A program made the position numbers and the translations under genes. The notes under the pieces are model-generated. The model was not told where the DNA came from, made no database searches, and saw only the letters and a list, made by a program, of their open reading frames with translations. Positions 1-64,000 of a DNA stretch of 64,000 nt are shown here, one piece after another. Numbering within the stretch: the stretch's first letter is position 1; each line of letters opens with the position of its first letter. The DNA comes from Reichenbachiella sp. 5M10 (GTDB lineage: Bacteria > Bacteroidota > Bacteroidia > Cytophagales > Cyclobacteriaceae): contig NZ_MDGR01000007.1 in assembly GCF_002742335.1 (NCBI RefSeq), forward strand, positions 996,501-1,060,500. Direction: 5' to 3'.

Positions 1-830
1 CCAATGGTTACTACATTGATTTGATGTACCATGCAGAGGATTACTACGCCGTAGATCCATATTTTGGCTATGAGCTAGAGGGGGCTATGAAAGAAAATAT
101 CCTGGGAGGTGAAGCGACGATGTGGAGTGAGTTGGTGACTCCACTGACGATTGATACGCGTATTTGGCCGAGAATGGCCGCTTTGGCAGAGCGCTATTGG
201 TCTCCATCTGAGGTGAAGGATACACGTAGCATGTATAGCCGGATGGACAAGGTGTCGTTGCTATTGGAGCACTATGGAATCGAGCACATTCGTAATCATG
301 AAATGATCCTGCGAAACCTCGCCAATTCAAGAAATATAGAGCCAGTCAGGACGATTGTCAATGTACTGGAGCCAATGAAAGGGTACACTAGAAATGCAGG
401 AGGCTATATGTATAGCGTATTTTCTCCCTATACTAAACTGGCTGATGCTACGCTTGCCGATGCAGTAGATGCGGTTAGGTTGAGGTATTTGTTGGAGGAT
501 TATCAGCAAGGTAGTATGTCATCACATCTGCTTGAGGATATGTTTCGCACTTGGGTTGATAATGATGAGTTGATCCAGTCCATGGTCAAAACTTCACCCA
601 TTCTTGATCAAGCAGTGTCTCACTCTGCTAACCTCAAGGTGATCGCGATAGATGCTATGCAAGCATTGGAATACATAGAGTCAGGCAAGAAGGCTCCCAA
701 AAAGTGGTATAAGGAGTGTATCATGCATCTCGAAGAGGCCAAGCAAAATCAAAGTGGACGTGTGGAACTTCAAGTCATCGAGCCGATTCAGGCATTAGTC
801 GAAATGGCCCGAGGTGAATATTCCAACTAA
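1..830 (+). CDS. Beta-N-acetylhexosaminidase (GH20), C-terminal part, cut by window start
   Basis: The reading frame is open from base 3 to a TAA at 828-830, giving the last 275 residues. The start lies upstream of the window. The motif GGEATMWSEL (about residues 35-44 of the fragment) followed by WPRMAALAERYWS is the end of the GH20 TIM barrel, including the conserved Trp of the substrate pocket. GH20 enzymes release terminal GlcNAc or GalNAc from chitooligosaccharides and glycans by substrate-assisted catalysis; the catalytic Asp-Glu pair would be upstream of this window. The roughly 200 residues after the barrel form a helical tail without a domain I recognise. Neighbouring GlcNAc genes (SusC/SusD, NagB fusion, symporter, ROK kinase) support a chitin or GlcNAc-glycan role. 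It converges on the LytTR gene, with a terminator between them. Confidence 0.9.
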   Translation, partial: NGYYIDLMYHAEDYYAVDPYFGYELEGAMKENILGGEATMWSELVTPLTIDTRIWPRMAALAERYWSPSEVKDTRSMYSRMDKVSLLLEHYGIEHIRNHEMILRNLANSRNIEPVRTIVNVLEPMKGYTRNAGGYMYSVFSPYTKLADATLADAVDAVRLRYLLEDYQQGSMSSHLLEDMFRTWVDNDELIQSMVKTSPILDQAVSHSANLKVIAIDAMQALEYIESGKKAPKKWYKECIMHLEEAKQNQSGRVELQVIEPIQALVEMARGEYSN

Positions 831-881
831 GCGCAGATAGCATTTCATAATTAGTTTTAAGTTAGAGTTGAGTTAAAGATC

Positions 882-914
882 AAGGAAAGGGGCATCCTCT
901 TTCCTTTCTTTTTG
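882..914 (+). terminator. Rho-independent terminator after GH20 gene
   Basis: Arms AAGGAAAGGGG (882-892) and CCTCTTTCCTT (896-906) pair over 11 bp with one G-U, around a CAT loop, and are followed by TCTTTTTG. It lies about 50 bases after the GH20 stop, in the gap between convergent genes. Confidence 0.8.
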
Positions 915-1021
915 TCTTCTATCGTGTGGGGGGATAGCCCCATCAGGGAGAACTATACGCTGGAGTTACTTTTGTATTGAATATGCTGGAGCAGAGGGGA
1001 GTCTTCTGAGTGAGACAAGAC

Positions 1022-1741
1022 TTAGGACAAACCCAACAGCAGGTCTTTGATGTCTTTTTGGTAATTGCGACCGATAGGAAGGAGCTTGTCCCCGATTTCG
1101 ACTTGATTGCCATCGATGACTTTGACTTTTTTGATAGCAATGATGTAGGAGCGGTGGATTCGTACAAATTCATCTGGCGGTAGCAGTTCGGCTACACTCA
1201 CGAGGTTGTTGTGGTTGATGAGGCTCTCGTCATAGGTCTTGATTCGAATGTAGTCTTTGAGGCTTTCGATGTAGAGGATTTCATCGAGATAGACTTTGAC
1301 CATTTTCTTGTCCACTTTGAAAAATACATGTGCCCTCTCGTTTTCTACCGGTAGGTTCACTTCGGATCGATTTACCTTTTTCTCCTCCAGACGATGCTCG
1401 ATACGATTGATGGTTTTCATGAATCGCTGTAGCGCAAAAGGTTTGACAAGGTAGTCCACTACGTCGAGTTCGAAACTCTCGACGGCATATTCGCGGTAGG
1501 CGGTAGTGATCACGACCATTGGTGGTTTGGACAGGCTTTTGAGAAAGTCTAGTCCATTGATCTTGGGCATGTTGATGTCGAGGAAGATTACGTCTACTTC
1601 GTTTTTAGAGAGGAAATTGAATGCCTCTACAGCGTCAGGACAGGTTCCTTTGAGATCGAATTTTTCGAAGTTGACCAAAAAATTTTTGATGACATTGATT
1701 GCCAAGGGCTCATCGTCGATTATCAAACATCGTATGCTCAT
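1022..1741 (-). CDS. LytTR-family DNA-binding response regulator
   Basis: This 239-residue protein has an N-terminal receiver domain (about 1-120) with the acidic pair D9/D10 in IIDDEP, phosphoacceptor D55 in VIFLDINMPK and the conserved Lys K100 in DYLVKPF. Its C-terminal half (about 140-239) is a LytTR DNA-binding domain, recognisable by FVRIHRSYII and LPIGRNY. It is the cytoplasmic output partner of the histidine kinase that precedes it on the same strand with only two bases between. LytTR regulators bind pairs of short direct repeats upstream of target genes. The adjacent, divergently read SusC gene is a plausible target, but I could not recognise a convincing LytTR site. Function is secure as a regulator; the target is inference. 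Confidence 0.92.
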   Translation of the reverse strand: MSIRCLIIDDEPLAINVIKNFLVNFEKFDLKGTCPDAVEAFNFLSKNEVDVIFLDINMPKINGLDFLKSLSKPPMVVITTAYREYAVESFELDVVDYLVKPFALQRFMKTINRIEHRLEEKKVNRSEVNLPVENERAHVFFKVDKKMVKVYLDEILYIESLKDYIRIKTYDESLINHNNLVSVAELLPPDEFVRIHRSYIIAIKKVKVIDGNQVEIGDKLLPIGRNYQKDIKDLLLGLS

Positions 1742-1743
1742 AG

Positions 1744-2799
1744 TTATTCAATGGGTATTTTCAATACTATCTTATATTTCTCATCTGTCTCGACGATATC
1801 GAGCTGATGCGATTCACCATAGACGAGGTTGAGTCGTCGCTTGGTGTTGGTCATGCCTACTCCGTGTTTATAGGTTTCTAAACCGTTGTCCGGAATGACA
1901 GTGTTGGGTTTTAAGTTTTCAGTCGAAAAGGTCAGTATATTATCCGTCACATCCAAGGATATATCAATCGGGATGATATCACTATCCACTTTGGTGCCGT
2001 GTTTGAAACTATTTTCTATGAACGGTAGCAATAGGACTGGGGGAATCACTTTGCCTTCAATGTCGCCCGAGATGGCTAGGTCTATCTCGATGCGATCGCC
2101 GTACCGGAGCATTTCCAAGTCGAGGTAGTTTTGTATATGTTTGATTTCGTTGACGAGTGGTACGCGTTTTTGTTTGGCATCATAGATGACATAGCTCATC
2201 AGTTCGGATAGCTTCAATACCGTATAAGGTGCTTTGTCCGATTTGTCTAGGGTCAGGGAATAGAGGTTGTTGAGCGTGTTGAAAAAAAAATGAGGCTGAA
2301 TTTGAGACTTCAAAAATGCCAATTCGGTTTCAAGATTGGTTTTGATGAGTTCGCTTGCTTTGTTTTTGAAGTCGATCCAGTCGATAGTCATTTTGACTGC
2401 CATAGCAATCGCTACCACATAGATCTGACCGATATAGGCCGCCAGTACGTAGTTGAAATCAAATAGATTGGTATGTTCGAGATTGGATTCTTTATAGATC
2501 TCCGTGGTGACCAAAAAATACGTCAATACGATCTTGATCAGTACGATAGCCAAGATGGATATGGCCAACAGGATGATGTACCAAAACACCTGCTTGGGAA
2601 TGAACCGAGGCATCAAGAAGTAGATGTTGAAATAGACGATGGCCAGGTGCAGAGGGAATTCGACCAAGTTGGATTGTAGAGAATACAAATAGTCGTCGAA
2701 GTAGCTTCCCCATCTCAGCCAATTGATACAAAAGTAGACCGACCAAAACAGGAAGTGCTGTACCCATTCGCGTTTGAGGAACTTCAATTTCTCAGGCAT
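1744..2799 (-). CDS. LytS-like sensor histidine kinase (His_kinase family)
   Basis: I chose ATG at 2799 (351 residues). An in-frame TTG at 2844 would add 15 residues but is a poorer start. The N-terminal 140 residues contain about four hydrophobic membrane segments. The H-box QIQPHFFFNTLNNL places the phosphorylated His at H170, and the N-box LLPFIENSFKHG gives N263; a glycine box GVGMTN follows. This is the LytS/YehU type of kinase without a separate HisKA domain, and it phosphorylates the LytTR regulator encoded immediately downstream. There is no obvious periplasmic sensor domain, so the signal may be sensed within the membrane. Its position back to back with a SusC/SusD pair suggests control of that locus, by inference only. 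Confidence 0.9.
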   Translation of the reverse strand: MPEKLKFLKREWVQHFLFWSVYFCINWLRWGSYFDDYLYSLQSNLVEFPLHLAIVYFNIYFLMPRFIPKQVFWYIILLAISILAIVLIKIVLTYFLVTTEIYKESNLEHTNLFDFNYVLAAYIGQIYVVAIAMAVKMTIDWIDFKNKASELIKTNLETELAFLKSQIQPHFFFNTLNNLYSLTLDKSDKAPYTVLKLSELMSYVIYDAKQKRVPLVNEIKHIQNYLDLEMLRYGDRIEIDLAISGDIEGKVIPPVLLLPFIENSFKHGTKVDSDIIPIDISLDVTDNILTFSTENLKPNTVIPDNGLETYKHGVGMTNTKRRLNLVYGESHQLDIVETDEKYKIVLKIPIE

Positions 2800-3105
2800 T
2801 TTCAGAGGAGTCTGGTCTAGTAAGAATGTATTTGAAAGAATCAAGATAAGAAAATATGGTTAAACAGATATTTATTTATGCATAATAATCAGTTAAAATA
2901 TGTTCCCATTATGAAGTCGCTATTTGGTGCTATTTTGTCGATAAAGAGCGAAATAACAGTCATTTTGTGTGGTTCGGATAAGAAGGTGTTCGTTCGGAGG
3001 AGATTTGATGTCGTTGAGCTAAAATATTACACGCTTTACGATTTAGTAACGAACATTAGGATGTTAAAATCAAAAAACGATTACTAATATTTAAAATTTA
3101 GATCT
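2800..3105. promoter_or_regulatory. Divergent intergenic region between kinase and susC
   Basis: About 306 bases separate the divergent kinase and SusC genes, and promoters for both must lie here. The sequence is AT-rich. An 11-base direct repeat TTACTAATATT occurs at 3081-3091 and again at 3118-3128, the second copy lying inside the first codons of susC. I see no clean TTG/TAnnTTTG promoter and no clear LytTR double site. A 69-codon open frame at 2878-3087 has no convincing features. Confidence 0.4.
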
Positions 3106-6100
3106 ATGACTAAAAGGTTACTAATATTGAGTTTAGCCCTGTGTACGACACTGTTCGTGCAGGCTCAGACTCGTACGGTATCTGGTAGTGTGACAGACTC
3201 CGCTAATGGAGATGCACTACCTGGAGTGAATGTACTTGTGAAGGGAACTTCGAATGGTACAGTGACAGACATTGGAGGGGCGTATACCCTAGAGGTGTCG
3301 GATGCAGATGTGTTGGTGTTTTCATTTATAGGGTACATGTCTTCGGAGCAGTTGGTCGGTACCAAGTCTGTTTTGGACGTAGCGATGGCTGCTGATGTGG
3401 AGCAGCTCGACGAAGTAGTCGTGACGGCTTTGGGTATCTCTAGGGACAAGAAGTCCTTGACCTATGCTTCGCAAGAGGTGGAAGGTGATGAATTGACTCG
3501 AGTCAAAGATGCCAACTTCATGAACTCATTGACTGGTAAGGCCGCTGGTGTATTTGTCAACAGAAGTGGGTCAGGTGTAGGCGGATCGACAAGAGTCGTA
3601 TTGAGAGGTAACTCGTCGACGAGAAACAACTCTGTACTCTATGTGATCGATGGCGTGCCAATGAACAACTACTCTCCTTCACAACCTAGTGATGTATGGG
3701 GACAGAACTTCGGCGTAGCAGGATCCGCAGGTACAGGTGGAGCAGGTAGAGATGGAGGTGATGGTATCGCCAACATCAACCCTGAAGATATCGAAAGCAT
3801 CAACGTATTGAAAGGAGCATCAGCTGCTGCACTATATGGTAGTCAAGCGGCCAATGGGGTGATCTTGATCACTACCAAAAAGGGTAAGTCGGGTAAGGTG
3901 ACAGTAGCTGCTTCGTCCAACTTCACGTCAGAGTCAGTATTGATGATGCCTGAGATGCAGTATAGCTACGGGCAGACTTCACCAGGTGCGTTGGATAGCT
4001 GGGGCGGAGCTGTGGACGCCAAGGATCACGTGACAGACTTCTTTGACAATGGAAAAACATGGATCAACACCGTATCCATCTCTGGTGGTAACGAAATGGC
4101 GCAAACGTATTTTTCTTATGCCAATACAGATTCTAAAGGTATTATTCCTTCCAACGAGTTGAAGAAACACAACGTGACGTTTAAGGAGAACTTGAGCGTG
4201 TGGAAAGATAGATTGAAACTCGATGGTAGTGTGAGTTTGATCACTCAGACAACCAAAAATCGAGCAAACTCAGGGATGTATTTCAACCCATTGACGGGTT
4301 TGTACTTCTTCCCAAGAGGATTGGATTTCGATGAATACAAGGAGCACTATGAAGTATTCAACGCGGACCGAAATTTCAACACGCAAAACTGGGTCAACAA
4401 CATTGACGTACAGCAGAACCCGTATTGGATTATCAATAGAAACAAAAATGAAGATTCAAGAAATAGAGTGATTGGAAACGTCGGAGCGACGGTGAAAATC
4501 ACCGAGGACTTGAAGTTTAGAGTACGAGGAAACATCGACAAGTCGATCGATAGATACGATCAGAGAGTACATGCCTCTACCCAAGCTACCTTGTCTGATA
4601 TCAACGGTAGATACGTACAGCAAAACGCAGAAGCAACCCAGATGTATGGAGACGCTTTGTTGATGTACAACAAGACTTTTGAGAAATTCAGCGTGTCTGC
4701 TACAGTGGGTGCCAGTATCACAGATAGCGAAGTGAAGTCACAGTTCTTTGACTCTAAGGGAGGAGATGACATCAGAAATGAAGGTGTAGAAGGCTTGTTT
4801 TATGCCAATACATTCAATATCCAAAACATCGCAGTAGGGGGGACAGCATTGTTCAACGAAGGTGGGTACCACTCACAGTTGCAGTCAGTGTTCGGTAGTT
4901 TGAATTTGGGATACAACGGCATGTTGTTCTTAGATGTGACAGGACGAAACGATTGGTCTTCTACTTTGCCTGATACGGATTTTTTCTATCCATCGGTAGG
5001 GTTGACAGCTGTGATTTCAGAAATGGTCGATATCCCATCTGTGGATCTATTGAAAGTGAGAGCATCTTTTGCCCAAGTGGGTAACGCGGTGAACGCATAT
5101 GACCTTGGGTCTGGTTCGTTCAACTCGATCATCCCTTACGGTACGGTGACTACTCCTACTAGTAGAGTGGAGCCAGGTCAGACATTGGATCCAGAAATGC
5201 AGAATTCGTTTGAGGTAGGCGCAGAGGTGTCTGTATTGAATCAGAGAGTAAGTTTGGATCTTGCATACTACAATACGGTGACTGAGAACCAGCGAATTCC
5301 AATTGTGGCACCTGCTAGTCAAGGTGGAGGATTTTTCTACATCAATGGAGGAGAAATTATCAACAAAGGGATTGAGGCTGCTTTGACTGTCGTTCCCGTT
5401 TCTACAGAGAAATTCAACTGGACGTCTACCTTGAACTTTACCAAAAACAACAACGAAGTGAAGGAATTGCCTGACGAGTTGGAGGATGGCAAGTTGCAGT
5501 TGACGGCTCCTGGAGTCAACAATTACGCGATGATGTTGACCGAAGGCTCACAGTTTGGAGATATATATGGACAGAAGTTCGCGAGAAATGCCGATGGAGC
5601 GATCATCGTAGATGCGGATGGACGTCCACAAATCCAAGAAGGTGGATTGGACTATGTAGGGAATCCAAACCCAGATTATATGTGGGGATGGAACAACAAC
5701 TTCAACTATAGAGGGATCTCGTTGGGGTTCTTGATCGATGCTCGTATCGGAGGACAAGTGATGTCTATGACCGAAGCGATGAACGACCTATATGGAGTAT
5801 CTAAGGAGACTGCTGATGCAAGAGATGCGGGTGGAGTAGACATGGATGCAGTCTATGCCGACGGTACACCATATGTAGGTCTATTGCCAGCGCAGGAGTT
5901 CTATACCACAGTAGGAGGTAGAGCAGGTATCACCGAACAGTACGTGTACAGTGCGACCAACATCCGATTGAGAGAGATGTCGATTGGGTATTCATTGCCT
6001 TCGTCAGTGATGGAAAAATTGGGGCCAATCAAAACGGCTAAAGTGTCACTGATTGGTAGAAACTTGTTTTTCTTCAAGAATGACGCACCATTCGATCCAG

Positions 6101-6198
6101 ACGTGTCTATGTCCACAGGGACAGGATTGCAGGGGGTTCATGTATTCGGGTTGCCTTCGACAAGAAGCATCGGTTTCAACCTGTCTTTGACTCTATAA
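3106..6198 (+). CDS. SusC/RagA-family TonB-dependent outer-membrane transporter (GlcNAc/chitin-type locus)
   Basis: The 1030-residue product starts with a signal peptide ending near LFVQAQ (residue 21). It has an N-terminal carboxypeptidase-regulatory-like beta domain (about 23-100), the SusC/TonB-box region DEVVVTALG (about 104-112), a plug domain with INPEDIESINVLKGASAAALYG, and a 22-strand beta-barrel ending in an aromatic-poor strand GFNLSLTL. SusC proteins import oligosaccharides across the outer membrane using TonB energy and form a lidded pair with SusD. The SusD gene follows after 27 bases. Nearby GH20, NagB-PIG-L, symporter and ROK kinase genes suggest a chitooligosaccharide or GlcNAc-containing substrate. 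Confidence 0.95.
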   Translation: MTKRLLILSLALCTTLFVQAQTRTVSGSVTDSANGDALPGVNVLVKGTSNGTVTDIGGAYTLEVSDADVLVFSFIGYMSSEQLVGTKSVLDVAMAADVEQLDEVVVTALGISRDKKSLTYASQEVEGDELTRVKDANFMNSLTGKAAGVFVNRSGSGVGGSTRVVLRGNSSTRNNSVLYVIDGVPMNNYSPSQPSDVWGQNFGVAGSAGTGGAGRDGGDGIANINPEDIESINVLKGASAAALYGSQAANGVILITTKKGKSGKVTVAASSNFTSESVLMMPEMQYSYGQTSPGALDSWGGAVDAKDHVTDFFDNGKTWINTVSISGGNEMAQTYFSYANTDSKGIIPSNELKKHNVTFKENLSVWKDRLKLDGSVSLITQTTKNRANSGMYFNPLTGLYFFPRGLDFDEYKEHYEVFNADRNFNTQNWVNNIDVQQNPYWIINRNKNEDSRNRVIGNVGATVKITEDLKFRVRGNIDKSIDRYDQRVHASTQATLSDINGRYVQQNAEATQMYGDALLMYNKTFEKFSVSATVGASITDSEVKSQFFDSKGGDDIRNEGVEGLFYANTFNIQNIAVGGTALFNEGGYHSQLQSVFGSLNLGYNGMLFLDVTGRNDWSSTLPDTDFFYPSVGLTAVISEMVDIPSVDLLKVRASFAQVGNAVNAYDLGSGSFNSIIPYGTVTTPTSRVEPGQTLDPEMQNSFEVGAEVSVLNQRVSLDLAYYNTVTENQRIPIVAPASQGGGFFYINGGEIINKGIEAALTVVPVSTEKFNWTSTLNFTKNNNEVKELPDELEDGKLQLTAPGVNNYAMMLTEGSQFGDIYGQKFARNADGAIIVDADGRPQIQEGGLDYVGNPNPDYMWGWNNNFNYRGISLGFLIDARIGGQVMSMTEAMNDLYGVSKETADARDAGGVDMDAVYADGTPYVGLLPAQEFYTTVGGRAGITEQYVYSATNIRLREMSIGYSLPSSVMEKLGPIKTAKVSLIGRNLFFFKNDAPFDPDVSMSTGTGLQGVHVFGLPSTRSIGFNLSLTL

Positions 6199-6225
6199 TT
6201 ACTGTTCACGATAAAATTTCAAATC

Positions 6226-7800
6226 ATGAAAATAAATAAGATATATAAATCAATGCTTGCCTTAGGAACTGCCTCTATGCTGACAGTTGCGATGCAAGGT
6301 TGTACCGATAAATTCGAGGAAATCAATACCAATCCATACGGTATCTCCAACGAAGCACTGACACAGGACTTTAATCATATTGGAGGTCGCGTCGTACAGG
6401 CTACTCAAAACATCTATGTGATTACTCCTGCATGGGTGACTCAGTTGCAGCAGAACTTGAACGCCGACATCTACAGTGGATATTTGGCTCCACCTACGCC
6501 TTTTGCTGGCAACATCAACAACAATACCTACAGTCTAGTCGACGGTTGGAATGGATTCATCTGGTCTTCGGCCTACGAAAGTGTGATGTACCCATTGGCA
6601 ACTATGGATGAAACTGCAGGCGATGAATTTCCTCAGTTTGTAGCTTGGGGCAAGATCGTACGAGTAGAAGCGATGCACAGAGTGTCGGATGTATTCGGGC
6701 CGATCATTTATTCACAGTATGGTCAGTCCCCTGCCATGTATGATTCTCAAGAAGAGGTGTACAAGCAGTTTGTCGCGGATCTCGATGATGCGATCACGGT
6801 ACTAGAGCAGTACAAGGACTTTTCAGGGTTTACAAAATTTGACTTGGTATATGGAGGAAACGTGACCAGTTGGATCAAGTTTGCCAATTCACTGAAGTTG
6901 AGATTGGCAATCAGAATGTCTGATGTCGATCCCGCTTACGCGAAAACAATCGGAGAAGAAGCTTTGGCATCTACCGCAGGCTTCATCGAAGATAATTCAG
7001 AGAATTTTACTCTATCGCCTACTGCAGGAGATCATCCACTCAACACCCTCAGTGGTGCATGGGGAGATACACGCATGAGTGCTGAGATGGAGTCAATATT
7101 GACTGGGTACAATGATCCTAGAATGGCGGTTTATTTCGCTGCTGCTACGGATGCTACCATTGCAGGACAGCACAAAGGAGTGCGTAGTGGAATCGAGATT
7201 GAATCCAAGGATACTTACGTAGGTCACTCTGCTGTCGCTACTCAAGGCGGAGTTCAACTCATGACTGCTGCAGAGGTGGCCTTCTTGAAGGCCGAGGCAG
7301 CATTGCTTGGGTGGGCGAATGCAGGAACTGCTCAAGCCAACTACGAAGCAGGTATTGCATTATCTTTTGCTCAACATGGAGCAGGAGGAGCGGATACTTA
7401 CATGACAGATGCGACGAGTATGCCAGCTCCATTTGTAGATACATACAATTCGGACAACGACGTTTTGGCGGGTGACCCTAACTTGAGTACAGCGACTATC
7501 GCGTGGGATGCTGCTGCGACGGACGAAGAACTGTTGGAGAAAATCATCACGCAGAAGTGGATAGCTGTATTTCCTGACGGTCAAGAGGCTTGGTCAGAAT
7601 TCAGAAGAACAGGTTATCCCAAAAAATTCCCTAATGTGGTGAACTATAGCAACGGGACAATTGATACGGATGAGCAGATCAAAAGGATCAATTTTTCAGC
7701 GACCGAGTTGACTACCAACCCTGACGGAGTAGCTTCTGGTATCCAAGAGCTTGGAGGACCGGATACAGGTGGTACTTCGCTTTGGTGGGATGTAGACTAA
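6226..7800 (+). CDS. SusD-like surface glycan-binding lipoprotein (SusD/RagB family)
   Basis: The 524-residue product has a lipoprotein signal with lipobox VAMQGC, Cys at C26, and the helical TPR-like scaffold of the SusD-like group in which the protein begins TDKFEEINTNPYG. It would be anchored on the outer membrane surface and cap the SusC barrel, delivering sugar to it. It is co-transcribed with the SusC gene 27 bases upstream and is followed by a strong terminator, so susC-susD form a two-gene unit separate from the downstream catabolic genes. It belongs to the same subfamily as many chitin-locus SusD-like proteins by general look, but substrate is inferred from context only. Confidence 0.92.
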   Translation: MKINKIYKSMLALGTASMLTVAMQGCTDKFEEINTNPYGISNEALTQDFNHIGGRVVQATQNIYVITPAWVTQLQQNLNADIYSGYLAPPTPFAGNINNNTYSLVDGWNGFIWSSAYESVMYPLATMDETAGDEFPQFVAWGKIVRVEAMHRVSDVFGPIIYSQYGQSPAMYDSQEEVYKQFVADLDDAITVLEQYKDFSGFTKFDLVYGGNVTSWIKFANSLKLRLAIRMSDVDPAYAKTIGEEALASTAGFIEDNSENFTLSPTAGDHPLNTLSGAWGDTRMSAEMESILTGYNDPRMAVYFAAATDATIAGQHKGVRSGIEIESKDTYVGHSAVATQGGVQLMTAAEVAFLKAEAALLGWANAGTAQANYEAGIALSFAQHGAGGADTYMTDATSMPAPFVDTYNSDNDVLAGDPNLSTATIAWDAAATDEELLEKIITQKWIAVFPDGQEAWSEFRRTGYPKKFPNVVNYSNGTIDTDEQIKRINFSATELTTNPDGVASGIQELGGPDTGGTSLWWDVD

Positions 7801-7845
7801 TACCCCTTCGATATACAGTGCAAATTGTGTATAGAGTTTGAGTAG

Positions 7846-7873
7846 AAGAGCCGTGGAGACACGGCTCTTTTTG
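7846..7873 (+). terminator. Rho-independent terminator after susD
   Basis: A perfect 10-bp stem, AAGAGCCGTG (7846-7855) with CACGGCTCTT (7860-7869), closes a GAGA loop and runs into a T-rich tail. It ends the susC-susD transcript. Confidence 0.92.
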
Positions 7874-8354
7874 TTGGTCACAGGCAGAGTTAGAGTCTGG
7901 GCGATGCGCTACGGTTTGTTATGCGAGACCACAGAAAGTGAAACGACTATGCGTACTTGTACTTTGACGAAGGATCGAGAGGGGGTCTGTCTCAAATTTC
8001 GTATCTCGTGATTCAGCACATTTATGGATGTATGTTTATTGTGTGTGTGCGGACACATTTATTTAAAACGTCTATATTGCATTCTATTCGGTTTAGCTTC
8101 AAAGTGGGTCGCTTTAGCTAAATAATTTATCGATATCGATGAGCCGAGCTAGTTTTAGTATTGTATTTAGTAGTTAATACATTTTAGAGTTGAAAGGGAA
8201 GATAAGCCGGAGGTGTTTTTAGTCCGTCGAGTTTTAGTCAGAATTGTCGCCATGCTTCTGGCTTGTTTTTCTTCATTTGGAGCGAATCGAAAAATTAGCA
8301 AAGAATCAATTTTTCAATGTGTAAAACGGGTTAAATTAGATAGATGGAATAGTC
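7874..8354 (+). promoter_or_regulatory. Intergenic region upstream of the nagB fusion
   Basis: About 480 bases lie between the susD terminator and the nagB start. An inverted repeat GAAAAATT (8289-8296) and AATTTTTC (8308-8315) with an 11-base spacer sits about 40 bases before the start codon and could be an operator. No textbook TTG/TAnnTTTG promoter was found. A GTG-started open frame at 8213-8434 overlaps the nagB start by 80 bases and shows no protein features, so I do not call it. Confidence 0.35.
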
Positions 8355-10310
8355 ATGATCACACTACAAGAGAAACCAAAAATGAAGCGAGTAAGCAAAA
8401 AAGAGTGGAACACGTTGGAGTCTACCAAATTTGAAAAGATTCACACAGAGATATTTTCTGACGCAGACGAGGCTTCCAAGATCGTAGCGCATGAGATTGC
8501 CGCATTGATTCGTTACAAAACCGAAAAAAATGAGAAATGTGTACTCGGTTTGGCGACTGGTTCGTCCCCGATCCGTGTCTACAAAGAGCTGATTCGCTTG
8601 CATCAGCAAGAAGGACTTAGTTTCCAAAACGTCGTGTCTTTTAACCTAGATGAGTATTACGGTTTAGACAAGGAGGATGTGCAGAGTTATATCTATTTCA
8701 TGCATCATCACCTTTTTGATCATGTCGATATTCTTCCCGAAAACATCAATATCCCCAATGGGAAAGTACCCTTTGAGTACATGTCAGAGGCTTGTACGCA
8801 GTACGAAGAGAAAATAGAGAGCTACGGAGGGCTTGATTTTCAGCTGCTGGGAATAGGTCGTACAGGTCATATCGGGTTCAATGAGCCGGGTTCGAAAATC
8901 AACTCACTGACACGAATGATCACGCTGGATCATTTGACGATTCAAGACAATGCCTTTGCTTTCAACAGTATGTCCGAGGTACCAACAAAGGCTGTAACCA
9001 TGGGGGTCGGGACAATCATGAAGGCCCGAAGAGTTGTGATCCTGGCCTGGGGGATGAAAAAATCTGAAATAGTGAAGAAAACGGTCGAAGGGGAGATCTC
9101 CTCGGATGTACCTGCGACATTCTTACAAGAGCACAACGATGTGTCATTTGTCATGGACGAGTCCGCAGCGCTGGATTTGACTAGGATCCAGACACCGTGG
9201 ATAGTGGGAGATTGTGATTGGACAGAAGCATTGAAGCGCAAAGCGGTCGTATGGCTCAGCCAAAAAGTGAAAAAACCTATATTGAAGCTCACTGACCGGG
9301 ATTACAATGATCACGGCATGTCCGAGATATTGGGAGAAGGAGGGAGCTATGCAGTCAATATCAAGATGTTTAATCATTTTCAGCATACGATCACAGGCTG
9401 GCCTGGAGGTAAGCCCAAAGCAGACGACAGTCATAGACCTGAGCGTGCGACACCGGAGCGCAAGCGCGTCATTATATTCTCACCACATCCAGATGATGAT
9501 GTCATTTCGATGGGAGGAACCTTTTTGCGATTGGTAGAGCAAGGGCATGAAGTGCATGTGGCGTACCAGACTTCAGGCAATATCGCGGTAGCAGACCATG
9601 AGGCTTATCGGTTTGCAGAGTTTGCCAAACAATTGTACGAATACACGGCAGGAGAGCAGGCAGATCACCAACTATTCGAGGGATTGTTTAAACAGCTCAA
9701 ATCCAAGGCTAAGAAAGAGGTCTTGCCAGAAGATATTCGAAAAATCAAAGGCTTGATTCGGAGAGGAGAAGCAATCAGCGCATGTCGCTACTACGGGATT
9801 CCAGATAGTCAAGTACATCACATGGATTTGCCGTTTTACGAAACAGGTCGTGTAGAGAAGAGCCCGCTGGGCAAGGCTGACATCAAAATGATCAAAGACT
9901 TGATCGAGGAGGTCAAGCCTCACCAAATTTACGCCGCTGGGGACTTGGCGGACCCACATGGTACGCACGAGGTATGTCTCAAGGGGATTTTTGCGGCACT
10001 CGAAGAACTCAAAGTAGAAAAATTCATGAAGGACTGCTGGGTGTGGCTATATCGTGGAGCGTGGCATGAGTTTCCAATCGACGAGATCGAAATGGCCGTA
10101 CCGATTAGTCCAGAGGAATTGATGAAGAAACGTGTGGCCATTTGGAGACATCAATCTCAAAAGGATGGTGTGGTGTTTCAAGGAGAAGATGATCGCGAAT
10201 TTTGGCAGAGATCAGAGGATCGAAATCGGGCGACGGCCGCAGAGTACGATGCACTCGGATTACCGGAGTATGAGGCCATAGAGGGCTTTGTGAGATATCA
10301 TTTCCAATAA
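8355..10310 (+). CDS. nagB: Glucosamine-6-phosphate deaminase (NagB) fused to PIG-L/LmbE-type deacetylase domain
   Basis: The 651-residue protein joins two enzymes. Residues 25-310 are a NagB isomerase/deaminase, which turns glucosamine-6-phosphate into fructose-6-phosphate and ammonia, with phosphate loop LATGSSP, D99 in FNLDEYYG, H172 and E177 in GHIGFNEPGS. The position of E. coli Asp141 (GxDGH) is Thr170 here. Residues 370-651 are a PIG-L/LmbE domain with the zinc motif SPHPDDD (H378, D380, D381) and a second site DPHGTH (H535, H538); such domains remove N-acetyl groups from GlcNAc moieties. A further ATG lies at residue 10. The enzyme is cytoplasmic and is followed after 67 bases by a symporter and a kinase. 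With no nagA nearby, the C-terminal domain may provide GlcNAc-6-phosphate deacetylation; that is inference. Confidence 0.93.
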   Translation: MITLQEKPKMKRVSKKEWNTLESTKFEKIHTEIFSDADEASKIVAHEIAALIRYKTEKNEKCVLGLATGSSPIRVYKELIRLHQQEGLSFQNVVSFNLDEYYGLDKEDVQSYIYFMHHHLFDHVDILPENINIPNGKVPFEYMSEACTQYEEKIESYGGLDFQLLGIGRTGHIGFNEPGSKINSLTRMITLDHLTIQDNAFAFNSMSEVPTKAVTMGVGTIMKARRVVILAWGMKKSEIVKKTVEGEISSDVPATFLQEHNDVSFVMDESAALDLTRIQTPWIVGDCDWTEALKRKAVVWLSQKVKKPILKLTDRDYNDHGMSEILGEGGSYAVNIKMFNHFQHTITGWPGGKPKADDSHRPERATPERKRVIIFSPHPDDDVISMGGTFLRLVEQGHEVHVAYQTSGNIAVADHEAYRFAEFAKQLYEYTAGEQADHQLFEGLFKQLKSKAKKEVLPEDIRKIKGLIRRGEAISACRYYGIPDSQVHHMDLPFYETGRVEKSPLGKADIKMIKDLIEEVKPHQIYAAGDLADPHGTHEVCLKGIFAALEELKVEKFMKDCWVWLYRGAWHEFPIDEIEMAVPISPEELMKKRVAIWRHQSQKDGVVFQGEDDREFWQRSEDRNRATAAEYDALGLPEYEAIEGFVRYHFQ

Positions 10311-10377
10311 GCAACAGACTCGGTAAGTTTGGTGTAGGTTTGAGTTTGTTCGATGTTAATTATTTGAAAAGAAGAAT

Positions 10378-12183
10378 ATGTTATTAGAAACTATAGATTG
10401 GGTGATCATTGGGGTGTTCTTTGTCATTGTGTTGGGGATTGGCTGGCAAGCTTCTCGTTCGGCAGGGCAGAGCTCAAGTGAGTTTTTCTTGGGAGGTAGA
10501 GGGATGCCGTGGTGGCTACTGGGGATCTCGATGGTTGCCTGTACATTTTCGGCTGATACGCCAAACCTTGTGACGGGTTTCGTTCGTGAAAATGGCGTGG
10601 TGAAGAACTGGGCTTGGTGGGCCTTTTTGATCACAGGTATGGTGACAGTTTTTATTTATGCTCGATTGTGGAGAAAATCTGCCGTCAGTACTGATCTAGA
10701 GTTTTATGAGCTGAGATATGGAGGCAAGCGTGCTTCTTTTCTTAGAGGGTTTAGAGCGATCTATCTGGGTGTGTTTTTCAATTGCCTCATCATGGGATCG
10801 GTGACCTTGGCGGCAATCAAGATTGGTGGTGTCATGCTTGGTTTGGATCCTTGGGTTGTCGTAGTGGGCGCTTCGATAGTCGTCGTTATTTATTCGGCAC
10901 TGGGCGGAATCAAAGGGGTCGTTTGGGCGGATTTTTTCCAATACGGGATTGCGATGTTTGGTGCTGTGTATGCGGCGTACGTGGCTTTGAGTCAGCCAGA
11001 GGTTGGTGGTTTGACCAATCTCATTACACATCCTGCGGTCCAATCCAAACTCAGTGTTGTTCCTGATTTTACTGATCCATCGGTTTGGGTGCCCTTGCTA
11101 CTGTTTCCTATAGCGGTACAGTGGTGGGCGGTTTGGTATCCAGGTGCTGAGCCTGGAGGAGGAGGATATATTGCGCAACGTATGCTTTCGGCCAAAGACG
11201 AAAAAAATGCAGTAGGAGCAACTTTGCTCTTCAATTTTGCACACTATGCCTTGAGGCCTTGGCCATGGATCATCGTGGCGCTTGCTTCGATTATTATTTA
11301 TCCAGACATGGCTTCCATCCAAGCAGAGTTTCCAAACATCGATCCGACCTATTTGAAAGATGACATTGCCTATCCCGTCATGTTGTCCAAGCTTGGGTCT
11401 GGGTGGCTCGGACTCGTGGTGGCATCCATCATCGCTGCATACATGTCGACGATCGGTACTCATCTCAATTGGGGGTCATCGTATTTTGTCAATGATTTTT
11501 ACAAGCGATTTGTGAAGCCAGATGCTTCGGAAAAACAAATGGTTGCTATGGGACGAATGACTACAGTAGTACTGATGTTTTTTGCGGGGACTTTGTCATT
11601 GACCATCTTGGACAATGCGACGGATGCGTTCAATATCCTCTTGTTGTCGGGAGCAGGTTCGGGAGCGATTTATTTGTTCAGGTGGTTTTGGTGGAGAATC
11701 AACGCTTTGACGGAGATTGTCGCGATGGTGGTAGCGACCGTACTGGCTGTTGTACTGACGCTTTTTGTAGACGATGCTACAGTGGCGACTGCCTTGCTGG
11801 ACGGTATGACGATGAAAATATTGATCACTACAGGGGTGGTCACAGTTGCTTGGTTGGGGACGGCCTTGTTTACAGCACCTGAAGACAAAGAGGTCCTGAG
11901 GTCTTTTTACAAATTGACACGGCCAGGTGGTCCGGGTTGGAAAAAGGTAGTAGAAGAAGCTGCTCAAGATGGACAACCTTGTGACGAGAATGAGGGAATT
12001 ACTTGGCAAATGCCGAGACAAGTATTGTTGATTTTTATTGGCTGTACAGTGATCTATTCTTCATTGTTTGCCATTGGAGGGTTTGTGTACTCCAATTGGA
12101 CACAAGGCACTATCTTATCTGTTGTAGCTGTGCTTGGTACGGTGATGTTGTTCAAAGTTATGAGCAAGCTTAAACTGAACTAA
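10378..12183 (+). CDS. Sodium:solute symporter (SSS family), probable amino-sugar transporter
   Basis: The 601-residue protein is almost entirely hydrophobic, with about 13-14 membrane helices beginning at WVIIGVFFVIVLGIGW. The motif GGRGMPWWLLGISMVACTFSAD near residues 38-57 is the conserved first-helices signature of SSS sodium/solute symporters, and the length fits the larger sugar-transporting members. It would move a monosaccharide across the inner membrane with sodium. Lying between the NagB fusion and a ROK kinase, with one base to the kinase, it most likely imports GlcNAc (inference). Longer hydrophilic loop at about 500-545 separates the last helices. Confidence 0.9.
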   Translation: MLLETIDWVIIGVFFVIVLGIGWQASRSAGQSSSEFFLGGRGMPWWLLGISMVACTFSADTPNLVTGFVRENGVVKNWAWWAFLITGMVTVFIYARLWRKSAVSTDLEFYELRYGGKRASFLRGFRAIYLGVFFNCLIMGSVTLAAIKIGGVMLGLDPWVVVVGASIVVVIYSALGGIKGVVWADFFQYGIAMFGAVYAAYVALSQPEVGGLTNLITHPAVQSKLSVVPDFTDPSVWVPLLLFPIAVQWWAVWYPGAEPGGGGYIAQRMLSAKDEKNAVGATLLFNFAHYALRPWPWIIVALASIIIYPDMASIQAEFPNIDPTYLKDDIAYPVMLSKLGSGWLGLVVASIIAAYMSTIGTHLNWGSSYFVNDFYKRFVKPDASEKQMVAMGRMTTVVLMFFAGTLSLTILDNATDAFNILLLSGAGSGAIYLFRWFWWRINALTEIVAMVVATVLAVVLTLFVDDATVATALLDGMTMKILITTGVVTVAWLGTALFTAPEDKEVLRSFYKLTRPGGPGWKKVVEEAAQDGQPCDENEGITWQMPRQVLLIFIGCTVIYSSLFAIGGFVYSNWTQGTILSVVAVLGTVMLFKVMSKLKLN

Positions 12184-12184
12184 A

Positions 12185-13162
12185 ATGATCAAGGTAACGG
12201 CAGGGATAGATATAGGAGGGACAGGTACGCAGTTTGGTCTCGTAGATCCCGACGGACAAGTGTTGACAGAGGGGAAAGTAGATACGCGTGGTACGCATAG
12301 TTTCGAAGAGTTTATTGATAAGATTGCTGCATTTCTGCGACAGCATTTGGTAGAGAATCCTGGCTTGGAATTGACCGGGATTGGCGTGGGGGCTCCTAGC
12401 GGAAACTACTATACGGGGACGATAACTGATGCGCCAAACCTACCCTGGAAGGGCACATTGGACGTTGTGCAGTTGCTCAATGATCGTTTTCATGTGCCGG
12501 TAGTACTGAGCAATGATGCCAACGCTACGGCAATGGGTGAGAAGGTGTTTGGCGCTGCAAAAGACATAAAGGATTTTGTGATGATCACCTTAGGGACTGG
12601 TTTGGGCAGTGGGATTGTGAGTAGCCAACAGTTGGTCATAGGTAGTCAAAGTATGGCTGCCGAATTTGGGCATGTCATGGTTCGTGACAAAGGTGGCCGT
12701 TTGTGTAACTGTGGACGAAGAGGGTGCTTAGAGACCTATGTGTCTGCTACGGGGATCAAACGTACGTTGACTTCTTTGCTTGCAAAACACCCTTGTGCAA
12801 GTGCTTTGCGTAGTGTGTCATTTGATGATTTGACCTCCAAGGATATAGCGCATGCAGCGCGAAGTGGAGATGTGTTGGCCAAGAAGGCATTTCAAAAGAC
12901 AGGAAGAGTACTGGGTAAGAATTTGGCAAACCTGGTGGCTATCATGAACCCAGAAGCTATTTTCTTGTTTGGTGGTTTGGCACAAGCTGGAGATTTGATT
13001 TTTAATCCGACACGAAGAGCCTTGGAGGAGAATCTACTCGATATGTACAAAGGAAAGGTACAAGTTTTACCGTCTGCTTTGGGGAGTCAAGGAGCTGCTA
13101 TTCTAGGGGCTGCTAGCTTAGCGCATCAGCAAAAAGATTATTTGCATTACGAATTGAGTTAG
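12185..13162 (+). CDS. ROK-family sugar kinase (glucokinase/N-acetylglucosamine kinase type)
   Basis: The 325-residue cytoplasmic kinase has the ATP phosphate-binding loop GIDIGGTGTQFGLV (7-20), catalytic D111 in LSNDANATAMGE, E160 and H163 in AAEFGHV, and the ROK zinc site CNCGRRGCLE (C174, C176, C181). It lacks an N-terminal winged helix, so it is an enzyme and not a ROK repressor. ROK kinases phosphorylate glucose, GlcNAc or related hexoses at O6. The ATG comes one base after the symporter stop, so the two are translated from one message. In this setting GlcNAc phosphorylation is the most likely reaction; glucokinase activity cannot be excluded. Confidence 0.92.
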   Translation: MIKVTAGIDIGGTGTQFGLVDPDGQVLTEGKVDTRGTHSFEEFIDKIAAFLRQHLVENPGLELTGIGVGAPSGNYYTGTITDAPNLPWKGTLDVVQLLNDRFHVPVVLSNDANATAMGEKVFGAAKDIKDFVMITLGTGLGSGIVSSQQLVIGSQSMAAEFGHVMVRDKGGRLCNCGRRGCLETYVSATGIKRTLTSLLAKHPCASALRSVSFDDLTSKDIAHAARSGDVLAKKAFQKTGRVLGKNLANLVAIMNPEAIFLFGGLAQAGDLIFNPTRRALEENLLDMYKGKVQVLPSALGSQGAAILGAASLAHQQKDYLHYELS

Positions 13163-13173
13163 TTAAGGGAGAG

Positions 13174-13222
13174 GAGCAAGGTAGATTCTGGTCCAGACTT
13201 GGGTTAGACTTCTATCTTGCTC
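13174..13222. terminator. Hairpin between convergent kinase and TPR genes
   Basis: GAGCAAGGTAGA (13174-13185) can pair with TCTATCTTGCTC (13211-13222) with one G-U. It has no T tract, and the right arm covers the last codons and stop of the TPR gene. It may limit read-through in both directions, but the call is weak. Confidence 0.35.
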
Positions 13223-14259
13223 AGCCCGTAGGTTTTTTTCTTATCTGCCAATATGTTTTCGAGTTCTTCGAAATGCAACCTGTTGTAGTATTCACTCAGT
13301 TTTACATTGCCCAATGCTTCTTCTACTTGGCTGAGCTCTTTAAATACGTCCACGAATTTTTTATTACGCTCCTTCATGGGGTAGTAGACAATTGCTCTTT
13401 TGAAGTTTGTTTCCGCTTCAGCAAGGTTTTGTGTTTCTCGAGCTATTCTACCAAGTAGCAAGTATGAGGTGAATAGTGATTCGTCTAAGCCGTTTTCTAT
13501 TTTGATGTTTAATGATTCAACTGCGTGTTTCTGAGCGGTTGCCAAATCATGTGTGTGGAACGCAGTCTCTCCAAGACCCTGGATAGCACATGCCAGTATA
13601 AAGGGGGAGGTATGAGTGTATTCAACTTGCAAAACAGATGAGTAGTATTCCTTGGCGGACTCATAGTTTTTGGTCTCCAACATCAAGTTTCCTAAGTCAT
13701 TTAAGCAAAATGCTCTGATTCTTTCGTTGTTGAAATCCGAGGCATAGGATAACGCTTTATAGTATGAATCGAGACAATCGATGTTATTGGTTTGACTTTG
13801 ATTATAGGCTAGATTGTAGTATACAGTGGCAAGATGCGGATCATTTAGTGGCTCATACACTGAGATTGATTTTTGAAAGTAGTGAACAGCCGTAGGGTGT
13901 GCTTCTTTGATTTCAAAGATGATGCCCAGCATGTTCAAAGAGCTCGCTTTGAGTGGAGTCTGTACATTTCTTTCTGATTTCAAAGACTCAGTATAGTAGT
14001 GATAAGCTGAATCATAATTTTTTTTCATGAACCAACTGTACCCAATGATACTTTGAGCATAAGCTCTGTTGTTAGGGCTTGTGGAGAATGATAGAATTTT
14101 TTGTGCGTAGTGAATGGCCGAATCATATTCCCCGTCCTTCATGCTAGTACTGGATATGACTAGTTCTGGGGGTAAATCTGATTCATTAGTTGTGTGCCAG
14201 AGGACAACTGCTGTGACCACTATTGTGAAAATAATCAGTGTGATTATCTTTTTCTTCAT
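13204..14259 (-). CDS. Membrane-anchored tetratricopeptide (TPR) repeat protein
   Basis: The 351-residue protein opens with a single hydrophobic helix (MKKKIITLIIFTIVVTAVV) that anchors or exports it, followed by TPR repeats from about residue 35 to 330, with typical units such as AIHYAQKIL, SAYHYYTESL, AVHYFQKSIS and SAKEYYSSVL. There is no histidine kinase, LuxR or other output domain, unlike many Bacteroidota TPR sensors of similar layout. TPR arrays bind peptides or protein partners; the partner here is unknown. A 53-residue lipoprotein is encoded just upstream on the same strand, and a strong hairpin ends two bases before this ATG. Function unknown. Confidence 0.8.
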   Translation of the reverse strand: MKKKIITLIIFTIVVTAVVLWHTTNESDLPPELVISSTSMKDGEYDSAIHYAQKILSFSTSPNNRAYAQSIIGYSWFMKKNYDSAYHYYTESLKSERNVQTPLKASSLNMLGIIFEIKEAHPTAVHYFQKSISVYEPLNDPHLATVYYNLAYNQSQTNNIDCLDSYYKALSYASDFNNERIRAFCLNDLGNLMLETKNYESAKEYYSSVLQVEYTHTSPFILACAIQGLGETAFHTHDLATAQKHAVESLNIKIENGLDESLFTSYLLLGRIARETQNLAEAETNFKRAIVYYPMKERNKKFVDVFKELSQVEEALGNVKLSEYYNRLHFEELENILADKKKTYGLSKIEV

Positions 14260-14260
14260 G

Positions 14261-14314
14261 ACAATAAAGATAGAATATGCAAGCCAATGTTGCTACATAT
14301 TCCATCTTTATTGT
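14261..14314 (-). promoter_or_regulatory. Long hairpin abutting the TPR start codon
   Basis: Arms at 14261-14279 and 14296-14314 pair over 19 bp with a single mismatch or wobble, around a 16-base loop. On the minus strand the structure follows the small lipoprotein stop and ends one base before the TPR ATG (14257-14259). There is no T tract, so it is not an ordinary terminator; it could block ribosome access or process the message. Confidence 0.75.
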
Positions 14315-14338
14315 TGGTGCTCGTTTGAATCATCTTAC

Positions 14339-14500
14339 TTAAGGAGCAGTAGGAGGGGTTGTACCGTAGTCTCTCTCTCCCACGGTCATAGATTCATTTT
14401 GAAGATCCAAATCTGGCTGGACCAAATCCTCTTCTTGGCTACAAGCCGATACAAATGACAACAATGCGAATCCTACGAATAATGCTTTAATTAATTTCAT
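14339..14500 (-). CDS. Small secreted lipoprotein, 53 residues, unknown function
   Basis: Reading the minus strand from ATG at 14500 to TAA at 14339 gives 53 residues. The first 20 are a lipoprotein signal with the lipobox FVSAC and Cys C20. The mature part of 34 residues is acidic and ends in a Pro/Thr-rich tail (RDYGTTPPTAP). No domain is recognised. It sits 79 bases before the TPR gene on the same strand, which suggests an operon. A hydrophobic segment plus perfect lipobox at a plausible promoter distance supports a true gene despite the length. It could be a small structural lipoprotein or a ligand of the TPR protein; both are guesses. Confidence 0.65.
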   Translation of the reverse strand: MKLIKALFVGFALLSFVSACSQEEDLVQPDLDLQNESMTVGERDYGTTPPTAP

Positions 14501-14531
14501 CTCTTTGATTTATAGTTAGTTAATACGCAAA

Positions 14532-14561
14532 TATGTGCATTTTAATTTTGTTTTGCACATA
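14532..14561 (-). promoter_or_regulatory. Inverted repeat in front of the small lipoprotein gene
   Basis: TATGTGCA (14532-14539) and TGCACATA (14554-14561) form a perfect 8-bp inverted repeat with 14 bases between. On the minus strand it overlaps a weak promoter-like pair, GTG, 20 bases, CATATTTG, so it may be an operator. Confidence 0.35.
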
Positions 14562-14627
14562 ACGGTTCAAAAAAAATGAAAAAAATATTTATCAGGGTGA
14601 AAAGGGCTTTTTTACCTGCGTTTGGGC

Positions 14628-14662
14628 ATAAAAAAACCGACAAGTGTCGGTTTAATTTTTTT
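14628..14662. terminator. Bidirectional terminator after the thioredoxin-fold gene
   Basis: AAACCGACA (14634-14642) pairs perfectly with TGTCGGTTT (14645-14653), flanked by an A run on the left and a T run on the right. It lies just downstream of the minus-strand gene ending at 14680. Confidence 0.85.
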
Positions 14663-14679
14663 GTTATGTAGGCTTGTGA

Positions 14680-15219
14680 CTACTTAAGGGAGGGAGCCAG
14701 GGCATTGATGATTTCTTGCATCTTTTCGTCGGTATAGTTCCCTTTGGTGCTAAATATCACTTTCCCTTGTGTGTCTAGGATATAGAAGTATGGAATCTTC
14801 GGACTGTCAAACTCTAACTTCGTTCGGTACTCTACCATTGTACCTTCATAGAATAAAACATGAGGCTGTATCAGTGGATCTACGCTTTCTTGGACTTTGG
14901 CCATGACCTTTTTGTATGCGGGGCGTTTGGCACCTGTAAACATCGGTATGAAGTAGGTGTTGATGTCGTAGTGAAAAACGAATGGACTAGTGGATTCATG
15001 AATGAAATTGTTGTAGATCGGAGAAAACCATTTGCCGAGGTCCTCTTCAGCCTTTTTGGAGTAGGCAAGGCACAGCAGTGTGTATTTGCCATTGGTGCCT
15101 TCAGGGATCTCGATGATCTCATGAGTGAGTGATTCGGTGGTCATGTCTGGAAATACATCGCCTACTTGACCAAATGAATGGAAGGTGGTGAATAGGAGTA
15201 CAATTAGAATAATTCGCAT
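14680..15219 (-). CDS. Secreted thioredoxin-fold-like protein lacking a CXXC motif
   Basis: The 179-residue product has a short signal peptide ending near FHSFGQ (residue 18). The pattern GKYTLLCLAYSKKAEEDL followed later by IPYFYILDTQGKVIFSTKG and a final helix resembles the thioredoxin/TlpA/peroxiredoxin fold, where the latter is the cis-Pro and beta-hairpin region. The redox CXXC is absent; C50 is the only cysteine. It is therefore probably not a disulfide oxidoreductase of the usual kind. It stands alone with its own terminator. Function unknown; assignment to the fold is moderate confidence. Confidence 0.6.
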   Translation of the reverse strand: MRIILIVLLFTTFHSFGQVGDVFPDMTTESLTHEIIEIPEGTNGKYTLLCLAYSKKAEEDLGKWFSPIYNNFIHESTSPFVFHYDINTYFIPMFTGAKRPAYKKVMAKVQESVDPLIQPHVLFYEGTMVEYRTKLEFDSPKIPYFYILDTQGKVIFSTKGNYTDEKMQEIINALAPSLK

Positions 15220-15284
15220 AGCTGCCTTGCTTTTTTGATATAATGTAAAACTATAAAAATACTTGGATGAAGCTTGGAGTATAG

Positions 15285-15316
15285 TTGGAATTTAGTGAGT
15301 CGAAGTTCTACTTTTG
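15285..15316 (+). promoter_or_regulatory. Bacteroidota-type promoter for the DUF4494 gene
   Basis: TTG at 15285-15287 and TACTTTTG at 15309-15316 match the TTG/TAnnTTTG consensus with a 21-base spacer. Transcription would begin near 15322, giving a leader of about 40 bases. Confidence 0.7.
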
Positions 15317-15361
15317 GGCTCCAGTGATTTAAGAAATTTCAAAAAACATAAAACGATAAAA

Positions 15362-15859
15362 ATGAAGATTTGGTATTCGTGCAAGGTGAAGTATGGCAAG
15401 GTGAATGATGAAGGCATCATGAAGCAAACCACAGATGTGTTTCTAGTAGATGCGATGTCTTATACAGAGGCTGAATCACGTATCTATGAAGCCATGGAGC
15501 GTGATGTGAGTGGTGAGTTTTCGGTGACCAACATTAGTAAAACAAATATTGGCGATCTCGTGCATTTCGAAGATGCAGATTATTGGTACAAAGCCAAAGT
15601 GTCGTATTCGACGGTGGATGGTGATAGTGACAAGGAAGTGAAAGTCAATACCTATTTTTTGGTCAATGCTGAGGATGTCAAGCAGGCATTTGATCGCGTG
15701 AGTGAAAGCCTCAATTCTATGTTGGTTCCTTTTGAGATCCCGGCCATTGCAAAAACCAATGTTGTAGAGGTGTATCCGTTTGATGCAGAGGCTGAGGAGC
15801 AGATTCCAGACAATCTGACACCAGTCTCTGAACTCGAAGAGGAAGAAGTAGAGGATTAA
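15362..15859 (+). CDS. DUF4494 domain-containing protein
   Basis: I use ATG at 15362, giving 165 residues; a TTG at 15314 is in frame but lies inside the promoter. The protein begins MKIWYSCKVKYGKVNDEG and contains two similar halves, WYSCKVKYGK with FLVDAMSYTEAE and WYKAKVSYST with FLVNAEDVKQAF, suggesting an internal duplication of a small alpha/beta unit. The C-terminus is very acidic (ELEEEEVED). This matches the DUF4494 family common in Bacteroidota, whose role is not known. No signal peptide is present, so it is cytoplasmic. Confidence 0.85.
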   Translation: MKIWYSCKVKYGKVNDEGIMKQTTDVFLVDAMSYTEAESRIYEAMERDVSGEFSVTNISKTNIGDLVHFEDADYWYKAKVSYSTVDGDSDKEVKVNTYFLVNAEDVKQAFDRVSESLNSMLVPFEIPAIAKTNVVEVYPFDAEAEEQIPDNLTPVSELEEEEVED

Positions 15860-15874
15860 TTGGTGCTCGCTTAT

Positions 15875-15921
15875 AAACAAAGAAGGCCGTCCTTTATACA
15901 AGGATGGCCTTCTTTGTTTTA
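15875..15921 (+). terminator. Strong terminator after the DUF4494 gene
   Basis: Arms 15875-15894 and 15900-15919 pair over 20 bp with one G-U, around a five-base loop, ending in a T-rich tail. It is A/T flanked on both sides and could work in both directions. Confidence 0.92.
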
Positions 15922-16101
15922 TACACTATGATCAGATTGTCTTGAATGATGCAATAGCATCCTCGGAGTGAATAGAAAAAGCTGAAGCAGTTAGTAATGT
16001 TTGAGTTTTTCTTTGGAACCGAGCGTCAATTATAGACATAACCCAATGGCATAGGTTTGGTAAAATGCTGTGCGCACATTGATTATTTACTTTCTTTTAA
16101 C

Positions 16102-16123
16102 TCCTGAATTGAATAATTCAGGA
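16102..16123 (-). terminator. Hairpin immediately after the rhomboid operon
   Basis: TCCTGAATT (16102-16110) and AATTCAGGA (16115-16123) pair perfectly around GAAT. On the minus strand it begins right after the stop codon of the last rhomboid gene. No long T run follows, so it may be a weak terminator or a 3' end stabiliser. Confidence 0.5.
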
Positions 16124-17050
16124 TTAACTCTTGTTGCTTGCGTTGAAGAGTTTTTGTTTTTCTTCTTTGGTGAGGCTTTCATAGCCTGATTGTGAGATTT
16201 TGTCTAGGATCGCGTCGATTTCGGCTTGGTCTGCTATATTGTGTGCGGTGCTTTGGCGAGGAGTGCTTTTAGAAGAATCGTTCGATCTGGTCTTTTTGCT
16301 CCGTTTGTGTGATACTTTGATTGGAGGTTGTTTCTCAAACAAACTTTTGACAAAACGCATGATGGCAGAGATCCAAAGTCCCCAGTCATTGCCAGATTGT
16401 AATTGGCGTATATATACATACCCCATGAGTGCACCACCCAAATGCGCAATATTTCCTCCTGCATTTCCTCCCACCGTACCAATGAACGAGATAACGAGAT
16501 AAAACCCTGCAATGTATTTGATTTTGACAGGCCCTAGAAACATCAAAAAGAAGGTGTAGTCCGGTAATAGGGTCGCTGCGGCCACTGTGATCGCATAGAC
16601 TGCTGCTGAGGCCCCGACCATTCCAGCGAAGTTGGATCGGTCGATGTAGTAGGGGACTAGGTTGTAGACCAACAAATATACGACCCCCCCTGCCAAAGCT
16701 CCCATGACATAGAGGTTGATGAGTTTTTGATTGCCAAGGTACTCGACGATCAATTTGCCAAACCAATAGAGTACGAGCATGTTGAATAGGATATGGAATA
16801 TGCTACTCAGACTATGTGCAAAGGCATAGGTCAAGATCGTCCAAGGCCGCATCAAGAAGTCCGAAAATACCGGCGGTATTGTGAATTGATCAATGATGAA
16901 GGTCGAGACGTTGCCTAGTCCAGATACATTGCCGAGTACATAGAGTATCGCCAGTGCGAGGAATATTACGATGTTGATAATGATGATCTGTGGCAGAGCA
17001 TTGTTGGGTTTGCGCCACGCATTCTTAAAATCATCAAACAAATTGTCCAT
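16124..17050 (-). CDS. Rhomboid-family intramembrane serine protease
   Basis: The 308-residue inner-membrane protein has about six helices. The catalytic Ser is S148 in MVGASAAVYA and the catalytic His is H203 in IAHLGGALMG; the oxyanion-type HxxxxN pattern is FHILFN (H86, N90). Rhomboids cleave transmembrane proteins within or near the membrane. After the last helix a basic, Ser/Thr-rich tail (about 230-308) carries a short acidic helix AEIDAILDKISQSGYESLTKEEKQKL, typical of Bacteroidota rhomboids. It is last in an operon after mutL and another rhomboid gene, 20 bases apart. Substrate unknown. Confidence 0.9.
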   Translation of the reverse strand: MDNLFDDFKNAWRKPNNALPQIIIINIVIFLALAILYVLGNVSGLGNVSTFIIDQFTIPPVFSDFLMRPWTILTYAFAHSLSSIFHILFNMLVLYWFGKLIVEYLGNQKLINLYVMGALAGGVVYLLVYNLVPYYIDRSNFAGMVGASAAVYAITVAAATLLPDYTFFLMFLGPVKIKYIAGFYLVISFIGTVGGNAGGNIAHLGGALMGYVYIRQLQSGNDWGLWISAIMRFVKSLFEKQPPIKVSHKRSKKTRSNDSSKSTPRQSTAHNIADQAEIDAILDKISQSGYESLTKEEKQKLFNASNKS

Positions 17051-17070
17051 AGATCAATAGGGTCCTAAGG

Positions 17071-17862
17071 TTAATAAAAGTCTTTGCCGTTTCTTGCCCA
17101 ATACTTGAGGAGAACAAATGCAATCAGCATTCCACTCAAATGAGCCAAGTGCGCGACGTTGTCTGTTCCGCTGCGATTGATCTCCGAATATAGCTCATAC
17201 GCACCGTAGAATAGAACAATGTATTTGGCTTTTATTGGGATTGGAGGGAATAGCAGCATGAGTTGAGTATTAGGGAAGAGCATCCCGAATGCCATGAGAA
17301 CACCAAACACTGCTCCAGATGCACCAACCATGGGGATGTTGGTCACCGCTTGATAGATCTGATTGACATAAGAGACCGCCTGACTTGTGTAGGAGAGGTC
17401 ATTTGGATGCTGATTGTATTGATCCGAAAAATCACCCAATTGTGCCATGTTAAATCCACGACCGTGATTTTGGATGTAGATATAAAACTGATCTGGATCT
17501 GGGTTGTCAATGAATTCTTCTGTCGCATGCGTTAAGCTATTTTTCTCAATCGTATCGGCTACTCCGTAAAGGATACCTGCTCCGATTCCCGTGATCAAGT
17601 AGAATATCAAGAATTTCTTAGATCCCCAGACGCGCTCGAGCATAGGGCCAAAGATGAGCACTGCAAACATGTTGCTAAACAAATGCATGAACGACGCGTG
17701 GAGCCACATGTAGGTGACGTACTGGAAGATGAAGAACCCCTCCGAAAAGAGATAATGTACCCCAAATAGATGAGAGAGGTCAAAATGAAATAGATAGCCG
17801 ATGAGAAAGATCCCGATGTTGATGATCAGGATGTTTTTGACCATGGGTGTAAGATTGAACAT
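17071..17862 (-). CDS. Rhomboid-family intramembrane serine protease (second paralog)
   Basis: The 263-residue protein has the rhomboid Ser S182 in MVGASGAVFG and His H241 in AHLAHLSGM, with FMHLFSN (H60, N64) in the second helix. A long polar loop of about 65 residues (roughly 105-170) is inserted between helices 3 and 4, which is missing from the shorter sister protein. Its ATG follows the mutL TAG with no base between, so translation is probably coupled. The two rhomboids differ clearly in sequence and are not a recent duplication. Confidence 0.9.
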   Translation of the reverse strand: MFNLTPMVKNILIINIGIFLIGYLFHFDLSHLFGVHYLFSEGFFIFQYVTYMWLHASFMHLFSNMFAVLIFGPMLERVWGSKKFLIFYLITGIGAGILYGVADTIEKNSLTHATEEFIDNPDPDQFYIYIQNHGRGFNMAQLGDFSDQYNQHPNDLSYTSQAVSYVNQIYQAVTNIPMVGASGAVFGVLMAFGMLFPNTQLMLLFPPIPIKAKYIVLFYGAYELYSEINRSGTDNVAHLAHLSGMLIAFVLLKYWARNGKDFY

Positions 17863-19725
17863 CTATTGATATTTAAAGAATTCTACAATTTTATCAAGCC
17901 CTAAGATAACAAATGTAGGAGTACCGTTGGGCGCATAGTTGGGTTGGTCGCAGGCAAACAAACGATCAATCAGGCTTTTGAGTTCGAGGGTTTGCTTGGA
18001 AATTTTGGTGCGGTTGGAGGACCGCTTGGCAATGGATCGGGCGATATTTTCCCGTGTATTGATCGAGAGTTCAGATTTGTTGAATTTAAACTGCTCTATC
18101 AGTCCTTCAAACAATTCCTTTTCATTGATATTCTGCACGTCGGCTGGTACGCCATTGATGGCGATGCTGTGGTCTCCAAATACCTCAAATTCAAATCCTA
18201 GAGCAGTGATTTCAGCTTGCAAATCCATCACCAGAGAGAAATCTGCAGGACCGAGTTCGATATGTACAGGGAACAAGCACTTTTGCGACATGCCTGTATG
18301 CTCGTTGAGTGTACTGATGTATTTTTCGAATAGGATACGTTCGTGAGCCAATACGGCATCTAGGATCATGATACCTGATTTGACTTGCTTCATGATGTAC
18401 TTCTCATGCATCAGTATCGGTTCCGAACTGTAGTTGTCCGTAGACATCTGGGATGAAATTTCGAGTTGTGTTTTCTCTTGTTTTTCTTCGGGTTGGATCT
18501 GGTCAAATCCTGCCATTTCTTCCTGACGAATTTCAGCAGGAGACAAGGAAGATTCATGGATGGCACTTTCGTACAAACGTTCCCATCGAGTAGATTTACC
18601 CTGTTTTTGGTCTATCGATTTGAAATTGCCATATCCTCGGTCCTTGGTACTGCTTTGTTGGGATTCAAATTTGGTACTGTGCGCTGCGAAATTTGTGAAG
18701 TTGACATCCATGTCAAAATCCAAGGAGGGAGTGACGTTGTGTGTGCCCAATGCTTGTTTTACTGCAGATTTGATGATGCCGTATACACTACGTTCGTCAT
18801 CAAATTTAATTTCTGTTTTGGTGGGGTGTACGTTGATGTCGATGCGAGCTGGATCCATCTCTATGAACAAGGTGTAGAACGGGTGCTGATCATCTTTGAT
18901 CAATCCTTCAAAGGCTCCTTGTACGGCATGGTTGAGATAGCTACTTTTGATAAAACGATTGTTGACAAAGAAAAACTGTTCTCCCCGTGTCTTTTTGGAG
19001 TGTTCGGGTTTGCCGATGTAGCCACTGACTTTGAGCCATTCGGTTTCTTCTTGGCATGCGATGAGCTGTGATTGGTAGTTTTTGCCAAAGAGCTGTACGA
19101 TGCGTTGACTCAGTTTGCCACTAGGCGAATTGTATATTTCCTTCTCGTTTTGTGTCAATATAAAATTGACATGAGGGTTGGACAAAGCTACTCTGTGAAA
19201 TTCGTCCATGATGTGGCGCATTTCGACGGGATTGCTTTTCAAGAAATTGCGTCGTGCGGGTACATTGTAGAAAAGGTTTTTGACCGAAAGTGACGTGCCT
19301 TGATTGGCGGACTCTGGGGACTGGCTTTTTACCTCTGATGCTTCGATGACTATGGAGGTGCCGAGCTCGTTGTACTCGGTTTTGGTTTTGAGTTCGACGC
19401 GGGCTACTGCAGCGATGGAAGCCAACGCTTCACCTCTGAAACCCATGGTTTGGATTTTGAAAAGATCCTCTGATTTCTGGATTTTGGAAGTGGCATGCCG
19501 CTCGAAACTCATGCGAGCGTCAGTTTCGCTCATGCCTTTGCCATTGTCCACAACTTGTATGAGGTTTTTGCCGGCATCATTGACAATCAAGTGTATTTTG
19601 GTGCTGCCTGCATCGATACTGTTTTCGAGCAATTCTTTGACGACCGAAGCGGGACGTTGGACAACCTCACCGGCCGCTATTTGGTTGGCAATCGCATCGG
19701 GCAATAAGTGGATGATATCGGGCAT
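17863..19725 (-). CDS. mutL: DNA mismatch repair protein MutL
   Basis: The 620-residue protein has the GHKL ATPase N-domain with IAAGEVVQRPASVVKELLEN (catalytic E34), DNGKGM, and GFRGEALASI, followed by the S5-like domain with DINVHPTKTEI. A charged linker (about 340-440) leads to the dimerisation domain. MutL couples MutS mismatch recognition to strand incision and excision. The C-terminal endonuclease motifs look altered: DQHAxxE reads DAVLAHE (456-462), the ACxxAIR region reads ARSIAKR, and CPHGRP reads APNGTP (598-603). It is the second gene of an operon with a small membrane protein upstream and two rhomboids downstream. Confidence 0.95.
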   Translation of the reverse strand: MPDIIHLLPDAIANQIAAGEVVQRPASVVKELLENSIDAGSTKIHLIVNDAGKNLIQVVDNGKGMSETDARMSFERHATSKIQKSEDLFKIQTMGFRGEALASIAAVARVELKTKTEYNELGTSIVIEASEVKSQSPESANQGTSLSVKNLFYNVPARRNFLKSNPVEMRHIMDEFHRVALSNPHVNFILTQNEKEIYNSPSGKLSQRIVQLFGKNYQSQLIACQEETEWLKVSGYIGKPEHSKKTRGEQFFFVNNRFIKSSYLNHAVQGAFEGLIKDDQHPFYTLFIEMDPARIDINVHPTKTEIKFDDERSVYGIIKSAVKQALGTHNVTPSLDFDMDVNFTNFAAHSTKFESQQSSTKDRGYGNFKSIDQKQGKSTRWERLYESAIHESSLSPAEIRQEEMAGFDQIQPEEKQEKTQLEISSQMSTDNYSSEPILMHEKYIMKQVKSGIMILDAVLAHERILFEKYISTLNEHTGMSQKCLFPVHIELGPADFSLVMDLQAEITALGFEFEVFGDHSIAINGVPADVQNINEKELFEGLIEQFKFNKSELSINTRENIARSIAKRSSNRTKISKQTLELKSLIDRLFACDQPNYAPNGTPTFVILGLDKIVEFFKYQ

Positions 19726-19727
19726 TC

Positions 19728-20087
19728 TTAGTCTCTTGGCGCTTTTCTTTTTCTAAGGCGAAAATAGAAATATAATGGCGAGAGTAATAGAAAAACATAG
19801 AATACATCATTCCCGTAGAAGAACCATCCTACCACCAATCCAAACATCCCTGCTGCAAGGAGCATCTGAATCAGAGAAGTTTGGCCTGATTTGCGCTCAC
19901 GCTTTTGGAACGCTGCGGAGATGCTAGAGGTATATTCTGGAAGAGGGGAGTCTGCATCGTTACGTTTTAGTCGCTCACGTGCAGCTTTCATTTTACCTTC
20001 AATTTCTTCTTTGACCGGATCATAATATCTCGGTTCGAAATTGAATCGACTATGTTTTGAGGTTCGAATAAAAGAAGGGATTTTCAT
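19728..20087 (-). CDS. Small membrane protein of unknown function upstream of mutL
   Basis: The 119-residue product has a basic/charged N-terminal half (1-68) with RYYDPVKEEIEGKMKAARER as a likely helix, then two closely spaced hydrophobic helices (about 72-90 and 92-110) and a basic end RLRKRKAPRD. It probably sits in the inner membrane with both ends inside. The gene ends two bases before the mutL start. I do not recognise a named family. Confidence 0.75.
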   Translation of the reverse strand: MKIPSFIRTSKHSRFNFEPRYYDPVKEEIEGKMKAARERLKRNDADSPLPEYTSSISAAFQKRERKSGQTSLIQMLLAAGMFGLVVGWFFYGNDVFYVFLLLSPLYFYFRLRKRKAPRD

Positions 20088-20235
20088 AATTATTGTCTTG
20101 TTCTACCGTTGATGATTTGTTGGCACTGTTTCTGCAAGTATTATAGTAGATTGATTGTGAAGATCACGAAAAATCACTTTATTACTTCCATCCACCTCCT
20201 GATTACACCTGTAGTTTATTTTTTCAATTGAGCGT

Positions 20236-22971
20236 ATGCAAACTTACTTAGAATATAGTTTATTACGTCTTTTCCTAATGCGAGTTGGGTTAATCTTTTT
20301 CCTATTAGCCCCCATGCATTTTGCGACGATGGCCAGAGATCAAGAGTCTTCCGGGGATAGAGACTCTTTGTATGTTTCTTGGAGCAAAAGTAAATCTCAA
20401 CTGCCTGTAGTAGCGATTGATTTGTTGCATTTTGATGATATGTATCAACGTCAGCGTTTGGAAGATTTGATCTTGAGTTATGGTGTTGGGACTGTTTTTT
20501 TGCAGGATGGAGCGTATGGAGAGGTGAGTCAGTGGATTGCGTCTATCAATCAAACCTCTGTTGTCGATCCGATCTTTGTGGTCAAGGCACGTGGAGTGTT
20601 TGGTTTGCCGTTTGGGCAATTGGAGGGGCTACCGAGTGATGATTGGGTGGTGTGCTGGACAGACCAGACGATGATTCATCAGCTAGCGGAGAGCAATGCC
20701 GCTTTGTTGCACCGTATGGGAGTTTCTGTCCTTCAGTACGATTATTTCCCTTCCGAGTATAAGACTGCGGAGGTAGAGAAGGCGTTACTGTACATGAAGT
20801 TAATGCAAGAGAAGGGGATTCATTTGTCCTTTGGTAATAGTGCTGCAAAATTTGTAACAAAACATCAGTCCGAGATCGATTGGAGCAAAGTGGTATGGCT
20901 TGAGTCGGGAATGCTGGAAAAAGATGCATTGGTCAAGAAGAAATTGCGAAAGAAGTTTGACAAAGTGACGGGGTTTGAGGGGTTGGTGATGGAGGATATT
21001 GCGACCCATAGTCTGTCAGACAACAAGAAGAATCAATGGGATAATGGGATTCAACTACTCAAAATGGGAAACTATTCGAATCACCATAGTGTATTGGATG
21101 AGCTCATAGAGTCAGGGATAATCAAAAAATCATACTTCAAGCAAGCAGTCAAAGCATACTATCAGCAATGGCATGTACTGCAGTCTGATCGAAAAGCATA
21201 CCCTACGCCGTTTGATCCTCTCAATCCTCAAATGACCTATCGCTACAAAGTCAAGGCTATTACTTTGGTGAAGGATCTAGGGGATTTGTTTCCGATCCAG
21301 GATTTGAAATCTAATTTATTTTATTCTTTTTCCACAAGTCGTCATGAAGAGGTGTTTCGTCAAACGATGGATCGCTATACTTACAATGAGCATTTGCCAA
21401 TGAGCTGGTTAGCGTATTCTCCAGACAGTTTGATGCAAATATTGCCTCGGGGCAGTCATTTGTTGGTGGATTTGACTGGTGTAGTACGAAGGGAAGAAGT
21501 ACAGACTTATGTCGAGCGCTTAATCCACATGTCACGATACTATCAAGTAGGAGTGGTTTACCAAGGAGTCCCATCCAATCTCAAATATTTGGAGCAATTG
21601 CCCGTGCTACTATGGAGTCCAGATGTGTCTTCCGAGGGTATGAGTTTTATGGTGCAGATGGCTTTTGGAGGAATGGATATGAGTGGGGCATTGCCTGCCT
21701 TTCTTTCGGCAACTGGTCAACAGGCTGGAGTGCAGAAGCCTTCGTTGCATCGATTAAAATACCTGGACCCAAAATTGCTCAGAGTAGACGAAACCAAGTT
21801 GGCTCAAATAGATCGGTTAGTGGAGGAGGCTATTCGAGACGAACAATTCCCGGGTTGTCAAATCATGATGGTCAAAGACGGAGCAGTTGTGTACAACAAG
21901 AGTTTTGGTTATTTGACATATGATAGTCTAGAAGCTGTCGGTTGGAACCATATCTATGATATAGCCTCGGTGACCAAAACCGTAGCTACTGTACCCATGG
22001 TGATGCAAGAAGTTTCCAAAGGGAATTTGGCTTTGGAGGGGCGCTTAGGAGATTATTCGGACAGGTTTAGAGAAACCGACAAATCTAATTTGCGTGTCGG
22101 TGATTTACTGATGCATCAGTCAGGATTGCGATCCTATATTCCTTTTTGGGCCAATGCCGAGTACGTAAAAGATAGCGCCGATTTTTTGTATAAGAAGCGT
22201 GTGAGGCGCCGTAAGTACGAGTATTCGTCGGTCAACTGGGCGGACTCGATCAGTACTTGGATTGGTACGTCTACATTCAATAGTCTACGAAACCCTGACA
22301 GCACATATCGGTATTTATACAGTGACTTGGGGTTCATGATTATGAAAGAGGTAGTGGAGGAGAAAGAGCATCTTTCGTTGGACGAGCTGGCAGATAGCTT
22401 GATCTATGAGCCTTTGGCAATGAATTATACGCATTACAATCCATTGCGATATTTTGCGGAAGCACAAATTGCTCCGACCGAGCAAGACGACACATTTCGA
22501 GGCAATCTACTGCGTGGGCAGGTGCATGATCGTAATGCTGCTTTGCTCGGGGGAGTGAGTGGGCATGCCGGTTTGTTTTCGAATAGCAACGATCTAGCCA
22601 AATACATGCAGATGATGATGCAGTCAGGAACTTATGGAGGACATCAGTTTTTTGATAGCACACTTGTGGAGACCTTTACCGAAAAAATCAATCCCGACAA
22701 TTTACGGGCTTTTGGGTGGGATAAACCCCGCCATGCAGTAGGGAATTGTTCGAAATACGCCTCTGAGTATGCTTTTGGGCATTCTGGATTCACTGGGACT
22801 GTGGTGTGGGCTGATCCAGAAAATGGTCTGATCTACATCTTTTTATCCAACAGAATTTATCCAGATCCACAAAATTACAAACTCATCAAGAACAATACAC
22901 GTACTAAGATTCATGATCTCATGTATGAAGCGATTTTATCTCAGGATAAGGTTGTGAATCATGAGATGTAA
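20236..22971 (+). CDS. Class C beta-lactamase-like serine hydrolase with degenerate GH3-like N-terminal domain
   Basis: The 911-residue protein has an N-terminal hydrophobic export segment (about 10-32). Residues 515-905 are a class C beta-lactamase/PBP-like hydrolase with SxxK as SVTK (S578, K581), a YSD motif in YLYSDLGF and HSGFTGT in place of the KTG box. Residues 50-500 follow the layout of the GH3 half of Bacteroidota GH3-hydrolase fusions: a barrel-like region with GLVMEDIATHS, where D254 matches the GH3 nucleophile, and a later alpha/beta part. The NagZ KHFPGHG motif is not present, so glycosidase activity is doubtful. The likely theme is peptidoglycan or cell-wall peptide metabolism in the periplasm. 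Its neighbour 3' is bshA. Confidence 0.82.
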   Translation: MQTYLEYSLLRLFLMRVGLIFFLLAPMHFATMARDQESSGDRDSLYVSWSKSKSQLPVVAIDLLHFDDMYQRQRLEDLILSYGVGTVFLQDGAYGEVSQWIASINQTSVVDPIFVVKARGVFGLPFGQLEGLPSDDWVVCWTDQTMIHQLAESNAALLHRMGVSVLQYDYFPSEYKTAEVEKALLYMKLMQEKGIHLSFGNSAAKFVTKHQSEIDWSKVVWLESGMLEKDALVKKKLRKKFDKVTGFEGLVMEDIATHSLSDNKKNQWDNGIQLLKMGNYSNHHSVLDELIESGIIKKSYFKQAVKAYYQQWHVLQSDRKAYPTPFDPLNPQMTYRYKVKAITLVKDLGDLFPIQDLKSNLFYSFSTSRHEEVFRQTMDRYTYNEHLPMSWLAYSPDSLMQILPRGSHLLVDLTGVVRREEVQTYVERLIHMSRYYQVGVVYQGVPSNLKYLEQLPVLLWSPDVSSEGMSFMVQMAFGGMDMSGALPAFLSATGQQAGVQKPSLHRLKYLDPKLLRVDETKLAQIDRLVEEAIRDEQFPGCQIMMVKDGAVVYNKSFGYLTYDSLEAVGWNHIYDIASVTKTVATVPMVMQEVSKGNLALEGRLGDYSDRFRETDKSNLRVGDLLMHQSGLRSYIPFWANAEYVKDSADFLYKKRVRRRKYEYSSVNWADSISTWIGTSTFNSLRNPDSTYRYLYSDLGFMIMKEVVEEKEHLSLDELADSLIYEPLAMNYTHYNPLRYFAEAQIAPTEQDDTFRGNLLRGQVHDRNAALLGGVSGHAGLFSNSNDLAKYMQMMMQSGTYGGHQFFDSTLVETFTEKINPDNLRAFGWDKPRHAVGNCSKYASEYAFGHSGFTGTVVWADPENGLIYIFLSNRIYPDPQNYKLIKNNTRTKIHDLMYEAILSQDKVVNHEM

Positions 22972-23039
22972 GCGCAAATTTGATTTTTGTAGAGTATTCA
23001 ATTGGCTGCATCTTCGCGATTCGGGCACAAAACCAATAT

Positions 23040-24185
23040 ATGAAAATAGGAATAGTTTGTTATCCCACGTACGGTGGATCTGGAGTGGTAGCAACGGAGT
23101 TAGGAAAGGCATTAGCTCAAGAAGGCCATGAAATTCATTTCATTACCTATTCTCAGCCTAGTAGGTTGAATTTTTTTAGTCAAAATTTGTTTTATCACGA
23201 GGTAGATATCAAGCCGTACCCGTTGTTTCAATACCCTCCTTATGAGATTGCTTTGGCAAGCAAAATGGTGGATGTAGCGAAGCACGAAAAGCTGGATATT
23301 TTTCATGTGCACTATGCGGTGCCACATGCATCTGCCGCTTATATGGCTCGTGAGATATTGAAGTCCGAAGGAGTCAATATTCCGTTTATTACGACACTGC
23401 ATGGGACGGATATAACGATCGTAGGTAAGGACGCCTCCTTGGCACCTGTCGTGACTTTCTCTATCAATCAGTCCAATGGCATCACTTCTGTGTCTGACGA
23501 TTTGAGGAGGGATACTTTGGAGCACTTCAATATCCAAAAGGATATCAAGGTTATTCCAAACTTCATTGATTTGAGTCGATTCAAAAAGCAAAAAAAGGAT
23601 CACTTCAAAAAGGCAATTTGTCAAAACAATGAAAAACTCATTGTACACACATCCAATTTTAGAAAAGTCAAACGAGTGGAGGATGTGGTCAAGGTGTTCT
23701 GCAAGATCAGAGAAAAAATCCCTGCAAAATTACTCTTGGTAGGAGATGGGCCAGAGCGCTCACATATCGAAGCATTGTCCCGGCAGACGATTTGTCAAGG
23801 TGATGATGTGCGTTTTTTGGGAAAACTCGAAGCAGTAGAAGAGGTGTTGAGTGTGAGTGACTTGTTTCTGATGACTTCCGAAAAGGAGAGTTTTGGTTTA
23901 GCAGCTCTTGAAGCGATGGCTTGTGAAGTCCCCTTGATCAGTACAGATGCAGGAGGGTTGCCTGAACTCAACAAAGACGGTGATTCGGGGTATATCTGCA
24001 AAGTGGGGGATGTGGATGCGATGGCGGAGGCAGGGCTCAAGGTTTTGGCTGATGAGAATTTGCCAGGTTTCAAGTCCCGGGCATTGGCGCGTGCCAAGCA
24101 GTTTGATTTGAAAAACATCCTGCCGATGTATGAGGATTTTTACGAAGAAACAATCAAGACCTTTCAAACAGATTTAAATTCATAA
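23040..24185 (+). CDS. bshA: N-acetyl-alpha-D-glucosaminyl L-malate synthase BshA
   Basis: I start at ATG 23040 (381 residues); the open frame extends upstream without a good start. The N-terminus MKIGIVCYPTYGGSGVVATE and the segments EIHFITYSQPSRL and FHVHYAVPHA are characteristic of BshA, a GT4 glycosyltransferase. It transfers GlcNAc from UDP-GlcNAc to L-malate, the first step of bacillithiol synthesis. The GT4 donor-binding EX7E region is SEKESFGLAALEAMA. Bacillithiol is the main low-molecular-weight thiol in Bacteroidota. A weak promoter-like pair (TTG, 19 bases, CATCTTCG) lies just upstream. Other bsh genes are not in the window. Confidence 0.93.
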   Translation: MKIGIVCYPTYGGSGVVATELGKALAQEGHEIHFITYSQPSRLNFFSQNLFYHEVDIKPYPLFQYPPYEIALASKMVDVAKHEKLDIFHVHYAVPHASAAYMAREILKSEGVNIPFITTLHGTDITIVGKDASLAPVVTFSINQSNGITSVSDDLRRDTLEHFNIQKDIKVIPNFIDLSRFKKQKKDHFKKAICQNNEKLIVHTSNFRKVKRVEDVVKVFCKIREKIPAKLLLVGDGPERSHIEALSRQTICQGDDVRFLGKLEAVEEVLSVSDLFLMTSEKESFGLAALEAMACEVPLISTDAGGLPELNKDGDSGYICKVGDVDAMAEAGLKVLADENLPGFKSRALARAKQFDLKNILPMYEDFYEETIKTFQTDLNS

Positions 24186-24213
24186 CTTGTCGTAGCATTT
24201 TTAGTAGAACAAT

Positions 24214-24245
24214 TTGGAATAAAATAACAATAGCTGATATATTTG
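24214..24245 (+). promoter_or_regulatory. Bacteroidota-type promoter for the fatty acid hydroxylase gene
   Basis: TTG at 24214-24216 and TATATTTG at 24238-24245 match the consensus with a 21-base spacer. The first ATG (24253) is only seven bases beyond the -7 element, so either the message is nearly leaderless or translation starts at the in-frame ATG 24292. Confidence 0.65.
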
Positions 24246-24252
24246 ATCTTGT

Positions 24253-24864
24253 ATGGAAAAGCATCAACCTAAGACTACCGGTACTACACGGATGTTTAAA
24301 AATCCCATCCTGGAGAAATTGACTCGCACACATATTTCTCTTCCTTTGGTCGTGTTTTCAACGATATCTTCTTATTTGATCTATCGAGCTCTGGCCGTTG
24401 TAGGTCTGACTCCACTGACAGTTGCGTTTGCATTTTTAGGAGGATTGCTATTTTTTACTCTTATAGAGTATATGATGCATCGTTTTGTTTTTCATATGAA
24501 GGAGGATACGCCTGTCAAAGAGAAGATTGTCTACACAATGCATGGAGTACATCATGATTACCCTAGAGACAAAGACCGCTTGGCGATGCCTGTTCCTGTG
24601 AGTGTGGCGATGTCCTTCGTGTTTTTCTTGATCTATCGGTTTGTTATGGGGGACATAGCATATGCCTTTTTGCCTGGTTTTCTGATGGGGTATGCCTCGT
24701 ACCTTTGGGTCCACTACATGGTGCATGCTTTTCAACCACCCAAAAATGCACTTAAAATCTGGTGGGTACATCATGGGATTCATCACTACAAGCAGCCAGA
24801 CAGAGCTTTTGGTGTGAGTTCGCCGATTTGGGATTTAATATTTGGGACGATGCCCAAAAGGTAA
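24253..24864 (+). CDS. Fatty acid hydroxylase / sterol desaturase superfamily membrane protein
   Basis: The 203-residue membrane protein has the di-iron histidine boxes HRFVFH, HGVHHDYP, HYMVHAF and HHGIHHY, spread among about four hydrophobic segments. These motifs define the fatty acid hydroxylase/desaturase superfamily, which uses oxygen to hydroxylate fatty acyl chains, sterols or carotenoids. The size and box pattern resemble FA2H-like 2-hydroxylases or carotenoid hydroxylases; 2-hydroxy fatty acids occur in sphingolipids and other lipids of Bacteroidota. The exact substrate is not decidable. A promoter seven bases upstream of the first ATG suggests that ATG 24292 (190 residues) may be the true start. 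Confidence 0.85.
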   Translation: MEKHQPKTTGTTRMFKNPILEKLTRTHISLPLVVFSTISSYLIYRALAVVGLTPLTVAFAFLGGLLFFTLIEYMMHRFVFHMKEDTPVKEKIVYTMHGVHHDYPRDKDRLAMPVPVSVAMSFVFFLIYRFVMGDIAYAFLPGFLMGYASYLWVHYMVHAFQPPKNALKIWWVHHGIHHYKQPDRAFGVSSPIWDLIFGTMPKR

Positions 24865-24883
24865 GTGTGAAACTGCAGTATGA

Positions 24884-25039
24884 TTATTGGTTGGCGGAGT
24901 TCTTGAGATCATCTATATGATCCGTTTTCTTCTTGGATTTGCCCGCCTTGGGTTCGAGGATGATCCGGAAAGTAGAATTTCGGATCAACATATATATGTC
25001 GTTTACCAATGTGAATAATATAGGACGTCTTCTTCCCAT
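24884..25039 (-). CDS. Possible small basic protein, 51 residues, unknown function
   Basis: On the minus strand ATG at 25039 to TAA at 24884 encodes 51 residues beginning MGRRRPILFTLVNDIYMLIR. The N-terminal 28 residues are basic and hydrophobic and could form an amphipathic helix, followed by a Lys-rich stretch (KAGKSKKK) and an acidic-polar end. It fills the otherwise empty gap between the hydroxylase and VWA genes. No family recognised. It could be chance, as short frames of this size occur often. Confidence 0.4.
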   Translation of the reverse strand: MGRRRPILFTLVNDIYMLIRNSTFRIILEPKAGKSKKKTDHIDDLKNSANQ

Positions 25040-25148
25040 TTTGAGAGCTAAATGTGCTAAGATTATTTAGTCAAATTAGTCATTAAGTTGACAAAACCCT
25101 AAACATTAATATTAGTTTTATTGTTAGGAAGCCAAAAGCACACTGCTC

Positions 25149-26252
25149 ATGCAAGGATATCGATTTACAGATTTTGTTCCCGAAGACACCGTACGTGAAG
25201 GTACCTATGATAGTCTGTGGAACATATACAAGGAGTTATTGTTGATCACGGCTGGTGACCCCAATGAGGCATTGAGTTGGTTGACTAACTTGGATAAACA
25301 ATATCATATCTCTACAAAAAACTATGGAATCGGTGATTTCATCGATGATCTCAAAAAGAAAGGCTACCTCAGTGAAAATCCTGAGAATGGGAAACTCAAG
25401 ATTACGGCCAAGACGGAAAGTGACTTTCGCAAGAGTGCCTTGGAAGAGATCTTTGGGAAGTTGCGAAAGTCAGGGAGCGGCAATCACAAAACTTTTGTCA
25501 ATGGGCAAGGAGATGAAAAAGGAGTGGATTTGAGAGATTTCCAATTTGGAGATTCCCCTGACAATATCTCGATGACCAACAGCATTCGCAATGCTCAAAT
25601 CAATCACGGTACGGGAGAGTTTATGTTGACAGAAGGGGATCTAGAGGTCGTGGATAACGAATACAGGACTCAAACCTCTACTGTTCTGATGATAGATATC
25701 AGCCATTCGATGATACTCTATGGAGAGGACCGGATCACCCCAGCCAAAAAAGTCGCCATGGCCTTGTCGGAGCTGATTTTGAAAAAGTACAAGAAGGATA
25801 CCTTGGATGTGATTGTATTTGGGAATGATGCATGGCAGATAGAGATCAAGGATTTGCCTTACTTAAGTGTAGGCCCCTATCATACGAACACTGTGGCGGG
25901 ATTGGAATTGGCCATGGATATTTTGCGTAAGCGAAAAAACCACAACAAGCAGATATTTATGATCACAGATGGTAAGCCTACTTGTATGAAGGTAGGGGTC
26001 AAGTATTACAAGAATAGTTTTGGGCTGGACCCCAAAATCATCAAGCAGACGCTCAATTTAGCAGCAAGTTGTCGCAAATTGAATATTCCCATCACGACCT
26101 TTATGATTGCTTCGGATCCTTATTTGAAGCAGTTTGTCAAGGAATTTACAGCTGCCAATAATGGCAATGCCTATTACAGTGATTTGAAGGGGTTGGGTAA
26201 CATAGTATTCGAGGATTTCAAAAAGAACAGAAGAAAAAACTATAGATGGTAA
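25149..26252 (+). CDS. VWA domain-containing protein paired with a MoxR-type AAA+ ATPase
   Basis: The 367-residue cytoplasmic protein has a helical N-terminal half (1-170) and a von Willebrand factor A domain from about 175. The metal-ion adhesion site is visible as DISHS (D183, S185, S187) and later ITDGKPT. Such proteins work with MoxR/BchI-like AAA+ ATPases as co-chaperones that remodel or insert metals into client proteins. The ATPase gene overlaps this one by seven bases, so they are translated together. No client gene is adjacent. Confidence 0.85.
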   Translation: MQGYRFTDFVPEDTVREGTYDSLWNIYKELLLITAGDPNEALSWLTNLDKQYHISTKNYGIGDFIDDLKKKGYLSENPENGKLKITAKTESDFRKSALEEIFGKLRKSGSGNHKTFVNGQGDEKGVDLRDFQFGDSPDNISMTNSIRNAQINHGTGEFMLTEGDLEVVDNEYRTQTSTVLMIDISHSMILYGEDRITPAKKVAMALSELILKKYKKDTLDVIVFGNDAWQIEIKDLPYLSVGPYHTNTVAGLELAMDILRKRKNHNKQIFMITDGKPTCMKVGVKYYKNSFGLDPKIIKQTLNLAASCRKLNIPITTFMIASDPYLKQFVKEFTAANNGNAYYSDLKGLGNIVFEDFKKNRRKNYRW

Positions 26253-27760
26253 GCAAATATAAAGCACTAAGCACCGACGCTAAATTGGCGATCAAGACCC
26301 TCGGAGAGCTCAAAAAGAGCGGGTATCAATCTGAGTCTATCAAGGATGAACTGAGGACCAACTTGATTGCTGCGATTCGAGAGGAAAAGAATGTTTTTGA
26401 AGGGATATTGGGTTATGAGGATACGGTGATCCCTGATGTAGAGCGTGCAATACTTTCGCGTCACAATATCAATTTTCTTGGATTGAGGGGGCAGGCCAAG
26501 ACTCGTATGGCACGTCAGATGGTCAATCTATTGGATGAATATGTGCCAGTCGTCGCGGGTAGTGAGCTCAATGACGATCCTTTGCGGCCTCTGTCGAGAT
26601 ATGCGGTAGATTTGATTGCTGAGCATGGAGACAATACTCCGGTAGAGTGGTTGTATAGAGAGGAGCGTTTTACCGAGAAACTGGCGACACCAGATGTGTC
26701 GATAGCAGACTTGATCGGAGATGTGGACCCGATCAAAGCAGCAGCTCTCAAACTGCCCTATTCGGATGATCGAGTGATCCACTATGGGCTAGTGCCTCGA
26801 TCCCATCGCGGGATTTTCGTGATCAATGAGATACCAGATTTACAACCCCGAATCCAAGTTGCTCTTTTTAATATTCTGCAAGAGGGGGATATACAGATTC
26901 GTGGGTTCAAACTAAGGTTGCCCTTAGATATACAGTTCGTGTTTACTGCCAACCCTGAAGACTACACCAACAGAGGGAGCATTGTGACTCCACTCAAGGA
27001 TCGTATCGGTAGTCAAATCATCACCCACTATCCCAAATCCATACATACAGGATTGCAGATCACACAGCAAGAGGCCAAGCATGTGGGCAATGAATACATA
27101 CACGTCAATGAAATTGCCAAGCTTCTCATCGAGCAGATAGCTGCTGAGGCTCGTGCCAGTGAATATGTGGATGTCAATAGCGGGGTGTCTGCGCGATTGA
27201 CCATCTCTTCGTATGAAAATTTGGTGTCGAGTATTGAGCGTCGCTTGCTACACAATCAAGAAAAGGAAGGTGTGGTACGGGTCACGGATTTTGTCGGTGT
27301 GATTCCGTCGATCACAGGGAAAGTCGAACTTGTCTACGAAGGAGAGCAGGAAGGGCCTGGTATTGTTGCACATAATTTGATTGGCAAAGCGATACGAACC
27401 TTGTTTACGGATTATTTTGAGGATCCAGACGAACTGCGAAAGAGCAAAGACAAACAGGATCACTACAAAAAGATCTCTGAGTGGTTTGGCAATGAAAATG
27501 TGATTGACTTGCTCAATGACTACCCAGACAAGGAGTATAGAAAGGAATTGGACAAAGTGCCAGGTTTGGCTGATTTGGTCGAAAAACAAATCAAAGGGCG
27601 TAAAGATGATTCGCTGCGTTATTTTTTGATGGAGTTTGCCCTATTCGCCTTGGTGGAATATAGCTACCTCAGTAAGCATACATTGGAAAATGGTCTTCGT
27701 ATCGATGATTTGATAGGGAGTATGTTTTCTGGGTTTGAAGAAAACGATGAGGACTATTAA
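26246..27760 (+). CDS. MoxR/magnesium chelatase-like AAA+ ATPase
   Basis: The 504-residue ATPase has Walker A GLRGQAKT (79-86), Walker B FVINEIPDL (191-199), and the sensor-like VFTANPEDYTNRG. The segment after Walker B (NILQEGDIQIRGFKLRLP) is the helix-2 insert hairpin seen in magnesium chelatase BchI and MoxR proteins. The start ATG lies inside the end of the VWA gene with a seven-base overlap. Together they form a two-component unfoldase/chaperone. The C-terminal 150 residues are helical and specific to this subgroup. Clients unknown. Confidence 0.88.
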   Translation: MVSKYKALSTDAKLAIKTLGELKKSGYQSESIKDELRTNLIAAIREEKNVFEGILGYEDTVIPDVERAILSRHNINFLGLRGQAKTRMARQMVNLLDEYVPVVAGSELNDDPLRPLSRYAVDLIAEHGDNTPVEWLYREERFTEKLATPDVSIADLIGDVDPIKAAALKLPYSDDRVIHYGLVPRSHRGIFVINEIPDLQPRIQVALFNILQEGDIQIRGFKLRLPLDIQFVFTANPEDYTNRGSIVTPLKDRIGSQIITHYPKSIHTGLQITQQEAKHVGNEYIHVNEIAKLLIEQIAAEARASEYVDVNSGVSARLTISSYENLVSSIERRLLHNQEKEGVVRVTDFVGVIPSITGKVELVYEGEQEGPGIVAHNLIGKAIRTLFTDYFEDPDELRKSKDKQDHYKKISEWFGNENVIDLLNDYPDKEYRKELDKVPGLADLVEKQIKGRKDDSLRYFLMEFALFALVEYSYLSKHTLENGLRIDDLIGSMFSGFEENDEDY

Positions 27761-27800
27761 GATTCACTGGCAAGGCATTCTTTTTATTGATTAAATCACT

Positions 27801-27908
27801 TAACTTTGCGCTCCATTCAAGTGAATGGCTCCTGATACACGTCAGGGTATGTAACATAAATGATGTAGCGACCGCCCGGTGCTGCATTGTAAAACAGGGC
27901 GTAATATA
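27801..27908 (+). promoter_or_regulatory. Promoter and structured leader of rpsA
   Basis: TAACTTTG (27801-27808) matches the Bacteroidota -7 element; the -33 partner is weak (TTC 20 bases upstream). The leader of about 95 bases contains CCATTCA/TGAATGG (27813-27819, 27822-27828), CCTGA/TCAGG (27831-27835, 27842-27846) and CGCCC/GGGCG arms just before the start codon. It may be an autoregulatory leader of S1, by analogy with other ribosomal protein genes. Confidence 0.5.
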
Positions 27909-29858
27909 ATGGCACAAGAAGAAAAAGAAGTTGCTAAAGAAGAAGTAACACCTGTAGTACAGGAAACTGCTGCTGAAGCAACAGAAAAGCCTAAAGCTGC
28001 TAAGAAAGAAGTGGAAGAGGATTTTGATTGGGATTCATTCCAGCCAAAAGGATTCGGAGACGGATATTCTAGCAAAGACAGAGAAGATTTAGAAGCACTA
28101 TACGGTGGCTCGCTCAACACGATCGAAGAAAAAGAAGTGGTGAAGGGTACAGTTGTGAGCGTGACTCCTAGAGATGTAATCATCAACATCGGGTTCAAAT
28201 CTGATGGATTGGTATCGGCTTCAGAATTCAGAGAATTTCCTGATTTGAAAGCGGGTGACGAAGTAGAGGTTTTCATCGAAGAACAAGAAGACAACAACGG
28301 TCAGCTTGTACTATCTAGAAAGAAAGCGAAGATCGTAAGTGCTTGGGAAAATATACAAAAATCTTTCGACCAAGACCTTGTAATCGATGGTATGGTCAAG
28401 AGAAGAACCAAGGGTGGTTTGATCGTCGATATCTTCGGTGTAGAGGCCTTCCTTCCAGGTTCTCAAATTGACGTGAAGCCAATTAGAGATTTTGATGTCT
28501 TCGTTGACAAGAAAATGGAAGTGAAAGTTGTGAAGATCAACTACACCAACGATAACGTAGTAGTCTCTCACAAAATCTTGATTGAGAAAGATCTTGAAAA
28601 GCAAAAAGCTCAAATCCTAGAGAACCTAGAGAAAGGTCAAGTACTAGAAGGGGTAATCAAGAACATGACCAACTTCGGTGTATTCATCGACTTGGGTGGT
28701 GTAGATGGTCTACTTCATATTACTGATATCTCATGGGGTAGAGTCAATCACCCAGAAGAGGTGTTGGATCTAGATGCGAAGGTGAATGTTGTTGTACTTG
28801 ATTTTGATGATGACAAGAAGCGTATTTCTTTGGGTATGAAGCAGTTGTCAGAGCATCCATGGGATTCTCTAGATTCTACTGTGGAGATCGGTACCAAAGT
28901 GAAAGGTAAGATTGTGAATGTTGCTGATTATGGTGCGTTCTTGGAGATCCAGCCTGGTGTCGAAGGACTCGTTCACGTGTCTGAAATGTCTTGGTCACAG
29001 CATTTGAGAAACCCACAGGATTTCATCAAAATCGGTGACGAGCTAGAGGCTGTTGTGTTGACTATCGATAGAGATGATCGAAAAATGTCTCTAGGTATCA
29101 AGCAATTGACTGAAGATCCTTGGACTAAGCAAGATGTGTTGACGAAGTATGCGGTAGGTACTGATCACAAAGGAGTGGTGAGAAACTTGACTAACTTCGG
29201 ATTGTTCATCGAGTTGGAAGAAGGTATTGATGGTTTGGTTCACGTGTCTGATTTGTCTTGGACGAAAAAGATCAAGCACCCATCTGAATTTGTCAATGTA
29301 AACGAAGAGCTAGAAGTCAGAGTGCTTGAGCTTGATGTTGACAACAGAAGATTGGCTTTGGGACACAAGCAATTGGAAGAAAACCCTTGGGATACGTTCG
29401 AAACTGTATTTGCGAAAGGAACAACTCACAAGTGTACGGTCAATACGATCATAGACAAAGGAGCTATCCTAGAGCTACCTTACGGGTTGGAAGGATTCTC
29501 ATCGACAAGAAACTTGAAGAAAGAGGATGGGTCTACTCCAGTAGTAGGTGATAGCCTTGATTTCGTAGTGATTGACTTCTCTAAAGACGAAAGAAGAATT
29601 GCACTGTCTCATGTAGGCACGTACAGTGACCACATCGTAGAGAAAGCACCTGCTAAGCCTGCTAAAAAAGGTGGAAAAGGTGGAGGAGGACAAGCGATCA
29701 ATAAGTTGAACGCGGAGTCTGAGAAGTCTACTTTGGGTGATCTAGCTGCCTTGACTGCTCTCAAAGAGCAAATGGAAGGTGGAGAGAAAGCAGCAGCTAA
29801 AAAAGCCGCTCCTAAGAAAGAAGAAGAAGCTGATTCTAAAGAAGAATCAGCAGAATAA
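27909..29858 (+). CDS. rpsA: 30S ribosomal protein S1
   Basis: I start at ATG 27909 (649 residues, MAQEEKEVAKEE). An acidic N-terminal extension of about 70 residues precedes six S1 RNA-binding repeats, recognisable by GVFIDLGGVDGLLHITDISW, GAFLEIQPGVEGLVHVSEMSW and GLFIELEEGIDGLVHVSDLSW and the spaced closing pattern RKMSLGIKQL. A Lys/Ala/Glu-rich tail follows. S1 binds mRNA on the 30S subunit and aids initiation on structured leaders. The length is greater than in E. coli (557) but usual for Bacteroidota, owing to both tails. Confidence 0.95.
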   Translation: MAQEEKEVAKEEVTPVVQETAAEATEKPKAAKKEVEEDFDWDSFQPKGFGDGYSSKDREDLEALYGGSLNTIEEKEVVKGTVVSVTPRDVIINIGFKSDGLVSASEFREFPDLKAGDEVEVFIEEQEDNNGQLVLSRKKAKIVSAWENIQKSFDQDLVIDGMVKRRTKGGLIVDIFGVEAFLPGSQIDVKPIRDFDVFVDKKMEVKVVKINYTNDNVVVSHKILIEKDLEKQKAQILENLEKGQVLEGVIKNMTNFGVFIDLGGVDGLLHITDISWGRVNHPEEVLDLDAKVNVVVLDFDDDKKRISLGMKQLSEHPWDSLDSTVEIGTKVKGKIVNVADYGAFLEIQPGVEGLVHVSEMSWSQHLRNPQDFIKIGDELEAVVLTIDRDDRKMSLGIKQLTEDPWTKQDVLTKYAVGTDHKGVVRNLTNFGLFIELEEGIDGLVHVSDLSWTKKIKHPSEFVNVNEELEVRVLELDVDNRRLALGHKQLEENPWDTFETVFAKGTTHKCTVNTIIDKGAILELPYGLEGFSSTRNLKKEDGSTPVVGDSLDFVVIDFSKDERRIALSHVGTYSDHIVEKAPAKPAKKGGKGGGGQAINKLNAESEKSTLGDLAALTALKEQMEGGEKAAAKKAAPKKEEEADSKEESAE

Positions 29859-29866
29859 TAAATCAT

Positions 29867-29900
29867 AAAAAGGGTACGTGAATCACGTACCCTTTTTATT
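29867..29900 (+). terminator. Rho-independent terminator of rpsA
   Basis: AAAAAGGGTACGTG (29867-29880) and CACGTACCCTTTTT (29884-29897) pair perfectly over 14 bp around an AAT loop, ending in T residues. Confidence 0.95.
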
Positions 29901-29944
29901 CCTATCTCGTTAGAGAATTTAAGTTGTAATAGATGGTTATTTGT

Positions 29945-29974
29945 TTGCGCAGCACTTAAATAATTCTATTTTTG
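29945..29974 (+). promoter_or_regulatory. Consensus promoter of the tRNA-Cys gene
   Basis: TTG at 29945-29947, a 19-base spacer and TATTTTTG at 29967-29974 match the Bacteroidota sigma-factor consensus exactly. The mature tRNA begins at 29989. Confidence 0.85.
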
Positions 29975-29988
29975 CAACACCAAAAAAT

Positions 29989-30059
29989 GGTCCTGTGGCC
30001 GAGTGGCTAGGCAGAGCTCTGCAAAAGCTCGTACAGCGGTTCGAATCCGCTCGGGACCT
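29989..30059 (+). tRNA. tRNA-Cys (anticodon GCA)
   Basis: The 71-base sequence folds into a cloverleaf: acceptor arms GGTCCTG and CGGGACC, anticodon stem GAGCT/AGCTC around the loop CTGCAAA (anticodon GCA), and T arm AGCGG-TTCGAAT-CCGCT. The discriminator base is U, as expected for cysteine. CCA is not encoded and must be added. Confidence 0.95.
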
Positions 30060-30064
30060 CATCT

Positions 30065-30098
30065 AAACCTCCATTGGAATTCCAATGGAGGTTTTTTG
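30065..30098 (+). terminator. Terminator of tRNA-Cys
   Basis: A perfect 15-base inverted repeat (30065-30079 with 30080-30094), centred on GGAATTCC, is followed by TTT and a further T run. It lies five bases after the tRNA. Confidence 0.93.
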
Positions 30099-30374
30099 TT
30101 TTATACTCCTAGCTAGGATTTCGGGACCCCTCGGTATTTTTTTGAGAAGACATGATGGATTCTTGGTTATTCAACGATTCATTGTTCGACATTCGTTAAC
30201 GTTTTTGAAATGTGGCAATCGCAGATGTCTTCCAAAGTATAGTGCCTGAATGATCCTAATAGGGAGTGTCAAATATTGATTCATTGCCCTCGAACTTAAT
30301 GGAGTGATCCTGGATTGTAGTGAGGTCTGGATAAGAAATTTTTACCATCTTTCGAGATGCTATGGTTTGTTATA
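30099..30374. other. Non-coding gap after tRNA-Cys
   Basis: About 275 bases with no convincing gene or promoter. A TCGGGACC octamer near 30120 repeats the 3' end of the tRNA, too short to call an attachment site. Confidence 0.4.
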
Positions 30375-31175
30375 TCATACCAAGACTCCTTCCATGAGGC
30401 ATTGAGCGACTAGTTGAGTGGTGTTTTTACAGTTTGCTTTTTGTAGGATGTTGGCACGATGTGTGCGAATCGTGTGAGAGGATAGTCCGAGCGATTGGGA
30501 GATCTCTACGGAGGATTTGCCTAGAGCTAAGAGACGAATGATATCGAGTTCTCTAGGGCTGAATGAGGACGTCAATTGCTCTGGGGTCGGGTAGCGATGC
30601 GTGGGGTCAAACTTGCCCAAAGAAGGGTCGCAACGAAAATGGTTTGGCCCACCCTGAAGATGAATGAAGCTTACCTGCTCCACTGGAGAGAGTCTCAGGT
30701 GTGTGATGTCTGTATGGATACAAAGCACGTGTTCAGGAATACCTAGGTTAGTCGTGCTCAACGTGACGGCCTGTAGTAGCATTTGGTGCATCGAGCCCTT
30801 GTTGTCTAAGGACCGGTAGGTATATAGGGCTTTGTAATGGAGTATGTCGGAGGGCTGCACCTGTTCGAAAAAACTCAGGACAAAAGTCTCTTTTTGATGA
30901 ATGCTCTTGGCTTCCTCATCTGGGAGTAGTTGAAGTATGTCAAAGATGGTGGTCTGGTTGGGAGACAGACCGAGGACCTCTTTTATTCCAGGATGGAGGT
31001 ATTCGAAACTCAAGTCGTGGAAGTTGATGATGTAGTAGTAGAGTTTTCCTGGGGAAAACAAGGCGGCCATGTATTTGAATTTCTCTACCTCATCAAAACC
31101 AGTGTAGCCTTTGATTTTGTTGGTAAATGTATCTTTCCATAGCTGTAAAATTCCTTCCGCCCCCTCTTTCATCAT
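30375..31175 (-). CDS. LuxR-type (GerE HTH) transcriptional regulator with PAS-like sensor region
   Basis: The 266-residue protein ends in a LuxR helix-turn-helix (about 200-266) with FSPRELDIIRLLALGKSSVE and SSHTIRTHRANILQKAN. The N-terminal part contains a PAS-like segment (about 45-170) with YYIINFHDLSFEYLHPGIKE and a later HTDITHLR typical of PAS-type folds. There is no receiver domain, so it is not a classical response regulator. It is read away from the pectin-locus SusC, 588 bases apart, and might control that locus, by inference only. It could equally be an orphan regulator. Confidence 0.85.
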   Translation of the reverse strand: MMKEGAEGILQLWKDTFTNKIKGYTGFDEVEKFKYMAALFSPGKLYYYIINFHDLSFEYLHPGIKEVLGLSPNQTTIFDILQLLPDEEAKSIHQKETFVLSFFEQVQPSDILHYKALYTYRSLDNKGSMHQMLLQAVTLSTTNLGIPEHVLCIHTDITHLRLSPVEQVSFIHLQGGPNHFRCDPSLGKFDPTHRYPTPEQLTSSFSPRELDIIRLLALGKSSVEISQSLGLSSHTIRTHRANILQKANCKNTTQLVAQCLMEGVLV

Positions 31176-31762
31176 CTGTCGTCTTTGTGTTTAAATATAT
31201 GCAAGGGGAAGCAGAATGGCACTATGTCTTGGTTGTCTAGTTGTACAGTTGCTCTTGCTTAGGGTTGGGGTCAGTATGCTCTGTAGAGTTTTTTTGTCCT
31301 AAGTGTACATTTTTTACCCATAATGGGTTGATTTCTGTCCATTTCTTGTCGCGGGATTGGTTTTCTTGCTGTGAAGCAATGAGAAGAATTATGAAAGAGG
31401 AACGAATCATTTCAAAGGGAAACCTATGTGGTTTTTCTATTTTGTCCATCCCTTGGAGTCACTCCATTTATTTCATGTCTGGGTGACGCTCCCTTCCCTG
31501 CCAAACTAGGCTATGCAAAAATTCACATTTCAATAGCAATATCATCTCCTTGAGAGGGTTGTGAGTGATCTGAAAATCTTCAGATGTACTGAGGCGACTA
31601 TTCCAGCAGGGTGAAAAGATTGCAGATCATGTGTTAATTAATGAATAGCTGAATGAAAAATGAATCCTCACTTTTGAGAAACCGCTGCGAACTGCATGAA
31701 GACTATTACAAGGGGGCGTAGCGGAGATTTAAAACTTATTTTCTAAATCAAAACAAAGAAGT
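31176..31762. promoter_or_regulatory. Divergent region between LuxR gene and pectin-locus susC
   Basis: About 590 bases with short open frames on both strands that lack protein features. A perfect inverted repeat ATCTGAA (31568-31574) and TTCAGAT (31579-31585) with a four-base loop is a candidate operator or hairpin. I found no clean consensus promoter. Confidence 0.4.
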
Positions 31763-34700
31763 ATGATTAAAGAATTACTATTTGGATCATTCCTGAGACG
31801 CTTGGGAAGAGTTCAATTGGGACTAATGATGATAATGATGAGTTATGCGTCGTTTGCCCAAACACAGATCAGTGGTACAGTAGTCAGTGATCTAGGGGAA
31901 GGACTCCCTGGAGCTACTATACTTGCTCAAGGTACATCTGCAGGTACAGTGACCGATTTTGACGGAAATTTTTCATTGGTGGTACCAGAAGGAGCGACCA
32001 ATTTGGTTGTCAGTTTCATTGGGTACTCTACACAAACTGTAGGGATTAACGGTAGATCTTCGATTGACGTGACGTTGCAGCCAGATGCAGAGACCTTGAC
32101 AGAGGTGGTCATCGTAGGGTACGGTACACAAAAGAAGACCGACGTGACTGGAGCAATCACTGGTGTGGATTCAGAAGAGATCACTGGTAGAGGGGTCACG
32201 AATCCGATTCAGGCGCTACAAGGAGCTGTACCTGGTATACAGGTTACCAACTCTACAGGTAGAGTTGGTGATAGTTTCAACGTAGTAGTAAGGGGACAAG
32301 GGTCGTTCAGTGACGATGCTACTCCGCTATATGTAGTGGATGGTGTGATTGTAGACAACATTGATTTCTTGAACCCACAGGACATCGCTAAACTCGACGT
32401 ATTGAAGGATGCATCATCTGCAGCTATCTACGGTTCTAGAGCAGCCAATGGTGTCGTAATGATCAAGACCAAAGGTGGATCTAGTATTCCACGTGGGACC
32501 ACAGTGAGCTTTGATGCTTTTTATGGATTCAAAAATCCAGCTCGTCTCCCAGAGATGATGAGTTATAGCGATTGGAATGACTATCACTTGTCTGCATACA
32601 TGGCTACTACGAGTGGTTATGATGATTTGACTCCTGAGGAGTACTATGACAAAGTGTACCCAACGAGCTCTAACTCTGTACTGAGAGAGCGTGTACAGAA
32701 TTTGGACGGATATGATTGGTATGATGCGGTATTGCAACCCGGTATGCAGTCTAACAACTACGTGTCTATTGCCCATAGAAACGGTGGTTCTTCATATACT
32801 ATAGGTGCAGGTTACCAAAAAGAAACGGGTAACATCGAGAAAGAAGGATTAGAGAAGTTTACATTGAGGTCTAACATCGATCAAGAGATCAATGACAAAT
32901 TCAAAGTAGGTGCGGCTTTTACAGTAGCTAAATCAGAAACACAAAGAGGTAGCCGCTATGCGATGCAAGAGGCTTTCCGTTTGAATCCATTCTTGCACCC
33001 TTATGCAGTAGATGCAGCGCTCAACGAGACAGATGAGTTGTTTCCAAACCCAGGTAAATTGACGGATGTGGATGGCAACTACTTGATCAACAAAACGAGT
33101 ACATACAACCCGCTGTTGGAGATCGCTAACTCTAGTGATTTGCAGAGTCAGTGGAACACGATTGGTAACATGTACTTACAGTACAAGCCTGTCGAGTGGT
33201 TGATGTTGAAATCAACATTCTCTGGTGGATTGAAGTCGTATAGAAGAGGGAAGTACTCTGGTGTATTGACTAATGATGGTGCAGGAAACAACAATTTGGC
33301 ATCTTCTGAAGTAGAGAATTATCAAAACTTCAACTACACATGGGACAACCAGGTCAACTTCAACAAGCAGATCAACAAGCACAGCATCAACTTGATGGGA
33401 CTCCAAAGTATTTTTGTGACTCAGACGGAAGAGTCGTTCATGTCATCAAACAATCAGCCGTTTGAGACTGAATTTTACAACGTAGGTTCTGGTTTGCAGT
33501 CAAGCTACAACTTGGGTAATGAGTTCAGAAAAAGCCAGTTGTCTTCTTACGCGTTGCGTTTGAATTATGCATTTGATGAAAAGTATTTGGTGACTTTGAC
33601 CAACAGATGGGATGGATCTTCTCTTTTGGCAGAAGGTAAGCAATGGCAATCATTTCCTTCTGTAGCAGTAGCTTGGAGATTGAGCAACGAAGCTTTCTTG
33701 AGCGGCGTGTCTGCAGTCAACGATTTGAAATTGAGAGTAGGGTACGGTACTACGGGTAACAACAACATCAACCCATATGCCACAGTGAATACCTTGACTC
33801 AGCAGACATACTATGACTACAATGGCGGATCAGCCAATGGATGGGTGGCCAACTCAATCGCCAACAAGGCATTGACTTGGGAGAGAATGAAAGAACTCAA
33901 CATCGGTTTGGACTTTGCCTTTGCAAACAGAAGACTGAGAGGTTCTATTGACGTCTATGATAGATTGCATGACGATCTTTTGATTGTACAAACCTTGCCA
34001 CTTGAGACAGGATATGAGTCTATCGTAGCGAATGCAGGTTCTATGCGCAACAAAGGTATAGAGTTGATGTTGACGACAACTAACGTACAGACTGACCTGA
34101 TCACATGGGAAACTACATTTACTTTCTCTAAAAACGTGAACACAGTAGAGTCTATCTATGGACAAGACGAGCAGGATGATGTTGGAAACAACTTGTTTAT
34201 CGGAGAGTCTATCAATGCCTACTACAACTACGAGTTTGACGGTGTATGGCAAGCGGATGAGGCTGAACTCGCCGAATTGTACAATCAAGCCGAAGGTCAG
34301 GCTCGTGTAAAGGATCTCAACAATGATGGTGTGATCGATCCAGATGATGACAGAAAGATCCTTGGATCATCTAACCCCGATTGGACAGGTGGTTTGATTT
34401 CTAGATTGACTGTAGGTGGGTTTGATTTCAACTTTACATTATCGACTGTACAAGGCGTATTGGCTTATAGCAGGTTCCACGAGAACTTCGAAAATGTAGG
34501 AGATAGAGGTCGTCAGAAATTGGATATTGATTTTTATGTCCCTGAAAACAATGTGGGATTGACCCCAAGACCTTCTACCAGCTACCCACAAGCGCGAAAC
34601 GAAGGTACCTACTGGAACCAATCAGGTGCAGGTGTAGGCTACTACAAAGATGCTTCGTTTGTCAAGGTGAACAACATTTCGTTGGGATACTCTTTGCCAA

Positions 34701-34873
34701 GCAGTGCACTCGAAAGATTGAAACTTCAGCAATTGAGAATTTATGTCAATGTGTTGAATCCATTCACTTTCACGGACTACACTGGGTTTGATCCTGAGTG
34801 GGCTACAGCTTCATTTAGCACAGGTGGTGTGAGCAACGTCATCACGCAGTTGGGTCTTAATTTGAAATTTTAA
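31763..34873 (+). CDS. SusC/RagA-family TonB-dependent transporter (pectin locus)
   Basis: The 1036-residue protein has a signal peptide ending near SYASFAQ (residue 32), a carboxypeptidase-like regulatory domain (about 34-115), the SusC box LTEVVIVGYGTQKKTDVTGAI, a plug with FLNPQDIAKLDVLKDASSAAIYG, and a beta-barrel. It imports oligosaccharides across the outer membrane and pairs with the SusD encoded 11 bases downstream. The enzymes after it (CE12, PL1, GH105, CE8, GH28, PL9) indicate pectin fragments as cargo. It starts the locus and has no anti-sigma/sigma pair nearby. Confidence 0.95.
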   Translation: MIKELLFGSFLRRLGRVQLGLMMIMMSYASFAQTQISGTVVSDLGEGLPGATILAQGTSAGTVTDFDGNFSLVVPEGATNLVVSFIGYSTQTVGINGRSSIDVTLQPDAETLTEVVIVGYGTQKKTDVTGAITGVDSEEITGRGVTNPIQALQGAVPGIQVTNSTGRVGDSFNVVVRGQGSFSDDATPLYVVDGVIVDNIDFLNPQDIAKLDVLKDASSAAIYGSRAANGVVMIKTKGGSSIPRGTTVSFDAFYGFKNPARLPEMMSYSDWNDYHLSAYMATTSGYDDLTPEEYYDKVYPTSSNSVLRERVQNLDGYDWYDAVLQPGMQSNNYVSIAHRNGGSSYTIGAGYQKETGNIEKEGLEKFTLRSNIDQEINDKFKVGAAFTVAKSETQRGSRYAMQEAFRLNPFLHPYAVDAALNETDELFPNPGKLTDVDGNYLINKTSTYNPLLEIANSSDLQSQWNTIGNMYLQYKPVEWLMLKSTFSGGLKSYRRGKYSGVLTNDGAGNNNLASSEVENYQNFNYTWDNQVNFNKQINKHSINLMGLQSIFVTQTEESFMSSNNQPFETEFYNVGSGLQSSYNLGNEFRKSQLSSYALRLNYAFDEKYLVTLTNRWDGSSLLAEGKQWQSFPSVAVAWRLSNEAFLSGVSAVNDLKLRVGYGTTGNNNINPYATVNTLTQQTYYDYNGGSANGWVANSIANKALTWERMKELNIGLDFAFANRRLRGSIDVYDRLHDDLLIVQTLPLETGYESIVANAGSMRNKGIELMLTTTNVQTDLITWETTFTFSKNVNTVESIYGQDEQDDVGNNLFIGESINAYYNYEFDGVWQADEAELAELYNQAEGQARVKDLNNDGVIDPDDDRKILGSSNPDWTGGLISRLTVGGFDFNFTLSTVQGVLAYSRFHENFENVGDRGRQKLDIDFYVPENNVGLTPRPSTSYPQARNEGTYWNQSGAGVGYYKDASFVKVNNISLGYSLPSSALERLKLQQLRIYVNVLNPFTFTDYTGFDPEWATASFSTGGVSNVITQLGLNLKF

Positions 34874-34884
34874 AATAAGGAAAG

Positions 34885-36525
34885 ATGAAAAATATATTTT
34901 CAACACTAATAGTAGCACTGATCTTTCTAGCAGGTTGTGATAGTTTCCTTGAGGAGGAAAATAAATCAAATGTGACCGCTGAGGATTTTTATGTGACGGA
35001 AGAAGGATACTCTGCGTTGATCAACGCTGGTTATTCATCACTGAGAACTTTGTATGGGCAAGATCCATGGATGTTTGCTTCGGGTACTGATCTATATACT
35101 GATGGAAGAAACCAGTCTCCTGTAGGATTGGCTGGATATACACAGCTCAATGCTTCAGCCGAGGGCGTAGATTTCATTTATTTGAATGCATATGTAGCCA
35201 TCCAAAGAGCCAATACGGCGCTTCACTATGCTACATTGACGGAGCCTACGGATGATTTGGACAAGCATGTCGCGGAGATGAAGTTCATCAGAGCCAACGC
35301 TTACTTCTTGTTGGTGCAGTCTTATGGCGGTGTAGCTTTGATTACAGAACTCGTAGACGAAGCAATCACTGAGTTTGATAGAGCTGAAGCAGCAGATGTA
35401 TACGCGTTGATTATTCAGGATTTGGAAGAGGCTTTGCCGAATTTGCCAGATGGCACTTTTGACGGTCACGTGACTAAGAGAGCGGCTCAAGATATCTTGG
35501 CTAAGGTACACTTGACGAGAGCTTATGAGAGTTTCGCTGCAAGCGATGACTTCTCCAAAGCAGCTTCTTATGCGGATGCAGCGATCGGGGGGCAGTCATT
35601 GACGCAATCTTTCGAAGAGCTATGGACTCCAGGCAATGAAATGAACGAGGAGGTGATCTTCTCTGTGCAGTTTGATGCAGCGAGTATCAGTACTGCACCG
35701 ACTGAGTTGGGCAACCAGCAACAAAATTACTTTGGTTCGTATACAGGAGGTACTGAGGTAGCAGGTGATGCACCATACAAGTCATACAACTTGTGTCCAA
35801 CTCGATTTGCTTTGGATTTATTCGAGCAAGGAGATGAGCGTTGGGATGCTACCTTCATGACAGAAGTATACGCGAGATACTATGATTACTTTGACGTAGC
35901 GGATCATTCGTCTTTGGAAGTGGTACATTTCTATGCGCCATCATGGTACTCTTCTGCGGACAGTCTTGCCTATGTGAGTGCATTATCTGCTGACGAGTTG
36001 GTGAACTTTAGGTATCATAAATATGGTGATTACGATCCTGAAGGTGGAGATATCTCTGGAAACTACGCGACAATCATTGTCAAGAAGTTTGATGATCCTA
36101 CTTCTAGATTTGCATCGAATGGAAACGATGCCTACACCAGTACTAGAGACGTAGTAGTATCTCGATTGGGAGAGACTTACTTGGTCGCAGCAGAGGCTTA
36201 TTTGGGAGCAGGAAGTGATGCTACTGCATTGGATCGAATCAACGAAGTACGATCAAGAGCCAATGTGGCTGACTTGACAGCTATCGATATTGATGTCATC
36301 CTCGATGAGAGAGGTAGAGAGTTGATGGGAGAGTACAAGAGATGGTTTGATCTCAAAAGAACTGGCAAGTTGGTGGAAAGAGCTTCTGCTCACAACCCAC
36401 AAGTATCTACACTAAACTTTGCAGGAAACAATGGAACACAAAAGATATTGAGACCTATTCCTCAGTCTGCATTGGATTTGAATCAAAATCCAGAATTCAA
36501 TCAGAACCCTGCTTACGCGAAGTAA
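34885..36525 (+). CDS. SusD/RagB-family surface glycan-binding lipoprotein (pectin locus)
   Basis: The 546-residue lipoprotein has lipobox FLAGC with Cys C18. The SusD fold is indicated by FIRANAYFLLVQSYGGVALI, the C-terminal SRLGETYLVAAEAYLGAG and the end motif ILRPIPQSALDLNQNPEFNQ. It forms the lid of the SusC encoded 11 bases upstream and binds the glycan at the cell surface. Pectin is inferred from neighbours. Confidence 0.95.
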   Translation: MKNIFSTLIVALIFLAGCDSFLEEENKSNVTAEDFYVTEEGYSALINAGYSSLRTLYGQDPWMFASGTDLYTDGRNQSPVGLAGYTQLNASAEGVDFIYLNAYVAIQRANTALHYATLTEPTDDLDKHVAEMKFIRANAYFLLVQSYGGVALITELVDEAITEFDRAEAADVYALIIQDLEEALPNLPDGTFDGHVTKRAAQDILAKVHLTRAYESFAASDDFSKAASYADAAIGGQSLTQSFEELWTPGNEMNEEVIFSVQFDAASISTAPTELGNQQQNYFGSYTGGTEVAGDAPYKSYNLCPTRFALDLFEQGDERWDATFMTEVYARYYDYFDVADHSSLEVVHFYAPSWYSSADSLAYVSALSADELVNFRYHKYGDYDPEGGDISGNYATIIVKKFDDPTSRFASNGNDAYTSTRDVVVSRLGETYLVAAEAYLGAGSDATALDRINEVRSRANVADLTAIDIDVILDERGRELMGEYKRWFDLKRTGKLVERASAHNPQVSTLNFAGNNGTQKILRPIPQSALDLNQNPEFNQNPAYAK

Positions 36526-36549
36526 TCCGTATCACTAAATAGAAGAATT

Positions 36550-37818
36550 ATGTTTAAGAATATAAAATATATGTTTGCTATACTGTTGTCATTGACGGTA
36601 TTGGCATGTAGCGAAGACGATAGTGGTAGCAATGAAACCATCACCATCAGCATCGATCAGGACCCTATAGATTATGCTCCAGTCAATTTGGACAGTGAGG
36701 ATCAAGCGGGCTTCTCAGGTAACATTTCATCCAAATCAAGTTTGGTCAAAGTCACGATCAGTATCGTTACAGACAATGGCGACTTGGTGTTGGACGAAGC
36801 GACTAGCTTCGAGGGAGACGGTCGTTCGTACGATTTTGATGTGACTCCTGATTATGCATTGGGTATGTCATCACTCAAAGCGGTGGCTGAAAACTCAGCA
36901 GGAGATATCGTAGAGGGTTCTCGAAAAATCAATGTGAAAGGTGGGCCAAACTTATCTTTGGAGCAGTCGGAGTTTGTCATTGATTTGTCCGTAGAACCTA
37001 CTGGGGCGTTGACAGGCAACGTGACCTCAGCAGGAGATATCCTTACTCAGGTGGACTACACACTGATATCGGGTGATGTCAGAGGAGATACCAAAACCGT
37101 GACTTTGTCAGGTGAAGAAAAGTCTTCATATGACATCTCAGAAGTATTCACTTTCGAGATGGGGATGACAGCTCTAGAAGTGGCTGTATCTGACGAAAGA
37201 GGAAACGTAACGACGAACACACTGTCTGTGTCTGTAGTAGCCTCTCCAGTATTCTTGTACTATGAATACATCGGCAAGGAGTTGCACGGTACGGATAAGA
37301 GAAAAACAGAAGGAAATGGAATCGGTATAGCTCTGATTGATGGAGCTGTCTATGACATGGCGACTATCACTGCAGATCCTGACGGTATGGGCATTGATTT
37401 CATGATCACCAATGCAGACAATACTACGCCAAAAGTTAGATTCTACTCACCATCAAGTCAGAATGGAGATAAATTCAAACTAAGCGAGATTAATGGTGAA
37501 TTGAACTTGAATACTACCACTTTCTCTGTGTTGGATAGAGGAGACGAAGCATTCTTTGATGCAGCTACCAAAGACGATATCTTGGCTATGACCTTGACAG
37601 ACGAAGGAGCGAGTACAAGAGATACTGATATCAGAGGCTTAGCCGATGGTGATTCCAATGTCGATATCGTAGGAGGAAGAGTTGTTTACTTCGAAACTCA
37701 ATGGGGAGCACAGTGCCTAGTGAGATTGAGGGAAGTGAAGGAAAATCCAGAAAGTAGCACAATGAAAGGTGACTACTATGTCATGGACTTCAAAGTGGTT
37801 TACCAAGACCTCAACTAA
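36550..37818 (+). CDS. Surface lipoprotein with two Ig-like domains, SusE/F-like position
   Basis: The 422-residue lipoprotein has lipobox LTVLAC (C20). Two similar beta-sandwich units follow: about 33-130 with FSGNISSKSSLVKVTISIV and about 134-233 with LTGNVTSAGDILTQVDYTL. The C-terminal part (about 235-422) is a separate unrecognised domain with LYYEYIGKELHGTD. The position right after SusD matches that of surface glycan-binding proteins. Ig-like units probably act as spacers that hold the final domain away from the membrane, so the last domain is the likely glycan binder. No catalytic motif is seen. Confidence 0.75.
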   Translation: MFKNIKYMFAILLSLTVLACSEDDSGSNETITISIDQDPIDYAPVNLDSEDQAGFSGNISSKSSLVKVTISIVTDNGDLVLDEATSFEGDGRSYDFDVTPDYALGMSSLKAVAENSAGDIVEGSRKINVKGGPNLSLEQSEFVIDLSVEPTGALTGNVTSAGDILTQVDYTLISGDVRGDTKTVTLSGEEKSSYDISEVFTFEMGMTALEVAVSDERGNVTTNTLSVSVVASPVFLYYEYIGKELHGTDKRKTEGNGIGIALIDGAVYDMATITADPDGMGIDFMITNADNTTPKVRFYSPSSQNGDKFKLSEINGELNLNTTTFSVLDRGDEAFFDAATKDDILAMTLTDEGASTRDTDIRGLADGDSNVDIVGGRVVYFETQWGAQCLVRLREVKENPESSTMKGDYYVMDFKVVYQDLN

Positions 37819-37830
37819 AATTTAGAATAC

Positions 37831-37868
37831 ATACAACCAGGGTGCTTGTCACCTTGGTTGTATTCTTT
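37831..37868 (+). terminator. Intra-locus terminator/attenuator between lipoprotein and CE12 genes
   Basis: ATACAACCAGGGTG (37831-37844) pairs with CACCTTGGTTGTAT (37850-37863) with one G-U around CTTGT, followed by TCTTTT. It may lower transcription of the enzyme genes relative to SusC/SusD, or end the first transcript. Confidence 0.75.
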
Positions 37869-37895
37869 TCTCAATTTCATTTTTTGACAACATCA

Positions 37896-38660
37896 ATGTT
37901 GAAATATTTTCTGATTTTTCTTCTCACGATATGGATGAGTGGATGTCATCAGCAGGAATCCTACACGCTTCATTTGGTGGGAGACTCGACGATGGCAGAC
38001 AAAAAGGATCCAGAACTCAATCCAGAACACGGATGGGGACAAGTGCTGCCGAGCTATTTTGACTCAGCAGTGACAGTGGTCAACCATGCGGTGAATGGTC
38101 GTAGTACCAAGAGCTTCATCGAAGAAGGAAAGTGGGACCGTGTGAAAGCACAAATCAAATCCGGAGACTATGTCTTCATTCAATTCGGTCACAACGACCA
38201 AAAAAGCAAAGATGCCGAACGCTATACGAACCCGTATACCGGCTACCGCAACAACCTCAAGACCTATGTGACTGAAGCACACGCTTTGGGAGCAAAACCA
38301 GTATTATTTAGTTCGATCGTCAGACGAAAATTCAATGAAGAAGGTGTTCTCATCGATACACACGGTGTGTATCCTTATGTGATGAGACAGCTGGCCATCG
38401 AGCTAGACGTGCCATTCGTGGACATGCAGTGGTATTCCGAGCAACTCGTCGCGAGTATGGGAGACCCAAAATCAAAAAAACTATATCTCTGGCTAGAGCC
38501 GGGGGAGTCTTCTTACAAGCCAGAGGGCAAACAGGACGATACACATTTCTCCAAATATGGGGCACAACAGATGGCTCAACTGGCCATCAAAGAAATGAAA
38601 AATCAGGGCTTTCCCTTTGTGAAATATTTGAAGGCTGAGAACCTAAAAACAAATAATTGA
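37896..38660 (+). CDS. Rhamnogalacturonan acetylesterase (CE12, SGNH/GDSL hydrolase)
   Basis: I start at ATG 37896 (254 residues) because it gives a proper lipoprotein signal with lipobox WMSGC (C17); the upstream frame overlaps the terminator. SGNH blocks are LVGDSTMAD (nucleophile S31), G69 of NHAVNGRS, IQFGHND (N100) and the catalytic DDTH (D214, H217). CE12 enzymes remove acetyl groups from the galacturonate residues of rhamnogalacturonan, which unblocks the backbone for lyases and hydrolases. The stop overlaps the next ATG by one base. Confidence 0.92.
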   Translation: MLKYFLIFLLTIWMSGCHQQESYTLHLVGDSTMADKKDPELNPEHGWGQVLPSYFDSAVTVVNHAVNGRSTKSFIEEGKWDRVKAQIKSGDYVFIQFGHNDQKSKDAERYTNPYTGYRNNLKTYVTEAHALGAKPVLFSSIVRRKFNEEGVLIDTHGVYPYVMRQLAIELDVPFVDMQWYSEQLVASMGDPKSKKLYLWLEPGESSYKPEGKQDDTHFSKYGAQQMAQLAIKEMKNQGFPFVKYLKAENLKTNN

Positions 38661-40024
38661 TGCTAGACCAAAAGTCTATATTGTCTATTTCATTCAAGCA
38701 CATTCAAATTTGCCTTGCGGTAGTTTGTACCTTCTTTTCAATAGGATTGCAAGCGCAGACTTTGGCATTCCCGAGTGCGGAGGGCTATGGTCAGTACACG
38801 ACAGGGGGCAGAGGTGGACAAGTGCTCATTGTGAGCAGTTTGGCAGACAGTGGAGCAGGTACTTTGCGTGAAGCCATCGAGACCAAAGGGCCAAGAACGA
38901 TTGTATTTGCAGTCAGTGGCAACATCGTCTTAGAGTCAGAATTGAAAATCAACAGTGGCAATGTCACCATCGCTGGGCAGACCGCTCCAGGAGAAGGTAT
39001 CTGCTTGCAAAACTATGCTCTCAAGGTGAGCGCATCGAATGTCATCATACGCTACATCCGCGTGCGTATGGGGGATTTGGCTGCTGAGCAGGATGACGCC
39101 ATCAGTATCACCCGAAAGAAGGACATCATACTCGATCACTGTACATTCAGCTGGGGAACAGATGAGACGGCTACCTTCTATGACAATGAGAACTTTACGT
39201 TGCAGTGGTGTATCATCAGCGAGAGTCTCAACAACTCGGTGCATAAAAAAGGTGAGCATGGCTATGGCGGAATCTGGGGAGGGAAAAAAGCTTCCTTTCA
39301 TCACAACCTATTGGCACATCACAAGAGCCGAAATCCAAGATTCTGTGGGGCGCGCTATCACAAGGTACCCGAAGAAGAAATAGTGGACTTTCGCAACAAC
39401 GTTATCTACAACTGGAAGGCCAACAGTGCTTATGGTGGCGAAGAGGGGAACCACAACATGATCGGCAACTACTACAAACCTGGTCCAGCTACGCAAGGCA
39501 AAAAAGCAAGGATTATCGTAGAGCCTTTCGCTCCTTACGGAACATTTTACTTGTCAGGCAACAGGATCTTGGGGCAAGATGATATTACCGCTGACAACAG
39601 TTTGGGTGTCAAGGGGGATTTTCCTGTCGAGGGCCTACTCACTGAACCTATCGATGTAGCGGGAGTCACTACGCAGTCTGCGGACGAAGCGTTGGCACTT
39701 GTGCTGGCACAGGCAGGGGCGAGCCATAGACGAGATGTCTTGGATCAACGCATCGTGACGGAGGTCTCCGAGGGTACTGCTAGGTATGGACAGGAGTCCA
39801 ACGGGATCATCGATACACAGAGCGATGTAGGCAACTGGCCCGTATTGGTCGGAGGCAAAGCACCAAAAGACAAAGATCAAGACGGTATGAGTGATCGATG
39901 GGAAAAGGAGAATGGGCTAGATCCTAAAGATCCAAAGGATCATCAAGCGTACGACTTGGGTAGTGACTATACCAACATCGAGTATTATTTCGAATTTCTA
40001 TTGGCTAAAAAGACGAACAAATGA
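38660..40024 (+). CDS. Pectate lyase (PL1-type)
   Basis: From ATG 38660 (454 residues) there is a signal peptide ending near SIGLQAQ. The mature protein starts AFPSAEGYGQYTTGGRGGQV and has the right-handed beta-helix of PL1 lyases, with NVIIRYIRVRMGD, DHCTFSWGTDE and RFCGARYHKVP, the last carrying the catalytic Arg region. The C-terminus has a calcium-binding motif DKDQDGMSDRWEKENGLDP. It cleaves homogalacturonan by beta-elimination, giving unsaturated uronates for GH105. It shares one base with the preceding gene and four with the following one. Confidence 0.9.
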   Translation: MLDQKSILSISFKHIQICLAVVCTFFSIGLQAQTLAFPSAEGYGQYTTGGRGGQVLIVSSLADSGAGTLREAIETKGPRTIVFAVSGNIVLESELKINSGNVTIAGQTAPGEGICLQNYALKVSASNVIIRYIRVRMGDLAAEQDDAISITRKKDIILDHCTFSWGTDETATFYDNENFTLQWCIISESLNNSVHKKGEHGYGGIWGGKKASFHHNLLAHHKSRNPRFCGARYHKVPEEEIVDFRNNVIYNWKANSAYGGEEGNHNMIGNYYKPGPATQGKKARIIVEPFAPYGTFYLSGNRILGQDDITADNSLGVKGDFPVEGLLTEPIDVAGVTTQSADEALALVLAQAGASHRRDVLDQRIVTEVSEGTARYGQESNGIIDTQSDVGNWPVLVGGKAPKDKDQDGMSDRWEKENGLDPKDPKDHQAYDLGSDYTNIEYYFEFLLAKKTNK

Positions 40025-41235
40025 GGGTAACCAAAACATACATCTATATTCTATCCGTATTACTGGCGGCTTGTACGACGACTGGTAAAGAGAAGCAAGA
40101 AACCGTGACCGAAAGCAATGAGGCTCCCATGTCTGTACGCATGGCGGACTCGGAGATGCAGCGCAATCCTGACCCTCGGTTGTTGGATTTTCGGGAGAAA
40201 CCCAAATGGGAGTATACCAACGGTTTGGTATGCTCTGCGATGGTACAAGTCTACGAGTCAACAGGCAAGGAGAAATATCTAGACTATGCCAAGTACTTTT
40301 TGGACTCGATGATCAACGAAGACGGGAGTATCAAGACCTACAAAAAAAGAGATTTCAATATCGACCGAATCAATCCAGGTAAAGTATTGATGGAGGTGTA
40401 CAAACTCGATCAAAAACCAAAGTACCTCAAAGCGATCGATACGCTAAGAGATCAAATGAACGGTCACCCGCGTACCTCGGAAGGTGGGTTTTGGCACAAG
40501 AAAAGATACCCCTATCAGATGTGGTTGGATGGATTGTACATGGGCTCCCCTTTTTTGGCTCAGTACGGTGCGGAGTTTGACGAACCTGCTTTGTTTGACG
40601 AAGTGATCCATCAGATCACATTGGTAGACAAGTACACCTATGACCAAGACAAAAAACTCTACTACCATGGATGGGATGAGAGCAGAGAACAAAAATGGTC
40701 CAATCCTGAGACGGGCGTTTCTCCACACTTTTGGGGACGAGCGATGGGTTGGTATGCGATGGCTTTGGTAGATGTACTGGATTACATCCCGGCCAATCAT
40801 CCGAGACGATACGAGGTGATAGACATTCTCAATAAACTCGTAGAGGGTTTGGTCACCTACCAAGATGCGTCAGGGCTGTGGTGGCAGGTGTTGGATCAGG
40901 GCGATCGTGAAGGCAACTACCTCGAAACATCATGCACGAGCATGTTTGCCTACGCACTACTAAAGGCTGTCAAATATGAATACATCGATCAAGCGTATTT
41001 GGCGAATGCCAAAAAGGCCTACGAAGGGATGCTCAATGGCTATGTGGTAGAAAATGCTGATGGGACAGTCAGTCTGACCAAAGTATGTGGTGTAGCAGGA
41101 TTAGGTGGAGATCCTTATAGAGATGCCTCTTTCGAGTACTATGTGGGCGAAGAGATTCGAGACAACGACCCGAAAGGCATAGGGCCATTCATCATGGCAG
41201 CCTTGTTATACGAAAACCTCAATACAGAACTGTAA
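40021..41235 (+). CDS. Unsaturated rhamnogalacturonyl hydrolase, GH105 (first copy)
   Basis: The 404-residue lipoprotein has lipobox LLAAC (C18). The GH105 (alpha/alpha)6 barrel is indicated by GGFWHKKRYPYQMWLDGLYM, carrying the catalytic Asp in WLDGLYMGSPFLAQY, and by FWGRAMGWYAMALVDVLDYI. These enzymes remove the 4,5-unsaturated uronic acid left by pectin or rhamnogalacturonan lyases, using hydration instead of a classic glycosidase mechanism. It overlaps the PL1 stop in the ATGA form, so the two are coupled, matching lyase and unsaturated-product hydrolase. Confidence 0.92.
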   Translation: MRVTKTYIYILSVLLAACTTTGKEKQETVTESNEAPMSVRMADSEMQRNPDPRLLDFREKPKWEYTNGLVCSAMVQVYESTGKEKYLDYAKYFLDSMINEDGSIKTYKKRDFNIDRINPGKVLMEVYKLDQKPKYLKAIDTLRDQMNGHPRTSEGGFWHKKRYPYQMWLDGLYMGSPFLAQYGAEFDEPALFDEVIHQITLVDKYTYDQDKKLYYHGWDESREQKWSNPETGVSPHFWGRAMGWYAMALVDVLDYIPANHPRRYEVIDILNKLVEGLVTYQDASGLWWQVLDQGDREGNYLETSCTSMFAYALLKAVKYEYIDQAYLANAKKAYEGMLNGYVVENADGTVSLTKVCGVAGLGGDPYRDASFEYYVGEEIRDNDPKGIGPFIMAALLYENLNTEL

Positions 41236-41236
41236 C

Positions 41237-42217
41237 ATGCGATTGCCTCTTGTCATAGCGTTGTTTTGGATTGGTAGCACCTTGGGAGCGAGTGCGCAGG
41301 CGGATCAGTATGATTTCGTCGTGGCGCTGGATGGCTCGGGGGATTATACGACCGTACAAGCTGCACTGGATGCCGTGCCGGATATCCGAAAAGCAGAGAC
41401 ACGTATTTTGATTAAAAAAGGGGTGTACAAAGAGAAGTTGGTCTTGGCAGGTTCTAAGACCAACGTCACACTCATCGGTGAGTCTGTGAAAGAGACGGTG
41501 TTGACCTATGACGATTTTGCGGACAAGCTCAACCGATTCGGAGAACGCATCGGTACGTCAGGGTCATCTAGTTTTTATGTTTATGGCGATGGTTTCAGAG
41601 CGGAGAATCTCACGTTTGAGAATTCGTCTGGACCCGTAGGGCAGGCAGTGGCAGTACGGGTCGATGGAGACCGAGTGGCATTTGTGGGCTGTAGGTTCTT
41701 GGGCTACCAAGATACGCTCTACCCACACGGAAAAAATTCGAGGCAGTACTACAAGAACTGCTACATCGAAGGGACAACAGATTACATATTCGGTTGGTCT
41801 ACAGCAGTTTTCGAGCAATGTGAGATATACTCGAAGACGGGAGGGAGATACATTACAGCGGCGAGTACAGTAGAATCCTCTGCGTATGGTTTTGTCTTCC
41901 TCAACTGTAGATTATCAGGAGATGCACCCAAGGGATCGGTCTATTTGGGACGGCCTTGGAGAGATTATGCACAGACGGTATATATCGGATGTACGATGGA
42001 CGAGCACATTGCACCAGAGGGATGGCACAATTGGGACAAACCCAATGCGGAATCAACCGCATACTATGCCGAGTACGAGTCTAGAGGGTCAGGAGCAGCG
42101 CCCGATGAGCGTGTCGCTTGGTCACATCAGCTGAGTCCGTCGGAGATGCAGAAGTATGATGTAGTGACAGTCCTCGGTGGGTGGAATCCCAACGAACAAA
42201 CAACAGTAGAGCCTTAA
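41237..42217 (+). CDS. Pectin methylesterase (CE8)
   Basis: The 326-residue protein has a signal peptide ending near LGASAQA (residue 22). CE8 hallmarks are VALDGSGDYTTVQAALDA, Q136 in GPVGQAVAV, catalytic D159 in GYQDTLYPH, D182 in GTTDYIFG and the Arg of YLGRPWRDYA. It removes methyl esters from homogalacturonan, yielding pectate for lyases and GH28. It starts one base after the GH105 stop. Confidence 0.95.
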   Translation: MRLPLVIALFWIGSTLGASAQADQYDFVVALDGSGDYTTVQAALDAVPDIRKAETRILIKKGVYKEKLVLAGSKTNVTLIGESVKETVLTYDDFADKLNRFGERIGTSGSSSFYVYGDGFRAENLTFENSSGPVGQAVAVRVDGDRVAFVGCRFLGYQDTLYPHGKNSRQYYKNCYIEGTTDYIFGWSTAVFEQCEIYSKTGGRYITAASTVESSAYGFVFLNCRLSGDAPKGSVYLGRPWRDYAQTVYIGCTMDEHIAPEGWHNWDKPNAESTAYYAEYESRGSGAAPDERVAWSHQLSPSEMQKYDVVTVLGGWNPNEQTTVEP

Positions 42218-42240
42218 GAAAGAGATTTAATACAGTGAAT

Positions 42241-43941
42241 ATGAAAATAGACATGAAAAGAATTGTAGGGGTAGTATTGATAGCCGCACTCGGTATGCAG
42301 GCATGCCAGCCCAATGCTACGGTAGCGGTAGAGACGGTCGACGAGACGGCGTTTTTGTATGACGGCCTAGAGTTTGATATGCCCAAAGTGGAAGAACCTT
42401 CCTTTCCAGATTATACAGTGAGTATAGAGGAGTATGGTGCGGTAGGAGATGGTCTGACCGAAAATTCGGAAGCCATCAATCGAGCCATACGAGAGGTGTC
42501 TCAAAAAGGAGGTGGGACGGTCGTCATTCCTAAAGGAATTTGGCTCACAGGTCCTATCTCTTTGCAGAGCAACATCAACTTGAATACGCACGACGGAGCA
42601 TTGGTACTCTTTAGCGATGATTTTGATCTTTATCCGATCATAGAGACCAATTTCGAAGGGTTAGAGACGTTCAGATGTACATCCCCCATCAACGGTAAAA
42701 ACTTGACCAATGTGGCGATCACAGGAGGAGGAGTGTTTGACGGATCAGGTGACTCATGGAGGCCCGTGAAGCGGAGCAAATTGACTGAAGCGCAGTGGAA
42801 GAAATTTATAAAGTCTGGCGGTGTGACTAGTGATGACAACCGTACTTGGTACCCTAGTGAAAAGTCTAAGAAAGGAGATACCGCAGGCAATTTCAATGTG
42901 CCAGACCTTAATTCCTTGGCCGAATTCGAAGAGGTGAAAGACTTTCTACGACCTGTGATGGTGAGCATTATTGGGAGCAATAAAGTGCTGTTTGATGGGC
43001 CTACTTTTCAGAACTCACCAGCATGGAATTTACACCCACTCATGTGTGAGAATGTGATCCTACGCAACCTGACGATTCGCAACCCATGGTATTCACAAAA
43101 TGGTGATGGTCTGGATCTGGAGTCTTGCAAAAACGTCCTGATTTACAACAATAGCTTTGATGTTGGAGACGATGCGATCTGTTTCAAGTCAGGCAAGGAC
43201 GAAGACGGGCTGAAAAGAAATATTCCTACTGAGAATGTCATTGTGAGGGACAACATTGTCTACCACGGTCATGGAGGATTCGTCGTAGGGAGTGAGATGT
43301 CTGGTGGAGTCAAAAATGTTCACGTGTCGCATTGTACATTCATAGGTACGGACTGTGGGTTGCGCTTCAAGAGTACGAGAGGTAGAGGTGGAGTAGTAGA
43401 GCAGATTTACATCTCTGAGATAGACATGATTGACATAGGAGCCGAGGCGATTCGTTTCAATTTGTTTTATGGAGGAGAATCTCCAGTGGCGTCTGATGGA
43501 TCAGTGGGCAAAGACATGGCCAAGGCCGAAGAAGTAGCGGTGACGCGTACCACTCCGTCGTTTAGAGATATCTATATCAAGAATGTGACCTCTACAGGTT
43601 CTGGTGTAGCAGCGTTTTTTCAAGGTTTGCCTGAGATGAAACTCAAAAACATCCAGTTGGAAAATGTGATGTTGGAAGGAGAAAGAGGAATCACACTCAT
43701 AGACGCGGATGATATCGTGTTTACCAATGTAGTGATCAAGCAACAAAAGGGATCGGCACTGACGACTTTCAACACTTCAGGCTTGCAGTTGACAGGCTTG
43801 GAAGTCGAAGAATCAGATAGCCCATCGATCAATATTTATGGAGGAGAGACCAAGAATTTTGTCTTGGCGAACTCTCAGATCGATAAGGCAGATGTAAATA
43901 TTGGGGCGGAAGTGAACCTGAAGTCTATTGAGTTGAATTAA
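42241..43941 (+). CDS. Polygalacturonase-type glycoside hydrolase, GH28
   Basis: From ATG 42241 (566 residues) the product is a lipoprotein with lipobox GMQAC (C22). GH28 motifs occur in order: NGDGLDLES (D289), VGDDAICFKSG (D310, D311), GHGGFVVGSEMSGG (H344) and RFKSTRGRG (R375, K377). GH28 enzymes hydrolyse alpha-1,4-galacturonosyl bonds of homogalacturonan or rhamnogalacturonan with inversion. The insert around 170-235 between the N-terminal motif and the helix is typical of exo-acting Bacteroidota members, but exo versus endo action is not certain. Confidence 0.93.
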   Translation: MKIDMKRIVGVVLIAALGMQACQPNATVAVETVDETAFLYDGLEFDMPKVEEPSFPDYTVSIEEYGAVGDGLTENSEAINRAIREVSQKGGGTVVIPKGIWLTGPISLQSNINLNTHDGALVLFSDDFDLYPIIETNFEGLETFRCTSPINGKNLTNVAITGGGVFDGSGDSWRPVKRSKLTEAQWKKFIKSGGVTSDDNRTWYPSEKSKKGDTAGNFNVPDLNSLAEFEEVKDFLRPVMVSIIGSNKVLFDGPTFQNSPAWNLHPLMCENVILRNLTIRNPWYSQNGDGLDLESCKNVLIYNNSFDVGDDAICFKSGKDEDGLKRNIPTENVIVRDNIVYHGHGGFVVGSEMSGGVKNVHVSHCTFIGTDCGLRFKSTRGRGGVVEQIYISEIDMIDIGAEAIRFNLFYGGESPVASDGSVGKDMAKAEEVAVTRTTPSFRDIYIKNVTSTGSGVAAFFQGLPEMKLKNIQLENVMLEGERGITLIDADDIVFTNVVIKQQKGSALTTFNTSGLQLTGLEVEESDSPSINIYGGETKNFVLANSQIDKADVNIGAEVNLKSIELN

Positions 43942-43970
43942 TGCGTATTGATAATTAGGAAAAGTATACA

Positions 43971-45461
43971 ATGAAGTGTGTGATGAGAAGTGTGTGGGGG
44001 ATTTTAAGCGTGTGTGGAGTGCTGTTGTGCTCATGTGGAGAGGACGAAGGGAGCGCTGAAGCGACGATTTATGTCGAGTCGATCGAGTTGAGTGCGGACA
44101 ATTTGATCAGTGATGTGACCCGGCAGGTTGAGGCGACTGTTTTGCCTGCTGAGTCAGAAAACCAGTCTTTGTCATGGTCTGTGTCCAATACGGAAATCGC
44201 TGATATTTCTGATTCGGGACTGCTGACGGCCAAGAAGAATGGTGCAGTGACAGTGAGCGCTATCGCGATGGATCAAGAAGTGGTGAAGGGGACATTGACA
44301 CTCTTGATCTCTAGCCTAGAAGAGACGACAGACCCAGACCCAGAGCCTGGGCAGACAATCAACGTATCGAACCAGGCGGAGCTAGAAGCGGCAGTTTCGG
44401 CGGTAGCACCAGGGGATTGGATACTATTGGCAGGAGGCGTCTATGACATGTCATCGCGTATCAGAATCAAGAGTTCGGGTACGGAAGATAGCCCAATCCT
44501 CATGAAAGCCGATCCCGAAGCAACAGAACGTCCCCTACTGGATTTTTCTCAGATGAGCGAAGGCTCGTCCAACCAAGGGATGCTGGTGGAGGGTGACTAT
44601 TGGCACTTCAAGGGCTTTGATATCAAAGGAGCAGGAGACAACGGGATGCAAGTCAAAGGCAGCTACAACATCATTGAATTTTGCGCTTTTTATGAAAATT
44701 CGGATACAGGTTTGCAACTCGATGGAGGGGCGGCGGACAACTTGATACTCAACTGTGACTCCTATTTCAATGCAGATTCTAGCTTGGAGAATGCCGATGG
44801 ATTTGCTGCGAAGCTGACCGTCGGATCAGGCAACAAGTTTGTAGGGTGTCGTGCATGGCAAAATTTGGATGACGGATGGGACGGTTACCTCAGGGACAAT
44901 GACAACATCAAGACCACTTACGAAAACTGCTGGGCTGTCAAGAATGGCTACCTCAAAGATGGAACCGAAGGAGCAGGGGACGGCAATGGGTTCAAAACAG
45001 GTGGGAGCGACGACAAAGACCTCAAGCACAACGCAAGCTATACCAATTGTATAGCCGCAGGCAATACGCACGACGGGTTTGATCACAACAGCAACAGAGG
45101 ATCGGTAGAGATCTACCATGGAGGTGCGTATGACAATGGCACCAACTATAACTTCAGTTCCAACAATAGCCTTGGTGTCCTTATTGTGAAAAATAGTGTC
45201 GTAGTGGGGGCTACAGGGAGTCTCAATGCGAGCGTCAAGGATATAGAATTCAACAGTTGGAATGTAGCTAGTGCTACGACAGATGACTATGAGAGTTTGG
45301 ACATAGACCTGCTGTTGGGAGATCGTCAAGCAGACGGTAGTTTGCCAGATGTGGCGTTTATGAAATTGAAAGTAGGCAGCACCCTCATCGACGCAGGGAC
45401 TGATCTGGGTACAGTATATCAGGGCAGTGCTCCAGATATTGGACCATTCGAAAAGCAATAA
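43971..45461 (+). CDS. Pectate lyase, PL9-type, with N-terminal bacterial Ig-like (Big2) domain
   Basis: The 496-residue lipoprotein (lipobox LLCSC) has a Big2-type domain (about 33-115, VESIELSADNLISDVTRQVEATVLP, SDSGLLTAKKNGAVTVSA), a linker ETTDPDPEPGQ, and a parallel beta-helix. PL9-like features are WHFKGFDIKGAGDNGMQV, GNGFKTGG and HDGFDHNSNRG, which correspond to calcium site and catalytic Lys region. It cleaves pectate or rhamnogalacturonan by beta-elimination. It is probably the last gene before a terminator-like hairpin at 45500. Confidence 0.88.
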   Translation: MKCVMRSVWGILSVCGVLLCSCGEDEGSAEATIYVESIELSADNLISDVTRQVEATVLPAESENQSLSWSVSNTEIADISDSGLLTAKKNGAVTVSAIAMDQEVVKGTLTLLISSLEETTDPDPEPGQTINVSNQAELEAAVSAVAPGDWILLAGGVYDMSSRIRIKSSGTEDSPILMKADPEATERPLLDFSQMSEGSSNQGMLVEGDYWHFKGFDIKGAGDNGMQVKGSYNIIEFCAFYENSDTGLQLDGGAADNLILNCDSYFNADSSLENADGFAAKLTVGSGNKFVGCRAWQNLDDGWDGYLRDNDNIKTTYENCWAVKNGYLKDGTEGAGDGNGFKTGGSDDKDLKHNASYTNCIAAGNTHDGFDHNSNRGSVEIYHGGAYDNGTNYNFSSNNSLGVLIVKNSVVVGATGSLNASVKDIEFNSWNVASATTDDYESLDIDLLLGDRQADGSLPDVAFMKLKVGSTLIDAGTDLGTVYQGSAPDIGPFEKQ

Positions 45462-45499
45462 ATAATAGAAGTGTTATTCATTCATTTTAGTAATAAGTT

Positions 45500-45534
45500 A
45501 AGTCCCGCTATGTATATAGTGGGACTTTTGTTTT
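45500..45534 (+). terminator. Terminator-like hairpin overlapping the esterase start and signal peptide
   Basis: AAGTCCCGCTA (45500-45510) pairs with TAGTGGGACTT (45517-45527) over 11 bp with one G-U, loop TGTATA, followed by TTGTTTT. It lies 39 bases after the PL9 stop. The ATG of the next gene (45510-45512) is in its loop. Confidence 0.8.
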
Positions 45535-46448
45535 GGGCTGTACAAGGAGCATGGGGGCAGAGTTACCCGAGAGACACCTCCTACACAGTCCAAGGCACAT
45601 ACGCCAAATACAAAAAGAAATTTCCAGAGATTGAGGTTGCTCAGGCTATACCTAGTGCCGAATTGCGGCAGTACAAAGGAGTCGTATATGCCACACATAC
45701 GGGTCGTGATTTGTGCCTCAACGTGTACGAAGGATCACGGCCTGCAGAACACCAGCCCATGATTGTGATGGTGCATGGAGGTGGATGGATCTCAGGAGCT
45801 CCAGATCATCTCGAACCACTCGCTCAGACCTTGGCAATGGCAGGGTACGTGACTGCTACGGTGGAGTACCGGTTGTCCCCAGAGGCGATTTACCCTGCGG
45901 GTGTGAGGGATGTCAAATATGCAGTTCGTTGGTTGAAAACTCGAGCGAGTGACTATGGAGTGGACACGAGTCGAATGGTGCTACTTGGTAGCTCAGCTGG
46001 AGGACAGATAGCTGCACTGGTTGGGTTGTCAGGCGGTTTTGCTCTTTATGATATGGAAGACTCGACGCTGCATGCTTCTTCTCGAGTGCAGGGAGTCATA
46101 GATATGGATGGTGTTTTGGCCTTTCATCATCCAGATTCTCAAGAAGGCCAGGTGGCAGGACTCTGGCTGGGTGGGGCGTATGAGTCGGTACCTGAGACAT
46201 GGGAGGAAGCCTCACCGCTCTCACACGTGTCAGCAGATGATCCGCCGATTTTGTTTGTCAACAGTTCGTCTCGACGCTTTCGGGCGGGACGTGAGGATGT
46301 GATCGAGCGCTATGACGCATATGGTATCTACCATCAGTCCTATACTTTTGGGACTACCCCGCATACTTTTTGGTTGTTTGACCCTTGGTTTGCCCCCACT
46401 GTTGCGGAGATTTTATCCTTTATGGAGGCCTTGTTTCCAAGCGAATGA
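45510..46448 (+). CDS. Secreted alpha/beta-hydrolase carbohydrate esterase
   Basis: I choose ATG 45510 (312 residues) because it gives a normal signal peptide, MYIVGLLFWAVQGAWGQ; a GTG at 45471 would add 13 residues. The hydrolase has the oxyanion motif MVHGGGWISG and nucleophile elbow LLGSSAGGQ, an acidic residue and a late His in TTPHTFW. It resembles BD-FAE/CE10-like esterases that remove acetyl or feruloyl groups from plant polysaccharides. In this pectin locus deacetylation or removal of feruloyl side groups is likely, but the ester is not determined. The start lies in a terminator-like hairpin. Confidence 0.85.
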   Translation: MYIVGLLFWAVQGAWGQSYPRDTSYTVQGTYAKYKKKFPEIEVAQAIPSAELRQYKGVVYATHTGRDLCLNVYEGSRPAEHQPMIVMVHGGGWISGAPDHLEPLAQTLAMAGYVTATVEYRLSPEAIYPAGVRDVKYAVRWLKTRASDYGVDTSRMVLLGSSAGGQIAALVGLSGGFALYDMEDSTLHASSRVQGVIDMDGVLAFHHPDSQEGQVAGLWLGGAYESVPETWEEASPLSHVSADDPPILFVNSSSRRFRAGREDVIERYDAYGIYHQSYTFGTTPHTFWLFDPWFAPTVAEILSFMEALFPSE

Positions 46449-46568
46449 CTCATCGGGAATTGATTCCTGCCTGTGGGATGTGATATGTTAAAAAATGAAT
46501 ATTCGAGTGAAGGGGTATTGTCTAGTTTAGGGTTGTGAAATTATGAATAGACTAATTGAGATGAATTT

Positions 46569-47834
46569 ATGTTATCGATGAAAAATGTACGTGCATCAGC
46601 ATGGAGTAAGGCCCTTGTGGTGGCTTGTTGTGCTGCGACAGTGGGGGGGTGTGTTTCCAAAGGAGCAGCAACCAAATCTGAATTGAAATTGCAAATTCTC
46701 AACCCTTCGAACGAAGTGAGACAGGAAGTCGTGACTGTAGATTTGCCTGCGTCCATTCCTAGCCAATTGGAATATCTCAAACAGGGTGTGTACCAGGCAG
46801 ATGGTGCATGGGTAGAAGGGGTGGACAAGGATGCAGACGGCGTACTGGATCAAGTGATTGTAAAAACAGTACTCCAGCCCAATGAGACCAAAGAAATTGG
46901 TTTGAATCAGAGCAATGCGACACGTGTAGTGAGCGCAAAAAGGACACAGGCAGAAATCTCTGTCAAGACAGGAGGGACTTGGGAAGGTCGCAAGTATGTA
47001 GGAGGTGAGTTTGAGAACATCAGTCATCTCTCAGTGCCTGCTGAGCACACTGATCATTCGTATTACATCCGCTACGAAGGCCCTGGATGGGAAAACGAAC
47101 AAATAGGCTATCGTTTTTACTTAGATTGGAGAAATGCCATGGATATTTTTGGTAAAAAAGTAGACACGTTGGTGTTGCAGGCAGTCGGTCAAGATGGTTT
47201 TGACTCGTATCACGAGCCGGCCCCTTGGGGTATGGATGTGCTCAAGGCAGGCAAGTCGCTTGGTGTAGGTTCTATCGGTCAATACATTGATAGTACTGTT
47301 GAGCATTTTCAATCGACGGATTCTGTGACATGTGAGATTGCTCTCAATGGAGACTTGTCGTCCATTATCCGGACCAACTACTTCGGGTGGAAAACCTCGA
47401 CCAATGCCACTGACCTAGAGTCTACGTTGCGTATCGATGCGGGTGATCGTGCTGTGGAGCATTCGGTCCAATTGAGCAAGGAAGTGTCCGGGTTTTGTAC
47501 GGGACTCGTCAAGCACCCCAAGGGAGAAAAACTCGAATCCATCGTGGGAGCCAATGGTTGGGCCTATATCGCTACCTATGGAGAGCAGAGTTTGGCAGGA
47601 GATGGTTTGGGGTTGGCTATCCTCTACCGTGTCAATGACGTGGAGTATGTCAAAGAAGGTGATTACGACCACTTGGTGGTTTTCAAACCCACGACAAAAA
47701 AGTTCAGTTATTATCTCTTAGGAGCTTGGGAACAAGAAAAGGCTGGGATCAAGACCAAAGAAGAATTCAGTGATTACTTGAAGGAAAAGGTGAATAGACT
47801 CAACCATCCTGTGTCTGCCAACTTAGTGTACTGA
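46569..47834 (+). CDS. DUF4861 family lipoprotein of the pectin locus
   Basis: The 421-residue lipoprotein has lipobox TVGGC near residue 28 (a second ATG is three codons in). The body is beta-rich, with RYEGPGWENEQIGYRFYLDWRNAMDIFGKK and WGMDVLKAGKSLGVGSIG, which match the DUF4861 family often found in pectin and rhamnogalacturonan loci. Its activity is not established to my knowledge. Neighbours on both sides act on acetylated or unsaturated galacturonides, so an auxiliary role in pectin breakdown fits. It is followed directly by a second GH105 gene. Confidence 0.8.
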   Translation: MLSMKNVRASAWSKALVVACCAATVGGCVSKGAATKSELKLQILNPSNEVRQEVVTVDLPASIPSQLEYLKQGVYQADGAWVEGVDKDADGVLDQVIVKTVLQPNETKEIGLNQSNATRVVSAKRTQAEISVKTGGTWEGRKYVGGEFENISHLSVPAEHTDHSYYIRYEGPGWENEQIGYRFYLDWRNAMDIFGKKVDTLVLQAVGQDGFDSYHEPAPWGMDVLKAGKSLGVGSIGQYIDSTVEHFQSTDSVTCEIALNGDLSSIIRTNYFGWKTSTNATDLESTLRIDAGDRAVEHSVQLSKEVSGFCTGLVKHPKGEKLESIVGANGWAYIATYGEQSLAGDGLGLAILYRVNDVEYVKEGDYDHLVVFKPTTKKFSYYLLGAWEQEKAGIKTKEEFSDYLKEKVNRLNHPVSANLVY

Positions 47835-47838
47835 TCAG

Positions 47839-49035
47839 TTGCTAGAGGGACTTCTTATCGGAAGAGTGAGAGCATCCATAGTATTGGTGTTATGGGTGCT
47901 TGCCGTGCCTGTTTGGGGACAGCCGACCCAGTGGGGAGTTGACTTCAGTGACGCCATCATTCGTCGCTATCAGCCCAATATCAACACAATGACTGGCAAA
48001 AACTGGGATCATGCCAATAGCATAATTTTGCATGGTATGGAGAAGATATATGTCCAGACGGGTGATGAGAGTTACCTCAAATACATCCAGTCTTTCGTGG
48101 ATGATTATGTATCGACGGCAGGAGAGGTCAGTGGGTTGAAAGAGGAGTTGGATGGGATACATCCTGGAGTATTGTGCTTGTTTCTATATCAAGAGACAGG
48201 AGAAGAGCGGTACAGAGTGGCGGCCCAACGCATGCGGGACTATCTGATCGGTCTCATAGACGCTCCTTCTGTATTCAATAAGACCCCTGACGGAGGCTAC
48301 TGGCACAAGAATAACGATCACTACGAGCAGGTCATGACCGTGGATGGAGCTTATATGGCTAACCCGTTTTTGGTCAAGTACGGCCGAATGTTTGGTGATT
48401 CGCGGAGTATAGATGTGGCGGTTTTCCAGACCCTACTGATCGCTTCTCATACTTTCGATATATCCACACATTTGCCGTATCATGGTTGGGATTATACCAA
48501 GCACCATTCTTGGTCCCATCCTATCACGGGGACTTCTACGGAGGTATGGAGCCGTAGTGTAGGTTGGTTCTCTATGGCACTCGTCGACATGCTGGAATAC
48601 CTGCCTGATACGCATCCAGACTATGCACGGATGATGCACCTCTATCAGGAGTTGGTCCAAGGAATCGTCGCGACCCAGACCGATGAGGGGATGTGGTATC
48701 AGATGATGCTTAAACCAAATCTAGTGGGCAACTATCTAGAATCGAGCGGCACAGGGATGATGTTGTATGCCTTGCAGAAAGGGAAACAATCGGGCTGGTT
48801 GGCTAACGATTGTGATTGGACTATTGATCGTGCCTGGGAGGCTTTGCAGGGGTATATCCGAGTCTATTCGGATGGGATGCCGCTTATCACGTCTTTTAAC
48901 CCTGGGATGGGGATCAAAGACAACGCAGAAGAATACGTGAAGGTCAGACCTGTGGATTGTCCAAGCGAGCGAGACCATCAGCACGCTCATGGCTATTGTG
49001 CGATTCTCATGGCAGCCTCGGTGATGGAATTTTAA
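47839..49035 (+). CDS. GH105-type unsaturated glucuronyl/rhamnogalacturonyl hydrolase (second copy)
   Basis: No ATG is available at the N-terminus. The frame can start at TTG 47839 or GTG 47866; the latter gives a clean signal peptide RASIVLVLWVLAVPVWGQ. The 389-398 residue product shares GH105 features with the first copy: GGYWHKNNDHYEQVMTVDGAYM, with the catalytic Asp in VDGAYMANPF, and WSRSVGWFSMALVDMLEYL. It is clearly divergent from the first copy, which suggests a different unsaturated product or linkage. It starts within five bases of the DUF4861 stop. Confidence 0.88.
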   Translation: MLEGLLIGRVRASIVLVLWVLAVPVWGQPTQWGVDFSDAIIRRYQPNINTMTGKNWDHANSIILHGMEKIYVQTGDESYLKYIQSFVDDYVSTAGEVSGLKEELDGIHPGVLCLFLYQETGEERYRVAAQRMRDYLIGLIDAPSVFNKTPDGGYWHKNNDHYEQVMTVDGAYMANPFLVKYGRMFGDSRSIDVAVFQTLLIASHTFDISTHLPYHGWDYTKHHSWSHPITGTSTEVWSRSVGWFSMALVDMLEYLPDTHPDYARMMHLYQELVQGIVATQTDEGMWYQMMLKPNLVGNYLESSGTGMMLYALQKGKQSGWLANDCDWTIDRAWEALQGYIRVYSDGMPLITSFNPGMGIKDNAEEYVKVRPVDCPSERDHQHAHGYCAILMAASVMEF

Positions 49036-49056
49036 CCTTAGAAGGAGAATTTAGTT

Positions 49057-49464
49057 ATGAAAAGGAAATTGGCATTGACTGTATGGGGCATGTTGATGGT
49101 GTTTTGTGTTCAAGCACAAGAGTACACCATGGAGGACTGTGTCAATGAACTGGATCTAGACCGAGCAGTGATCAAAGACAGTGGTTACCAGTATTGGTTT
49201 ATAGGAAAAGACTTTTTGGATGGACGCACACTCAAGATGAGTGTCGTGATGCCTGGAAAATCCACTCATCCCCCTCACCATCACTTAGAGGATGAGATGT
49301 TTTACATCCTTGAGGGTAGAGCAGAGTTTTATCTGGATGGGAAGACCATTGTAGCAGGTCCCCATACTAGTCTGTACTGCCCATCTATGTCCAAACATGG
49401 ACTGAAGAATGTGGGGAAGCAAGAACTCAAATACCTGGTGATCAAAAAGTACCAAAAGGAATAG
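49057..49464 (+). CDS. Secreted cupin protein, KdgF-like
   Basis: The 135-residue protein has a signal peptide ending near FCVQAQ (residue 21) and a single cupin barrel. The metal-binding first motif is HPPHHHLEDEMFYILEGRAE (H74, H76, E80) and the second supplies H114 in PSMSKHGLKN. Small cupins of this type next to unsaturated uronyl hydrolases include KdgF, which converts 4,5-unsaturated monouronates into linear keto forms. That role is an inference here, and KdgF is usually cytoplasmic. The gene ends the pectin enzyme block, 22 bases after the GH105 gene. Confidence 0.75.
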   Translation: MKRKLALTVWGMLMVFCVQAQEYTMEDCVNELDLDRAVIKDSGYQYWFIGKDFLDGRTLKMSVVMPGKSTHPPHHHLEDEMFYILEGRAEFYLDGKTIVAGPHTSLYCPSMSKHGLKNVGKQELKYLVIKKYQKE

Positions 49465-49708
49465 CATGTCCTCGGAGCTATGAAGCCATCTAGGGTGAGA
49501 GTTTGGATTTGAATACTTCCTTTGAGGCTAGATCTTTTAGTCTAAAATTTAGAGTCTAGCCAATGGATTGGGTAGCGTAGAGCATTTGGTTTTCACCTGT
49601 ACATATGACGCATACAGGTCATAGTTGTTTGTTATAGTGTATTTGTTACACTTGTTTTGTACTTTTGGGAATAGGATTGAGGGAGTTTTTCTCTATTCGA
49701 AGCAGCAG
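49465..49708 (+). promoter_or_regulatory. Region between cupin and hybrid regulator
   Basis: GGCTAGA (49526-49532) and TCTAGCC (49555-49561) form a loose inverted repeat. ACCTGTA (49595-49601) and TACAGGT (49613-49619) form another. TACTTTTG (49660-49667) matches the -7 element with GTG 20 bases upstream as a weak -33; it would give a 40-base leader for the regulator. Confidence 0.45.
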
Positions 49709-52700
49709 ATGATGAAGAAACGAATACTTGTATGGGCTTTGCAGCTTTGGGCTGTCGGGTTGTCGTGGGCTAGCCATGAGCAAAATATTCGTTTTCAACA
49801 CCTCACCACCGAAAATGGGTTGGCCCAAAACATGGTCGACTGCATGCTGCAAGACAGCCAAGGCTACATCTGGCTAGGGACTTGGAATGGACTCTGCAAG
49901 TACGACGGATATACTTTTGAGACTTTTGACAGCCAACCCAACCGTGAATCTACCTTAGGGAATAATTTTGTCTATGCACTACTAGAAGATCCTTTTGGCA
50001 ACATTTGGGTAGGTACGAGCAAGGGCCTTTACCTTTATTTGTATGACAGCAAGACCTTTCGTCAAATTGACCTCACATCCTATGGTTTGCCCAGAGTGGC
50101 TGCCGTACATTCTCTTCATATTAGCGATGAGTTGCTCCATATTGGTTCAAGCGAAGGGTTGACATCATTGGGTATCCAAGATAGTCTTGGAGATGTCCAA
50201 CTGTACCAGCACCTGGGATGGGAAGGTGCGAATGAACTCAAAGGAACGGTAGTCAATGCGATCGCACATGACACCAAAGGGCAACTATGGGTGGGGACAG
50301 ATTCAGCACTGTTTAGATTGAATCACGACCTCCAGTTGGAACAGGTGTATCAGTATGAGGAGAGAAATGGGACAAGCATCACGGCCAATTTGATCTTGGA
50401 TATTTTGTTGACACGTGACGGGCAGGTATGGATTGCCACCGAAGTGGGCGTCAACCGCTACGACCCTGTCAGTGATGGTTTCGTACGCTATTACAATCAG
50501 CCAGACGAGCCCAACAGTTTGCTGCACAACTCGGTAATGGATCTAGCTGAGAGTGCCAATCAGCTTTACATGGCTACTTTGGGCGGCTTGTCAATATTAG
50601 ATGAGGAGACGGGTGTATTTCGCAACTACCGAAACAACCCCTCGGATAATTTCAGTCTCAACAATGATTTTTTGAATTGTCTGCTGATAGATACCGAGGA
50701 CAATGTATGGGTAGGAACCGAGCGAGGAGGTGTCAATATCATCAATGCACGACAAAACAGTTTTGAGCAAATCAAGTTTGAAATAGGCAATTCAAATAGT
50801 CTGAGTCATAGCACAGTCAATTCTATCTACGAGGGAGACAAATACCTATGGATAGGTACAGCTGGGGGAGGACTCAATCGGATGAACAAAAAAAGCAGAG
50901 AGTTTGAGCATTTCAAGATTTCGTCCACAGATCAGGGAGCCATTTCGAGTGATTTTGTGACTAAAATATACCGGATGAAGAACGGGGAGCTCTGGATCGG
51001 TACTTGGGGTCAAGGTATCAATATCCTAGCCAAGGGGAGGGATGAAGCTCCATTTCTACGAATGAATGAAGTGTATGGTATAGCGAGTAATGCGTTTATA
51101 TCTTCGATCATGGAGGACAATTGGGGATATGTATGGATCGGCACTTTAGGGGGACTCTATCGGTTGGATCGGGCCAAAGGAGAGATGATACAAATCCAGT
51201 CTGTGAATCACAAAACAGGGATCAGTGCCGTAGGGTGCTTGGCATTGGACTCTAGAGGAAAAGTATGGGTGGGTACACGTGAAGGCTTGTTTCGGCTCGA
51301 TCCCTTACAGCCCAACGAAAGCATCCAAATATTTCAGCACGAAAGTCAAAATGCCAATTCGATAAGCGGCAACTACGTGATATCGCTCATCGAGGATCAC
51401 CAAGGGTACATGTGGGCAGGTACCTACGGTCAGGGGATCAACAAAATATCAATCGATGAAGATTCGGTCATCATCCAACGCTACGACACGAGAGATGGCC
51501 TCAGCAACAACATCATTTTTGGAATCGAAGAAGCAGCAGATCATGCACTCTGGCTCAGTACGGACTATGGACTTAGTCGCTTTGATCCTCAGCAGGAGAC
51601 GTCTCGGAATTTCTACGTGTCAGACGGCCTGCTCAATAACCAGTACTACTGGTCTTCTTCTTTTCAAAACAAGGAAGGAAAGTTTTATTTCGGAGGAATG
51701 AACGGGGTGGATGCCCTACATCCAAACTGGATCAGTGACGAGATCGATCAACCACATGTAGTCATCACAGACCTGAAGCTACTGGATCAATCAGTCGTGC
51801 CCAACCAGAATTACAATGGTGTGGTAGTCAGTGAGGACCTGCTTTCTAGTGCCAAAAGCATCAAGTTGTCGTACAAGGAAAAGATAGTGTCATTTGAGTT
51901 TTCGACTTTCAATTTTTTGGATTCGGATTTGATCACCTTTGCCTATTATCTGGAGGGATTTGATCAGCAGTGGAATCACATCGGCTCCAAAAGACATTTT
52001 GCGAGTTATACCAACTTGAAACCTGGGGAGTATACTTTCAAAGTCAAAGCAGCTGGCCCCAACGGCATCTACAACGACATACCGACCGAACTCAAAATTA
52101 GCATTCAGCCACCCTATTGGGAGACGGCATGGTTTCAGTTGCTGCTGCTGGTCATCATGGTATCTGTGGTTTCGGGGTATATCCGCTACCGTGTCTACAG
52201 CCTCAAGCGCCAAAAGGCCGTGCTAGAGCAGCAGGTGAGAGAACGTACCGACGAGATCAACCGTCAGAAGGAAGCATTGACGTATCAGTCCATCCAGTTG
52301 AAAAAGACTAACGAATCTTTGGAGGATAAGCAGAAGTATATCGAAGGGCAGAACCAAGAACTGGAGAACAAGAACAAGGAGATAGGTGACCGCCGTGATG
52401 AACTGCTCGAGCTCAACAACAAGCTGAAACTGGTGAGTCAATTACGTCTGAGTTTTTTTACCAATATTTCTCATGAATTTCGTACCCCGCTGACCTTGAT
52501 CATAGGACCTTTGGAGCGGCTGATGTCACACTACAGTTTTGGAGAGGATGTGAAAAACAACCTTGATGTCATCAATCGAAATGCCAAGCGCCTGCTTCAT
52601 CTCATCAATGAAATCATGGATTTTAGAAAAATCGAGCAAGGCAAGGCAGAGTTGAAGGTAAGCCGAGGAGACATCAAAGACTTTTGCCTCCAGATTTTTG

Positions 52701-54067
52701 AAGCCTTTGAACCTTTGGCACAGATCAAAAACATTGATTTTGGGTACGAAGTGGGAGAGGTGCCAAAGGAGGTTTGGTTCGATGTGCAGAAAATAGAAAA
52801 CATGCTGTACAACTTGCTTTCGAACGCATTCAAATATACGCCCAACGGCGGGAAAGTCAAGATGATGATCAGTAGTACGTCCAGAGAAGAATGCAAGTTG
52901 AAACTCGAGGAAGATTACAATGCTGCAGATCAGGAAATCATTAGTATAAAAATCACGGACTCGGGATCGGGTATCAGCGAAGAGAACCTTCCCTTGATAT
53001 TCAAGCGGTTTTACAGAATAGAGTCCGAAAACGCCTTCAAGATCGGAGGGTCAGGGATAGGGCTAGCCATCACAGAGGAGCTGATCAAAGCTCACCATGG
53101 GGACATCTTTGTGAGTAGCCAGCTGGGAGAGGGGTCGGTATTTGAGATCCAGTTCCCTTGTCTACGTGTCTTGGCTCATGGTGTGGATCAGATGGAGGGC
53201 AGTGCCCCCAACATCCAGTCACAGATCGAAATATTGAAGAACGAACTTTTGATTCGAGAAGACGAACCCATGGCTCCAGAAAATCTAGTGATGGATCAAG
53301 AGCGCAGAACAATACTGGTCGTGGAGGATAATTTGGACTTGAGGAAGTTCATTTCTCTACGTCTAAGCGAGCGGTACAATATCATAGAAGCAAGCAACGG
53401 GGTCAAAGGATTGGCTTTCGCCGAAAAATACAATCCTGACTTGATTGTCAGCGACGTGATGATGCCTGAGATGGATGGGTTCGAGATGTGCACTTCCATC
53501 AAAAACAACTTCAGTACAAGTCACATCCCTGTGGTGCTACTCACGGCCAAATCGTCGGTAGAGAATCAGATCGAAGGTCTACAGATCGGCGCAGACGATT
53601 ACCTGCCCAAACCCTTCAATTTTGAACTACTGGAAGCGCGTATTGCCAACCTCATCGAATCCCGTCGACAGCTCCGTGAGCAGTTTGCGACAGAGGAGGG
53701 CGTACGTCCAGCTGCCCTCACGCAAAACTCAAAGGATCAGAAATTCCTAGAACAAGCCATAGCGATCGTTGAGGAGCAGATGGTCAACTCTGATTTTAGC
53801 TCCAAGGAACTGGTCAAAGCTTTGGGTATCAGTCGTAGTTTGTTGCACAAAAAATTAAGCGCACTAACCAATCAATCAGCCTCCGAGTTTATCAATCATT
53901 TTCGAATGAAAAGAGCAAAGGAATTGCTCAAGGCGCTGGAGCTCAATGTTTCTGAGGTGGCTTACACTGTAGGCTACAATGATCCGAAGTATTTCTCTCG
54001 GTTGTTTAGTAAATACTACGGGTATTCTCCTAAACAATACCAAGAAGGACGAGTGGTTTCTCGGTGA
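49709..54067 (+). CDS. Hybrid two-component system regulator (HTCS): propeller sensor, kinase, receiver, AraC HTH
   Basis: From ATG 49709 the protein has 1452 residues. A signal peptide precedes about 14 Reg_prop propeller repeats (for example GYIWLGTWNGLCKYDG) and a Y_Y_Y domain ending near 800, then a single membrane helix (about 808-828) and a coiled coil. The cytoplasmic part holds a HisKA/HATPase kinase with H922 in SHEFRTPL, a receiver with D1249 in LIVSDVMMPEMDG, and an AraC-type HTH (about 1350-1450). HTCS proteins sense oligosaccharides in the periplasm and activate polysaccharide utilisation loci. It lies between the pectin locus and the arabinan locus and could control either or both. 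Confidence 0.95.
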   Translation: MMKKRILVWALQLWAVGLSWASHEQNIRFQHLTTENGLAQNMVDCMLQDSQGYIWLGTWNGLCKYDGYTFETFDSQPNRESTLGNNFVYALLEDPFGNIWVGTSKGLYLYLYDSKTFRQIDLTSYGLPRVAAVHSLHISDELLHIGSSEGLTSLGIQDSLGDVQLYQHLGWEGANELKGTVVNAIAHDTKGQLWVGTDSALFRLNHDLQLEQVYQYEERNGTSITANLILDILLTRDGQVWIATEVGVNRYDPVSDGFVRYYNQPDEPNSLLHNSVMDLAESANQLYMATLGGLSILDEETGVFRNYRNNPSDNFSLNNDFLNCLLIDTEDNVWVGTERGGVNIINARQNSFEQIKFEIGNSNSLSHSTVNSIYEGDKYLWIGTAGGGLNRMNKKSREFEHFKISSTDQGAISSDFVTKIYRMKNGELWIGTWGQGINILAKGRDEAPFLRMNEVYGIASNAFISSIMEDNWGYVWIGTLGGLYRLDRAKGEMIQIQSVNHKTGISAVGCLALDSRGKVWVGTREGLFRLDPLQPNESIQIFQHESQNANSISGNYVISLIEDHQGYMWAGTYGQGINKISIDEDSVIIQRYDTRDGLSNNIIFGIEEAADHALWLSTDYGLSRFDPQQETSRNFYVSDGLLNNQYYWSSSFQNKEGKFYFGGMNGVDALHPNWISDEIDQPHVVITDLKLLDQSVVPNQNYNGVVVSEDLLSSAKSIKLSYKEKIVSFEFSTFNFLDSDLITFAYYLEGFDQQWNHIGSKRHFASYTNLKPGEYTFKVKAAGPNGIYNDIPTELKISIQPPYWETAWFQLLLLVIMVSVVSGYIRYRVYSLKRQKAVLEQQVRERTDEINRQKEALTYQSIQLKKTNESLEDKQKYIEGQNQELENKNKEIGDRRDELLELNNKLKLVSQLRLSFFTNISHEFRTPLTLIIGPLERLMSHYSFGEDVKNNLDVINRNAKRLLHLINEIMDFRKIEQGKAELKVSRGDIKDFCLQIFEAFEPLAQIKNIDFGYEVGEVPKEVWFDVQKIENMLYNLLSNAFKYTPNGGKVKMMISSTSREECKLKLEEDYNAADQEIISIKITDSGSGISEENLPLIFKRFYRIESENAFKIGGSGIGLAITEELIKAHHGDIFVSSQLGEGSVFEIQFPCLRVLAHGVDQMEGSAPNIQSQIEILKNELLIREDEPMAPENLVMDQERRTILVVEDNLDLRKFISLRLSERYNIIEASNGVKGLAFAEKYNPDLIVSDVMMPEMDGFEMCTSIKNNFSTSHIPVVLLTAKSSVENQIEGLQIGADDYLPKPFNFELLEARIANLIESRRQLREQFATEEGVRPAALTQNSKDQKFLEQAIAIVEEQMVNSDFSSKELVKALGISRSLLHKKLSALTNQSASEFINHFRMKRAKELLKALELNVSEVAYTVGYNDPKYFSRLFSKYYGYSPKQYQEGRVVSR

Positions 54068-54071
54068 TTTG

Positions 54072-54120
54072 TTGTCAAACAATGGGTTGTAACGAATTGA
54101 TAATCATATTGTTTAGACAA
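54072..54120. promoter_or_regulatory. Inverted repeat between regulator and arabinan locus
   Basis: TTGTCAAACAAT (54072-54083) and ATTGTTTAGACAA (54108-54120) are inverted copies with one extra base, 24 bases apart. No T tract follows. It is a candidate binding site for the regulator, or a weak terminator. Confidence 0.4.
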
Positions 54121-54181
54121 TAGTCCAACCCAAAAAGACATAGCTCCACCTTGTTTTTCGCCCCATTGCCAACCTTTACGA

Positions 54182-54207
54182 TACGGGAGGTCATGATCCC
54201 TCCTGTA
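54182..54207 (+). promoter_or_regulatory. Leader hairpin upstream of the small secreted ORF
   Basis: TACGGGAGG (54182-54190) pairs with CCTCCTGTA (54199-54207) with one G-U around an eight-base loop. A short T run follows after seven bases, 35 bases before the ATG at 54243. It may be an attenuator or message stabiliser. Confidence 0.45.
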
Positions 54208-54242
54208 GACTAAATTTTTAACTATTTACAACTAAGTATGAT

Positions 54243-54446
54243 ATGAAAGATTTTACTAGAAGTTTTTTCGTGTGCTTACTCCTTTCGTTGGTAAGCACGG
54301 CCATTCTTGCTCAGCACCACGGAGTGTCTGGGAGCGTAGCGGATACGCATCGTCAAGACCCATTACTGGGCGAAGCGGCCTTAGCCAAATACATCATCAA
54401 TAAGGAAGCATTGTGGGGGCTCACCCCATCGGAGATGATCCGATAA
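54243..54446 (+). CDS. Small secreted protein, 67 residues, opening the arabinan locus
   Basis: ATG at 54243 starts a clear signal peptide ending near STAILAQ (residue 24). The mature part has about 43 residues, HHGVSGSVADTHRQDPLLGE and then a helical, non-repetitive end ITPSE-like segment (GLTPSEMIR). The VSGSVAD..DPLLGEA part resembles the beginning of the carboxypeptidase-like domain of SusC proteins. It could be a truncated relic of such a gene or a genuine small secreted protein. It is the first gene of a group that continues with a lipoprotein and SusC/SusD. Confidence 0.55.
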   Translation: MKDFTRSFFVCLLLSLVSTAILAQHHGVSGSVADTHRQDPLLGEAALAKYIINKEALWGLTPSEMIR

Positions 54447-54504
54447 GACCATAAGACTTACATGTTTCCTATATACAAAAGAATGAACAATAAAATTTAA
54501 TTTT

Positions 54505-56226
54505 ATGAAAACAACTATACTGATAAGATGCGCTTTGTGCGCAGCATTTTTTGTAGTATTTAGCTTGGTGGGGTGTGACGAAGATTTAGATATTTATACT
54601 ATTGATGCTCCCTCTGACTTACAAGCAAAGATCGACTCAATTGCAGCGGCCAAAGCAGGCTTAGACACTGGAGATACAACCTATATCGATATCGCTACAG
54701 CGATAGTTGGAGCTGAAGACAACAGCTCTGCATGGTGGACAGCTTTCTCGGATTACCTCACGATACCAGCAAACAAACGCTTGCATCTAGAGTTTGTCAA
54801 CCACTCAGGTGCAGAAAATTGGAACAACTGGAACTTGGCAGTGACCAATGAGGTAGCAGACCGTGATGGAGACGGATATGCAGAATATTTTGTCCTCCGT
54901 TCGGATGCTTTTGGCTGGGGGGGAGGTATGGTCTCAGAAGGCTATGCTTTCGACGTGGCCTTGATTACTCAAAACTATCCCGACACGGACGGAGATGGAG
55001 ATATCTGGAATGACTTCCGTGCGACCATGCAAGGCGCATACGTGACACTCGAAGTGGATCACTCTGTCACTGGCAATGTCTATGTGACCGCTACTGCCCT
55101 AGGGACCAATGGTACAGAGCTAGTTATGACTTACCAGCAGGAGGTTTCTGCGGTAGATGATATTATAGCTTTCTTGGTTTGTGATGGCAGCTATTTTGAG
55201 ATAGAAACGGCCTATCTATTGCCGTCTCAAGTCACGGTGGTAGACGATGTGGAGCCGGTCTCTATAGCAGTGGAAGGAGCTCCGGCGTTTGTGGAGATAG
55301 GCAATGAAAACTTCTGGGGAGATGCCATCGCTACGGTGACATTCGCGGATGGTTCATCTGCACAAGTCGACTCTACGGATATCTCTTTTACCGTTGTGCC
55401 TGATATGACTACACTCGGAGAGAAGACTGTGCTTGTGGCATACAGCAAAACGAAGCAGGGCGAATATACTTCGGCGGTATCAACCTATTACACATTGGAG
55501 GTGACCAACTCTGTCGTGAGCATGGAAGTGACGACCTTGCCGACCATATCCGAATACTATTTCTATAGCAGTGACCCAATCATTTTCAATACGACAGGTA
55601 TTGTCGTTACGGCTACATATTCTGACGGGTCAACGGGCATTGTGCCCAATGAAAATCTTCAGTTTGGTACCGTACCAGCTGCCGCAGGTGCTCAGACCGT
55701 TGAGATCTCTTATGTAGGAGCTACGAGTACAGTGACCACTACATGTCCACTTACACTAGTACAGGGCACGAGTCAAGTAGGTGCTACTGATTTCTCCACG
55801 GGTTGGTGGACGGCATTTTCGGATGATTATGCAGTGACGTCTGGTTCGAGTACGATAATTACCATGTACTGTTACTCCAACAACCTCGCAAATTATCACA
55901 GTCCTAGTACAATTCTTCGCAAAGCGGATTTGTCCGAATATGCAGTCGTACGCATGGATAATTTTGGCTGGGGAAGTGGATATGACGGCATAGTCACTCC
56001 GACATCTGATTGGAATTGGGACATTTTCACTTCAAGCATAAGTGGCTCCAAGGTAGTCATCACCGTGACGAACAATGGTGACAATACAGCGGATATACGT
56101 TATGATGTGACCTATGCGACAGGTGAAACTCACTTCCAAGAGTATGCAGGTATAGTAGTGGATAGTTCTGATCTGAACTGTGCGCTCGTCCTTGAGGGAG
56201 CATATCTCGTGATTGTTAATAACTAA
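54505..56226 (+). CDS. Surface lipoprotein with a duplicated WWTAFSD module and central Ig-like repeats
   Basis: The 573-residue lipoprotein has lipobox SLVGC (C24). Two copies of an about 160-residue module occur, at about 61-240 and 418-573. Each starts VGAxDxSxxWWTAFSD, contains an FGWG motif after the first beta strands (DAFGWGGGM, DNFGWGSGYDG) and ends with a strand like GAYLVIV. Between them are two Ig-like units with PAFVEIGNENFWGDAIATVTFADGSS and VSMEVTTLPTISEYYFYSSD. The layout fits a surface glycan-binding protein with two terminal carbohydrate-binding modules, though the module is not one I recognise. It precedes SusC by 19 bases. Confidence 0.8.
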   Translation: MKTTILIRCALCAAFFVVFSLVGCDEDLDIYTIDAPSDLQAKIDSIAAAKAGLDTGDTTYIDIATAIVGAEDNSSAWWTAFSDYLTIPANKRLHLEFVNHSGAENWNNWNLAVTNEVADRDGDGYAEYFVLRSDAFGWGGGMVSEGYAFDVALITQNYPDTDGDGDIWNDFRATMQGAYVTLEVDHSVTGNVYVTATALGTNGTELVMTYQQEVSAVDDIIAFLVCDGSYFEIETAYLLPSQVTVVDDVEPVSIAVEGAPAFVEIGNENFWGDAIATVTFADGSSAQVDSTDISFTVVPDMTTLGEKTVLVAYSKTKQGEYTSAVSTYYTLEVTNSVVSMEVTTLPTISEYYFYSSDPIIFNTTGIVVTATYSDGSTGIVPNENLQFGTVPAAAGAQTVEISYVGATSTVTTTCPLTLVQGTSQVGATDFSTGWWTAFSDDYAVTSGSSTIITMYCYSNNLANYHSPSTILRKADLSEYAVVRMDNFGWGSGYDGIVTPTSDWNWDIFTSSISGSKVVITVTNNGDNTADIRYDVTYATGETHFQEYAGIVVDSSDLNCALVLEGAYLVIVNN

Positions 56227-56245
56227 GGTATAAAGCATTTAAATT

Positions 56246-59200
56246 ATGAAATATATATATATAATTCTGTTGGGATTGCTGGTGCTCGCACCGGCAGCAT
56301 TCGCAGATGGAATTGGTCATGCCGACCTGATGTCAATGGCTCAGCAAGACGACATCACAGTACAAGGAAAAATCGTTGACGATACGGGAGAGCCACTGCC
56401 AGGTGCTACTGTACAACAAAAAAACTCAACGAATGGTACCATTACCGATGTGGATGGCAATTTCTCACTGACTGTTCCTTCAGACGCCACCTTGATGGTG
56501 ACATTCATTGGGTTCAAAACTAGAGAAGTCACGGTGGGAGGCAGGACCGATCTGGGTAGCATCGTGTTGACCATCGATATGCAAGAACTCGAAGAAGTGG
56601 TCGTCATGGGCTACGGTACACAGCGAAAAGTAGACCTTACAGGTTCTGTGGCTATCGTGGATACCGAAGAGATGAAGAAAGTATCCAACTCCAACATCTC
56701 TACTATGCTCCAGGGGCGAGTGGCCGGAGTGCAAATCACCTCGGACGGTCAACCAGGAGCAGATCCTGCCGTGCGTATTCGAGGCGTGGGGTCCTTTGGC
56801 AACACCTCACCACTCTATATTGTCGATGGTGTGATCATGGGTACAACGATACGTGACTTCTCACCAAATGATATCGAATCAGTCCAAGTACTCAAGGATG
56901 CATCGGCTGCTGCAATCTATGGTGCACGTGCGGCCAACGGCGTGGTGATCATTACGACCAAGTCGGGTAACAAAAACCAGCCGATGAGAATCGATTACAG
57001 CGGTTATGTGGGATTCGATCAAGTAGAGAAAGACGTCTATGACGTGATGGATGCGGAGCAATATGGAGAGTATATAAACATGGCATTTGGCAACAGTGGC
57101 ATGGATGTGCCTTCTGGATACGACTCAAACAGTGCAAATTATTTGTACAATGCCGATGGTACACCAAAAGTGGACACGAATTGGTTCGATGAAACTTTCA
57201 AAACAGGTATTCGTCAAAACCACAACATCAACTTGTCTGGTGGTGGAGAAAACAATACCTACAATGTAGCGCTTGATTATTTCAGTCAAGAAGGAACAAT
57301 GGAAGGTGCCGGACCGAATTTCGACCGTTACACGGCACGTATTAAAAACACGATGGACGTCAAGTTTGTCAAATTCAACACCAATATCGTGTACAGCCAC
57401 AGTGACCAGGACAACATGGCCCTTAGCAATGCCAACGAGTACGTGCAAGGGCTGTATGGGTCACAATTCCCTGTGATGGCCTCTGCGCTGCTGTTGCCAC
57501 CGACAATCAAGGCATACGATGAATCGACTTGGGTATTAGATGACAAGCTTTCAGCGGCATCAGAATATCAATATGATTCTTACGGTTACGGTACATATTA
57601 TGACGATATTCACGGAGACTTGCGAGTGACCAATGTCTTGCTTACCAACAACTTGCTGGAGAGAAACTCAAAGGTTGACCGTATAGTGGGCTCGGGCTCA
57701 GCCAATGTAGACTTCTTGGACATGCTTGGAGTGGAAAGCAACAATCACAAGTTGAGTTACAACCTAAACTTGTCATACAGCAAGACGTTTGTAAAGGATT
57801 TTACTTTCGTGCCTGCTTTCATACAGAGTACGACCAACTACTTGACCAAGAGCAATGAGACTCTGACTCAGGAGTACCGTACCTACAGCGCTTCGCTAGT
57901 AGAAAATACGGTAACCTACGATGGACATATTGGACGTCACCATATCAATTTGCTTGGAGGTCAGTCATTTCAACGAGAGCTTCATCATAGACTTACGGGA
58001 ATAGGTAATAACATGCCCGAACCCTACTATTTGCAAGTAAACAACGCGCAAGAGACTCAAGCATCGAGTTTTGAAAGCGAACACGTACTCGCCTCGTATT
58101 TTGGGAGACTCAACTATGATTTTGATGAGAAGTACTTGATTTCGGCAACTGTACGTCAGGATGGATCGAGCCGTTTCCCTCCAGGGAGCAATTTGGGGTT
58201 GTTTCCTTCGGCTTCAGCAGGTTGGAGAATCGACCGAGAGAGCTTCTTTCCTGTATCCGAATCATTGATTAGTCTACTCAAAGTTCGTGGTAGCTATGGT
58301 GAACTAGGCAATGAAAATATCGGTGATTACTTGTATATGGGGCTCATGGCGAGAGGTGACTATACCTATAGCTTGGGCAACAATAAGGTCACGGGATCAG
58401 CTATATCCGATTATGTAAACACAGGGATCAGCTGGGAAAAAAAGAAAACCCTTGATATAGGACTTGATCTAGGGATGTTCAACGATCAGTTGGAATTCAC
58501 TTTCGATTGGTATGAATCCACTTCAGAGGATTTGCTTTTTGATGTAGCCGTACCGGCCAATGCCGGAGCTACCAACGGTACAGTAGTGATGAACGCTGCG
58601 ACGATGGTCAATACAGGATTGGAGTTTTTGTTGACCTATCACAACAACAATGGCCCTGTGAAGTTTGATGTTTCTGCCAATTTCTCTACTCTCAACAACG
58701 AGGTGAAAAAATTGGGTGTGTCAAACGAACCACGTACAGATGCCTTTTCTCGAACAGAGGTAGGTCGTGAAGTAGGTTCATTTTATGGATATGTCTATGA
58801 AGGGATTTTCCAGTCTCAAGAAGAGATTGACAATCGTGTCAATTCAGAGGGCAACTTTATTAACCAGAACGGAGCACAACCCGGTGATGTAGCTTATGCT
58901 GATCTCAACAATGACGGAGAGATCACCAACGAAGATCAAACTTTCTTGGGGAGCGGTCTTCCTAAATACAACTTTGGGTTGAATGCACGTGCCGCATGGA
59001 AAGGCTTGGATTTGAGCATCATGACCTATGGTGCGGCAGGATTCAAAGCGGTCGATTTTGTCGACTTGACCTTGAGAGGTTCATACGGAGCACTCAACAA
59101 GAGTACAGAGCTGCTGGATGCTTGGACTCCTACCAACACAGACACAGATGTGCCTCGTGTGGCCAATAGATCGACGGGTTCTATCACCAACGATATGTTC

Positions 59201-59455
59201 AGTCAGCGTTTCATCCAAGATGCTTCTTATCTGAAAATTGCCAACATTCAAATCGGGTACAACTTCCCAGAAAGTTGGTTTGGAGATTATGTCAATAACG
59301 TTCGAGTGTATGCAACTGGTCAAAATTTGTTCACTTTCTCTAAATACAAAGGGTACAACGTGGATTTTGCTGGAGGGACGTTCACACCTGGATATAACTA
59401 TGCGTCGTACCCAACACCACGGACCATATTGGCCGGTGTTCAGTTTTCATTCTAA
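56246..59455 (+). CDS. SusC/RagA-family TonB-dependent transporter (arabinan locus)
   Basis: The 1069-residue protein has a signal peptide ending near LAPAAFA (residue 20), a carboxypeptidase-like domain (about 38-115) with DDTGEPLPGATVQQKNSTNG, the SusC box LEEVVVMGYGTQRKVDLTGSV, a plug with FSPNDIESVQVLKDASAAAIYG and a beta-barrel. Its SusD follows 18 bases after the stop. Imported cargo is probably arabino-oligosaccharides, given GH43 and GH51 enzymes downstream. Confidence 0.95.
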   Translation: MKYIYIILLGLLVLAPAAFADGIGHADLMSMAQQDDITVQGKIVDDTGEPLPGATVQQKNSTNGTITDVDGNFSLTVPSDATLMVTFIGFKTREVTVGGRTDLGSIVLTIDMQELEEVVVMGYGTQRKVDLTGSVAIVDTEEMKKVSNSNISTMLQGRVAGVQITSDGQPGADPAVRIRGVGSFGNTSPLYIVDGVIMGTTIRDFSPNDIESVQVLKDASAAAIYGARAANGVVIITTKSGNKNQPMRIDYSGYVGFDQVEKDVYDVMDAEQYGEYINMAFGNSGMDVPSGYDSNSANYLYNADGTPKVDTNWFDETFKTGIRQNHNINLSGGGENNTYNVALDYFSQEGTMEGAGPNFDRYTARIKNTMDVKFVKFNTNIVYSHSDQDNMALSNANEYVQGLYGSQFPVMASALLLPPTIKAYDESTWVLDDKLSAASEYQYDSYGYGTYYDDIHGDLRVTNVLLTNNLLERNSKVDRIVGSGSANVDFLDMLGVESNNHKLSYNLNLSYSKTFVKDFTFVPAFIQSTTNYLTKSNETLTQEYRTYSASLVENTVTYDGHIGRHHINLLGGQSFQRELHHRLTGIGNNMPEPYYLQVNNAQETQASSFESEHVLASYFGRLNYDFDEKYLISATVRQDGSSRFPPGSNLGLFPSASAGWRIDRESFFPVSESLISLLKVRGSYGELGNENIGDYLYMGLMARGDYTYSLGNNKVTGSAISDYVNTGISWEKKKTLDIGLDLGMFNDQLEFTFDWYESTSEDLLFDVAVPANAGATNGTVVMNAATMVNTGLEFLLTYHNNNGPVKFDVSANFSTLNNEVKKLGVSNEPRTDAFSRTEVGREVGSFYGYVYEGIFQSQEEIDNRVNSEGNFINQNGAQPGDVAYADLNNDGEITNEDQTFLGSGLPKYNFGLNARAAWKGLDLSIMTYGAAGFKAVDFVDLTLRGSYGALNKSTELLDAWTPTNTDTDVPRVANRSTGSITNDMFSQRFIQDASYLKIANIQIGYNFPESWFGDYVNNVRVYATGQNLFTFSKYKGYNVDFAGGTFTPGYNYASYPTPRTILAGVQFSF

Positions 59456-59473
59456 TCAAAATAAGGTATCAAT

Positions 59474-61228
59474 ATGAAAGGTATATATATAATTCTAACG
59501 ACGTTGGCACTGATGGGAGGCATGATGGCCTGTCACGACCAACTCGAAGTTCAGAATCCAAACAATCAGACAACCTTCGATTTTGGGGATTCAGAGTCAG
59601 AGCTTCAGGAGACTATCATAGCATGCTACAACCGTATTCGTCTTGATGGTACATTTGCCCGTGTGGGTTATACTTTGGATGCTGTACGTGGGGATGAAGT
59701 CTGGAACTCCTCTCAGCAGTGGTATTTGGAGTATGACAACCTCAACTCCCCAGGTACTATCGGGATTGGAGATGAGTGGCCATGGAGAGACAACTACCAT
59801 ATCATCAACCGTACAAACTTTGTGCTCTCCAAAGTCGATGAAGTAGAGATGTCAGAAGATGCTTACAATCAGATCGCAGGGCAAGCTCTCTTTCTCAGGT
59901 CTTTGGCCTACTACCATTTGGCTACTTACTACCAGACGGTGCCTTTGATCGTAGACTATGCAGATTACTCGGATATCAATACAATGTATGCGGCCAACAA
60001 TACACAAGACGAGGTATTTGACCAGATAGAGATCGATCTTGCTGCAGCGATGCAAATGTTGCCTTCGAGAAATGAAGGAGGAGAATGGGCACAAGGTCGT
60101 GCAACAAGTGGAGCTGCTGCCGGATATCTGGCTCGTGCACTGATGTTTCGTCACAAGTTTGACGAGGCTTATCCAGTACTCAAAGACATTATCGCGGGTA
60201 TGTATGGAACCTATGCACTGACAGCTGACTATGGTGACAATTTCAGGGAAGACACCGAAAACAACTCCGAGAGCCTATTCGAAGTTCAGTTTATGGATTT
60301 TGGCACAGGAGGTACAGACGAAGAATGGACTCCTGTAAATATCAGTAGAGAAGCCACTCAAGGGCATGCTGTAGAAAGCAACTTCGCTTCTCAGGAATTG
60401 GGTAGCTGGGGTGATCTAGCAGGCTCACCTTGGTTGTACAACTTGTTTAAAAAAGAAAACAGCACGGATGGTCGTCTTGACCCTCGCTTGTACTGGACAT
60501 TGGTCACCTACGAGCCAGAGTACAGCAACTACACTGACCTCAATACTGCAGCATACCCCAATGGAGACCCGCGCAACAACATGGTCTATCAGCAAGAGGT
60601 AACGGAAACTCCACTATCCAACAATGCTCAAGGTGGGATATCCATAGCGAAGTTTACCAATGCACGAAACAACATATACAGTTCGATCACCAACGGGTTG
60701 CAATGTGGAGTAAACCTACGATTGATGCGGTATAGCGATGTATTGTTGCGTGCCGCTGAGTGCGAAAATGAAATCAATGGGCCTACACAGGTTGCGATTG
60801 ATTACATCAACGAAGTACGTCGACGTGTAGCACTCGAAGACCTTCAGCTTTCTGATTTTTCGTCTGCTGATGCGCTTTTCGAGCAAATAGCGAATGTTGA
60901 ACGTCCGAAAGAGTTCGGTTGCGAAAACGGTCGTGGTATTGATTTGCTCCGTTGGGGATTCTTTTACGATGCAGGTCGTCTCAATCAGCTGGTGGAGCAC
61001 GGTTATTACAAGCGAGACGGCACGGCTTCTACCGAAGAGCTGACGGCTGCTACAGCGGATGATTCTTCGTTTGAGTATTTCAACCCCGGCCATGAGTATT
61101 TTCCAATATTCCAAGGGACACTCAATGCCAACCCAAATTTGGAAGGCAACTCGGCCAATAAGAATGAGGACAATGCACCTGCTTTCAAAGCCAAGTGGTC
61201 TATTCGACCAGTTGTAGACTTGAACTAA
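59474..61228 (+). CDS. SusD/RagB-family surface glycan-binding lipoprotein (arabinan locus)
   Basis: The 584-residue lipoprotein has a short signal MKGIYIILTTLALMGGMMAC with Cys C20. SusD features are GQALFLRSLAYYHLATYYQTVPLIV, the charged pair RLMRYSDVLLRAAECENEI and the usual C-terminal proline-rich end. It is the glycan-binding partner of the SusC just upstream and is followed by a stable hairpin before the enzyme genes. Confidence 0.94.
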   Translation: MKGIYIILTTLALMGGMMACHDQLEVQNPNNQTTFDFGDSESELQETIIACYNRIRLDGTFARVGYTLDAVRGDEVWNSSQQWYLEYDNLNSPGTIGIGDEWPWRDNYHIINRTNFVLSKVDEVEMSEDAYNQIAGQALFLRSLAYYHLATYYQTVPLIVDYADYSDINTMYAANNTQDEVFDQIEIDLAAAMQMLPSRNEGGEWAQGRATSGAAAGYLARALMFRHKFDEAYPVLKDIIAGMYGTYALTADYGDNFREDTENNSESLFEVQFMDFGTGGTDEEWTPVNISREATQGHAVESNFASQELGSWGDLAGSPWLYNLFKKENSTDGRLDPRLYWTLVTYEPEYSNYTDLNTAAYPNGDPRNNMVYQQEVTETPLSNNAQGGISIAKFTNARNNIYSSITNGLQCGVNLRLMRYSDVLLRAAECENEINGPTQVAIDYINEVRRRVALEDLQLSDFSSADALFEQIANVERPKEFGCENGRGIDLLRWGFFYDAGRLNQLVEHGYYKRDGTASTEELTAATADDSSFEYFNPGHEYFPIFQGTLNANPNLEGNSANKNEDNAPAFKAKWSIRPVVDLN

Positions 61229-61247
61229 ACAACAAAAAACAAAGACT

Positions 61248-61280
61248 CCTTATCGATGTACTGTTTGTATGTCGATAGGG
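61248..61280 (+). promoter_or_regulatory. Hairpin between susD and the GH43 gene
   Basis: Arms 61248-61261 and 61267-61280 pair over 14 bp with three G-U pairs around TGTTT. No T tract follows, so it is more likely a message-stability element that separates SusC/SusD from enzyme expression than a terminator. Confidence 0.6.
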
Positions 61281-61409
61281 ATGCCTTTCAGGTTAAACCG
61301 ACGGACCTATTATGATAAAACACAACGAGGTGAAATTTGGTGAATCCGCATTTGCAGGCTTTAAAAATAGAGCAGGTCATGGCACCAGATTAAGATAAAT
61401 AGATGAGAA

Positions 61410-63035
61410 ATGAGACATAAGTATTTACTGTTTTTATCCGTCAGCCTAGCGACTCTATGGTTTGCAGGGTGTAGCAACGAGGATTTAGAACCTACCGGCA
61501 TCACTATAAAAGAAGAGACAGAGGAAGAGACTGAAACGGATACTACCTATACCATTCCTTCATACGTGGACGATTATGCAGCGATGGCTTCATGGAATGA
61601 CCGATCGGATTGGAATTTGGCCAATGTACATGACCCGAGTGTTGTATATGACGGGGAATACTATTACATGTATGGTACCAATGCATCCTATGGAAATGCT
61701 CACGACGGGCATGGGCACTTTCATGGTCGTCGATCCAAGGATTTGGTTGATTGGTCTTATATAGGAGCATCTATGTCAGAAACCCCCGCTTGGGTCAAGG
61801 ACACCCTAAACAACATGAGAGCTAGAGTGGATTTGGATCCAATAGTTAATCCCGTATTTGGACATTGGGCCCCCGTCGTGCGAAAAGTCGGAAACGTCTA
61901 CCGCATGTATTACAGTATTGTCGTAGACAATCTGATTGGGAATGGACTGCCATTTTCTCAAGATAATTTTGACAATACATGGACAGAAAGGGCTTTTATA
62001 GGCATGATGGAAACCTCTGATCTTTCGCAAAACTCTTGGGAAGACAAGGGGATGGTCGTTTGTTCAGTATCCGATCGGGGAACTGATTGGCAGAGGTCAT
62101 CGACCAACGATTGGAGTGGTTATTTTAAGTACAATGCTATTGATCCTTCTTATGTCATTACACCTGAAGGAGAGCATTGGCTTTTTTATGGTTCATGGCA
62201 TAGCGGTATTGCTGCGGTTCAGATGGATTCGGGTACAGGTCTGCCTTTGCACACATTTGATAGCACAGATGAATCCACTTGGGGTACACACATCTACACT
62301 CGTACCCAGGGCTCCAGGTGGCAGGGATCAGAAGGTCCCGAGGTGATTTATAACGCTGAGACGGGATATTACTACCTGTTTTTGGCCTATGACGGCTTGG
62401 ATGTACCCTACAACACGAGAGTCTGCCGAGCAGAAAATGTTACAGGACCTTACAAGGGGTACAATGGATCAAGTGTGACCAACGGAGGGGATGTTTACCC
62501 CATACTAACACACCCATACAAGTTTGACAATCACTCAGGGTGGGTTGGTTTTGCGCACAATGCCATGTTTATGAATGAAGAATCTGGAGATTGGTTGTAT
62601 GCTTCACAAGCTCGACTGCCTGCCAATACAGGAGGGAATGCCTATAGCAATGCCATCATGATGGGGCATGTAAGACTAGTACGATGGACAGAAGACGGAT
62701 GGCCAGTGGTCATGCCCGAACGATACACCGCTGTCCCTGAACAAGCAATTGGTGAAGATGAACTCGCCGGTGACTGGGAGCAGATCACACTACGCTACGA
62801 ATACGGTACACAGCAGACCTCTTTGGCTCTCTCACTATCAGCAGATGGGAAAGCTACGGGTGCCATGACTGGAGATTGGTCATTTGACGAGACTCAGCAG
62901 ATCCTCACCATTGGCAGTACCCAGCTGTGTGTAGAACGTGAGGTGGATTGGGAGGCAAGCCCGAGAGTATTGACCCTTGTATTCGCTGGGTTGAATTCAT
63001 ACGGAGAATCTATCTGGGGGAAAAAAGTACAGTAG
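61410..63035 (+). CDS. GH43 lipoprotein, endo-arabinanase-like
   Basis: The 541-residue lipoprotein has lipobox WFAGC (C21). The GH43 five-bladed propeller shows the catalytic base D75 in NVHDPSVVYDG, the pKa-modulating D245 in NAIDPSYVI and the general acid E308 in GSEGPEVIY. The layout matches arabinan-acting GH43 members. Residues about 455-541 form an extra beta-rich domain, RYEYGTQQTSLALSLSADGK, similar in look to lipocalin-type C-terminal domains of such enzymes. With GH51 downstream, it would cut the alpha-1,5-arabinan backbone of pectin side chains. Subfamily cannot be set without a search. Confidence 0.9.
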   Translation: MRHKYLLFLSVSLATLWFAGCSNEDLEPTGITIKEETEEETETDTTYTIPSYVDDYAAMASWNDRSDWNLANVHDPSVVYDGEYYYMYGTNASYGNAHDGHGHFHGRRSKDLVDWSYIGASMSETPAWVKDTLNNMRARVDLDPIVNPVFGHWAPVVRKVGNVYRMYYSIVVDNLIGNGLPFSQDNFDNTWTERAFIGMMETSDLSQNSWEDKGMVVCSVSDRGTDWQRSSTNDWSGYFKYNAIDPSYVITPEGEHWLFYGSWHSGIAAVQMDSGTGLPLHTFDSTDESTWGTHIYTRTQGSRWQGSEGPEVIYNAETGYYYLFLAYDGLDVPYNTRVCRAENVTGPYKGYNGSSVTNGGDVYPILTHPYKFDNHSGWVGFAHNAMFMNEESGDWLYASQARLPANTGGNAYSNAIMMGHVRLVRWTEDGWPVVMPERYTAVPEQAIGEDELAGDWEQITLRYEYGTQQTSLALSLSADGKATGAMTGDWSFDETQQILTIGSTQLCVEREVDWEASPRVLTLVFAGLNSYGESIWGKKVQ

Positions 63036-63074
63036 CTACGAAGGCTAGAATAAAGAAGAAAAGTCAAAAGGAAT

Positions 63075-63090
63075 CAGATCATAGGATCTG
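63075..63090 (+). promoter_or_regulatory. Small hairpin between GH43 and GH51 genes
   Basis: CAGATC (63075-63080) and GATCTG (63085-63090) pair perfectly around ATAG, 19 bases before the GH51 start. Probably a minor structure in a shared message. Confidence 0.35.
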
Positions 63091-63109
63091 GTGTAAGAAA
63101 TATAAACGC

Positions 63110-64000
63110 ATGAATAAAATTTTAAACCACATTTTGGGTATAGGAATGGGTGCAGTACTCGCTTGGGGCTGTAGCAACGCCACATCAGAAAAGCCAGCTT
63201 CTCAGGCTCAATCGGCTGACTTTTGGATCGACTATCAACGAACCATCGCCAAAGTAGAGCCGACCATGTATGGGATATTTTTCGAGGATATCAACTTCGC
63301 CGCGGATGGAGGCATCTATGCCGAAATGATCAAAAACAGGTCCTTCGAATTTGATACGCCGATGATGGGGTGGACTCAGCCCAACAGTGACCGCCATTCG
63401 ATGAACGAAGCATCAGGGTTCGCTTCAGTGGTCAATGTAGGATATGACAAAAAGAACAGCCACTTTCTGCGAGTAGAGGTCAACAAATCAGGGGCTTTTG
63501 AACTCCGAAACGAAGGATTCAGAGGCATGGGGATCAAGAAAGGTGAAACCTACGACCTCACCCTCGAGGCGGCAGAGACCTCCGGAGATACGAAGATGAG
63601 AGTGCAGTTGATCGATAGCTTAGGCAAAGTACTCGGTGAATCGGTAGTAGATCCAAATCAGAAAATATGGAGTAACTACGAGGCTTCTATCCAAGCTACA
63701 GCGACAGAGGCCAAAGCCAAATTGAATATCATCTTTGAAGGAACTGGATTGGTTGATTTGGATATGGTTTCACTCTTTCCTCGTGATACTTGGATGGGTA
63801 GGTCCAAAGGTCTTCGCAAAGATCTTGTACAGCTTTTGGCGGATTTGGAACCAGGATTTTTGAGATTTCCGGGGGGATGTATCGTGGAGGGTAGTGAGCT
63901 ATCCAAACGTTACCAATGGAAGAAAAGCGTGGGGCCGATAGACCAACGAGAAGTTCTCATCAATCGATGGAATACCGAGTTTGCCCATCGTTTGGCTCCA
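63110..64000 (+). CDS. Alpha-L-arabinofuranosidase, GH51, N-terminal part cut by window end
   Basis: ATG 63110 opens a frame that runs off the window, giving 297 residues. A lipoprotein signal has lipobox AWGC (C21). GH51 marks are EPTMYGIFFEDINFAADGGIYAEMIKNRSFEF near the start, a carbohydrate-binding-like domain (about 95-225), and FLRFPGGCIVEGSE just before the catalytic barrel. The acid/base and nucleophile Glu residues lie beyond the window. GH51 enzymes remove terminal arabinofuranose from arabinan and arabinoxylan, which completes the work of the GH43 enzyme upstream. Confidence 0.93.
   Translation, partial: MNKILNHILGIGMGAVLAWGCSNATSEKPASQAQSADFWIDYQRTIAKVEPTMYGIFFEDINFAADGGIYAEMIKNRSFEFDTPMMGWTQPNSDRHSMNEASGFASVVNVGYDKKNSHFLRVEVNKSGAFELRNEGFRGMGIKKGETYDLTLEAAETSGDTKMRVQLIDSLGKVLGESVVDPNQKIWSNYEASIQATATEAKAKLNIIFEGTGLVDLDMVSLFPRDTWMGRSKGLRKDLVQLLADLEPGFLRFPGGCIVEGSELSKRYQWKKSVGPIDQREVLINRWNTEFAHRLAP

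Follow-up and report, generated by a model that had tools for sequence, protein, structure and literature searches.

How does Reichenbachiella sp. 5M10 break down N-acetylglucosamine (GlcNAc), given that its GlcNAc locus encodes a glucosamine-6-phosphate (GlcN-6-P) deaminase, NagB, fused to a PIG-L domain, and holds no gene for the deacetylase NagA? For Bacteroidota, the GlcNAc in chitin, mucus and peptidoglycan is an important source of both carbon and nitrogen. We analysed a stretch of 64,000 nucleotides of this genome (contig NZ_MDGR01000007.1, positions 996,501 to 1,060,500), hereafter the window, the first letter of which is position 1 of the coordinates given below.

The fused protein and its gene neighbourhood

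The fused gene is an uninterrupted open reading frame on the plus strand, running from the ATG at 8355 to the stop at 10310 and encoding 651 amino acids. As a sequence-only reading of the locus had stated, a NagB deaminase and a PIG-L deacetylase are joined in one protein, with both domains scoring above their Pfam cut-offs: Glucosamine_iso at residues 36–261 (78.1 bits, cut-off 27) and PIG-L (PF02585) at residues 374–548 (67 bits, cut-off 28.2). The NagB half also exceeds the cut-off of the nagB equivalog TIGR00502 (281.4 against 236.9 bits), and Pfam and NCBIfam scans of the protein detected no NagA amidohydrolase domain. The whole chain belongs to NCBIfam NF002557/PRK02122 (1032.6 bits against a cut-off of 384; residues 4–650 on a model of 653 positions), with which it shares both Pfam domains and a full-length match, and from which it shows no architectural difference; the NagB–PIG-L architecture is already catalogued in databases and is not new. 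The name of the entry, glucosamine-6-phosphate deaminase-like protein, is silent on the PIG-L half. The open-access literature yielded no paper on NagB with PIG-L, on GlcN-6-P deaminase with LmbE or on PRK02122, and none on this fusion was among the top matches of broader searches, as judged by title and the start of the abstract; the available parts of PMC5583593 and PMC6016474 contain nothing on PIG-L. We found no biochemistry on the PIG-L half of the fusion, the function of which appears untested in the open literature covered.

The fusion is present above the cut-off in 7 of the 8 sampled genomes of the genus, in 156 of 295 of the family (Cyclobacteriaceae) and in 121 of 296 of the phylum, the nearest named relatives found, at 87% and 82% identity, being those of Reichenbachiella agariperforans and R. 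faecimaris, respectively. Two or three copies are present in some genomes. Three members of the genus have a second fused paralogue, approximately 55–58% identical, in different neighbourhoods (G414:C6, locus L211; G443:C15, L210; G484:C1, L212), and G500:C10:4492–5615 is a broken copy with several stops. The features of the locus are as follows.

21..830, plus strand: C-terminal part of a GH20 beta-N-acetylhexosaminidase (PF00728)
1022..1741, minus strand: response regulator, presumably of the LytTR type; best NCBIfam matches BtsR and LytR, below their cut-offs
1744..2844, minus strand: presumed partner sensor kinase, so named from its position, with no NCBIfam hit; relatives adjoin other loci of the fusion
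3106..6198, plus strand: TonB-dependent receptor with plug and carboxypeptidase-like domains (Pfam), which we take to be SusC-like from its position
6226..7800, plus strand: SusD-like glycan-binding lipoprotein (PF12741)
8355..10310, plus strand: fused NagB–linker–PIG-L protein, 651 amino acids (Pfam, NCBIfam NF002557/PRK02122)
8439..9182, plus strand: NagB half, approximately residues 29–276, with Asp99, Thr170, His172 and Glu177 in active-site columns (Pfam, alignments, fold comparison)
8862..8864, plus strand: codon of Thr170, in the column of E. coli Asp141 (alignment)
9183..9452, plus strand: conserved linker, residues 277–366, with no Pfam match (Pfam, conservation)
9453..10307, plus strand: PIG-L/LmbE half, residues 367–651, with HPDD at 378–381 and HGTH at 535–538 (Pfam, alignment, fold comparison)
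10378..12183, plus strand: sodium:solute symporter, presumed GlcNAc importer (PF00474)
12185..13162, plus strand: ROK family sugar kinase, presumed GlcNAc kinase (Pfam; no NCBIfam kinase model above its cut-off)

In the window, then, the regulator and presumed sensor on the minus strand are followed by SusC, SusD, the fusion, the symporter and the kinase, with the end of the GH20 gene at 21–830. A hairpin followed by a run of T, seen by eye at 7848–7872, 47 bases past susD, and not listed by the terminator scan, may part susCD from a unit of fusion, symporter and kinase. Farther along, 20236–22971 (plus strand) encodes a protein of 911 amino acids with a beta-lactamase/PBP4B-like C-terminal part (residues 525–878), the first 500 residues having no Pfam match (E 0.001).

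SusCD, fusion and ROK kinase recur in all seven fused loci that we read in the genus. The symporter is found in four of these (the window, L002, L136 and L208), and the remaining three (L001, L137 and L207) carry a NagX-like gene (matches of 203 and 194 bits, below the curated cut-off of 480) and a frame weakly similar to GlcNAc kinases of the BadF type. According to the available part of PMC9007349, fitness data led to the proposal that NagX acetylates periplasmic glucosamine (GlcN) to GlcNAc, NagA is involved in four of the five bacteria of that study (Figure 3A–3D), and Figure 3E concerns Echinicola vietnamensis, for which the paper finds NagX to matter and does not report NagA. Since NagX would make GlcNAc from GlcN, a deacetylase would have to follow. 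In the farther relatives L141 and L225, ROK, fusion, GH20, NagX and symporter genes lie in a row. Over a wider set, however, only 21 of 50 loci hold a relative of the symporter, ROK, GH20 or NagX query genes (E 1e-10). This set comprises 49 loci with a fused gene and one (L220) with none; L206 and L209, whose contigs have matching lengths, appear to duplicate L002 and L001, and the count leaves out L149 and L213 (fused frame missed by the ORF filter), L131–L134 and L139 (not fused) and L201–L205 (split form or other class). A nagA gene lies in two of the 49 fused-gene loci, adjacent in L217 and at approximately 5 kb in L218, and it was for the nearness of nagA that L217, L218 and L220 were chosen. 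At L007:4596–11887 (plus strand), a sulfatase with an N-sulphoglucosamine-type C-terminus, a galactokinase-like gene and a nucleotidyltransferase precede a symporter and the fusion, a hint that sulfated glycans are the source; the symporter comes before the fusion in L007, L009 and L010, contigs of metagenome-assembled genomes named as Flavobacteriaceae or Bacteroidetes.

Active-site residues and fold of the two halves

In the NagB half, Asp99, His172 and Glu177 fall in the columns of the catalytic residues Asp72, His143 and Glu148 of E. coli NagB; they are kept in 39, 39 and 40 of the 40 rows of alignment A1 of fusions. The sequence-only reading had placed Thr170 at the position of E. coli Asp141, and the alignment agrees: the fusion reads RTGHIGFNEP from residue 169, where the E. 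coli chain 1jt9 reads GNDGHIAFNEP. The further suggestion that, owing to Thr170, the NagB half may work differently or depend on the PIG-L half has lost ground, as the column varies (Thr, Asn, Ser, Asp and, rarely, Val), the solved B. subtilis NagB has Asn, and Asp99, His172 and Glu177 are kept. Of 41 aligned fusions, 38 have Thr at residue 170, 2 have Asn and 1 has Val, and the 40 rows of A1 show Thr 35 times, Asn and Ser twice each and Val once; Thr is typical of the fusions and not a peculiarity of this one gene. In 30 stand-alone NagBs of the phylum the column holds Asp 21 times and Asn 9 times. Because Asn occupies it in those nine proteins and in the B. subtilis structure 2bkv, Asp at this position, although absent from the fusion, does not define the NagB family. 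We reject Thr170 as the sign of a defective or unusual NagB; on these alignments it is best read as a mark of the fused family.

The closest solved NagB is 2bkv, the monomeric GlcN-6-P deaminase of B. subtilis, with 44–45% identity (2bkv_B on the NagB half: Z 34.4, rmsd 1.5 over 242 residues). Like the fusion it has a residue other than Asp in the Asp141 column; unlike the fusion, it has Asn rather than Thr there and lacks a PIG-L half. In a tree of 75 NagB-type domains, a branch supported at 100/99 has the 40 fused ones together on the same side. Two ungrouped rows, the stand-alone NagB of L004 and the split NagB of G219 (see below), fall among them; both are on long branches, that of G219 with an odd composition, and their exact place in the tree is unsure.

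The PIG-L half carries the HxDD + H motif as His378-Pro-Asp380-Asp381 and His538, residues that provide the metal ligands and general base of PIG-L enzymes (available part of PMC4101496). All four are present in 40 of 40 rows of A1; in the 41 aligned fusions the first three are invariant and His538 is kept in 40, with Gln once. Thr537 (9963–9965), Thr in all 40 rows, takes the place of the Asp in the H-x-D-H segment of PIG-L enzymes (Asp146 of MshB), a register set by the motif and not by model coordinates. Without this Asp, at most 1% of MshB activity is left, according to the same part of PMC4101496. Both halves of the fusion thus carry Thr (170 and 537) where reference enzymes have Asp. Over the 40 rows, invariant residues make up 22% of the PIG-L half and 17% of the NagB half, and the mean frequency of the top residue is 0.707 and 0.718, respectively; by these alignment measures the PIG-L half is as conserved as the NagB half.

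The AF2 model of the fusion (pLDDT 85.1, pTM 0.75) aligns the PIG-L half with BshB (6p2t and 6ull; Z 23.5, rmsd 2.6, 208 residues), BC1534 (2ixd; Z 23.0), diacetylchitobiose deacetylases (3wl3, 8bgo; Z 22.2–22.8) and MshB (4ewl; Z 18.8). These PIG-L/LmbE deacetylases share the fold and the HxDD + H motif; the fusion differs from them in its sequence (approximately 20–22% identity over the domain in structural alignment), in having Thr for the Asp of H-x-D-H and in being joined to NagB. By sequence, the nearest solved PIG-L relatives are archaeal diacetylchitobiose deacetylases. The same comparison also matches a hydratase, GalB (5cgz), at Z 21.6, so that the reaction of the PIG-L half cannot be read from its fold alone. 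The linker, residues 277–366, is barely probed: some rows of diacetylchitobiose deacetylases start at 281–287 (rmsd 3.5–5.2) and none covers the linker alone, a sparse structural coverage that gives no evidence for a new fold.

NagA and related gene arrangements

The sequence-only reading had found nagA missing from the locus. It is absent from the locus genes, and the genome, which is 98.57% complete, gave no match to the NagA model TIGR00221, which matched in 14 of 14 control genomes (7 above cut-off), nor to a NagA protein of the same family (Cyclobacteriaceae) used as query. Five amidohydrolases (PF01979) were detected. Of these, four have adenine deaminase, formimidoylglutamate deiminase, dihydroorotase and imidazolonepropionase as their best NCBIfam matches, in a scan of the matched stretches in which dihydroorotase alone exceeds its cut-off; the fifth (L236) remains unnamed, and its matched stretch fits no NagA model of NCBIfam. 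A nagA hidden elsewhere in the genome was thus sought by all three routes, and none emerged. Likewise, none of the 8 sampled genomes of the genus has a NagA-level match, the best being 4.4e-9 over a short stretch of a 1141-residue frame; the same-family NagA query matched weakly, over short stretches, in 5 of these genomes (best 9.1e-6, over 60 residues of a 1095-residue frame).

In the family sample, a NagA-like gene is found in 44 of 156 genomes with the fusion as against 22 of 27 with a stand-alone NagB (p 2e-7, Fisher test ignoring kinship), in 26 of 51 with only a weak NagB-like match and in 2 of 61 with neither. The phylum sample gives 29 of 121 fused against 17 of 26 stand-alone genomes (p 1e-4, likewise ignoring kinship). 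Significance is lost, however, when each genus is represented by one genome (19 of 50 fused against 4 of 5 stand-alone, p 0.15, Fisher; p 0.30 for fused against stand-alone plus weak NagB). The trend is in line with replacement of NagA but falls short of proof, and strict replacement has against it the 44 and 29 fused genomes that also have a NagA-like gene. Classes were sorted by hand from best E-values: fused, approximately 1e-150 or lower; stand-alone NagB, 2e-45 to 1e-92 in the family and approximately 1e-61 to 1e-92 in the phylum; NagA-like, 4e-20 or lower in the family and approximately 2e-49 or lower in the phylum. NagA above the curated cut-off alone is present in 40 of 295 family and 42 of 296 phylum genomes. 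TIGR00502 confirmed a real NagB in 26 of 26 stand-alone phylum genomes, one of which (G219) has the split form, and in the 5 tried of the 27 in the family, one of which (G434) has fused congeners and may be a fragment. The nagA of G068 directly adjoins a fused gene whose motifs are intact, and that of G245 lies approximately 5 kb from a fused gene.

A deaminase-like domain is also found joined to NagA itself. In three members of the family, NagB-like and NagA-like domains share one frame of 625–668 amino acids (L131:2354–4357, L132:2239–4122 and L133:2293–4167, all on the minus strand), with NagA domains of 223.7, 189 and 222.6 bits (cut-off 225.65); both domains of these frames are below their equivalog cut-offs. 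They are the three checked among 17 family genomes in which a frame of 624–668 amino acids gives a NagA-like match. Like the window protein, they have an N-terminal deaminase-like domain joined to a deacetylase domain in one chain; they differ in that the second domain is NagA-like and that the NagB-like halves of L131 and L133 are on a distant branch. The pairing of deaminase and deacetylase seems, from these sequences, to have arisen also with a different deacetylase.

Conversely, the two halves occur apart in G219 (L201:5178–6856, minus strand), where a NagB of 265 and a PIG-L protein of 306 amino acids are separate, overlapping frames that keep the metal motif and adjoin a two-component pair; the genome has no NagA-level match (best 3.3e-5). 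In the fusion at L034:1486–3465 (plus strand), Tyr and Asn replace NagB residues Asp99 and His172 while the PIG-L motif is intact; with the former lost and the latter kept, the PIG-L half seems to serve a purpose apart from the NagB half. At L004:7008–9795 (plus strand), a fusion with both NagB and PIG-L residues changed comes just downstream of a stand-alone NagB with Ser in the Asp141 column. There is also a second, more distant class of NagB + PIG-L proteins, of 781–802 amino acids (L204:5167–7509 and L203:3530–5905 on the plus strand, L202:5419–7824 and L205:5646–8021 on the minus strand). Its NagB-like part is divergent, the PIG-L-like part of L202, L204 and L205 has PHHDD and DPEGSGPDTH motifs, and ROK genes flank the frames of L203 and L204.

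A predicted route without NagA and its alternatives

We somewhat favour the reading that the fusion is a bifunctional GlcNAc-6-phosphate (GlcNAc-6-P) deacetylase and GlcN-6-P deaminase in which the PIG-L domain replaces NagA. The GH20 enzyme and the SusCD pair would release and collect GlcNAc, the symporter would import it and the ROK kinase would convert it to GlcNAc-6-P. In the cytoplasm the fusion would then work as one bifunctional enzyme: its PIG-L half, with a single metal on His378, Asp381 and His538 and Asp380 as the base, would hydrolyse the N-acetyl group to yield GlcN-6-P and acetate, and its NagB half would convert GlcN-6-P to fructose-6-phosphate and ammonia. The PIG-L half would thereby take over the reaction and the pathway position of NagA (TIGR00221), an unrelated enzyme that, by Pfam names, belongs to an amidohydrolase family different from PIG-L. 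The two domains, their conserved metal-site and catalytic residues, the gene order and a genome search that gave no nagA match are observations; we infer that the PIG-L half is active, that GlcNAc-6-P is its substrate, which way the pathway runs and what the symporter and kinase do. The phosphorylated substrate is our proposal, and we know of no PIG-L enzyme with GlcNAc-6-P as its main substrate.

Several lines of evidence lead us to this reading: a genome with no nagA match in a genus whose 8 sampled genomes include 7 with the fusion and none with a NagA-level match; a PIG-L half as conserved as NagB by alignment, with metal and base residues kept and a fold that aligns to deacetylases; a locus with SusCD, ROK kinase and either a symporter or a NagX-like gene; and the analogous NagB–NagA fusions, the separate halves of G219 and the lower share of genomes with a NagA-like gene among those with the fusion than among those with a stand-alone NagB. 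Given that no ordinary deacetylase gene was found, the extra PIG-L half probably does the deacetylase job of the pathway. Against the bifunctional reading stand the NagA-like genes of 44 of 156 and 29 of 121 fused genomes, beside the fusion in G068 and approximately 5 kb away in G245, an association that is not significant with one genome per genus, the fold shared with GalB, Thr537 in place of the H-x-D-H Asp, and the presence of a symporter, ROK, GH20 or NagX relative in only 21 of 50 loci. We also count against it the data on F. johnsoniae, for which the available part of PMC5127042 predicts a separate NagA and reports that deletion of the nagB of the locus was without effect on chitin use, three more nagB-like genes being present; these data bear on the fusion only if that NagB is fused. 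The proposal of the sequence-only reading that one chain takes GlcNAc-6-P to fructose-6-phosphate without NagA has accordingly gained from the genome search, the neighbourhood, the metal-site residues and the NagB–NagA analogy, and is tempered by the NagA-like genes kept in the family; the activities are predictions.

An unlikely alternative, in which NagA would still be replaced and only the order of steps would differ, is that deacetylation precedes phosphorylation, with the PIG-L half acting on free GlcNAc or chitobiose and the ROK kinase on glucosamine. The nearest solved relatives by sequence, the archaeal diacetylchitobiose deacetylases, act on unphosphorylated sugars, and the ROK kinase is below the cut-off of every kinase model listed, which leaves its substrate open; fusions, however, usually join consecutive steps, between which the kinase would here intervene, and the NagB–NagA frames join the deaminase-like domain to one for which GlcNAc-6-P is the known substrate. 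Slightly less probable again is a PIG-L half that acts on another acetylated amino sugar or conjugate, GlcNAc-6-P being handled by an enzyme invisible to profile searches. This would suit the many fused genomes that keep a NagA-like gene, in one case beside the fusion, the two or three copies in some genomes, and the different neighbours in some loci, such as the sulfatase and galactokinase-like genes of L007, but TIGR00221, PF01979 and the NagA query left no other candidate in the genome except the one unnamed amidohydrolase. That the PIG-L half is a non-catalytic sensor regulating the NagB half is very improbable: activation of E. coli NagB by GlcNAc-6-P would fit, as would Thr537 in place of a residue important in MshB, yet the metal ligands and base are in 40 of 40 rows (and in all but one of 41 in the other alignment), L034 has lost NagB residues and kept those of PIG-L, the reverse of what a mere regulator predicts, and the halves in G219 are separate frames.

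We see about an even chance that GlcNAc is broken down without NagA across a large part of the phylum, by way of a PIG-L GlcNAc-6-P deacetylase fused to the deaminase, that one family has joined both reactions in two independent ways (NagB–PIG-L and NagB–NagA), and that the PIG-L half, with Thr for the usual Asp beside a metal-binding His, is the first of its superfamily to act on a sugar phosphate of central catabolism, a first to our knowledge and within the open-access literature searched. If the PIG-L half does replace NagA, the gap that annotation leaves in this pathway would be filled in many Bacteroidota genomes and growth predictions would change, and the PIG-L superfamily would gain a role in central amino-sugar breakdown.
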